A DNA stretch of 34,083 nt from a virus, in IMG/VR virus record IMGVR_UViG_3300045970_000063, positions 1-34,083 of that record. One strand, given 5' to 3'. The notes beneath the pieces were generated by a model that ran no database searches, was not told the origin of the DNA, and saw only the letters and a list, made by a program, of their open reading frames with translations. Position numbers and translations under genes: made by a program. Shown here piece by piece: positions 1 through 34,083 of the stretch (positions within the stretch are counted from its first letter, which is position 1; the number at the start of each line of letters is the position of its first letter).

Positions 1-1718
1 GAGGGGTTTCTGACTACCGGTGCTACAGCATTTTTGTTTGCCTTTGGTTCAGTTACTCCAGTATTAAAGGCTTTATTTCCAGGAGTTCTTGTAGGTTCAG
101 ACTTATGTCCACGGGAAGGATTGACATAACTACCTAAAGTAGACTGCTCAGCAGATTCCTGTTCCTTTGCGATTAACTTTTTAGCAGAGGGTACTAAGAT
201 ATCTCCAGTGTTTTTAACTGCGCCTGGAACCTTCTCAAATCTTGCGATATCGCCCTTAGCACCAGCAAAGTTTATGATGGAGTAGAAAAGAGTATCAATA
301 GCATTAAATTCTTTAGCTGTAGTAGGATTAAGTACCAATTCGCTACAGGCATCAATAATGGCTAAGGAATTAGCGGTTAATTCAGCCTGTGCTTTAGTAT
401 CAGAAGCTAGGGTTTCTTTTATAGCAGAGAATAGATCCTTAACATTCTTTCTGTCTGGAATCTGATCTAAGGTTTGGATATCATCAATTGGGTTTGTTAC
501 GGTATTGAAGTTACGAGATTCTAGAACTCTAAGAGCTTTTAAGAACTCAGGAGAATTCTTAGCGGCAGCTAGAGCCTGCTCTCCACCAAGATACAACCAA
601 CAAAGCTTTACAAGGTCGCTATTCTTCTCAATTTCGTGGTCACTCTGGGCCATCTTTGTGAGAAGGGTCTTTAAAACAGGGATGTGTTTGTGACCGGGTA
701 GAACCTCTAATGCAATTTGCTTCATTACGCCACCGGTGGCGATGATAGAACTCTGGAATAAGTTAAATTTCTTATTCTTGATTCCCTTAGAAGTAGCTGT
801 TTGAATCATGCCATTGAAGGTTAGAGCATACTCATCACCTGGTTTTGGCTGTTCTTTATAGACCAGAGACTCAATTTGGTTTAATCCCTTGGTTGAAATC
901 TGCTTTTGACCGCCTTGTAGACCCATTTGTCTAGCTTGGGCATTTTCGTGTCTACGCTTAGCCTTTTCTAAATCTTTCTCGCTCGCAGCTCGAGCTGCAG
1001 CATCGTCAGCAGGCTTGGACACTAAAGCTTTATGCAAAGCTATAATGTTATCTAAGGTTTCTTGATCTTCATTAACATCTAACTGTACAATGTTAGCTTC
1101 TTTGGTCTTACCTTCTTTTCTAAGCCTATCTACTTTAGACTTAGCGGAGTTTAGTTTCTTCTCTAACTCATCGTGTCTTTCTTCAAGTTCTTCTTTAGTG
1201 AAAGAGTTCTTGATAGTAGCGGAATCTAGGTAAAAATCACTCTGGCCTTCGTCCTCTTTTGCTCTAACTTCTTTTAAAGCATTGATAACAGAGCCATTGC
1301 CTAAAGTGGCATTGAGTTCTGCGATATTATCACGGATGCTTTCAAGGCGTCTGTGGATCTCTTTTTCAGTAAATGCAATGGTAGCGCCAGAAGCATCGCC
1401 TAGTGTGACAGCGGTATATCCACTCTGTCCACCTTTGATCTTGGTGGTAGGCTTTTTGCCAGAATCTTCAACAGTTCTGGTTTCCTTGTATTTTTCAAAC
1501 TCAGCTATATCTGCAGCAGGAGCGCCATAGGCTTTTAGAGATTCTAATTTAGTATCTAACTGCTTAACTGTCCAGCTAGTTGGAGCAATACCTTCTTCTT
1601 CTAATTCTGCAACAGTGTAGTCAGCCTGCTTAGAGGGTAGTTTTCTCTTAGCCTCTTCAAGAGGAAAAGATTTTTGCATTCCAGACATACCACTTAGCAT
1701 TTTTAGGCGGTTCAACAT
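1..1718 (-). CDS. Large hypothetical protein, C-terminus beyond window edge
   Basis: An open frame runs without a stop from an ATG at 1718 to the left edge, giving at least 572 residues, so the C-terminus is missing. The start is supported by GAGGAC about 6 bases upstream. I do not recognise the family. Residues about 174-204 are rich in Glu, Lys and Leu with coiled-coil character (EELEERHDELEKKL), and residues about 235-280 are again highly charged and Ala-rich. The rest looks soluble and mostly helical, with no signal peptide or membrane segment. It is the last visible gene of the minus-strand series, downstream of several small genes. Its size and position would fit a virion or internal head protein, but that is inference. 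Confidence in the coding call is high; function is unknown. Confidence 0.85.
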   Translation of the reverse strand, partial: MLNRLKMLSGMSGMQKSFPLEEAKRKLPSKQADYTVAELEEEGIAPTSWTVKQLDTKLESLKAYGAPAADIAEFEKYKETRTVEDSGKKPTTKIKGGQSGYTAVTLGDASGATIAFTEKEIHRRLESIRDNIAELNATLGNGSVINALKEVRAKEDEGQSDFYLDSATIKNSFTKEELEERHDELEKKLNSAKSKVDRLRKEGKTKEANIVQLDVNEDQETLDNIIALHKALVSKPADDAAARAASEKDLEKAKRRHENAQARQMGLQGGQKQISTKGLNQIESLVYKEQPKPGDEYALTFNGMIQTATSKGIKNKKFNLFQSSIIATGGVMKQIALEVLPGHKHIPVLKTLLTKMAQSDHEIEKNSDLVKLCWLYLGGEQALAAAKNSPEFLKALRVLESRNFNTVTNPIDDIQTLDQIPDRKNVKDLFSAIKETLASDTKAQAELTANSLAIIDACSELVLNPTTAKEFNAIDTLFYSIINFAGAKGDIARFEKVPGAVKNTGDILVPSAKKLIAKEQESAEQSTLGSYVNPSRGHKSEPTRTPGNKAFNTGVTEPKANKNAVAPVVRNP

Positions 1719-1758
1719 TTAAAGTCCTCAATTTCCAATTATATAAACTTAATTAGTG

Positions 1759-2097
1759 TTACAGGCCAGCTTTTCCCATTCCATCTAGCCACTTATGTGC
1801 TTCAGTTCTAGGATAGAAATTTAATACTGGGTTTTCGTTATCTACCTTATCGGCTTCTAACGTATAGGTACCGCAAACACTGCACTTCTTTTCTTTGGCT
1901 AGTCGGGTAATTACAATACCATAACCGTCCCGGATGATTTCTTCGAAATAAATTCCATTATCTTTAATGTCCGCTGGTTTGCAGCTGGACGGATATCCAG
2001 AATTTAGATCGCTGGTTGATTTGATAGCAAATAGCTCATAGTCTTTCTTATTACAGCTAGTGCAGGTATGAAATTTTTTGATAAACGTTACAGACAT
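1759..2097 (-). CDS. Small putative zinc-binding protein
   Basis: 112 residues. Two Cys pairs, C12-x2-C15 (CTSC) and C72-x2-C75 (CSVC), are spaced as in a zinc ribbon with a long insert between the knuckles. No catalytic motif is seen. The gene lies 5 bases after the preceding gene (2103-2555) in the same direction and about 40 bases before the large gene ending the series, so it is probably co-transcribed with both. Phage genomes carry many such small zinc proteins, often acting on host transcription or as structural adaptors, but nothing here tells which. Function unknown. Confidence 0.75.
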   Translation of the reverse strand: MSVTFIKKFHTCTSCNKKDYELFAIKSTSDLNSGYPSSCKPADIKDNGIYFEEIIRDGYGIVITRLAKEKKCSVCGTYTLEADKVDNENPVLNFYPRTEAHKWLDGMGKAGL

Positions 2098-2102
2098 ATT
2101 AG

Positions 2103-2555
2103 CTACTCTTGAATACTTACTAATGTTTTTCTTAATTCGTGGAACTCTTTAATTTCCATTTGTCGGAACAACCACCTAATATCAGAATTTGAAACTAGCG
2201 GTGGCCCAGTGAGTACAGATAAACTATTGTTTTTTCTATTCTGGAGTGAAAAGTACAGGTACGAAGATAGATATCGTACATATTTGTCACTTACTCTACC
2301 CTTTAGTTTGTTTGAGTTAAAAAACTCTATAGGTACTGCCAAGCTATTCCACAATTCTAACATTATGGTTTGCTTTTTAAATATAGGCTCTTCTATTACT
2401 ATAAAATCCCTTTCGCTGGCCATATAGATAGCTGAGCTTACGGGTAAGATATTATATAATACTAATGAATCTAGCGTAACAGAATTCGCCACAACGCAAA
2501 GCCTGCCGTTCTGGAGCTTGTAAACATCGCCGGTAGCAGGTATATTAGTTGTCAT
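2103..2555 (-). CDS. Hypothetical protein, 150 aa
   Basis: A 150-residue protein with start at 2555, separated by 4 bases from the stop of the gene before it; the Shine-Dalgarno match is weak, so it may be translated by coupling. The N-terminus (GDVYKLQNGRLCVV) has the look of a small beta-barrel, and the middle is a mixed hydrophobic and charged domain. No zinc knuckles, nucleotide-binding loop or membrane helix are visible. I do not recognise the family. Its position among small genes next to likely virion genes does not settle a role. Confidence 0.75.
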   Translation of the reverse strand: MTTNIPATGDVYKLQNGRLCVVANSVTLDSLVLYNILPVSSAIYMASERDFIVIEEPIFKKQTIMLELWNSLAVPIEFFNSNKLKGRVSDKYVRYLSSYLYFSLQNRKNNSLSVLTGPPLVSNSDIRWLFRQMEIKEFHELRKTLVSIQE

Positions 2556-2559
2556 AGAT

Positions 2560-2946
2560 TTAATTGAAATACTTTCTTTCGTATTGATCTAATGGCAACG
2601 CTAATGCAAACACGCTACGGCGTCCAACATGGCCGCAGTTAGTGCAGGAGTAGGAAATAATGGGCATAACTTTATCTAGGTGAGGCATGTACAAATCAGA
2701 GATTAGTTCGCCAACCACCTTGTTATTGCATTTATTACAGATAGCATCAACAGGTTTAGTACTAACAGTAGATTTTTTGGCTGGTTCTGGTTGTGTCTTA
2801 CTAACACAGGCTGCTTTCTTAGCTGCTTTCTTTATTGCTCTATTCGACTTGATTGGTGCTACGTCTTCTAGGTCTTCTATAGAATCAAAATCCAATATAT
2901 CACCTTCGTACATATTAGATCTTAGTTTCTTTGACGAGTTACCCAT
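2560..2946 (-). CDS. Putative zinc-ribbon protein with basic linker
   Basis: 128 residues. An acidic N-terminal part (about 13-30) is followed by a Lys/Ala-rich basic stretch (about 35-60), then a C-terminal zinc ribbon formed by C70-x2-C73 (CNKC) and C101-x2-C104 (CTNC). Start at 2946 has a good Shine-Dalgarno (AAGGA, 7 bases away) that lies across the end of the preceding gene. An acidic tail, basic linker and ribbon could suit a nucleic-acid or polymerase-binding factor, and T4-like phages do use small coactivators of this sort, but there is no sequence match I can vouch for. Function unknown. Confidence 0.78.
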   Translation of the reverse strand: MGNSSKKLRSNMYEGDILDFDSIEDLEDVAPIKSNRAIKKAAKKAACVSKTQPEPAKKSTVSTKPVDAICNKCNNKVVGELISDLYMPHLDKVMPIISYSCTNCGHVGRRSVFALALPLDQYERKYFN

Positions 2947-2949
2947 GTC

Positions 2950-3261
2950 TTAATCCTTAAAAAAGACAGAGTATCCTTTCCCATGGGCGTCAATAATAAC
3001 GTACTGGGAATTGATCTCTGTAATAGTGTCTACTATTAGTAGTGTTTCATTAACCGCTTTACCAGAGTTGCTATTAAATCGGTATGAAAAATAGAGATTG
3101 TCACTTCCGCAGTACAAAATATGGTCATAATCTGTCCCATCAAGCACAAAAATACCCTCATGTGCTTCTGCTAACTTCGAAAACTCTTTGAGAGATAGCG
3201 AAGTATTTACAGGTTCACCTGAGGGTCTTACAAACTTATTCGGGTTTAAATGGTGCGTCAC
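2950..3261 (-). CDS. Hypothetical protein, 103 aa, GTG start
   Basis: 103 residues beginning at a GTG codon at 3261; no ATG is available near the N-terminus. The start follows the stop of the preceding gene directly (TAAGTG), so translation is probably coupled to it, helped by a GGA a few bases upstream. The sequence is rich in beta-prone residues (ILYCGSDNLYFSYRF) without zinc or catalytic motifs. A perfect minus-strand TATAAATA lies about 63 bases upstream inside the preceding gene (3324-3331) and could be a late promoter. Function unknown. Confidence 0.72.
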   Translation of the reverse strand: MTHHLNPNKFVRPSGEPVNTSLSLKEFSKLAEAHEGIFVLDGTDYDHILYCGSDNLYFSYRFNSNSGKAVNETLLIVDTITEINSQYVIIDAHGKGYSVFFKD

Positions 3262-3744
3262 TTAGTCCGTCTGGTAGAGAACGTTAGGTACTAATCTTTG
3301 CGGTAACGGAGCCATTGGATTGTTATTTATACTCAGTCCAGGGAACTGAGTATTTTGTGGTGGCTGCGTAGAATACGCTGTTTCGAGATTGCCAACAACT
3401 GTTTCAGGAGCTACACCATATGCGCTAGAAACAAACGCATTAAAAAGCTCGCCCTGAAATTCTTCATACATGATATCTACCATTTTAAGTAGCATATACA
3501 TCCTAAAGTCACCGTCAGATACGGAATAATTGCCAACAACCTCTGCAAGATTAGTAAAAACCGTTTGCAAACGAAGTTTATTTTTAGATAAGTGCCAATT
3601 TATAGGACCTATTGAAGATAAATCCTGAATAGACTTAATAGTCGGATCAAAAGTAGATTCTAGAGTTCTATATAAATACATACGAATTCTAGTCTTAACA
3701 TCATTAAGAAACCGTTCCTGGGAAATAGTATCTTGAGATGCCAT
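3262..3744 (-). CDS. Hypothetical protein, 160 aa, possible virion component
   Basis: 160 residues. The first 110 residues look helical (RFLNDVKTRIRMYLYRTL); the last 40 are Pro/Asn/Gln-rich and probably extended. The start ATG lies one base after the stop of the gene before it (TAATATG), an arrangement typical of translational coupling; the same junction occurs at 6495. It follows the glycine/threonine-rich gene 3746-4402 and the two probably act together. No recognised family. A virion or assembly role is inference from the neighbour only. Confidence 0.75.
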   Translation of the reverse strand: MASQDTISQERFLNDVKTRIRMYLYRTLESTFDPTIKSIQDLSSIGPINWHLSKNKLRLQTVFTNLAEVVGNYSVSDGDFRMYMLLKMVDIMYEEFQGELFNAFVSSAYGVAPETVVGNLETAYSTQPPQNTQFPGLSINNNPMAPLPQRLVPNVLYQTD

Positions 3745-3745
3745 A

Positions 3746-4402
3746 TTATACTACCGTATAAATAACATAGAAGTAAGTAACAATAAAAGAGTCAGACACA
3801 AGAAAATTTGTTGTTGGGTGTGAAACTGCTCCAAGTCCTGTAGTAAAGCTTCTTGTCCCCAGTGTTCCAGGAGTTGTAGATAAGATATAAGTAGATCCTG
3901 GTACATTTAAAGTCCCACTAGCTAGAGAAAGAATTTCTGTACCCGGATCAATACCAGTAGTCGATGTTATAGCTTGACCTAATACTATAGAACCACCACT
4001 TGGGGCAGAAACTAAAGTCATAACATTAGTGGCAAATGAAGCTGTTCCACCAGTGCTCCAACTATAACCTGGGGCAGTAAAGTTTGGATTTACTTTGATA
4101 GAAATTACTGTGGTTGAAGTATCAGAAGGAACACTATTTGCAGACATATCCATAGGTAATGCTGGATCTAATGTAGATACAACAGTATAATAATATTTTG
4201 AAATAGCAGCACCGTCTGAAATACTGTTTGGAATACCTTGACCGTTGTAATAAATCATAATACTAGAAGTATCTTCTACTCTAGCATAACCTGCTGTTAT
4301 ACCGGGGTTGGTATAAGTTAGGGTTTTGCTTCCAGCAACAGCATCACCAGATAATATGGTTACTGGTAATACCTTAAGAAAAGAATTTTTAGCTAGTGCC
4401 AT
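3746..4402 (-). CDS. Beta-rich probable virion protein
   Basis: 218 residues, rich in Thr, Ser, Gly and Val, with almost no helix-forming segments. Around residues 135-175 it contains a run of the type IVLGQAITSTTGIDPGTEI followed by SGTLNVPGSTYILS, a glycine/threonine beta-repeat pattern I know from phage fibre and surface proteins. No signal peptide or membrane helix. Start ATG at 4402 has GGGAT upstream and lies 15 bases after the SWIM-type gene. Most likely a decoration, fibre-associated or other external virion protein. Family assignment is by pattern only. Confidence 0.7.
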   Translation of the reverse strand: MALAKNSFLKVLPVTILSGDAVAGSKTLTYTNPGITAGYARVEDTSSIMIYYNGQGIPNSISDGAAISKYYYTVVSTLDPALPMDMSANSVPSDTSTTVISIKVNPNFTAPGYSWSTGGTASFATNVMTLVSAPSGGSIVLGQAITSTTGIDPGTEILSLASGTLNVPGSTYILSTTPGTLGTRSFTTGLGAVSHPTTNFLVSDSFIVTYFYVIYTVV

Positions 4403-4417
4403 TTTTAATATCCCATT

Positions 4418-5626
4418 TTAACTTAGTTCTGATATAGATGATAGAATGCTACTATTTTTAGTCTCTATGAGAGACATATCTATCATAGAATAATCAACAT
4501 CTTCGAATAATTGTACTGGATGACCCAGCTGCTTTTCTAACTTCTTTTGTAGTTTTGGAGACATGGGTCCAAGTTCTCTAATCATGTTCCATAAGATATC
4601 AAAATCAGGGTGCTTATTTGTAGAAGCTGCTGCTCTAGTGAAGAACTTAGCCCAAATCTTTGGATTATTTGGAATTTCTAAAAGGGCAAAAGGCCCTTTT
4701 GGAATACCACCTGAAATTGCTTTATTTCTATAGGCAATAGCTCTAATAGTCTCATTAACTGGGATAACAAAGAACATATACTGGTGATAAGGAAACTTTT
4801 TTCCAGACCTTGGATCAAAATATGCTTTTATATCATTTTTATATTGAGCATGTACTTTTTGTAGTTCTGCTTTGATAAGAATAAGAGCATCTTGTTTAGT
4901 TATAGCTACTTTAGAGTTTGTAGGAGGTGTTGTAGTAATTACAGGAGTGGCTGGAGTACCGGAAGGAGCAGCCCCTGGCCCACCGAAAAGTTCTGCATTT
5001 ACATCTTCAACCCATTTTTCAGCTTTAGCAACTATATCTCTATATTCTTTGTCGAATATAGCATAGATATGCTTGCACATAGCAGGAGCTAAGGCTTTCT
5101 TACCGGTACTTCTTCTTAAACTTAACGGATTTGTATAGTCTTTATCATTCAGTTTTTCATAGAAAGTAGCTTGGAAATCATCACAACTACATTCAATGTA
5201 GGTTCTAGTGCCTTTTCTGTTGATAATATCTTGTCTAGAAGTCATTCTTACTGTATAAGGACCCCTAGGTTTTTGAGCCTTACCAGCTTGTGTTGGATAT
5301 CGTTCACCTAAGTCAGGATCGGTAACATACGGGTGGTTTATTTCCCAAACATCAAGATCTATTTTAGTTCCAAGAACATCGGCACCCGTCTCAGTGCCTT
5401 TAGAAGTAATAGTATATGGCAATGTCCACTCACGGGTTCCACGAACCATACGCCTAGGACCGCCCTTTAAGATTTTACCCTTCTTTACAGAGTCATATTT
5501 ATACTGAGGATCAATGAAGTTCATCAAATTCTTCAGCAGGTATGTAAAATTTTCTGCAAGAATCCCACCATTCTTATTATCTAAGACATGAGAATCAAAA
5601 GTACGCTCATCTAAATAAATTTCCAT
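4418..5626 (-). CDS. SWIM-type zinc protein
   Basis: 402 residues. Residues C146-x-C148 (ECSCDDF) and C184-x-H186 (AMCKHIYAI) form the CxC...CxH signature of SWIM zinc domains, which bind DNA or proteins; the 35-residue spacer is longer than usual. A Pro/Thr/Ala linker follows near residues 215-240, then a C-terminal domain of about 150 residues I cannot place. The N-terminal 130 residues are also unassigned. It is 8 bases downstream of the primase, so it is transcribed with replication genes, but its other neighbours look structural. A role in DNA binding during replication or in the virion are both possible. The zinc motif is seen directly; the function is not. Confidence 0.72.
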   Translation of the reverse strand: MEIYLDERTFDSHVLDNKNGGILAENFTYLLKNLMNFIDPQYKYDSVKKGKILKGGPRRMVRGTREWTLPYTITSKGTETGADVLGTKIDLDVWEINHPYVTDPDLGERYPTQAGKAQKPRGPYTVRMTSRQDIINRKGTRTYIECSCDDFQATFYEKLNDKDYTNPLSLRRSTGKKALAPAMCKHIYAIFDKEYRDIVAKAEKWVEDVNAELFGGPGAAPSGTPATPVITTTPPTNSKVAITKQDALILIKAELQKVHAQYKNDIKAYFDPRSGKKFPYHQYMFFVIPVNETIRAIAYRNKAISGGIPKGPFALLEIPNNPKIWAKFFTRAAASTNKHPDFDILWNMIRELGPMSPKLQKKLEKQLGHPVQLFEDVDYSMIDMSLIETKNSSILSSISELS

Positions 5627-5634
5627 GAACTTAA

Positions 5635-6495
5635 TTAAACAAACTTACTAGTAAACAGAGTAGAGTGGTCGTGTATGTAAGTCATTAGATCGGTTCGGGC
5701 CATCTGCGAAGACAAATCACCCAAGTCCATGTCCATTTCCTTACCCCAGTCTATAAAATAAACCTCTTTGTTTGGGAACCAGCTATCTAATTCTTTAGCT
5801 AATTTCTTAGTTTCTCGTTCTGTTCCCGGGTCTAAGCAAAGATAGATATTTTTTCTGTGACGAAGAGCCGCGAAAAGAGACATGTGTTGATCTTTAGTTA
5901 AAGTCTTACCAAGCAGTGCAATACCTCCTGGTAACTTAAACATATCAAAAATACCCTCGCCAATGTAAGCATTATCTAAGTAGAAATCATCTACTGGGGT
6001 TTTAGCTCTAAATACAAAATCCTTCTTAGAAACAGAGTTAAGATACTTTGGGTTGGTGTTAGGTAGAATAGTTCTTCCTGTATAGAAGACGGTATTACCA
6101 TCGTTATCATCTATAGTAAGAAAGACACGATCTTTATAATGGTCATTCTCAGATACCAAGATATCATAACAATCAATAATATCGTCATCCCATCCACGGG
6201 AAAGTAGATAGGAATAGTGTGGGTCTTCTGGTTCAATCTGACGGAAAGGTCTGAGTTGTTTCAGGAGTTCTGAGTTCTGCTTATACTGCCTAGCTTTGGT
6301 ATGAGCAAGCTTCTTAAATGTTTGTATAGATTCCCTATCTTCTACCTGAGAGTAGATTTCTGGGTAATCTCTTAACCTAGAAATAGGACCAGCAAAGCCA
6401 CAGTGAAAGCAGTTGAAGACCGATTTCTCGGTATTCACATACAGCTTGTGGTTGTGGTGCCTACATTTAGGACATTGAAAAAGTTGCTCATCCAT
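5635..6495 (-). CDS. DnaG/T4 gp61-type DNA primase
   Basis: Makes RNA primers for lagging-strand synthesis. The protein opens with a zinc ribbon, C8-x2-C11 and C29-x2-C32 (CPKC, CFHC), used by DnaG-type primases to read the template. A TOPRIM-like part follows: GEGIFD near residue 182 supplies the metal-binding Glu, and LCLDPGTE near residue 218 the Asp strand. At 286 residues it is compact, with no helicase part fused, so a separate helicase is expected outside this window. I chose the ATG at 6495 rather than the TTG at 6543, because the ATG is one base after the upstream stop (TAATATG) and the zinc ribbon starts right after it; the longer form adds 16 residues overlapping the upstream gene. 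Confidence 0.88.
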   Translation of the reverse strand: MDEQLFQCPKCRHHNHKLYVNTEKSVFNCFHCGFAGPISRLRDYPEIYSQVEDRESIQTFKKLAHTKARQYKQNSELLKQLRPFRQIEPEDPHYSYLLSRGWDDDIIDCYDILVSENDHYKDRVFLTIDDNDGNTVFYTGRTILPNTNPKYLNSVSKKDFVFRAKTPVDDFYLDNAYIGEGIFDMFKLPGGIALLGKTLTKDQHMSLFAALRHRKNIYLCLDPGTERETKKLAKELDSWFPNKEVYFIDWGKEMDMDLGDLSSQMARTDLMTYIHDHSTLFTSKFV

Positions 6496-6496
6496 A

Positions 6497-7066
6497 TTAT
6501 CGCTCGGTCTGTCCGAAAAGCTTTGCTCGACACTGCATAACAATCTTCAGATTTTGAAGATTTGCTGGTTGCTTATCTAGCAATTTAATAAACGCTTGCC
6601 AAAGAAAATCTAAGGTTTTGTTACCAAGCTGCATCTCTTCCCAAACATATAAGCCAAGATCCAAAAGATCAGCTAGTTTCATTAGGTTGAAATCATCTTC
6701 AGATGCTACTTCCATACAGAGATTCTGTAGATAAACATCATCTGGAAATAGTTTCCTGACCGCATCAGTCTCAATGGACTTTAGTTTCATACCAATACCA
6801 TTCTGCATTTTTACAGGGGTTGGTACATCACATTCTAATAGACTTTCTGGAAAGTCGTGAAATAGACCTAATGTTGATACATAGTTAGCTTTTGCATAAT
6901 CACCCTCATAGAACTCAAGGGCTAGAAAGAAGGACAACTGTGCTACTCGCGCACTGTGGTCTGCTAAAGTCTGTGTTTTAATAGTGTTACGGCCATGATA
7001 ACGCTTAACGGCACTCATGCCAAGAATTGCGTCAACTACGCCTGTGGATTCATTTTCATCCAGCAT
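6497..7066 (-). CDS. YfbR-like HD-domain 5'-deoxynucleotidase
   Basis: Predicted to remove phosphate from deoxynucleoside monophosphates. The HD-family metal ligands line up with E. coli YfbR: H37 in LADHSARV, H70-D71 with E74 in LFHDFPE, and D133 in LMKLADLLDLG. The adjacent CDVPTPVK matches the GDLPTPVK substrate loop of YfbR. Length (189 aa) is also that of YfbR. The start was moved to the ATG at 7066, since a near-perfect Shine-Dalgarno, GGAGGTGATCC, ends next to it; the ATG at 7087 would make this ribosome site part of the coding sequence (codons Met-Lys-Gly-Gly-Gly-Asp-Pro). It is coupled to the primase downstream. Likely role: tuning dNTP pools, or breaking down host nucleotides during infection. 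Confidence 0.85.
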   Translation of the reverse strand: MLDENESTGVVDAILGMSAVKRYHGRNTIKTQTLADHSARVAQLSFFLALEFYEGDYAKANYVSTLGLFHDFPESLLECDVPTPVKMQNGIGMKLKSIETDAVRKLFPDDVYLQNLCMEVASEDDFNLMKLADLLDLGLYVWEEMQLGNKTLDFLWQAFIKLLDKQPANLQNLKIVMQCRAKLFGQTER

Positions 7067-7102
7067 TGGATCACCTCCACCTTTCATATCGGTCAGGTCA
7101 GA

Positions 7103-7163
7103 TTAATTTGGAAAACATTTCGTAAGTCGGCCAAGACTTTCCACGACAAACTCACAAGTCTGG
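7103..7163 (-). pseudogene. Remnant of a second exonuclease 3' end
   Basis: Read on the minus strand from 7151, the frame encodes EFVVESLGRLTKCFPN and then TAA at 7105-7103. The true end of the flap exonuclease (8024-8083) reads EFVVENLSRLSKCFNN and then TAA. By my count 12 of 16 residues agree, with many differences at synonymous positions (34 of 51 bases agree). There is no start codon and one extra base upstream, so it cannot be expressed as part of an exonuclease. The 3' end of the homing endonuclease gene overlaps it: that gene takes its last codons, CCA GAC TTG TGA, from this remnant. This is best explained as the old exonuclease tail, displaced when the endonuclease cassette went in. 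Confidence 0.8.
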
Positions 7164-8018
7164 CAAAGCCAATACATAAGATTTTATGTTCTTTTCTTCT
7201 GAGGACGGTATAACTATTAGTTTGATACCATTATCAATACAGTACTGCTCTTTATCTCTATCCCGTTGTCTAGCTTTATTAAATATGTCTTCTGTCTTAT
7301 GCCAGTGATTTGGATAGATATAATGCTGATAACCGTGATACTCAAAGGCTACTTTGTGTTGTTCATTATAACCATCAAACTCATACCTCTTATTATTGTA
7401 AGCAAACCGGTGCTTTAGAAAGGTGATATTAAACCTATTTTCTAACTCAAGTTTACAATATAACTCAGTCTTAAATCGATAACACTCAGGACACCAAGTA
7501 TTCCCATCTTTTATACTATTCCATTTAACTTCCCAAACATGTTTATGTTTACACGACCAGCGAAGTGGTTTGTTATTATTTATGTATTTTTTAGATAACA
7601 GCTTGCCACCCAACCGATTTGCGTGTTCTCGTAAATCATTGATATCCGGTGTGGCATTATTAGAGCATTTTGGGCACCAATGACCAGCCTTAACTGAACT
7701 CCAACGTGCTGACCACTGATGATTATACTTACATTGCCACAGTAATTTACTGAAATTGTTTACATAGGTTGTAGATACTAACTTACCACCCAGGCTCAAA
7801 GCATGCTGTTGTAGTATTGCGATAGCTGGCTTCTTCCTATTTTGCTGACAAACTGGACACCAAGTGCCAGCTTTTATGCTGCCCCACATAGCTTTCCAAG
7901 TATGGCCCTCTTTACATTGCCAACTTAACCTATCTTTTGAAAAAATACGGTTAGAGGATAATAACCTTCCTCCACGGGAGATAGCTTCTTGTTGACAGAG
8001 CAAAATACTGAGGGACAT
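7152..8018 (-). CDS. Homing endonuclease: three zinc ribbons plus PD-(D/E)XK-like nuclease
   Basis: A free-standing DNA endonuclease of mobile type. Three tandem zinc ribbons share the pattern W-x-C-x2-x-H-x-W...G-x-W-C-P-x-C: C35/C54/C57, C96/C115/C118 and C156/C176/C179. These resemble the DUF4379-type probable zinc-ribbon repeat and likely read DNA. A nuclease domain follows with D215 (FDGYN), E226 (AFEYHG) and Q231-H232 (YQHY), as in Vsr/EDxHD-like homing enzymes, then a RDRDKEQYC helix and a LIVIP strand. Start ATG at 8018 lies 5 bases after the exonuclease stop; the GTG at 8039 would overlap it, and the related gene at 14369 starts at the equivalent place. It ends inside a displaced exonuclease tail. 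Confidence 0.85.
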   Translation of the reverse strand: MSLSILLCQQEAISRGGRLLSSNRIFSKDRLSWQCKEGHTWKAMWGSIKAGTWCPVCQQNRKKPAIAILQQHALSLGGKLVSTTYVNNFSKLLWQCKYNHQWSARWSSVKAGHWCPKCSNNATPDINDLREHANRLGGKLLSKKYINNNKPLRWSCKHKHVWEVKWNSIKDGNTWCPECYRFKTELYCKLELENRFNITFLKHRFAYNNKRYEFDGYNEQHKVAFEYHGYQHYIYPNHWHKTEDIFNKARQRDRDKEQYCIDNGIKLIVIPSSEEKNIKSYVLALPDL

Positions 8019-8023
8019 ATAAT

Positions 8024-9064
8024 TTAATTGTTGAAACACTTAGATAAGCGACTCAAGTTTTCCACCACAAACTCAAAATTTGGTCTGGATTTGAAGATTC
8101 CAGTATACTTGCTCACAATCTCTTGATAGGTAGGCTTATTCAGCGTGTTACTAGAGAGGAATTTCAAGGCTTGATTCTGCGTATAAGCAGAGGCATATAC
8201 AGAACTAAGGTCTATTAGCTTGTAGTTGCGTAAGATAAGATCGTGATTGTCTTTAATAAGATTGATGAACTTATCTGTGCTATTAATAGATGATACAGTA
8301 TTGATAAAACTGATTGGGTCTTTGTCATAAAGATCTAGGTATGTCTGGTCTGTGCTAAAGTAGGCTTCTTTTAGCTTGTGAAGGGTCTTGTAGCCTACAC
8401 GATTGATTCCAGGTATATTGTCGCCCTTATCCCCGACGAGAGCCTTATAGAACAAGTATTCAGATGGGTGAATCTTTACACCCTTCATATCTTCGAAATG
8501 ATCTGGGAAGTTCTTGTTCGTAACTATCATCTTTTTATAGGGAACATAACAGGAAATACTTGGGCTAGCTACCATCTGTAGAAAGTCAGTATCGTTGCTG
8601 AGGATGACAGAATGCTTGCCTAAACTATTAAGCTGCTCGGCCATCAATCCGATTATGTCATCAGCCTCAATGCCCGTTTCCATATACACAGGCAGGTTAA
8701 AAGCCCTGCACAGCTCAACCACGGAGTCTCTAAGCTTGCCATACACAGAGAATAAATAATCTTTTGTGTCCAATTGTGCGCCAGCAATAGGTGCTAACTC
8801 TCTGTTGCCCTTGTAATCAGCGAACAAAGCCTGTTTCCGGTGTGATCCACCAATGTCAAAAATAATATAAAGGCTGGAGCAATTGAAGTTCTTTGCCTGA
8901 AGCCCTAACTGGTGTACAAACATATCTGATACAGATGAGATTAACTCGGATTCTGTCAGTAAGTTACTACCAGCTTGTCTGGCATAGAGTAAACGAACTA
9001 AAAGGTTACTACCATCCACCAAAAGTGCTGGATTTGAATCCAGAAAGATTAGATCTTTTACCAT
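8024..9064 (-). CDS. 5'-3' flap exonuclease (T4 RNase H / FEN family)
   Basis: Removes RNA primers and 5' flaps during lagging-strand repair. All metal-site motifs of the FEN family are present in order: D17 (LLVDGSN), FDIGGSHRKQ (69-78) with ADYKGNR, EADD (133-136), LSNDTDF (155-161) and GDKGDNIPG (211-219), the last beginning the helix-turn-helix that binds duplex DNA. Length 346 aa is typical for phage members. The ATG overlaps the stop of the gene before it by 7 bases, so the two are coupled. The last 19 codons are probably foreign: a second, diverged version of this tail lies downstream of the homing endonuclease at 7103-7163. Confidence 0.93.
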   Translation of the reverse strand: MVKDLIFLDSNPALLVDGSNLLVRLLYARQAGSNLLTESELISSVSDMFVHQLGLQAKNFNCSSLYIIFDIGGSHRKQALFADYKGNRELAPIAGAQLDTKDYLFSVYGKLRDSVVELCRAFNLPVYMETGIEADDIIGLMAEQLNSLGKHSVILSNDTDFLQMVASPSISCYVPYKKMIVTNKNFPDHFEDMKGVKIHPSEYLFYKALVGDKGDNIPGINRVGYKTLHKLKEAYFSTDQTYLDLYDKDPISFINTVSSINSTDKFINLIKDNHDLILRNYKLIDLSSVYASAYTQNQALKFLSSNTLNKPTYQEIVSKYTGIFKSRPNFEFVVENLSRLSKCFNN

Positions 9065-10188
9065 GCGAGGTTCCCTAGAATTTGGTCCACAGCCGTACTG
9101 GTGTCCATATTCGCTATATCGGGTTCGGGTAGATTTTTGGGCAATGTTTTTTTAGGGTTCGCACGAACTATTTGTACGTCCTGGAAACAATACAACTTAG
9201 AGCGTTCCACTAACTTGTAGTATACTTTACCAGAAGGTATCTTTTCTATTTTGATGTTCTTAACAGAGTGTCTGGCATAGTAATTAGAAAAGCTAGACAT
9301 GAGGTTTATATCAAACTGGGTAATTTTGAGGAGTCTGCTGAGATTGAGCGTGAAGTGTGTCCCAGAACTGGTTAAGAATATATCAACCATATCTTGCTTG
9401 GTTAAAAAGCAGTATGAAATCTCTTTGTGAGACTGAGATAAATACTCTAAAGCTTTTCCTTTAGAACCTAAAAAGGAAGGATCGGATAAGTCTAAGTCTT
9501 CGCCTGGTTTAGCATACTTGAATTTTGTATACAGAAGGAGCAAGAAAAGATACTGAAGGTTTACATATTTTAACTTGTTGAGTCTCAGTTTGTTTATTAG
9601 CTTGTTGGTCCCTATTAGAGAAGATAAATATTCTAATCCAAACTTACCAGAATAAAGTCTAATATTGTTATTCTTTGCTATAAGACAATGATGAATATCT
9701 GACTTTTCACTACAAATTGCCCAGAAATCTATGTCATCAGATAGTATTAAGTACCGATCTTTGTAAGTTACCGCCAAAGAGTACAAGGTATTCACTTTTG
9801 TTTTTGGAGTACATTCTAGGGAAAATTCTGTTACAGTAGAAAATACTTTATAGAGTTCTTTCTCTGTATTTGACATTTTGTCTATAGAATTACACAAAAG
9901 TATTACAGATTTCACCTTTACGAGCCGTTTAATCTTCAAAATCGGATCGAAGATATAGTCAACAGCTTGTAGTGCAGTGGGATCATTCTGCCCCGCGACG
10001 AGGGCCGACCATTTTTGCCCAAAAGAGCTATTATATTTTAGCTTGCTATCTATAAAAGCACTATAGTAATAGAGATCAATTACTAAGATACTATCATTCA
10101 AATCTACTTCAGATAGTACTCTATTGTTAAGAGACTTATTATTCTCTCCTATTAGCTGTTTATTCTTAGGTGATCTAGTTATTACCAT
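9058..10188 (-). CDS. Degenerate FEN/PIN-like paralogue of the flap exonuclease
   Basis: 376 residues, first gene of the minus-strand series. Its N-terminal half can be laid over the neighbouring exonuclease: ILVIDLYYYSAF (34-45, keeping D38) on ALLVDGSNLLVR, SVILLCNS on SLYIIFDI, and RYLILSDDIDFWAIC (145-159) on HSVILSNDTDFLQMV. The EADD metal motif is replaced by KTKVNTL (129-135) and no GDKGDN loop is found, so it has probably lost nuclease activity. The remaining C-terminal 170 residues are unassigned. The family link is my own reading of two protein sequences side by side, not a database match. It may act as a structural partner or regulator of the exonuclease with which it overlaps by 7 bases. 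There is no clear Shine-Dalgarno. Confidence 0.65.
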   Translation of the reverse strand: MVITRSPKNKQLIGENNKSLNNRVLSEVDLNDSILVIDLYYYSAFIDSKLKYNSSFGQKWSALVAGQNDPTALQAVDYIFDPILKIKRLVKVKSVILLCNSIDKMSNTEKELYKVFSTVTEFSLECTPKTKVNTLYSLAVTYKDRYLILSDDIDFWAICSEKSDIHHCLIAKNNNIRLYSGKFGLEYLSSLIGTNKLINKLRLNKLKYVNLQYLFLLLLYTKFKYAKPGEDLDLSDPSFLGSKGKALEYLSQSHKEISYCFLTKQDMVDIFLTSSGTHFTLNLSRLLKITQFDINLMSSFSNYYARHSVKNIKIEKIPSGKVYYKLVERSKLYCFQDVQIVRANPKKTLPKNLPEPDIANMDTSTAVDQILGNLAW

Positions 10189-10192
10189 ATAT

Positions 10193-10211
10193 TATTTATA
10201 TATTATTTATA
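10193..10211 (-). promoter_or_regulatory. Tandem TATAAATA late-promoter-like boxes
   Basis: On the minus strand two perfect TATAAATA octamers occur 11 bases apart (10211-10204 and 10200-10193), the second only 4 bases before the ATG at 10188. TATAAATA is the T4 late-promoter -10 box recognised with gp55, and this window encodes a gp55-like sigma factor. A start from the distal box would leave a leader of only about 10 bases. AT-rich DNA can give such boxes by chance, but a tandem pair directly before a gene is less likely. No transcript evidence. Confidence 0.45.
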
Positions 10212-10404
10212 TATTAAAAGAAGCAAGAATCGTGCCAAAACTTCCTGATTTTTTGTTTCGCCCTGGACTGCCCGATCCGATATACTATTATCGCGGTGAA
10301 TTAAATTCGAAGCGGTTTTATTACTTACCTTGATACTTCATGTATCGGGTTTTCGCTAGGAACTCCCTAGCCTTTTTGTGGGTTCGTCCCATCCAGGAGC
10401 CATA
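10212..10404 (+). other. Divergent control region and leader of the gp32-like gene
   Basis: This gap between the minus-strand series and the plus-strand gp32-like gene holds no convincing protein-coding frame. A TATACT at 10281-10286 could be a -10 box, but no -35 at the right spacing was found. Two hairpins follow: GATAC/GTATC (10332-10346) and GCTAGG/CCTAGC (10355-10371, then five T). The Shine-Dalgarno AGGAG at 10394-10398 sits 6 bases before the ATG at 10405. No tRNA was seen. Confidence 0.5.
10355..10377 (+). terminator. Leader hairpin with T-run ahead of the gp32-like gene
   Basis: The arms GCTAGG (10355-10360) and CCTAGC (10366-10371) pair perfectly around AACTC and are followed by CTTTTTG, the form of an intrinsic terminator. 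It lies inside the leader of the gp32-like gene, about 27 bases before the start, so it may act as an attenuator. The loop can also pair with GGGTT at 10380-10384 (one G-U), which would make a small pseudoknot. Confidence 0.55.
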
Positions 10405-11244
10405 ATGGCACAAACAAATTTCAATCTCTTCAAGGAACTGCTAGAAAAATCAAACCAAAAGACTGCGAAGACAGGTCCTTATTGGTTCAAGCCCGTAGCA
10501 GGTAGCACACATACCCTAAGATTTCTCCCTTTGAAGTCTCGTAACTTCGAACTTCCTCTTGAAATCTACAATCATCACGCTATCAATTTCCCCGATGGTC
10601 GTTTTGAGTCTTTCGCTTGCCCTCAGAAGGCTGGTGAAGGTGATTGCCCATTCTGCCAGCTAGCTTCTGCTTCCTACAAGAAGTACACCGCTACCGCTAC
10701 TGACGATCAGAGTTACAAGGATGCTTTCAAGCAGCTTGTCGTGAAACAGAACTATCTACTTGTCGGATATGAGGCTGACAAGATTGATACCGCAAATATT
10801 ACCGAAGAGTCTGTAAAGATTGTTCGCGCTTCCTCTAAAGCCTCAATGGAAACCATCGTTTCTATTATGAGCAAGGAAAAGGATTTCGTTGATTTCGATA
10901 GTGGGCGTAATGTCGAACTATTGAAGCCAGCTGGAAAGGGTGCCATTGTAGCTACTACTTGGGCCTTCCAGGATCCAGAGCCAGCCTTCACTGGTAAGAA
11001 GGGCAAGGAAACTTGGGATAAGCTAATTGAGGTATCTCCTGATCTAACCAACCTTATCACTCCTCCAACTAAGGAAAAGATGGCCGAACTAATGGCCCGT
11101 TTCACCAGCCAGCCTAAGATTGACGAGCCTGTAGTATCTCCTACTATGGCTGCTAAGCCTAAGGCATCTACCAAGGCACCAGTTGTTGCTGATGACATGG
11201 GTGATGACGAAATGGCAGAACTCCGTAAGTCACTAGAGGATTAA
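10405..11244 (+). CDS. Single-stranded DNA-binding protein, T4 gp32-like
   Basis: Coats single-stranded DNA in replication, recombination and repair. The zinc site of T4 gp32 is recognisable: H57/H58, C72, C81 and C84 (HH...ACPQ...GDCPFC), with spacing close to the H64, C77, C87, C90 of T4. The N-terminal basic segment (FKELLEKSNQKTAK) fits the cooperative binding domain, and the C-terminus is an acidic tail after a Lys/Pro/Ala linker (DDMGDDEMAELRKS), the part that contacts partner proteins. The ATG at 10405 with AGGAG is the start; the frame could extend to a GTG at 10378, but that has no ribosome site. Codon use with many C-ending codons suggests high expression. A strong terminator follows. 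Confidence 0.92.
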   Translation: MAQTNFNLFKELLEKSNQKTAKTGPYWFKPVAGSTHTLRFLPLKSRNFELPLEIYNHHAINFPDGRFESFACPQKAGEGDCPFCQLASASYKKYTATATDDQSYKDAFKQLVVKQNYLLVGYEADKIDTANITEESVKIVRASSKASMETIVSIMSKEKDFVDFDSGRNVELLKPAGKGAIVATTWAFQDPEPAFTGKKGKETWDKLIEVSPDLTNLITPPTKEKMAELMARFTSQPKIDEPVVSPTMAAKPKASTKAPVVADDMGDDEMAELRKSLED

Positions 11245-11250
11245 TCGGGA

Positions 11251-11292
11251 GTGGCCTGACCGTCTTCCCCCCTCCTTGAACAGTCAGGCCAC
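11251..11292 (+). terminator. Long-stem hairpin after the gp32-like gene
   Basis: GTGGCCTGAC (11251-11260) and GTCAGGCCAC (11283-11292) pair over 10 bases around a C/T-rich loop of 22 bases. There is no T-run right after it, so alone it is not a classic terminator. It may protect the mRNA 3' end or work with the terminator that begins 4 bases later. Confidence 0.6.
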
Positions 11293-11295
11293 ACA

Positions 11296-11339
11296 GAGCC
11301 AAGTGCATTAACCTCCTTATGCACTTGGCTCCTTTTTTT
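11296..11339 (+). terminator. Strong intrinsic terminator
   Basis: GAGCCAAGTGCAT (11296-11308) pairs perfectly with ATGCACTTGGCTC (11319-11331), followed by C and seven T. It closes the gp32-like transcript 20 bases before the RecA-like start, so the recombinase is either reached by read-through or has its own promoter. Confidence 0.9.
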
Positions 11340-11358
11340 GAGGAAACACAGGATATTT

Positions 11359-12501
11359 ATGGCAAAATTAGGTAGTAAAAAGAGTTTAACTGGCCTCTCT
11401 AAAGAAGAGGAACAGATGGCTGGTGTATCAGCCCTTGGTGATTTGGACGGATTCCGTGCAGATTTGCGTAAGGAGTTTGGTGCAGGAACAGCTTTGAATG
11501 ACGATGACAACATTAGTGGTTTTATCAAAACCAATATTGATGCTCTGGATTATTTACTAGGTGGTGGATTACCACAAGGTAAGATGACAGAGGTAGCAGG
11601 ACGAGAAGGCACTGGTAAATCCAGCTTTGGCATTCATATGCTTGCTAATATTCAGAAGCAAGGTGGGCTAGGTGTTATTATCGACACAGAGAGCGGAGGA
11701 ATCGGAGATAGGTTTCGTTTGGAGCATTTTGGAGTTGATCCCAGGAAAGCAATCGTATCAGTTGAAGATGTGGCTGAAAAGGTCTTTTCTCAGATTGAGC
11801 GCGTGGCTAACTACATCGCTAAAAACAATATTAAAGACCCTTCGATGGTGATCGTGGACTCTGTTGCTGGCCTGATAGCTAAGGCAGAGTTAGAGGCTGA
11901 TATGGAAACGAATTCATTCGCTACTACAGCCCGAGTCATTTCTAAAGGCATCAAGCGAACTAAGGCTATTTGTCATGAGACAAATCTAGCTTGTCTGTTC
12001 GTTAATCAGAGTCGTGTTAAGATCGGTGGCATGGTAAATGCCTACACTGGCCCTGAATATACAACCCCCGGTGGCGATGCCCTGAAGTTTATGGCAATCA
12101 CGCGTCTTTTCTTTGAGCGTGGCAAGACACTTGGCGATACAAAGGCTCCAGAAGGTCATATTGTTAAAGCTAAGATTATTAAGTGTAAGACCTCTGGTGC
12201 AATGAACCGTGTCCTCCCTATGCGATTCTATTACGATCAGAGAGCTTATAGTAATGCTGGTATTGTTTATGATATTCTAAATGATGCTAAGGCCTTCCCA
12301 GGTGCTGGCGCATGGAAGACTATCACGATGCCTGATGGTTCTGAGAAGAAGTTCAACACAGATTCCACATTCATGGAACTCTTTAACGCTTCTGAAGAGA
12401 ACAAACAGCACTTTGTTAATATGATGAAGTCCTGCTTCACTAATCTAGCCCTCAACGACAATGGCGAAACAGAAGTTCCACCTGAGTTGTTAGAAGACTA
12501 A
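11359..12501 (+). CDS. RecA/UvsX-like recombinase
   Basis: Strand-exchange ATPase for recombination-dependent replication and repair. Walker A is GREGTGKSS (81-89), Walker B MVIVDSVAG (about 165-173), the DNA-binding loop region has FVNQSR and TTPGGDALKF (compare TGGNALKF of RecA). The length, 380 aa, fits the family. The ATG at 11359 has AGGA five bases upstream; the frame reaches a TTG at 11338, but that lies in the terminator T-run of the previous gene. The partner gp32-like gene is immediately upstream. The C-terminus is acidic (ETEVPPELLED), as in RecA. I leave the symbol open since RecA-like and UvsX-like phage enzymes are hard to separate by eye. Confidence 0.93.
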   Translation: MAKLGSKKSLTGLSKEEEQMAGVSALGDLDGFRADLRKEFGAGTALNDDDNISGFIKTNIDALDYLLGGGLPQGKMTEVAGREGTGKSSFGIHMLANIQKQGGLGVIIDTESGGIGDRFRLEHFGVDPRKAIVSVEDVAEKVFSQIERVANYIAKNNIKDPSMVIVDSVAGLIAKAELEADMETNSFATTARVISKGIKRTKAICHETNLACLFVNQSRVKIGGMVNAYTGPEYTTPGGDALKFMAITRLFFERGKTLGDTKAPEGHIVKAKIIKCKTSGAMNRVLPMRFYYDQRAYSNAGIVYDILNDAKAFPGAGAWKTITMPDGSEKKFNTDSTFMELFNASEENKQHFVNMMKSCFTNLALNDNGETEVPPELLED

Positions 12502-12522
12502 AACAAACTAGTATACACGAAA

Positions 12523-12548
12523 AGGCCCACTTCGGTGGGCCTATTTGT
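12523..12548. terminator. Bidirectional terminator between convergent genes
   Basis: AGGCCCAC (12523-12530), a TTCG tetraloop and GTGGGCCT (12535-12542) form a perfect 8-pair stem. On the plus strand ATTTGTT follows; on the minus strand the stem is followed by TTTCG. It can end both the RecA-like transcript and the minus-strand transcript of 12551-13134. Confidence 0.88.
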
Positions 12549-12550
12549 TA

Positions 12551-12790
12551 TTACCAATAACCTTCACTGTCCCCTTTAGCTGGTTTTTCAAAGAACCATG
12601 GTCTGTATTTTTGCAGGTATTTAATATCTTCTTGACTCAACTCACCCATAAGCTTCAGATTATCCATTATAATTTGCACACGCTCGTCGACTTCTTCCTT
12701 ACTGTCAAACGCATCTGGATCATTCGGTACAAAACCATCATCGTCGCTTAATATACCCTCTGTATATAGTCGTTCATCAAAGGGATTCAT
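12551..12790 (-). CDS. Small acidic protein, paralogue of the neighbouring gene
   Basis: 79 residues, acidic at the N-terminal half and with an aromatic C-terminus (YRPWFFEKPAKG). The opening NPFDERLYTEGILSDD closely matches DPFDQRLYTEAIQSD of the gene just upstream (12808-13134), so the two arose by duplication. Start at 12790 has a purine-rich GAAAGAAG ahead. No known motif. The pair forms a separate minus-strand unit between the recombinase and the late sigma factor, facing away from the latter. Confidence 0.72.
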   Translation of the reverse strand: MNPFDERLYTEGILSDDDGFVPNDPDAFDSKEEVDERVQIIMDNLKLMGELSQEDIKYLQKYRPWFFEKPAKGDSEGYW

Positions 12791-12807
12791 AAACTTCTTT
12801 CTTTTGG

Positions 12808-13134
12808 TTACTTTTCGCCCAAGTTGGCTAAGTTTTGGTCGCTACCTAACTGTCTCTCTTCAGCATTTCCAGCTTCTTGGCTGACATAGCTGTATAAATC
12901 ATTTAATAGCCTCACTCTACCAAAATAATATGCGTAGTCTTGTGTATCTTTAGATGCCTTGGCCTTTTCTAACTCGGCTTTTTCTTCTTTCAAAAGGTCC
13001 ATTATATATACATATAATTGACTTAGGCCTCTACTTCGGTCTTTAAGAAAGTCTTGGCGGTTTAGAACCTCGGTACCATAGTCACTTTGGATAGCTTCTG
13101 TATATAATCGTTGATCAAATGGATCTAGTGTCAT
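12808..13134 (-). CDS. Small helical protein, paralogue of the neighbouring gene
   Basis: 108 residues. The ATG at 13134 is preceded by TGGAG five bases away; an earlier TTG at 13167 is less likely. After the N-terminal DPFDQRLYTEAIQSD motif shared with 12551-12790, the protein is mostly helical and charged (DLLKEEKAELEKAKAS, about 50-65). No enzyme motif seen. It is divergent from the late sigma gene, with about 90 bases between the two starts. Function unknown; small charged proteins in such places can be host-takeover factors, but that is speculation. Confidence 0.75.
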   Translation of the reverse strand: MTLDPFDQRLYTEAIQSDYGTEVLNRQDFLKDRSRGLSQLYVYIMDLLKEEKAELEKAKASKDTQDYAYYFGRVRLLNDLYSYVSQEAGNAEERQLGSDQNLANLGEK

Positions 13135-13223
13135 AATATCTCCAGGGTAATATAATTTAATTTGCAAGTTAGCCTTTTCCTTTTGTATTATCTTTCGATA
13201 GATTACTTAAGTGAGAACTATAA

Positions 13224-14237
13224 ATGCCTTATGATAACTTGGATCATGTAGATCCTATTGAAGCTGTAGATCCTGACAATGAACCAGATACCGTATTAGA
13301 ATCACTAACTTTCGAAGATGCTCGTACAGAGGTCGAGAAGAAACGTGATAAGAAATATGAGTATCGGGAAATAACCTATAATAAACAAGACGTAGCTGAC
13401 GTAGAAAAAAAGGCAATGGGTGAGATGATTTTGGTCGAGCCAGACCTTAATAAATACTCAGAAGTCTTTATTACTAGAGCTACCGCATATTATCCGCACC
13501 TTCTTGAAGGATTTGAATTAAAAAAGAAGCGCGGTAAGAAATCCAACATATACTTTATTGAGGCTGTTGGTCGCCATTTATGGGAGAAGTGGAATGCTAG
13601 CAAAACACCCGAAAATCAAAATGATTTTGTTACTTATCTTTATACAATTATTGATGGTGTTATATTTAAGTATGGGCGCCATAAGCATGGAATATCTTAC
13701 GGAGAAATTTTTCAAGGTGCTATTATCAAACTAATCCAGGCAATGGATAAGTTTGATCCACAGAGAGTGGTTGGGCATGATGAAAAGGGTAGACCTATAT
13801 ATGCCAGAGTCTACACCTATTTTACAATGATTTTGAATTACGGCATTACAACAATTACAATGGCACATGGTTACGATAAGATTCATAACATGTCCTACGA
13901 TGCAATGGGTAGAGCAGTTCCTGGAGATAAGCAGTCAGTGTCTGACGCTTCTATGATCTTCCAGGAATTTTTAATTTTCCTATCCACATATAAAGAGTCT
14001 GAGGATTTAACTCCTATAGACAAAAAGATATTAGATAAGTTATCTACTATATTAGAGGCCGGTGAAGACCTTCATAAGATAGCAAACAACCTTATTTATA
14101 CTTTACAGACTGAATGTGAAGTAAAATCTAAAGAAGTTTTAGCCGCTATGGTTAAGATGAGAACAGCATTTGGACCATTAAATATATTCTCTTCAAAGTT
14201 AATGTTAACACAGAATGACTTTGAACAGGATAATTAA
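13224..14237 (+). CDS. Late-transcription sigma factor, T4 gp55-like
   Basis: 337 residues. Residues about 158-215 read as sigma-70 region 2: YGEIFQGAIIKLIQAMDKFD (compare LIQEGNIGLIKAVEKFD), then, after a short insert, YARVYTYFTMILNYGITTIT in place of the FSTYATWWIRQAI helix. This is the part that binds the polymerase clamp and the -10 box. No typical region 4 is visible, as in T4 gp55, which reads only TATAAATA. The N-terminal 60 residues are acidic. It stands first in the plus-strand late block, just upstream of the terminase genes. TATAAATG overlaps the start codon itself, which may be chance. An alternative role as a general sigma is less likely. Confidence 0.8.
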   Translation: MPYDNLDHVDPIEAVDPDNEPDTVLESLTFEDARTEVEKKRDKKYEYREITYNKQDVADVEKKAMGEMILVEPDLNKYSEVFITRATAYYPHLLEGFELKKKRGKKSNIYFIEAVGRHLWEKWNASKTPENQNDFVTYLYTIIDGVIFKYGRHKHGISYGEIFQGAIIKLIQAMDKFDPQRVVGHDEKGRPIYARVYTYFTMILNYGITTITMAHGYDKIHNMSYDAMGRAVPGDKQSVSDASMIFQEFLIFLSTYKESEDLTPIDKKILDKLSTILEAGEDLHKIANNLIYTLQTECEVKSKEVLAAMVKMRTAFGPLNIFSSKLMLTQNDFEQDN

Positions 14238-14315
14238 ATGTTGACCAAGTCCTGTGGTGACTGTGGTTATATTCATACTTTGAGCTTTCGGGTTCATAAC
14301 TGCATGCATAACTAA
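14238..14315 (+). CDS. Possible 25-residue cysteine/histidine peptide
   Basis: An ATG directly abuts the sigma factor stop (TAAATG) and opens a frame of 25 codons. It has C6-x2-C9 (CGDC), H13, H20, C22 and H24, enough for a small zinc site. Its start could be used by coupling to the sigma gene. It could equally be a fragment of a gene damaged by the endonuclease insertion next to it. Too short to be sure it is translated. Confidence 0.35.
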   Translation: MLTKSCGDCGYIHTLSFRVHNCMHN

Positions 14316-14343
14316 TGGATCCTGGTTAATTCTGGGATCCATT
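14314..14343 (+). terminator. Inverted repeat after the sigma factor gene
   Basis: AATGGATCC (14314-14322) and GGATCCATT (14335-14343) are perfect complements around a 12-base loop, followed by GTATTTAT. The T-run is poor, so termination would be weak. It lies 25 bases before the endonuclease start and could shield that gene from read-through translation. Confidence 0.5.
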
Positions 14344-14368
14344 GTATTTATACAGAACTAAGTAGTAT

Positions 14369-15072
14369 ATGAGATTGTTAAACATATCTATCCCACAGGA
14401 ACACGCTAAAAACCTTGGTGGTATTTTACTTAGTCTTATTTTTAAAAATAGTAGAACTAAATTACTCTGGCAGTGCGTGAAAGGACATACTTGGGAATCA
14501 ACCTGGGTCATATTCAACAGGGTAGTTGGTGCCCACAGTGCGCTGGTTATTTTACTACAGATATTTCCGTATTACGACAACATGCTATAAATAAAGGCGG
14601 TAAGTTAAAAAGTAAAGTTTATATAAATAATCGTAGTAAGGTTGAATGGGTGTGCTCGAAAAAACATACGTGGTTTGCTAAATGGGATGATGTCAACTGT
14701 AAAAATAGTTGGTGCCCAAAATGTAACATCTTCAAAACAGAAGAAAAGGTTAGATCTATTTTAGAATCAAAATTACAGTTGTCTTTTCCAAAACGCCGAT
14801 TTTACTATGATAAACATAAGTTTTATGAATTAGATGGTTATAATGAAGAAAATAAAATAGCTTTTGAATATAACGGAAAACAGCATTACTTGAGACATCC
14901 AAAATGGCATAAAACAGAACAAGCATTCGCTCTTCAACAAGTTAGAGATGCTAATAAAGTATTGTGGTGCGAGCAAAACAATATTACATTAATAGTTATA
15001 CCATATACGGCAGACAATAACTTAACTAAGTATATAGATAAGAAACTCAGTGAGATCCTATTATGCAAGTAA
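14369..15072 (+). pseudogene. Frameshifted homing endonuclease of the zinc-ribbon family
   Basis: Same family as the gene at 7152-8018. Frame one (from 14369) gives the N-terminus and the first half of a zinc ribbon (LLWQCVKGHTWESTW). The matching second half (HIQQGSWCPQC) is in another frame; one base is missing at 14507-14508 between the TGG and CAT codons. A second ribbon follows (VEWVCSKKHTW...SWCPKC), then an intact nuclease domain: ELDGYN, IAFEYNGKQHY, WHKT, RDANK and LIVIP. Two ribbons are present against three in the relative. The last codons overlap the start of the next gene by 10 bases. A sequencing error or programmed slip are possible, but no strong slippery site is visible. Confidence 0.8.
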
Positions 15073-15563
15073 ATAAGAGAGATACCCATAATCCAATAAT
15101 AACAAAAATAGATGATATTGTTATGCAAGAATCAGAAAAACTTTTAACCGCTTTGGAAGATGCTGTAGATTTATATGCCGGATTAATCGAAATACAAAGA
15201 GATAGAACCATTCAGAGCACTGACGCAAGTTTCCCAATTTCCTTGGCGAAGCTCGGTGAGCTGCAGCTCCAAGCCCTAAAACAAAAGAACGATGTCCTAA
15301 AGAACCTGACTTCATACAAGTCAGCAGAAACTTCTGGACAGCGTAAGGGCCCAGGAGAACTCAGTATTTCGGATTTACTCAACTCAGCCGCATTAGGTGC
15401 TGGTGTTGGTGCAAAACTTAATATGTCTGGACAAACAGTACAACCCAGGCTGATAAATGAAGATGGTGAACAGGATCTAATTACTGTTCAAATTGAAAAT
15501 ATGAATACAACAATGCCTTCCCCAGAGTCTGCCGCAGAAACTTTATTAAGAGACTTTAAATAA
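15063..15563 (+). CDS. Probable terminase small subunit
   Basis: 166 residues, assigned mainly by position: its stop overlaps the start of the large terminase (TAATG). In phages of this type the small subunit recognises DNA for packaging and stimulates the large one. Residues about 25-90 look like a long helical pair (SEKLLTALEDAVDLYAGLIE; ELQLQALKQKNDVLKNL), which fits the coiled-coil oligomerising core of T4 gp16. No clear helix-turn-helix is seen. Two starts are possible: 15063, within the end of the endonuclease gene, or 15123 (MQESEKLL). The bases before both are alike (TTATGCAAG), so the first may be a by-product of the endonuclease insertion. Confidence 0.65.
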   Translation: MQVNKRDTHNPIITKIDDIVMQESEKLLTALEDAVDLYAGLIEIQRDRTIQSTDASFPISLAKLGELQLQALKQKNDVLKNLTSYKSAETSGQRKGPGELSISDLLNSAALGAGVGAKLNMSGQTVQPRLINEDGEQDLITVQIENMNTTMPSPESAAETLLRDFK

Positions 15564-17545
15564 TGGCAAAGATTAAATCATTACAGGCTAAGAAGCTTGT
15601 AAATAAACCGAATGACCTGACTCATAAATACTATGAGCCAGAAAGACTTGTAGCCCAGTGGCAGAAGGAAGGGAAATCCTCAGATGAAATCCGTACAGGG
15701 CTTATTGAATATGTTACTGAAGAGCGTAAAAAGTGTTTTGATGATCCCATATATTTTGCTAATAACTATGGTTTTATTATCGGGCATGGTGCTACGGGTA
15801 TTATACCTTTCCAGTCAGCGAAATATCAGGAAGATATTCTCAAAGGTGTCCGCGAAGATAAGTATTCTATCGCTGTAAAATCCCGTCAGTTGGGTGTATC
15901 CACAATCGTAATGTTCTATTGCTTGTGGTATTCTGTATTCTCACAAGGTAAGAAAACCCTAGTTGTAGCCCACAAGCGCGAGTCTGCGGAAGAGTTCATT
16001 TCAAAACTCAAGACTGCATATGAATTTCTACCGGAGTGGTTAAAACCAGCTTGTACACTTTATAGTAAATCTGTGGTAGAGTTTGATACCAAGTCTAGCA
16101 TCAAGGCTATGACTTCTAACCCAAACGCTGCCCGTGCATTCTCCGCCACACTCTTCGTGCTTGACGAAGCCGCGTTCATTGCGGATTGTGATGAGGTAGT
16201 AAAGGCAATTCTACCTACTGTAGCTGCTGCTGATGGTAAGTTAATCGCAATCTCTTCTCCTAATGGTAATTCAGATACCAATTGGTTCTATAAAACATAT
16301 AACTATGCTGCGGCCAAGATGAATACTTGGACAGCTTATAATCTACCTTGGACAGTATCTCCAGTATTCACAAGAGATCCACACTTCCGCGAGAACCAGA
16401 TTCGCATTGATAACGGAAATGTAGACAAGTTTAGCCAGGAATATGAGTGTAACTTCAATGTTAACTTGTCTTCCTTGTTCAGTCAGGATGTTTTAAAGGC
16501 TTTTAAAGTAAACGAAAACGTTCTAAACAAACAGCTTGGTGGAATCACATATGAAGATACCTTATACATATGGAAGTTGGCCGAACTCGGTCATAAATAT
16601 AAGATAGGTGTTGACTGCTCTTCTAATAAACCTTCAGCAAAGGACTATAGCTCCTTCCAGGTAGTAGATGAAGAGACACAAGAACAGATGGCTGAATATA
16701 TTGGTAAGTTACCAACAGAGCTATTTGTTGAAATCTTAATGAAGACAGCTAAGCATTATAATACTGCAGAACTGGTTATTGAAGAAAACTCGTATTCTCA
16801 ACTAGTTATGTACTTGCTGGAACAGAAGAGTTATAAGAACTTATGGTATGCAGACAATAAATCTACTCCAGGTTTCAATACAAACCGTACGAGTCGCGTA
16901 CTGCTTTTAGAAAAACTCATCCTATTCTATAACAATTTATCTGGTATTTCCAAGCTCAAGAGTGCTCGCCTCAAGATCCAGATGGAGAACTTCTCTGCTA
17001 ACCATGCTTACCAGGATGGAACCAAGAAGTTTGAAGCAAATAAGGGAAATGACGATGCTATCTTAGCTCTTGCTCTAGCTGTAGTCACGCTTACTCCAAA
17101 AGAATATGTGCACAGGCCTGAAGTGAGTGGTGAAGCTTCTCTCATGATGTCTGCTGAGGCTATGACGGCCAGTGGTGACTATTCTGATGAGTACTTGACA
17201 CATTTCTCTACTTTAATGGGAATCTCCAAGGCATCTCTTTCATCTAGACTCAAGCTTTTTCATGATATCAAATCTGGAGTTTATGAAGGATCTGGCCTAG
17301 AAGAGATGTCTTTCGTTCACCCTGTGGAGGAATGGGAACGCGCACAAGCTGCAGCAGATTTCCTCGGCATGAAAAACACCCAAATACTCTCTGATTTAGA
17401 ATTTACAAACCAAAAGACTGCAACATTGCCATTTGGTGAACAGTACTGCATTGATGATTTATTTTCACCCGAATTAAATGATATATATGCAGCGCACAGA
17501 AATTTCTTAACTGGCAATAGAAATACAAATAAAACTTTTTGGTAG
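15563..17545 (+). CDS. Terminase large subunit (packaging ATPase and nuclease)
   Basis: The motor that pumps DNA into the prohead through the portal and cuts it at the end. Residues 106-114, KSRQLGVST, are the Walker A of the variant kind found in many phage terminases, where the lysine comes at the start of the motif; T4 gp17 has SRQLGKTT. Walker B is LFVLDEAAF (about 195-203), followed by a motif ending in AISSPNG. The C-terminal RNase H-like nuclease has GVDCSS, ELVIEENS and GNDDAILALA, giving the three acidic metal ligands. Length 660 aa is normal. The start overlaps the small subunit stop by one base. Confidence 0.95.
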   Translation: MAKIKSLQAKKLVNKPNDLTHKYYEPERLVAQWQKEGKSSDEIRTGLIEYVTEERKKCFDDPIYFANNYGFIIGHGATGIIPFQSAKYQEDILKGVREDKYSIAVKSRQLGVSTIVMFYCLWYSVFSQGKKTLVVAHKRESAEEFISKLKTAYEFLPEWLKPACTLYSKSVVEFDTKSSIKAMTSNPNAARAFSATLFVLDEAAFIADCDEVVKAILPTVAAADGKLIAISSPNGNSDTNWFYKTYNYAAAKMNTWTAYNLPWTVSPVFTRDPHFRENQIRIDNGNVDKFSQEYECNFNVNLSSLFSQDVLKAFKVNENVLNKQLGGITYEDTLYIWKLAELGHKYKIGVDCSSNKPSAKDYSSFQVVDEETQEQMAEYIGKLPTELFVEILMKTAKHYNTAELVIEENSYSQLVMYLLEQKSYKNLWYADNKSTPGFNTNRTSRVLLLEKLILFYNNLSGISKLKSARLKIQMENFSANHAYQDGTKKFEANKGNDDAILALALAVVTLTPKEYVHRPEVSGEASLMMSAEAMTASGDYSDEYLTHFSTLMGISKASLSSRLKLFHDIKSGVYEGSGLEEMSFVHPVEEWERAQAAADFLGMKNTQILSDLEFTNQKTATLPFGEQYCIDDLFSPELNDIYAAHRNFLTGNRNTNKTFW

Positions 17546-17549
17546 TGTG

Positions 17550-18464
17550 ATGAGCAATTACAAATCTGGCGTATATCTAATAAAAAATAGTATTAATAGT
17601 AAGATTTATATAGGGTCTTCATGTAATTTAAATAAACGTTATAAAGAACATTTTAGAAAGCTATCGAAAAATAAACACGAAAATGCTATTTTGCAAGCTT
17701 CAGTACATAAATATGATATATCCAATTTTATTTTCATAGTGTTACTGTATTGTAATATAAAAGATTTATTATTTTATGAGCAGAGAGCCATAAATATGTA
17801 TAAACCAGATTATAATATATGCCTTATGGCAGGGAATAACCTAGGATATAAACACTCTCAACAAGCTAAAGATAAAATTAGGATTAAAGTGCTTGGCAGA
17901 AAGCATTCAGATGAGTCAAAGAAGAAAATGAAGTCAGTCCAAAGCCTTCGCCCAAGCCTAGGTATGTTAGGTAAAAATCATTCTGAAGAAACAAAAGAAA
18001 AAATACGCTCTGGTAATCTTGGAAAAACTCACAGCGAAGCTACAAAAGAAAAATTACGACTATCTCACCTAGGTAAAAAGTTACCAGAAGACCGCAAACT
18101 TCGCCATATTGCTGTTTTACATAGTCCAGAAAATAAAATTAAGAGGGCAGAAGCTCGTAAAAATAGATCTGAAGAAGAAAAACAATCTACGAGTTTGAAA
18201 CTATCGGTTGTTTATAAGAACTATTCAGACGATATTAAAGAGGTAAGAACTAAAAAGTTTATTGAGGCTACTCAAAAATATTTTAACTCTAATCCAGTTA
18301 ATACATATATTGTAACCTTTCCAGATAAAACTGAAGTGACTGTAAGTAATTTATCCCGGTTTGCTGTAGAACATGACTTAAGTTATAAAGCCTTACAACA
18401 CGCTATGACAAGAAATACAGAACACCGTGGATTTTTTGTAACCAGAGAGAAAATAAGAGATTAA
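17550..18464 (+). CDS. GIY-YIG homing endonuclease with NUMOD3 repeats
   Basis: A Seg-type mobile endonuclease. The catalytic domain has GVYLIKN and KIYIGSS near the N-terminus, the Arg of NLNKRYKEHF and the Glu of LLFYEQRAI. After residue 105 come four copies of a DNA-binding repeat of NUMOD3 type: GRKHSDESKKKM, GKNHSEETKEKI, GKTHSEATKEKL and GKKLPEDRK. The C-terminus (VSNLSRFAVEHDLSYKAL) looks like a NUMOD-type helix-turn-helix. The ATG at 17550 lies 4 bases after the terminase stop; a GTG directly before it is less likely. It ends one base before the portal start. Codons are more AT-rich than those of its neighbours, in keeping with a separate origin. I found no copied host-gene tail at its ends. 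Confidence 0.92.
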   Translation: MSNYKSGVYLIKNSINSKIYIGSSCNLNKRYKEHFRKLSKNKHENAILQASVHKYDISNFIFIVLLYCNIKDLLFYEQRAINMYKPDYNICLMAGNNLGYKHSQQAKDKIRIKVLGRKHSDESKKKMKSVQSLRPSLGMLGKNHSEETKEKIRSGNLGKTHSEATKEKLRLSHLGKKLPEDRKLRHIAVLHSPENKIKRAEARKNRSEEEKQSTSLKLSVVYKNYSDDIKEVRTKKFIEATQKYFNSNPVNTYIVTFPDKTEVTVSNLSRFAVEHDLSYKALQHAMTRNTEHRGFFVTREKIRD

Positions 18465-18465
18465 G

Positions 18466-20457
18466 ATGGCAGATGATACCAGACAAAATATTTTTACAGC
18501 TGTTGCAAAGCTATTCAGCAAGAGCAAACCCAATGAATTTTCTACGCGACTTGGCGTGGAACAAGCTCTCCAAGCGACTAATAACACGAATGCTACAACC
18601 CCGGCTATTGAGCCTACGGTCATTTCCAAAAAGGGAATGGGCATTGGTGTATATGTTGATAGGACAGATGGTCCAGTATTCCATAGGTATCTAGATAGAG
18701 AAAACCTACGACACGCTCGTTACTCTATTTATGACCGCATGGATACCGATCTTGTAGCCTCAGCTCTTGACGTATATGCTAATGAAGCAACTCAAAAGGG
18801 TAATAACCCTACAGTTATTAATGTATCTAGTTCATCTAAGTACATTCAAGACGAACTAATGGATATGTTAGAGAATACCGGTCTTAACAACTATAAGACT
18901 TGGTCTATTCTAAGAGACATGTGCAAGTATGGTGACCGCTTTGAATCAGTAAAGATTGACGCAAAAGCTGGCGTAGTTGGCCTTCTGCAGCTGGATCCTC
19001 GCGGAGTTTACCGTCTTGATGTAGATGGAGAGCTTCAGGGCTATGTCCAGGATATGGAAGTTGTCCGTCAAAATGCTATGGATGCTAGCTCTCAGTATTC
19101 TACTCAGAGTCCTTTCATCGACTTGACTACTTTAAGCCTACCTTACATGACACGCAAGATGAAGACCTCTACTGAGACTGATAAGGATAACCTTATTCCC
19201 TTCTTGAAGTATGAGATGATGCATTTCAAGCTTCGTGGTCGCGGAATCTTTGAACCATACGGTACCAGCGTATTAGAGTCTGCTGTAGATGTTTGGAAGA
19301 AGCTTGATCTACTTTTAGACAGTATCATTATATATAGGTTAAATCGTGGGCCCGCCCGTCTCGTCTTCTATGTTGATGTGGGAAACAACCAGGGTGCCGA
19401 TATTGAGAACCTTGTTAAGCGCCAGATCAACTCTATTAACAAGCGTGAGTATTATGACCCAAGTGGCCGTCTTAATGAACGCTACCAGTTATTAGATATG
19501 AACGCTAACATCTTTATTCCTGTCTCCAAAACCGCACAGGGTTCTAAAGTAGACATGTTACAGCCTGCCCAGAACTTGGGAGATATTGAAGATCTTAATT
19601 ACCTTAACAACAGACTATTTTCTGCTCTAAAGGTACCAAAGGCTTTCTTAGGTTTCGAAGGTGATGTAAATTCTAAAGGTACCTTATCTCAACAGAACGT
19701 TACTTTCGGTAAGGCCATTCAAAATATCCATGAAGACTACTTAGAGGTTGTTAAGACCCTTTGCATTATTCACTTAGCTATTAAGGGTATTACAGACGAA
19801 GCTGAACTTAAAGCCTTTAATCTTGTAATGACAAGACCTTCTTACATTGAAGAGAAGTCTCGTATTGAGCTTGACGAAGCTGCAATGGCTTTAGCTGGTT
19901 CTTACTTATCTCAAGGTATCAATAAGAATTGGGTACTTAAGAACATCCTTAAGAAGGATGATGCCGATATCGCAGAAATGCTCAAAGTTGACCCAGCAAT
20001 GGCTGCTCAGCAAGCAATGGCTGGTGGAATGGGTGGACTTGGCGCTGGTGGAATGGGTGGTTTAGATCTTGGTGGTGGCATGATGCCTCCTCCATCTCCA
20101 GAACAGGGAGGCCCAGACAATACCCTCAATCCTGGTAATATTCCTCCACCTCCCGTAGATGCTGGCGGTGCTAACAATGCTGGTACTCCTCCTTCACCAA
20201 TTCCATTAACACAAGCTAAATATTATAATGAAACTCCTTTATATGAGGGTGCTTATATAAATACAGTAATGGCTGTTAGATCACCAATACGAGTTATCAA
20301 TGAATATAGAGATTTAATGGCGAATCAGTCTGCTGTTGAAAAGGAAGAAGCTGAATATGCTGAAATTCTTACTGAAGCAGTAAAACAACCAGATGAAATT
20401 TTAGATCCTCTGTATGTAGATGCTATTACCCAGAATTCAGAACGACTTATTGATTAA
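18466..20457 (+). CDS. Portal protein, T4 gp20-like
   Basis: Forms the dodecameric ring at the head vertex through which DNA passes; docks the terminase. 663 residues. Typical portal stretches are DLVASALDVYANEATQKG near residue 90, the acidic and aromatic core LRGRGIFEPYGTSVLESA near 255, and LNNRLFSALKVPKAFLGFEG near 385, which I recognise from gp20-type portals. Near residues 505-580 is an insert of Gly, Met and Pro (GGMGGLGAGGMGGLDLGGG) not found in T4, probably a flexible segment. The start is 2 bases after the endonuclease stop. A perfect TATAAATA at 20256-20263 lies within its coding end and could serve the next gene. Confidence 0.92.
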   Translation: MADDTRQNIFTAVAKLFSKSKPNEFSTRLGVEQALQATNNTNATTPAIEPTVISKKGMGIGVYVDRTDGPVFHRYLDRENLRHARYSIYDRMDTDLVASALDVYANEATQKGNNPTVINVSSSSKYIQDELMDMLENTGLNNYKTWSILRDMCKYGDRFESVKIDAKAGVVGLLQLDPRGVYRLDVDGELQGYVQDMEVVRQNAMDASSQYSTQSPFIDLTTLSLPYMTRKMKTSTETDKDNLIPFLKYEMMHFKLRGRGIFEPYGTSVLESAVDVWKKLDLLLDSIIIYRLNRGPARLVFYVDVGNNQGADIENLVKRQINSINKREYYDPSGRLNERYQLLDMNANIFIPVSKTAQGSKVDMLQPAQNLGDIEDLNYLNNRLFSALKVPKAFLGFEGDVNSKGTLSQQNVTFGKAIQNIHEDYLEVVKTLCIIHLAIKGITDEAELKAFNLVMTRPSYIEEKSRIELDEAAMALAGSYLSQGINKNWVLKNILKKDDADIAEMLKVDPAMAAQQAMAGGMGGLGAGGMGGLDLGGGMMPPPSPEQGGPDNTLNPGNIPPPPVDAGGANNAGTPPSPIPLTQAKYYNETPLYEGAYINTVMAVRSPIRVINEYRDLMANQSAVEKEEAEYAEILTEAVKQPDEILDPLYVDAITQNSERLID

Positions 20458-20487
20458 GAAACGTTAATTAAATTATTGAACAGCTTG

Positions 20488-20495
20488 TATAAATT
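20488..20495 (+). promoter_or_regulatory. Late-promoter-like TATAAATT
   Basis: TATAAATT differs from the T4 late box TATAAATA at the last base and lies 21 bases before the start of the core protein gene, in the 59-base gap after the portal. AGGG precedes that start. A second, perfect TATAAATA lies at 20256-20263. Activity is not shown. Confidence 0.4.
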
Positions 20496-20516
20496 TTAAT
20501 AACCTAGGGCTAAAAA

Positions 20517-21791
20517 ATGAAACTAAAAACTTTTGTTGACATACTTCGCGGCGGTAATCTAGCATTGGGTAGTAAACTATCTAATTTGCTTACAGAGGAT
20601 TGCACGATTTTAGAATACACTAATGATTCTGTACTATTTTCAAAAGGGTCTAAGCTAGTTTTAGCTAAGTTTAAACACCCGTTGACAGAATCTAGGATGA
20701 CTTCACAACACGTCATTGATAATGAAGTGATTGAGTTATCTAAAATCGACCTAAAAGATTCCATGAAGGAAACTCTAAATCAGGTCGTAGCTCATGTTAT
20801 CTCTGAAAATCTTGTAGATGCACAAGAAAGCCTGAATGAATTTTGTCAGGCTTTTTATCAAGTAGCTGTTATTAAAAATCGCTATCCTGATGTATTTATT
20901 GAATCTTTGAAAACACAGAGTAGGGGTGCTTCTATTAGAAAAGAAGCTAAAACCCTTATCCCAACATTCAAAGCAGAGCTTTTCGGAGCTGCTGTAGTTA
21001 CTGAGTCCTCAGAAGACGAAACAGTAACAAAACTATTAGCTATTGTAGAATCAAAACTTGGCTTAGTCTTAGCACTAGGGAAGACAAAGGTTCAGGATAT
21101 TGTAGTTGATGCTTTGCTTGGTAATTCTGTTTTAGCTGAAGCTATTACAAGTAATTTATATAGTATTGCAGAGAGTTTAGATTCTGATTCTCCCGTTGGT
21201 GAACTTAGAGACAAGAAATTTGATCTTGAGTCTGGCAAGTTTGGCGATGAAGATGCTTCCGATGTCGAAGACGAAGATACAGAAATTCCTTCTGTTCCCA
21301 CAGAAAAAGAATCTTTTGGTGATGAAGATAAGGGTGAATATGAACCCTTTAATCCTGCTATGTTCTCCGAAGAGGATATTAAGCAGTTACATAAGACAAC
21401 CCTTAAATCTATTCTATTAGCTATGCAGGAATTCATTCACGACAAGGCTGTAGATACCGAAAATTCTGAAATTGATCCGGAATTAGCTGATCAGGTTGAT
21501 GCTGATTTAGAGGCTTTAGATAGTGGTGAAGAACTTGGTGATGACAGATTGTCTGAGATTGAGGCTCGTTGGAACCCAATGATTTCTTACTTCTTAGATT
21601 CTTCTTACCATACTCCAGCCGAAGAGCTAGAAGAGCTAGATGATGAATCTCTAGATGAACAATTACCACAGGAAGATGAGTCTGTTCCTACAGATAGTAT
21701 CGAACCTGAAGTAGCACCTGATGCTGCATTACAGGCTGGTGCTGGCGCTCCTCCAATGGCCGCTCCTGCTCCTCCTCCCGCAATGGCATAA
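20517..21791 (+). CDS. Acidic prohead core protein (gp67/gp68 position)
   Basis: 424 residues between portal and prohead protease, where T4 has its core genes 67 and 68. The first 60 residues are a compact beta-rich part (CTILEYTNDSVLFSKGSKLV); residues about 225-275 and 310-405 are very acidic (DEDASDVEDEDTE). The last 20 residues are Ala/Pro/Gly-rich. Such an acidic protein, exposed to the protease, suits an internal core component that is cut and expelled or kept in the head. It is far longer than gp67 (about 80 aa) or gp68 (about 140 aa), so it may join several roles. Start has AGGG seven bases upstream. Assignment is by position and composition. Confidence 0.65.
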   Translation: MKLKTFVDILRGGNLALGSKLSNLLTEDCTILEYTNDSVLFSKGSKLVLAKFKHPLTESRMTSQHVIDNEVIELSKIDLKDSMKETLNQVVAHVISENLVDAQESLNEFCQAFYQVAVIKNRYPDVFIESLKTQSRGASIRKEAKTLIPTFKAELFGAAVVTESSEDETVTKLLAIVESKLGLVLALGKTKVQDIVVDALLGNSVLAEAITSNLYSIAESLDSDSPVGELRDKKFDLESGKFGDEDASDVEDEDTEIPSVPTEKESFGDEDKGEYEPFNPAMFSEEDIKQLHKTTLKSILLAMQEFIHDKAVDTENSEIDPELADQVDADLEALDSGEELGDDRLSEIEARWNPMISYFLDSSYHTPAEELEELDDESLDEQLPQEDESVPTDSIEPEVAPDAALQAGAGAPPMAAPAPPPAMA

Positions 21792-21802
21792 AGGATTAAT
21801 AA

Positions 21803-22444
21803 ATGTTTGGTATACAAGATCTTACCTCAAATACGCATGGGTTTGAAGTCCTTGAGGAAGCAGTTTCTCCAGGTTCAACCTGGAAGAGCTTAAAAATTCG
21901 TGGTGTCTTCCAGAGAGCTGATGCTAAGAATCACAATGGTAGAGTATACCCTTATGATGTTCTAGTAAGAGCTTTAAGCGAAGCTAAGGAAAGTCTAGAT
22001 AGCAAAAATATGTTTGGTGAGTTAGATCACCCTGCAGATGGCAATCCTACCGTTTCTTTAAAGAACGTTAGCCATGTAGTAAGTACACTAAACTTCTCTG
22101 GTAAGGATTTACTAGGAGAGGCAATCGTATTTGATGACCCAGGCCCAGCTGGAACTCCTGCTGGACGTTTACTTGGTGCATTGATTAGAAATAACTGCAC
22201 AGTTGGAATCTCTAGCCGTGGGTTAGGTGCTCTATCTAAAGGATATAGTACTGGTGATGTAGTAAATGAATACAAGCTAATTACCTTTGACTGCGTTCAC
22301 GATCCTTCTACCCAACAGGCTTATGTAAAAGCAGTGAACGAGTCTAGAAACTACACCCGTTCCCTACAAGACGCAATCCAGTTTAACCGGGAAGCAGAGC
22401 AGTTTAAGGAAAGCATTCGCGCAATTCTATTAAGAAATAAGTAA
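21803..22444 (+). CDS. Prohead maturation protease, T4 gp21-like (family S80)
   Basis: Cuts scaffold and capsid proteins during head maturation. The serine-protease signatures of the gp21/S80 family are clear: HNGRVYP (44-50), GELDHP (72-77) with catalytic H76, and GISSRG (135-140) with catalytic serine S138 or S137. Length 213 aa equals T4 gp21 (212). AAGGA lies 7 bases before the start. It sits between the core protein and the scaffold, as in T4. Its expected cutting rule is after Glu in Leu/Ile-x-Glu; such sites exist in the scaffold and capsid proteins here. Confidence 0.93.
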   Translation: MFGIQDLTSNTHGFEVLEEAVSPGSTWKSLKIRGVFQRADAKNHNGRVYPYDVLVRALSEAKESLDSKNMFGELDHPADGNPTVSLKNVSHVVSTLNFSGKDLLGEAIVFDDPGPAGTPAGRLLGALIRNNCTVGISSRGLGALSKGYSTGDVVNEYKLITFDCVHDPSTQQAYVKAVNESRNYTRSLQDAIQFNREAEQFKESIRAILLRNK

Positions 22445-22468
22445 TACAATTAACTGTAGGTGATAAAC

Positions 22469-23317
22469 ATGCAAATCAAAGAAATTAATGAACTATTAGA
22501 GACTCCTGAAATTAAGGAAGTTCTGGAATCTGCTATTCAAGAGCAGTTGAAGGAACGTCAGGATGCTCTTGACACGAAGATGGAAGAACTAGAAGAGGCC
22601 AAAAAGGCTGGCGAAAAAGAACTCTTTATTAAGAAGCAGATGCTCCTAAGTAAGGCTAATCTTTATGAAGCTAAGCTCAAGGGTCTTTACGAGAGCAAGT
22701 TTAATGAGATTTCTAAGAAGGTTTCCGCTGACGTATTTAACTTTATTAACGAATCTGTTAGTAAGGTAGTTAAGGCTGTAACAGAAGATGCTACCCTTAC
22801 CAGCAAGTACGAAAAGATGCAGGAAGCTTTCTCTGATGCCGTCAGACTTATGTCTCCTTACTTCAACATCAATGAACTAACTGAAGCTAATCAGGAAACC
22901 ATTGAGAAGTATAAGAAGCAGCTCAATGCCGAGAAGATCAGAAATGCTAAGCTCAGCGAAAAGGTTCTTTCTGACGAACTAGAAGTACTCGTAGTTAAAG
23001 AGTGCGCTGGTTATCCTCTAGAGAAGAAGACAGTTATTGTCCAGGCTCTCAAGGAAGTCAAGCCAAAAACATTAGTAGAAGCTAAAGACGCCATCGAAGC
23101 TATTAAAGCTACCATCAGGGATGCTGCTAAGGCCGCTCCTGCACCAACTCCCGTAACAGAGGGTACTACTCCCGTTGTAACTGAAGCTAAGCCAGTAGTT
23201 AAGGATGTCAAGTCTTCTTTAATTGCTCTAGCGGAGGATACTAAGAAGCGTGAACAGGCTAAGAAGGCAACTGCCTCTGCTGCCGCAGGTTCCATTGAAC
23301 CACTAGATATTTTCTAA
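22469..23317 (+). CDS. Scaffold protein, T4 gp22-like
   Basis: 282 residues, highly charged and helical, with coiled-coil stretches (KMEELEEAKKAGEKELFIKK near residue 35; YKKQLNAEKIRNAKLSEKV near 150). It lies between protease and capsid genes, the place of T4 gene 22. It would form the inner core around which the shell builds, and then be digested. Several Leu/Ile-x-Glu sites suit this: LYEAK, LYESK, INESV, LTEAN, LVEAK. A Pro/Ala/Thr linker (about 228-250) precedes a short C-terminal segment that may bind the shell. The ATG at 22469 has AGGTG six bases upstream and is chosen over GTG at 22460. Confidence 0.85.
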   Translation: MQIKEINELLETPEIKEVLESAIQEQLKERQDALDTKMEELEEAKKAGEKELFIKKQMLLSKANLYEAKLKGLYESKFNEISKKVSADVFNFINESVSKVVKAVTEDATLTSKYEKMQEAFSDAVRLMSPYFNINELTEANQETIEKYKKQLNAEKIRNAKLSEKVLSDELEVLVVKECAGYPLEKKTVIVQALKEVKPKTLVEAKDAIEAIKATIRDAAKAAPAPTPVTEGTTPVVTEAKPVVKDVKSSLIALAEDTKKREQAKKATASAAAGSIEPLDIF

Positions 23318-23337
23318 TTTCTAATTTTACACAAAAT

Positions 23338-23367
23338 AATAGCCTAACAGTAACATGTTAGGCTATT
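23338..23367 (+). terminator. Hairpin after the scaffold gene
   Basis: AATAGCCTAACA (23338-23349) pairs over 12 bases with TGTTAGGCTATT (23356-23367) around GTAACA. On the plus strand AGTTCTTT follows, a modest T-run. The right arm is also the last three codons and stop of the minus-strand endonuclease, so it may end transcripts from both sides. Confidence 0.6.
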
Positions 23368-24404
23368 AGTTCTTTAAGGATAAAATATCTTTTACCTACT
23401 TGAACATACTGTATTTCTTTTTTCTTAATTTTGTTTAAGAGAACTGCCGCAGCTTTTGCTTGATTGATGTCTTGTTTCTTTGAGTAGACTTTAGAAGCTT
23501 CCGTTAAAGCAAAGTAACAATCTTTATTAGATTGATAAAATTCTGACGGCCTTATATCAACAAGTGTTTGTACATCGGCAATTGTTAGTAACCTGTAATG
23601 GTATTCCGCATAATCTAAAACTCTAAACCGCTTGTTTCTCATTTCTAGTATTTCGTTGAAATATTCTTCAAACTCTTTAGCATACTTTTTAATGTTTGCT
23701 ACTAAGGGTCTATGAGCGTTGTTTCTAATGCTTTCCTTGAACTTTATAGTGCTTAGCATTTGTTTTTCATATACTTTTCTATATCGTTCAATATGCTCTT
23801 TCTTTTTCTCATAGTATAGATACCGCTCTAAGTCATAACACTCTTGTGTCTCTACGTATGGTATATGGGTCCAAGCTTTACCATTAGCAATAGCCGGTGG
23901 TAAACTTTCAGATATGCCAAAATATCTAGCTATATCTCCATACTCTACACCACACTTTATACAATACCTTACTAAGTTAATATCTTCTTCCTTTAACATA
24001 GCTCTACCATGCTTAGATCCGCTATTAACTCCTATCATTATCTTAGACATGTGTTCTTTTCGTTCTTTAGTTTGTGACCAAGAGTTCCCACCATCTCGCA
24101 TATTATACAAAGTACCGGCAATAGAAAATCCCCAACTAATAAAATATGATATCCAAAACTCCTCTGCCGCGTTAAGTAAAGTTTTATCATTAGGTATAAA
24201 TTCAAGTATTTCATATTTTAAGTTAGCTTTGTCTTTAAGTGCATTATAGGCGTGTTGAAGATACTTATTGTAGTGTCTATTTTTTGACAATTCTAGTCTA
24301 TGTGTGGCAAATCTTGTTTGCATTCTAACGCTTTGCCCAATATAAGCTTTATGGGTTTCTTCGTTAATTAAAATGTATATTCCAGATTTCATAATTAAAT
24401 TCAT
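23358..24404 (-). CDS. GIY-YIG homing endonuclease, inverted in the head operon
   Basis: 348 residues from 24404, or 344 from a second ATG at 24392 that begins directly with the GIY domain. GIYILINE and KAYIGQSV form the GIY-YIG core; the Arg of MQTRFATHR and Glu of NAAEEFWISYF complete the active site. A middle part (SWSQTKERKEHMSKIMIG...GSKHGRAMLKEEDI) is NUMOD-like, with a helix-turn-helix at EYGDIARYFGISES. The C-terminal 100 residues, including TIADVQTLVDIRPSEFYQS, look like further DNA-binding helices. It is the only gene on the minus strand between the sigma factor and the right edge. Its transcript would come from within the capsid leader, so its expression is separate from the late genes. 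Confidence 0.88.
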   Translation of the reverse strand: MNLIMKSGIYILINEETHKAYIGQSVRMQTRFATHRLELSKNRHYNKYLQHAYNALKDKANLKYEILEFIPNDKTLLNAAEEFWISYFISWGFSIAGTLYNMRDGGNSWSQTKERKEHMSKIMIGVNSGSKHGRAMLKEEDINLVRYCIKCGVEYGDIARYFGISESLPPAIANGKAWTHIPYVETQECYDLERYLYYEKKKEHIERYRKVYEKQMLSTIKFKESIRNNAHRPLVANIKKYAKEFEEYFNEILEMRNKRFRVLDYAEYHYRLLTIADVQTLVDIRPSEFYQSNKDCYFALTEASKVYSKKQDINQAKAAAVLLNKIKKKEIQYVQVGKRYFILKELIA

Positions 24405-24614
24405 CTCTCACTTTGTGTATCGTATAAAATGCTCAATCCGCAACCGACAAGTTATTTAGTAAACGGAATTATTTGGGGGACAATAAGTTATTAAATTTAC
24501 ACACGACCAATAAAAAAAATTCATGTAACTCGTTCAAATGATAGAATTAAGTAATAACGCAAGAAACAAATGCAGTAACAAAACCAAGAAAGAATTTAAG
24601 GGAGAAAGACCTAA
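24405..24614 (+). promoter_or_regulatory. Leader and promoter region of the major capsid gene
   Basis: A 210-base gap between the inverted endonuclease and the capsid gene. TATAAAAT at 24423-24430 resembles the late box. A second possible promoter is TTCATG with TAGAAT 16 bases later (about 24529-24556). AAGTTATT occurs twice, and TAACTCGTT (in the line 24481-24540) recurs in the tail-tube leader. AAGGGAG precedes the start by about 10 bases. Which box is used cannot be told from sequence. Confidence 0.45.
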
Positions 24615-26207
24615 ATGTTAAATCAAGAACCTCTATTAGAAGATAAGGTTAGATCAATTCTCAAGCGAGATGAAGAAGTAGCCAAATCCCGTGGCCGTAG
24701 TCCTTACTGGGCCGGTATCATGGAACACCTCCAGGGCATCAAGGACCCCGATACTCGTAATACAGTATTCATGCACACCGTGCAGTCCATGAAGTATGCT
24801 CTATCACTATCTGAAGCCACCACAACTGCTGCAACCACTCCCGGTGGTTACAACAAGGCCATGCTTCCTACCATCATTCGTCGTGTACTACCTCAGGTAG
24901 TTGCTACTAAGTTCGTAGCCACACGTCAGCTTGATGTACCTACACAGATCATCCAGACCTTCCGTCTCAACCGCAAGACCGCCAAGAATGGTGTTGCTGC
25001 TGGTGCAGAGTGGGCAGATCCTCAGTACAACCAACGTTATCAGAATGGTGCCACAGGCAACACTGCTACATGGCAGGGTAACAAGGCTGGACTTGATCCT
25101 AACTTCTCTAGCCAGGATGTCTCTGGTGAAGTACCAACTCAAACTGATGGTGCTGCTCCTGCTGCTGGTAACCTAGCTTTTGGTCCTTTACTTCCCGGAT
25201 CTTTTAAGGTATATCTTGTATCTAAGACAAATCCTCGCACCCGTACATTGCTTGCTTATGATAACGGCGCTGGACTATTAATTTCTGCTCACGCCTCTTC
25301 TGGTACTGCTATTGGTTCTCCAACTGCTGCCGCTATTACCAATTATGGTCTATTAAACGGAACAGCTCCTGCTGTTGATACTTCTACCTTCACTGCTCCT
25401 ACCTCAGGTGCTACTGAAGCTTCTACCCAGTTTGAATATGATTATTCATTCTCTCTAGAGCGTAATAAGACTGGTCTTTCTGAAGTCAGTTTCGCAATGG
25501 ATACCATCCAGGTTTCTGCCAAGGCTCGTAAGAACTTTGCCCAGATCTCTGCTGAAGCTATCCAGGATCTTGAAGCTTACACAGATGGCAAGCTTGACGC
25601 CCTAAAGGAACTAGTAACTGCCATGACTGAAACAATGGCTCTTGAAATCGACCAGGAACTTACCCTCGCCATGATGAATGCTGCCGGTAAGACTGCTACT
25701 TGGGATTCTGTTTATCCTTCTAATCAGTTCCGTGGTACACAGGCCGAATACAACCAGACACTCGTCCACAAGATGAATTTCGTTTCTAACGATATGTCTG
25801 TTGATTACCTCCGTGGTGATGATTTCTTCGCTATTTGCCACCCTCACGTTTTCAATATTCTCCAGAACACTAACAACTTCAAGATGACAGATCTAAACCA
25901 TCTCCATCAGGGTGAATTCAATGTTTCTGCTGAGAAGGTTGGAACTATTGATTCTTACACTATTGCTAAGAATGCTTATCACCCACAGTCCGACAAGATG
26001 CTAATGGGTTACACTTCTAAGGATCTAGCTAAGGCTCCTTACGCCTATTTCCCCTATGTTACGTATTTAACTCCACCACAGGCTGACGTGCTTTCTGGTG
26101 ACATGTTCTCTACCATCGTTGGCCTCCAACAGAGATATGACCACAAGGTCCTCTTAGATGGTAAGTACGGTCTTGCTAACCTTCAGGTACAGAATCTGTA
26201 CGCTTAA
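24615..26207 (+). CDS. Major capsid protein, T4 gp23-like
   Basis: Builds the head shell (HK97-type fold). 530 residues, close to T4 gp23 (521). The helical ARKNFAQISAEAIQDLEAYT and TETMALEIDQELTLAMM near residues 300-350 are the gp23 spine-helix region; RRVLPQVVATKFVATRQLD near 90 is the start of the mature protein. A protease site LSE/A falls at E67-A68; T4 gp23 is cut after residue 65. The 67-residue front piece is charged and helical, as a scaffold-like delta region should be. Codons are strongly biased to preferred C-ending ones, as expected of the most abundant protein. It has its own leader and terminator, so it is a single high-output unit. Confidence 0.95.
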   Translation: MLNQEPLLEDKVRSILKRDEEVAKSRGRSPYWAGIMEHLQGIKDPDTRNTVFMHTVQSMKYALSLSEATTTAATTPGGYNKAMLPTIIRRVLPQVVATKFVATRQLDVPTQIIQTFRLNRKTAKNGVAAGAEWADPQYNQRYQNGATGNTATWQGNKAGLDPNFSSQDVSGEVPTQTDGAAPAAGNLAFGPLLPGSFKVYLVSKTNPRTRTLLAYDNGAGLLISAHASSGTAIGSPTAAAITNYGLLNGTAPAVDTSTFTAPTSGATEASTQFEYDYSFSLERNKTGLSEVSFAMDTIQVSAKARKNFAQISAEAIQDLEAYTDGKLDALKELVTAMTETMALEIDQELTLAMMNAAGKTATWDSVYPSNQFRGTQAEYNQTLVHKMNFVSNDMSVDYLRGDDFFAICHPHVFNILQNTNNFKMTDLNHLHQGEFNVSAEKVGTIDSYTIAKNAYHPQSDKMLMGYTSKDLAKAPYAYFPYVTYLTPPQADVLSGDMFSTIVGLQQRYDHKVLLDGKYGLANLQVQNLYA

Positions 26208-26232
26208 TTTGACTGATTAATCAGTTTTTCGT

Positions 26233-26262
26233 GAAGCCCTCCTAATACGAGGGCTTCTTTTT
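26233..26262 (+). terminator. Strong intrinsic terminator after capsid gene
   Basis: GAAGCCCTC (26233-26241) pairs with GAGGGCTTC (26249-26257) over 9 bases and is followed by five T. A small palindrome, ACTGATTAATCAGT with five T, lies just before it. The AAGG that could serve the next gene begins right after the T-run. Confidence 0.9.
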
Positions 26263-26270
26263 AAGGTCTT

Positions 26271-27029
26271 TTGAACGATATATTAATGGGGTGCCTTGTG
26301 CGAAATAAAACTCAATATATGACTGTGCTTGAAACGTTCCATAAACATAATGGAACGAGAAATATTTTATTTGTAAAATGTCTTTGTATTTGTGGCAACA
26401 CTTGCGAAGTTCGAAAGCAGGATTTTTATTCAATTAAGAAAGTTTCTTGCGGATGTTTGAAAAATAGTTTGATAAGTCAACAAAACATTAAAGAGATACC
26501 AAAAGGTACTAAATTTGGATATCTTACTGTTGTAAAACGGATAGAAGAGCGTTCAACTGAGGGTTATAAATATGAGTGTCTATGCGATTGCGGAACTACT
26601 ATATCAGTTTATTACAATAGACTTAAACGAGAAGAAACTAAATCTTGCGGGTGTTCTAGTTTAAAACTTAATAGTTTAAATAATGGCGGTACTGGAATAC
26701 CATACGAGACTATTAAGCTGCAAAGAGCTATCAGGGCTTGCCCTAGGTATAGAAATTTCGTTAAAAAGGCATTGATTAGGTCTGGAGGAAAATCAGAGTT
26801 GTCTGGAGATACAGACGAAAAGTTATGCGTACATCATAAAACATCTGTGTCAGCGTTAATAGAAAAGCACCAATTAACTATTGGTACGTTTATGACTTGT
26901 AAAGACTTATTCTCATTAGACAACGCGATTGTTTTAACAGAACAAGAACATAGAGACTATCACGCAGTCTCTGGACATAAATGTATTATGACTGACTGGG
27001 AAACTTACAGTAAAGCTGTAATTAAATAG
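26271..27029 (+). CDS. HNH homing endonuclease with two zinc modules
   Basis: Two Cys-rich modules of the same kind, CLCICGNTCEV...SCGC (37-62) and CLCDCGTTISV...SCGC (103-128), are followed by an HNH-type nuclease: CVHHK (186-190), the Asn of LDNAIVLT (218) and H227/H231 in EHRDYH. This layout is frequent in phage mobile endonucleases. The start is uncertain: TTG at 26271 has AAGG four bases ahead, ATG at 26286 has none, and ATG at 26319 begins where the first module does. It sits between the capsid terminator and the tail tube. Codons are AT-rich compared with the capsid gene, suggesting separate origin. No copied host-gene end was found beside it. Confidence 0.85.
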   Translation: MNDILMGCLVRNKTQYMTVLETFHKHNGTRNILFVKCLCICGNTCEVRKQDFYSIKKVSCGCLKNSLISQQNIKEIPKGTKFGYLTVVKRIEERSTEGYKYECLCDCGTTISVYYNRLKREETKSCGCSSLKLNSLNNGGTGIPYETIKLQRAIRACPRYRNFVKKALIRSGGKSELSGDTDEKLCVHHKTSVSALIEKHQLTIGTFMTCKDLFSLDNAIVLTEQEHRDYHAVSGHKCIMTDWETYSKAVIK

Positions 27030-27090
27030 TAGAGATTTTTAATACAGTAAATCAATAAAACACATAACTCGTTGTAAAGGAACTATTTAT

Positions 27091-27582
27091 ATGTCAGAGC
27101 GCCTCATGGGTTGGGTAAACAATCTAGCTGAACCAAAGAGAATGAACCGATTTGAACTTCTACTGGAAGATGACTTACGTCTAACTTGCCACCAGGTAAG
27201 TATTCCAAGTATCAAGGTGACTGAAGTCCCAATCGACAGAATGCATGAAAAGTACTATGTTGCTAGTTCTAAAGTAGAATATGATGCCGTTAAGCTTGTT
27301 TTCTACGATTTCGTAGATAATAAGGCCGCTAAGGCTCTTCTAGCATGGTACGGAAAAATATATGAACAGGGAACCTCTCTAATGGGCTATCCAGCCGATT
27401 ATAAGAGAGACGTTACACTGCTAGTTTACGGACCTGACCACTCCATCGTTGAGTCTTGGTTGTTCGTAGGCGCTTTCCCACTCGACATGGTTCGTGGCAA
27501 TATGGACTGGAAAGAGGGAACTAGTGTACGAAACATTGAAGTTAACCTACGCATAGATCAAGCCAAGCTAACCCTGAGCTAA
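27091..27582 (+). CDS. Tail tube protein, T4 gp19-like
   Basis: Forms the inner tube of the contractile tail. 163 residues, the exact length of T4 gp19. The familiar order of motifs is present: MNRFELLLED near the start, HQVSIPSIKVTEVPIDRM, KLVFYDFVDNKAAKALLAW, VTLLVYGPDHSIVESWLFVG and AFPLDMVRGNMDWKEGT. The start has AAAGGA nine bases upstream. The leader shares TAACTCGTT with the capsid leader. It is followed 23 bases later by the sheath gene; in T4 the sheath comes first. Confidence 0.94.
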   Translation: MSERLMGWVNNLAEPKRMNRFELLLEDDLRLTCHQVSIPSIKVTEVPIDRMHEKYYVASSKVEYDAVKLVFYDFVDNKAAKALLAWYGKIYEQGTSLMGYPADYKRDVTLLVYGPDHSIVESWLFVGAFPLDMVRGNMDWKEGTSVRNIEVNLRIDQAKLTLS

Positions 27583-27605
27583 AAATTTTTTAAGGATTAC
27601 CAAAA

Positions 27606-30527
27606 ATGACACAGTTTATTTCACCTGGTGTGTATGTACTTGAGAAAGATTTATCTCAGTATGTGTCTGATCTATCTTCAACTATTGTTGCTATGGTAGG
27701 AACTGCAGACAAAGGACCCACAAATACACCAACATTAATTACCTCCGCTGCTGAGTTTACAGCTACTTTCGGAAAACTAAATCCTAATCACTATATGGGC
27801 TATGCTGCCCTTGCTTATCTAAAGCAGGGTTCTATCCTCTATGTTACTAGGGTTGCTGCTTCTGATTCTGCTAAAGCTAAGCTCACCGTTCCAGTCCCAG
27901 CTTCATACACTCCCTATGCTGGTAATTGGGCACTAACTTCTCAAACAGCTAACTCTGCTGTATTTACTGTAACAAATGCTCCTACAACAGCTAATCTAAC
28001 TATTACAACTCCCGCTGGCCCAGCTTTACCTATTGTAAATTGGGTTGGTGGAAATTGGAAATCTGCTGGTATAGTTGCTGGCTCCAGACTTACTTTTACA
28101 TCTTTCACTACTGCTGGTAATAATGCCACTTTCGTAGTTGAAGCTGTGGATGCCATCAATCCTGCTCTTCTTACCCTAGTTTCTGGTTCTACTGTAACAG
28201 CAGAAGTTGGTGTTGGTGTAACCTTTATTTCTAGTGATAATGAATTAGTAGCTCTTCAAGATGCTAGTTTTAAGCTTCCTGGATTTGATTTCACAGATAC
28301 TACTGGTGTTGCTACCATCAAAACTAAGCTTGGTTCCGATCTTTATAGCTATGGCTTAAATACTTCTCTAGTTGAGCAGTATGTTAAGGGTAGGGAATTT
28401 AAGATCACTTCTGGTGTAGGTAAAGATAGTTTCGCTACCATTACTGATATGGCTCGTGTAGACACGTCTACTATGGACATCACCGTTGATCCTAAGAAGT
28501 TTAATGTATTTAACTCACCTTTGTTAACTACCGCTACTGGTTCTTTGCTCTTTAAAACAGGAGTAGTACCTTCTAGTAATGCAGTTCTAGCTACTATCGG
28601 CAGTACTTCTACTGGGGGTACTATTGATTTAATCTTTAACGAGCCTGTAAGTCTTACTACATCAGGTGCTAAAGATACTTTAGTCACTACCTTAAATGCC
28701 GGTGGTTCTGGGGCTGTTACAGCTTTAGATGGTTTAGTATTGTTAAGTGGTATTAATGTAACTATTAAGGTTCCTTTATATTACACCACTACTGTTATTG
28801 CCGGAGAAGATGCTAAAAATGCTGCCCTAGTGACAGCAATTATATCCGCTATAATTACTGCCTTTAGATCTGGATCTGTAGGTTCTGGGGCTCTCTTAAC
28901 TGCCTCTGCCGTAATGAAAGCCGTTTCAAATGGAATTACCGGTATTGGCTCTGTTGATCCTATTACTGGTGTATCTGCTGGTGTTAAGTCTGCCGTAGTC
29001 CAGGCCGATGGAGTAACTGTTGCACTTTCTGCTATTGTAGTTGGTGCTTATGGTAATTTAGATCCGGAGGCTATTGGAACGGTTGTAACTTCTACACCCA
29101 TTCAGATTTCTGGTTCTTTCTCTACTGATCTTTATAGACCTACTTGGGTAGTTTCAACTGCTGGATCCTCTAAGGTTCCTACGCTCTTTAAATTCACTTC
29201 TATCGGTGAAGCCGATCTATCTAATATTGCTGTTACTGTTGGTATTAATAATATCACTAAGGTAGATAAGTTTGGTAACTTACTTTACAATGTAAGTCTA
29301 TTCTCTAGAGTTTCTAGCAATACTGTTCCTAGTACTAGTACTCTTCAAAGTGATTTCCTTTTACTGGAATCTTTTGAAGGTACTCCAGAAGTTCTACAAT
29401 CTACTATTAATGCTAATTCTTCTTATATTAACTTAAAACTAGACTATGCTACTGACGATACTATTGATTACCATACTGGCTTATCAACCTATGGAACTTA
29501 TCCTGATTATCTTACCAGCTCTTTCGGCCTTGTTGGCGATTTGAGTGGGTTAGGAGCCGTTTCTGGTTACCAGAGCACGGTAGTATCTGGAACGTTAATT
29601 CTTCCTGTTTACTCTAACTTCCTTCTTGGTGGTTCTTTAGGTAGTGTTATTAGCAAAAGTGACATCTTAGGTGAATCCAGTGCTAAAACTGGTGTTTACT
29701 CTTTCGCTGATCCTGAACAGATTGACATCAACCTATTAGTTGCTCCAGGTTGGTCTGCCGATCCTACCGTAGCCAAGGGTATGGTAGCCCTCTGTGAGAA
29801 GAGAAGCGACTGTATGGCCATCCTAGATACTCCCTTTGGCCTTTCTGTACAGAACGTAATCAATTATAAGAATAACGTCCTTAATATTAATAGTAATTAT
29901 GCTGCTATCTATTATCCTTGGGTTAAGATTACAGATACTACTAACTCTAAAGACATCTTTGTTCCTCCCAGCGGTCTAGTAGCTGGTCAGTATGCTTATA
30001 GCGATCTTGTTGGTGAAGTCTTCTCTGCTCCAGCTGGCCGTAATCGTGGTAACCTAACAGAAGCCCTAGCTACTGAACGTATCCTAAACCAGGGTGATCG
30101 TGATCTATTAACCTTAGCTCACATCAATCCAATTCACTTTGAAGCTGGTTATGGAATCTACATCCGTGGTCAGATGACCATGCAGAGTGCCACAACTGCC
30201 CTTGATCGTGTCAATGTTCGTAGACTATTACTCAATCTCCGTAAGGTTATTGCTACAGCTTCTAAGTCCTTTGAGTTCGAGCCTGGTGATTCTATCACCG
30301 CTCTTCGCCTCAAGCAGCTTGCTGAATCTACTCTTGAGAATCGTCTCCGTAAGGGTGCTATTCGTAGCTACATCGTAGATGTTGGTCCTACTGTCAATAC
30401 TGCTTCTACCTTAGAGAATAACGAGCTTAGAATGGAAATCTCTATCGTACCCACTAAGACTGCTGAAAAGATTATCGAAGTCTTCAACATCTTAGGTCAG
30501 GGCCAGGGAATCAGTCTAGGCGCTTAA
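27606..30527 (+). CDS. Tail sheath protein, T4 gp18-like, with large insertion
   Basis: Contracts to drive the tube through the host envelope. The N-terminus, SPGVYVLEKD...VGTADKGPTNTPTLIT (7-45), and the C-terminal 265 residues (from ILLVAPGWS-like NLLVAPGWSADPTVAKG near 710, through LTLAHINPIHFEAGYGIYI and VNVRRLLLNLRKVI) are classic sheath core. Between about 100 and 690 lies a Thr/Ser/Val-rich beta segment of several hundred residues. One part (NWVGGNWKSAGIVAGSRLTF) looks like a small beta domain common in phage tail proteins. At 973 aa it is about 300 longer than T4 gp18 (659). The extra domains probably point outward on the tail. Terminator follows. Confidence 0.93.
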   Translation: MTQFISPGVYVLEKDLSQYVSDLSSTIVAMVGTADKGPTNTPTLITSAAEFTATFGKLNPNHYMGYAALAYLKQGSILYVTRVAASDSAKAKLTVPVPASYTPYAGNWALTSQTANSAVFTVTNAPTTANLTITTPAGPALPIVNWVGGNWKSAGIVAGSRLTFTSFTTAGNNATFVVEAVDAINPALLTLVSGSTVTAEVGVGVTFISSDNELVALQDASFKLPGFDFTDTTGVATIKTKLGSDLYSYGLNTSLVEQYVKGREFKITSGVGKDSFATITDMARVDTSTMDITVDPKKFNVFNSPLLTTATGSLLFKTGVVPSSNAVLATIGSTSTGGTIDLIFNEPVSLTTSGAKDTLVTTLNAGGSGAVTALDGLVLLSGINVTIKVPLYYTTTVIAGEDAKNAALVTAIISAIITAFRSGSVGSGALLTASAVMKAVSNGITGIGSVDPITGVSAGVKSAVVQADGVTVALSAIVVGAYGNLDPEAIGTVVTSTPIQISGSFSTDLYRPTWVVSTAGSSKVPTLFKFTSIGEADLSNIAVTVGINNITKVDKFGNLLYNVSLFSRVSSNTVPSTSTLQSDFLLLESFEGTPEVLQSTINANSSYINLKLDYATDDTIDYHTGLSTYGTYPDYLTSSFGLVGDLSGLGAVSGYQSTVVSGTLILPVYSNFLLGGSLGSVISKSDILGESSAKTGVYSFADPEQIDINLLVAPGWSADPTVAKGMVALCEKRSDCMAILDTPFGLSVQNVINYKNNVLNINSNYAAIYYPWVKITDTTNSKDIFVPPSGLVAGQYAYSDLVGEVFSAPAGRNRGNLTEALATERILNQGDRDLLTLAHINPIHFEAGYGIYIRGQMTMQSATTALDRVNVRRLLLNLRKVIATASKSFEFEPGDSITALRLKQLAESTLENRLRKGAIRSYIVDVGPTVNTASTLENNELRMEISIVPTKTAEKIIEVFNILGQGQGISLGA

Positions 30528-30544
30528 TCTATAAACTTATCTTC

Positions 30545-30578
30545 AGAAAAGCCCTATCTAAGTGGGGCTTTTCTTTTT
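30545..30578 (+). terminator. Intrinsic terminator after sheath gene
   Basis: AGAAAAGCCC (30545-30554) pairs with GGGCTTTTCT (30565-30574) around a 10-base loop and is followed by TTTTG. It ends the tube-sheath transcript. Confidence 0.88.
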
Positions 30579-30616
30579 GTGGAATTATATTTAGAAGGTT
30601 TTGTGTTTGGCCAAAC

Positions 30617-30641
30617 CTATACCTTCATTCTAAAGGTATAG
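30617..30641 (+). promoter_or_regulatory. Hairpin hiding the ribosome site of the next gene
   Basis: CTATACCTT (30617-30625) and AAGGTATAG (30633-30641) are perfect complements over 9 bases with a 7-base loop. The right arm contains AAAGG, the only Shine-Dalgarno for the ATG at 30646. In a transcript reading through from the sheath gene the ribosome site would be paired. A 12-base palindrome, GTTTGGCCAAAC, lies just before it. Confidence 0.7.
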
Positions 30642-30645
30642 AAAC

Positions 30646-31038
30646 ATGGAACCTTCTAAAATATGTCTTAGGTGTAAAGTAGATAAACCTTTACAGGAGT
30701 ATCGTAAACACAATGCTAAGGCAGATAAACTAACTATATATTGTAAAGACTGTCTCAGAGATACAGATAAGTTATACGAAAAGAACAATAGACAGAAAAT
30801 AAACGATAAAAAGAAAAGAATAAAGTATAAGCTAACAAAAGAAACCTATAGTAATTTAATGCTAGTTAAGCAATGTTCGATATGTAAAAGTGAGACAGGG
30901 CTTTGCATAGATCATGATCACCGTACTGGAAATGTGCGTGGATTGCTATGTAACAGTTGTAATATTGGGTTAGGCTTTTTCAAAGATGACTTACAACTTC
31001 TCAAAACAGCCATTAAATACCTGAAGCAAACTAATTAA
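30646..31038 (+). CDS. Endonuclease VII-family HNH nuclease, probably mobile
   Basis: 130 residues. The C-terminal half is the recombination endonuclease VII domain: C77-x2-C80, LCIDHDHRTGNVRGLLC (86-102) with the catalytic Asp/His, C102-x2-C105 and N106. The N-terminal half has a zinc knuckle pair, C7-x2-C10 and C33-x2-C36, as in stand-alone phage HNH proteins, joined by a very basic linker (KINDKKKRIKYKLTK). T4 gp49 of this family resolves Holliday junctions before packaging. The isolated place between sheath and tail genes and the stem-masked start fit a homing endonuclease better, but a resolvase role cannot be excluded since no other candidate is in this window. Confidence 0.85.
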   Translation: MEPSKICLRCKVDKPLQEYRKHNAKADKLTIYCKDCLRDTDKLYEKNNRQKINDKKKRIKYKLTKETYSNLMLVKQCSICKSETGLCIDHDHRTGNVRGLLCNSCNIGLGFFKDDLQLLKTAIKYLKQTN

Positions 31039-31054
31039 GTATGATAGGACTACT

Positions 31055-32371
31055 ATGGCAGATACAAGCACATTTTCACAGGCCGTAAAGGGTGGGAATA
31101 ATCCCACACAGAATACTTCTACTCTAACAGGCTTTTATGATGCTCCTAACCCACTTTTCAGGGTTATGAATCAGAACACTGTTACAGACATACAGGCCCT
31201 ATCTGATGGTAAAGTAGGTACATTTTTACAGCGCAGAAAGCTTGTAAACGGTGATGTGGCTACAATTATCAATGCGTCACTTGATTATTTCCTAGGCGAC
31301 AAGGTAAAGAACTTACCACCTATCTCTAATGAAGTTAAGCATTCTAATGCAAAAAAGACCTTCATACCTATTATCATAAAAACAGAGTTTACTTTCGATT
31401 TGTCTACACCCAAGTTTTGGGACTCACGAACTGGCCCAAGACCAGTAACTAGAGTACCTTTATATATTATCTTCGATAGTACGCCTGAAAATATCAGTTT
31501 CACAAAATCAGCTAATTGGGTGCCTAAGAACTTTTTAGGTCGACCAGAACCAATTTATACTTATAACGACAGTAGTTCAACTACCTTTAGTTTAACAGGT
31601 AAGTTCTTCGTAGAGTCTTTCGAAGCTCACGGAAGACTATTGAAAATGTCTGACTATATCATGTCTCTGGTTACACCATCACTAGTAAACTATATGCCTT
31701 CACCAGTTACTGTATTTATTGGAGAATGGAAACAACTCCGGTGTATTGTTAATAACGTTACTATTAAATACGAAGGTCCTTGGGTTGTTAAATTAGGTAA
31801 TACCGATTTTGAATTAGCTAAAACACAAGAAGAAGCTGATTTCCTGTCTTCAAACCAAGTTACTAGAAATATGAATGGTAAAGTACCTTCTCACGCTCCT
31901 TACATGTTCGAAGCAACGTTTTCCTTTACTCAGGTGGGTAGAGATAATGAAGTAAAATATGCAGAACAGGTAGTTGCTAATGGTTCTAGTAATAGTAGTG
32001 ATGTTTTAAATAGTGACGATCCTGCTCTTAGAGCTGCTTTAGAAGCTGTTGGTGGAGGTTCTCGCGCTGTAGTTCAGGTACGAGATTTAGGAGAAGACAT
32101 TCAAGGATTGTACAATTTACAAGTTAATAATACTTATACATATAATGCAAGTAAGATAGTACAAAATATTGATACTAACCTATCTTATACTACATCTGCT
32201 GAAACTATGAATTTATACGATAGTGCAAATGCCCAGCGTAGATTAGGTGATCAGGGTATGATTTCTAATGCTATTAGCGGTCAATTAGTTAAAATGGTGC
32301 AAAAGAATAATCCAAACCTTTCTAATGCACAGACTACCTCTAGCTTAAACCCTTTTAAGAAGCTATTCTAA
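31055..32371 (+). CDS. Tail or baseplate protein
   Basis: 438 residues. The middle (residues about 145-210) reads NISFTKSANWVPKNFLGRPE then a Ser/Thr-rich SFSL-type strand pattern (TTFSLTGKFFVESF). This resembles tail-tube-end and baseplate proteins that carry an aromatic, Gly-Arg, Glu-Pro segment before a beta domain. The last 100 residues are Asn/Ser/Tyr-rich and loosely structured. AGGA lies five bases before the start. It follows the sheath unit and is separated by 1 base from the next large gene, so both probably belong to one assembly module. T4 counterparts such as gp48, gp54 or gp53 are possible, but I cannot choose. Confidence 0.7.
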   Translation: MADTSTFSQAVKGGNNPTQNTSTLTGFYDAPNPLFRVMNQNTVTDIQALSDGKVGTFLQRRKLVNGDVATIINASLDYFLGDKVKNLPPISNEVKHSNAKKTFIPIIIKTEFTFDLSTPKFWDSRTGPRPVTRVPLYIIFDSTPENISFTKSANWVPKNFLGRPEPIYTYNDSSSTTFSLTGKFFVESFEAHGRLLKMSDYIMSLVTPSLVNYMPSPVTVFIGEWKQLRCIVNNVTIKYEGPWVVKLGNTDFELAKTQEEADFLSSNQVTRNMNGKVPSHAPYMFEATFSFTQVGRDNEVKYAEQVVANGSSNSSDVLNSDDPALRAALEAVGGGSRAVVQVRDLGEDIQGLYNLQVNNTYTYNASKIVQNIDTNLSYTTSAETMNLYDSANAQRRLGDQGMISNAISGQLVKMVQKNNPNLSNAQTTSSLNPFKKLF

Positions 32372-32372
32372 T

Positions 32373-34083
32373 ATGGTAAATACTCCCAGTGTTACTGCAG
32401 AGACACCTCCGTCTAATATAACTATTAACAATGCACAGAGCGTTGAAATTATTAAGTCTCTATTAGCTGGAGATAATGCTGAGAATTCTAATAACAATTC
32501 TCTTATTTTTTCTACTAATACTAATAATAGTACATCTACCAAGAAACAAAATAGTATTAACGCTGTATCAGAGCTACTTAAAAAGCTTTTGAATCAAGAC
32601 GCAATGGCTATTATACGAGAACAAACTAAAGGCAAAGGTGGAGAGTCTATTAAAGGCGGTGCTGGATTAGGTACAAAAATAAATTCAAAATTTCTTCCAT
32701 CCTATAATGTTAGAACGCCAATAGTTGAAATTTCAATTAACGGCTATCCTATTTATCCAGCTAAGCGAATTTTGGGAACTGCAACAGTAAAAGATTCTAG
32801 ATTGAACTTTCAATCCTTTAGTTTAAAAATGCCGATGGGTGGTATGGAGAAAACTGTTCAAGGATCTTTAGTTTTATTTACTAAGAACCCACAGGAAATT
32901 TTAGATTATTGTGAATCCTGGGCCACCTCTGCTGATAAAGATAAGTCTATGCAGGGGTTACCAATCATACACATTAAATTTGGTTGGGCCTTCTCGGATA
33001 GTAATTACGCTGCTGGAAGTGGTGGAATTCAAGTAAATAATGTCTCAGCAATGTCTCCAGAGTTGAAATTTTTCGCTACGAATATAGCTATGGAAGATCC
33101 AGGTGCGGCTGGAACTACATTCACTTTCACACTCCAAGAAAGTGGAAATGTAGTTTTAGAAAATAGTTCTGATAATCTAATTATAGGTTCTGATTATCCT
33201 CAACAACAGCTTCGTACCTTACTAGAGGGTGTTTTAGGTATAAGACTATTTACTTTAGATGACTTACTCTATTTAGGAGCTAAAAACTCTGGTGATAAGC
33301 CAAACGACATTTTAAAAACTTCTGAGTATAAGGCTATAACTGTTGCTAAAAACGGAAGTGCTGCTAGTTTTGTAACAGATCAACAAGATTATACCTTCTT
33401 TACTAATGATAAGAGTGGTGATATAGGTATTAATAACAGAACCTTTATGAATGTTGCGACAGAGCTTGCGGCACAGTGTAGATGTAAATGGTACCCACAT
33501 AAAAATAATGAACAAGATGCTGATAATAAGGAATCATCAGCCGCTAGCAATAGTTTAAACCTACTTGCCAAAGATTTAAAAGCAATACGAGCCTTGCCAA
33601 GTGGTATTTTACCACAAGCTACTGTTGATAGTTTATTACAAACTTCAGAACAAACTGGTAAAAATTCAGAATTTACAAAAATTTTATCTGTGGCAACCCA
33701 TGGCCAGGATATGGAATCGGGGTTGAAAATAACTAGAGAGCAGGCAGAAGAGGCTTTAATAGCTGGGCTGAAAGCTAATTTGACTAGATTATCTGCAAGA
33801 TGCAGGTTAGTTTGGGTAAATAACGTACCAGCTAACTGGAACACAACTGGAAGTCAGTTCTATTTAAATGCAAAAACAACAAATAATAAGGATGAAGTTC
33901 CTGCACCGTATAAAGATGGAGCGTTCTTTCTTCTCCCAGATCTACTAGATGATTACGATGTTTTTATTGAAGACTTGCCAGTTCAGTATGGCCCAGGTGC
34001 ATCTAATATGCCATATTTCTATGGTTCTGGGCAAAACGTATTACAGGCTAGTTTAGGAGATAAACAACCTAAGATGTTTGGTG
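32373..34083 (+). CDS. Large tail/baseplate protein, C-terminus beyond window edge
   Basis: An open frame starts at the ATG at 32373, one base after the previous stop, and runs uninterrupted to the right edge, at least 570 residues. The first 90 residues are Asn/Ser-rich. Then comes a beta-rich domain (VEISINGYPIYPAKRILG; SFSLKMPMGGMEKTVQGSL) that looks like a baseplate hub or tail-associated fold, followed by segments such as IIHIKFGWAFSDSNYAAG. No lysozyme or peptidase motif appears in the visible part. AAGAAG lies upstream as a modest ribosome site. Role inferred from position after the sheath module; the family is not recognised. Confidence 0.75.
   Translation, partial: MVNTPSVTAETPPSNITINNAQSVEIIKSLLAGDNAENSNNNSLIFSTNTNNSTSTKKQNSINAVSELLKKLLNQDAMAIIREQTKGKGGESIKGGAGLGTKINSKFLPSYNVRTPIVEISINGYPIYPAKRILGTATVKDSRLNFQSFSLKMPMGGMEKTVQGSLVLFTKNPQEILDYCESWATSADKDKSMQGLPIIHIKFGWAFSDSNYAAGSGGIQVNNVSAMSPELKFFATNIAMEDPGAAGTTFTFTLQESGNVVLENSSDNLIIGSDYPQQQLRTLLEGVLGIRLFTLDDLLYLGAKNSGDKPNDILKTSEYKAITVAKNGSAASFVTDQQDYTFFTNDKSGDIGINNRTFMNVATELAAQCRCKWYPHKNNEQDADNKESSAASNSLNLLAKDLKAIRALPSGILPQATVDSLLQTSEQTGKNSEFTKILSVATHGQDMESGLKITREQAEEALIAGLKANLTRLSARCRLVWVNNVPANWNTTGSQFYLNAKTTNNKDEVPAPYKDGAFFLLPDLLDDYDVFIEDLPVQYGPGASNMPYFYGSGQNVLQASLGDKQPKMFG

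Follow-up and report, generated by a model that had tools for sequence, protein, structure and literature searches.

How can a free-standing homing endonuclease gene enter the coding sequence of an essential phage gene and leave that gene whole? This question is raised by a metagenome-derived virus record of 34,083 bases in IMG/VR, analysed here over its full length and referred to as the window. The phage is of the myovirus type, with genes for UvsX, a gp32-like protein, terminase, portal, major head and tail sheath. On its minus strand, a gene for a 376-residue protein is followed by the genes for an exonuclease, an endonuclease, a YfbR-like nucleotidase and a DnaG-type primase, and the last codons of the exonuclease gene are found twice, once on either side of the endonuclease gene (Table 1).

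Table 1 Features of the window locus and of the second locus, L136
Feature	Position	Strand	Evidence or remark
5'-3' exonuclease / flap endonuclease gene, 346 aa, complete	8024-9064	-	Pfam 5_3_exonuc_N 3.7e-21; PHROG 107 exonuclease 1.5e-30
Copy 1 of the tail, read in frame as the end of the exonuclease	8024-8074	-	Low mean identity to relatives
Hef-like endonuclease (predicted), 288 aa	7152-8018	-	Zinc-ribbon repeats (three, DUF4379/CapR-type), then a Vsr/EDxHD-like nuclease at the C terminus
Copy 2, probably the exonuclease gene's native tail, now stranded and not translated as such	7103-7153	-	Match to copy 1
Nucleotidase leader	7067-7102	-	CCGATATG at 7092-7085; RBS-like GGAGGTGAT at 7078-7070
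YfbR-like 5'-nucleotidase	6497-7066	-	Pfam 1.6e-15; synteny in L003, L008 and L034
DnaG-type primase	5635-6498	-	Junction with the nucleotidase holds a related endonuclease in L008
L136 UvrD helicase	583-2547		Pfam 1.1e-75
L136 endonuclease of the same family, following the helicase	2507-3787

The exonuclease gene ends in copy 1, which reads EFVVENLSRLSKCFNN and a stop, and downstream of the endonuclease gene another frame, copy 2, reads EFVVESLGRLTKCFPN and a stop. Each copy comprises 16 codons plus the stop, and the two are identical in 34 of 51 bases and 12 of 16 residues, the same counts as in the preliminary description of this DNA. That description had placed copy 2 at 7151-7103; the arrangement stands, with a small shift of the copy to 7153-7103. 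The placement of the endonuclease between two diverged exonuclease tails also holds, as the BLOSUM62 score between the copies was 63, above every one of 200 shuffles (maximum 39), and the best downstream match to a gene's own tail among about 60 FEN loci was 36. As first described, the stop codon of the endonuclease (TGA, 7154-7152) is built from copy 2 in a shifted frame, its G and A being the first two bases of a GAG codon of copy 2.

The differences between the copies are of the kind expected in coding sequence: seven codons are identical, six differ synonymously and four differ nonsynonymously. When 17 random substitutions were simulated on copy 1, at least 12 of the 16 residues were kept with P = 5e-5. 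This result agrees with the earlier proposal that both copies evolved as coding sequence, and it argues that they diverged in different genomes rather than in place. A local duplication of the exonuclease 3' end, followed by insertion of the endonuclease gene and by drift between the copies, would be expected to leave two copies of one sequence in tandem. However, copy 2 would then have drifted untranslated, and yet its differences from copy 1 keep amino acids, as do those in the second locus described below; moreover, the copies are about as distant from each other as from the genes of other phages, and we consider such a duplication highly improbable. An assembly chimera of two metagenome strains is conceivable in a record of this origin, but the stretches in which the copies match exactly are short (about 8 bases at GAGTTTGT), not enough to make an assembler connect them. 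The junction also runs from endonuclease to tail rather than from tail to tail, the gene order is normal on both sides and a second instance occurs in a separate record, so that a chimera is scarcely credible.

The inserted gene appears from its sequence to encode a Hef-like free-standing homing endonuclease with DUF4379 zinc ribbons. It matched Pfam DUF4379 (2.2e-10) and CapR (1.4e-5) and no other Pfam family, and tblastn aligned it to annotated Hef-like proteins of Campylobacter phages at 26-29% identity (E down to 7e-12). The best PHROG match, PHROG 559 (E 7.9e-46), is labelled HNH endonuclease. To judge from an AlphaFold2 model (mean pLDDT 82, pTM 0.42), this label is probably wrong for the window enzyme: residues 180-288 aligned to the catalytic domain of I-Bth0305I with Z 7.6 and to Vsr with Z 7.5, against an advised safe value of 8 and 5.1 for the next row. 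These matches came from a second aligner; Foldseek alone gave no significant match to the model, and a profile of the endonuclease gave no significant match to any solved chain among the PDB sequences. Four residues (E185, D215, E226 and H228) do not vary among eight members of the family and are candidates for the acidic and histidine residues of the active site. The enzyme is thus likely, on the basis of its modelled fold, to be a Vsr/EDxHD-like homing nuclease. The G+C content of its gene (0.373) is little different from that of its neighbours.

The endonuclease gene does not appear to be carried by an intron or an intein. We rejected a group I intron since the window has no Rfam match at gathering thresholds and the stop codon of the host gene precedes the endonuclease start; an intein was rejected as the endonuclease is an open reading frame of its own, with its own start, behind that stop codon. 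Consistent with the preliminary description, the host gene stays whole, with a complete frame of 346 codons.

Three further members of homing endonuclease groups, or genes resembling them, were seen elsewhere in the window. Another same-family endonuclease gene, at 14369-15072, is interrupted by a frameshift near 14507 and lies between a gene for a 337-residue protein with a weak match to sigma-70 region 2 and a gene for a 166-residue protein that precedes the terminase large subunit. A GIY-YIG/NUMOD3 homing-endonuclease-like gene (17547-18464, plus strand) lies between the terminase large subunit and portal genes with one-base gaps on both sides, and a GIY-YIG endonuclease-like gene (23358-24404, minus strand) lies between head genes on the opposite strand.

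To place the locus among its relatives, we compared it with IMG/VR records whose exonucleases are 81-85% identical to that of the window (L001, 82%; L003, L004 and L005, 81%; L008, 85%) or about 44% identical (L034 and L035). The exonuclease/nucleotidase junction is readable in three lineages (L003 with L004 and L005; L008; L034 with L035) and holds no endonuclease in any of them, and in all relatives with a readable junction the next gene is the YfbR-like nucleotidase, which in L003, L008 and L034 directly follows the exonuclease. The L001 contig ends shortly past the exonuclease stop; up to that point it has no endonuclease, and the leader motif is already present. Thus, the endonuclease is present in the window and absent at the same site in related genomes. 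None of L001, L003-L005, L008 and L034/L035 has a second exonuclease tail. A search of bacterial genomes found no relatives of the exonuclease or the endonuclease.

The sequence between copy 2 and the nucleotidase gene, whose start is best placed at 7066 behind GGAGGTGAT, appears to be the native leader of that gene, as its motif also follows the exonuclease stop in L001, L003, L008 and L034. In the window, this motif (CGATAT or a variant, positionally conserved in the relatives) follows copy 2, not copy 1. The tails themselves could be compared with L001, L003 and L008 over 14 alignable codons (42 bases). Copy 2 matched these relatives at 30, 32 and 29 of 42 bases, respectively, and copy 1 at 26, 28 and 26; at third positions, the matches were 7, 8 and 8 for copy 2 and 3, 5 and 3 for copy 1. 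Informative sites divided 9 to 3 in favour of copy 2 (n = 12, one-sided P = 0.07). The mean identity of copy 2 to the relatives (0.72) is ordinary for the gene, in which stretches of the length of copy 1 have a median identity of 0.74, whereas that of copy 1 (0.635) is low. Matches in the flank behind copy 2 gave P = 0.03-0.06 for L001 and L003, and there were none for L008. Within the window exonuclease, codons 301-344 (the last 44) rank sixth lowest of 301 such stretches in identity to relatives, which is consistent with a short imported tract. Because copy 2 is nearer to the relatives and stands in the ancestral leader context, we regard it as probably the native tail, pushed aside by the insertion, and copy 1 as a probable import that came in together with the endonuclease; each piece of this evidence is modest, and all of them agree.

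These comparisons support the reading first put forward, in which the endonuclease and a tail came from a related phage and the old tail was left behind. The check proposed with that reading was a comparison with endonuclease-free relatives, and in L001, L003 and L008 the exonuclease ends nearer to copy 2, and in L003, L008 and L034 the nucleotidase follows it directly. We also looked for two contrary outcomes, both tails in an endonuclease-free relative, or a tail like copy 1 together with unrelated sequence at 7103-7163, and saw neither. No phage turned up that carries copy 1 with the window endonuclease immediately behind it and so could have been the donor. The polarity could be the reverse, with copy 1 native and the endonuclease brought in with copy 2, perhaps together with the leader and the nucleotidase gene, from a phage in which the tail had already been displaced. 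In protein sequence, the body of the exonuclease remains closest to that of L008 until the tail begins (identity 0.80 over codons 301-330), so that an import, if there was one, shows no sharp boundary on its left. However, it is copy 1 rather than copy 2 that is the outlier; copy 1 has a Ser at a position where each of the three close relatives has Gly; the leader of the relatives follows copy 2; and the reverse order requires that the donor had already undergone such an event. We therefore regard it as unlikely.

Our preferred explanation, which we hold with considerable confidence, is that the predicted Hef-like homing endonuclease gene entered the 3' end of the flap-exonuclease gene by one-sided repair, importing copy 1 and stranding copy 2. 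The junction suggests that the break in the recipient exonuclease gene fell at the Phe-Glu codons, some 16 codons short of the stop. Pairing of the broken left end with the exonuclease gene of a related phage, just behind which lay the endonuclease gene, would have let repair copy the last codons of the donor (copy 1) and the endonuclease gene. With no homology past the endonuclease gene, the copied end would have been joined to the other broken end of the recipient, at the junction that we observe, leaving the recipient's own tail (copy 2) and the leader downstream and out of frame. The outcome would be a whole host gene, an endonuclease that borrows its stop codon from the junction and a target sequence split in two. 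Co-conversion of flanking sequence is established for phage homing endonucleases (PMC2988022). In the preliminary description, the endonuclease itself cut the gene, near the Pro-Asn-Phe codons; the predicted enzyme may be active and may have made the break.

To find out whether the arrangement recurs, we used the alignment of the endonuclease family in a scan, which gave 31 loci, and tested systematically for tails of the upstream gene behind the endonuclease. One further displaced tail emerged, in L136 (IMGVR_UViG_3300009702_001278), where the upstream gene encodes a UvrD helicase. Past the endonuclease, the sequence reads AQDYLSINYCMTRRKYHFGTKRNRIDICEPSPFLKEIL... and repeats the end of the helicase in diverged form, with a score of 134 over 40 residues. 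The two tails are identical at 22 of 35 residues in the compared stretch, their differences are of the coding type and 0 of 20,000 simulations were as conserved. As in the window, the endonuclease stop lies at the junction and is read in a shifted frame. The displaced copy extends into the start codon of the gene that follows and on that ground appears to be in its native context. The G+C content of the endonuclease gene is 0.375, against 0.444 in its neighbours. We take the break to lie in helicase motif VI (VAMTRA). For helicase relatives that might settle the polarity, IMG/VR gave only the record itself, and matches in phages reached at most about 37%.

The second locus also bears on why a second tail would persist. 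In the window, the reading frame and stop codon of copy 2 are still intact, as they might be if the tail served some purpose, such as providing a homology arm for later homing or forming part of the nucleotidase leader. However, a recent insertion accounts for this intactness equally well, and in L136 the retained stretch holds the start codon of the next gene, a simple reason for its retention there; we think it very unlikely that the tail was kept for such a function.

Displaced tails were otherwise absent: IMG/VR yielded none behind other family members besides these two, and none was found behind an endonuclease in the whole genome of Campylobacter phage NCTC12673 or in 12 regions of other phages. 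The remaining high tail scores in NCTC12673 and these regions traced to zinc-ribbon repeats, antisense frames, low-complexity stretches or paralogues. The mirrored arrangement, in which the endonuclease would be preceded by a copy of the 5' head of the gene that follows it, did not occur in the family loci. As most family members lie at gene ends without a displaced tail, insertion of this kind is not the obligatory mode of the family. The outcome appears, from the sequences of the two loci, to have arisen independently in the L136 helicase gene and so to recur without being general. More tentatively, one-sided homing may be a recurrent route by which phage endonucleases reach the 3' ends of essential genes with neither an intron nor an intein. 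This family would have taken it in at least two unrelated genes, and later decay or loss of the stranded tail would often conceal it; we would rather doubt this broader claim than assert it.

Other members of the family provided further observations. In L008, an endonuclease of the same family (5668-6543) occupies the nucleotidase/primase junction, one gene further on than in the window, so that the family seems to invade neighbouring junctions of one operon. The L008 nucleotidase is unusually diverged (0.54-0.56, versus 0.70 between the window and L003), and this gene together with its endonuclease is possibly, as a weak suggestion, a whole-gene version of the same co-import. The near-identical genomes L006 and L007 differ in the last codons of the gene just upstream of the same endonuclease (2465-2995 in both; TEFETEHLNIKNQLKESSIDNLLSEE versus LDFETEHLNTKNTLKESSITDLLSEE), perhaps because of a co-conversion tract. 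The methyltransferase-like gene upstream is longer in L007 by a segment that is probably an intein. In L015, L016 and L017, on the one hand, and L020 (endonuclease from 3004), on the other, the same gene at the same site encodes 349 versus 410 residues. This difference apparently lies in how many zinc-ribbon repeats are present, and recombination between repeats would be expected to produce such variation.

Among known systems, the window enzyme shares sequence similarity and insertion between genes of a T4-like phage with Hef of phage U5, reported to cleave nrdB (PMC2988022), and with the Hef-like proteins of Campylobacter phage NCTC12673 and its relatives; unlike the window, the NCTC12673 insertions have no displaced tails. 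With the EDxHD homing endonuclease I-Bth0305I and with Vsr it may share a fold, to judge from the model, whereas its DNA-binding part, made of zinc ribbons, differs. In the transposition-like insertions of mobE in Aeh1 nrdA and of mobA in T4 gene 60, the host gene is split into two polypeptides (PMC2988022). These are free-standing homing endonucleases within the limits of an essential phage gene, as in the window, but the window gene is whole, a second tail having been supplied.

If our reading is right, the locus is a physical record of a free-standing homing endonuclease moving to a new essential-gene site, with the stranded tail marking the break point and the imported tail the donor. It is also a warning that a phage replication gene can carry a 3' end of foreign origin, and it suggests a genome-wide search for gene tails repeated just behind endonuclease genes. 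We found no phage precedent for the displaced-tail architecture in the literature searched, most subscription journals lying outside that search.

The closest parallels are gene hybrids made by mobile open reading frames in fungal mitochondria, to which the locus links intronless homing in phages. In Allomyces macrogynus atp6 and in Glomus sp. atp6, atp9, cox2 and nad3, a mobile endonuclease open reading frame introduced a foreign C terminus and displaced the native one (PMC3630166). The hybrids and the window alike have an endonuclease open reading frame between two C-terminal coding copies, of which the diverged upstream one completes the gene, and endonuclease-free alleles exist in both. 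In the hybrids, and probably in the window, to judge from the site comparison and the leader context, the native copy is the stranded one downstream, which most resembles that of relatives. By contrast, the fungal enzymes described there are of the LAGLIDADG or GIY-YIG type, some of them fused in phase, and expression of the hybrids was tested, whereas the window has a Vsr/EDxHD-like enzyme in a separate open reading frame of phage DNA and is known from sequence alone. The earlier claim that an essential gene was invaded without an intron or intein stands as to the absence of both, but the route is not new to biology. The window locus appears to work like the fungal hybrids without being a member of that class, as its enzyme is neither LAGLIDADG nor GIY-YIG; already known from fungal mitochondria, the displaced-tail architecture seems, from the literature searched, to be new in phages, where our analysis places it in two unrelated genes.
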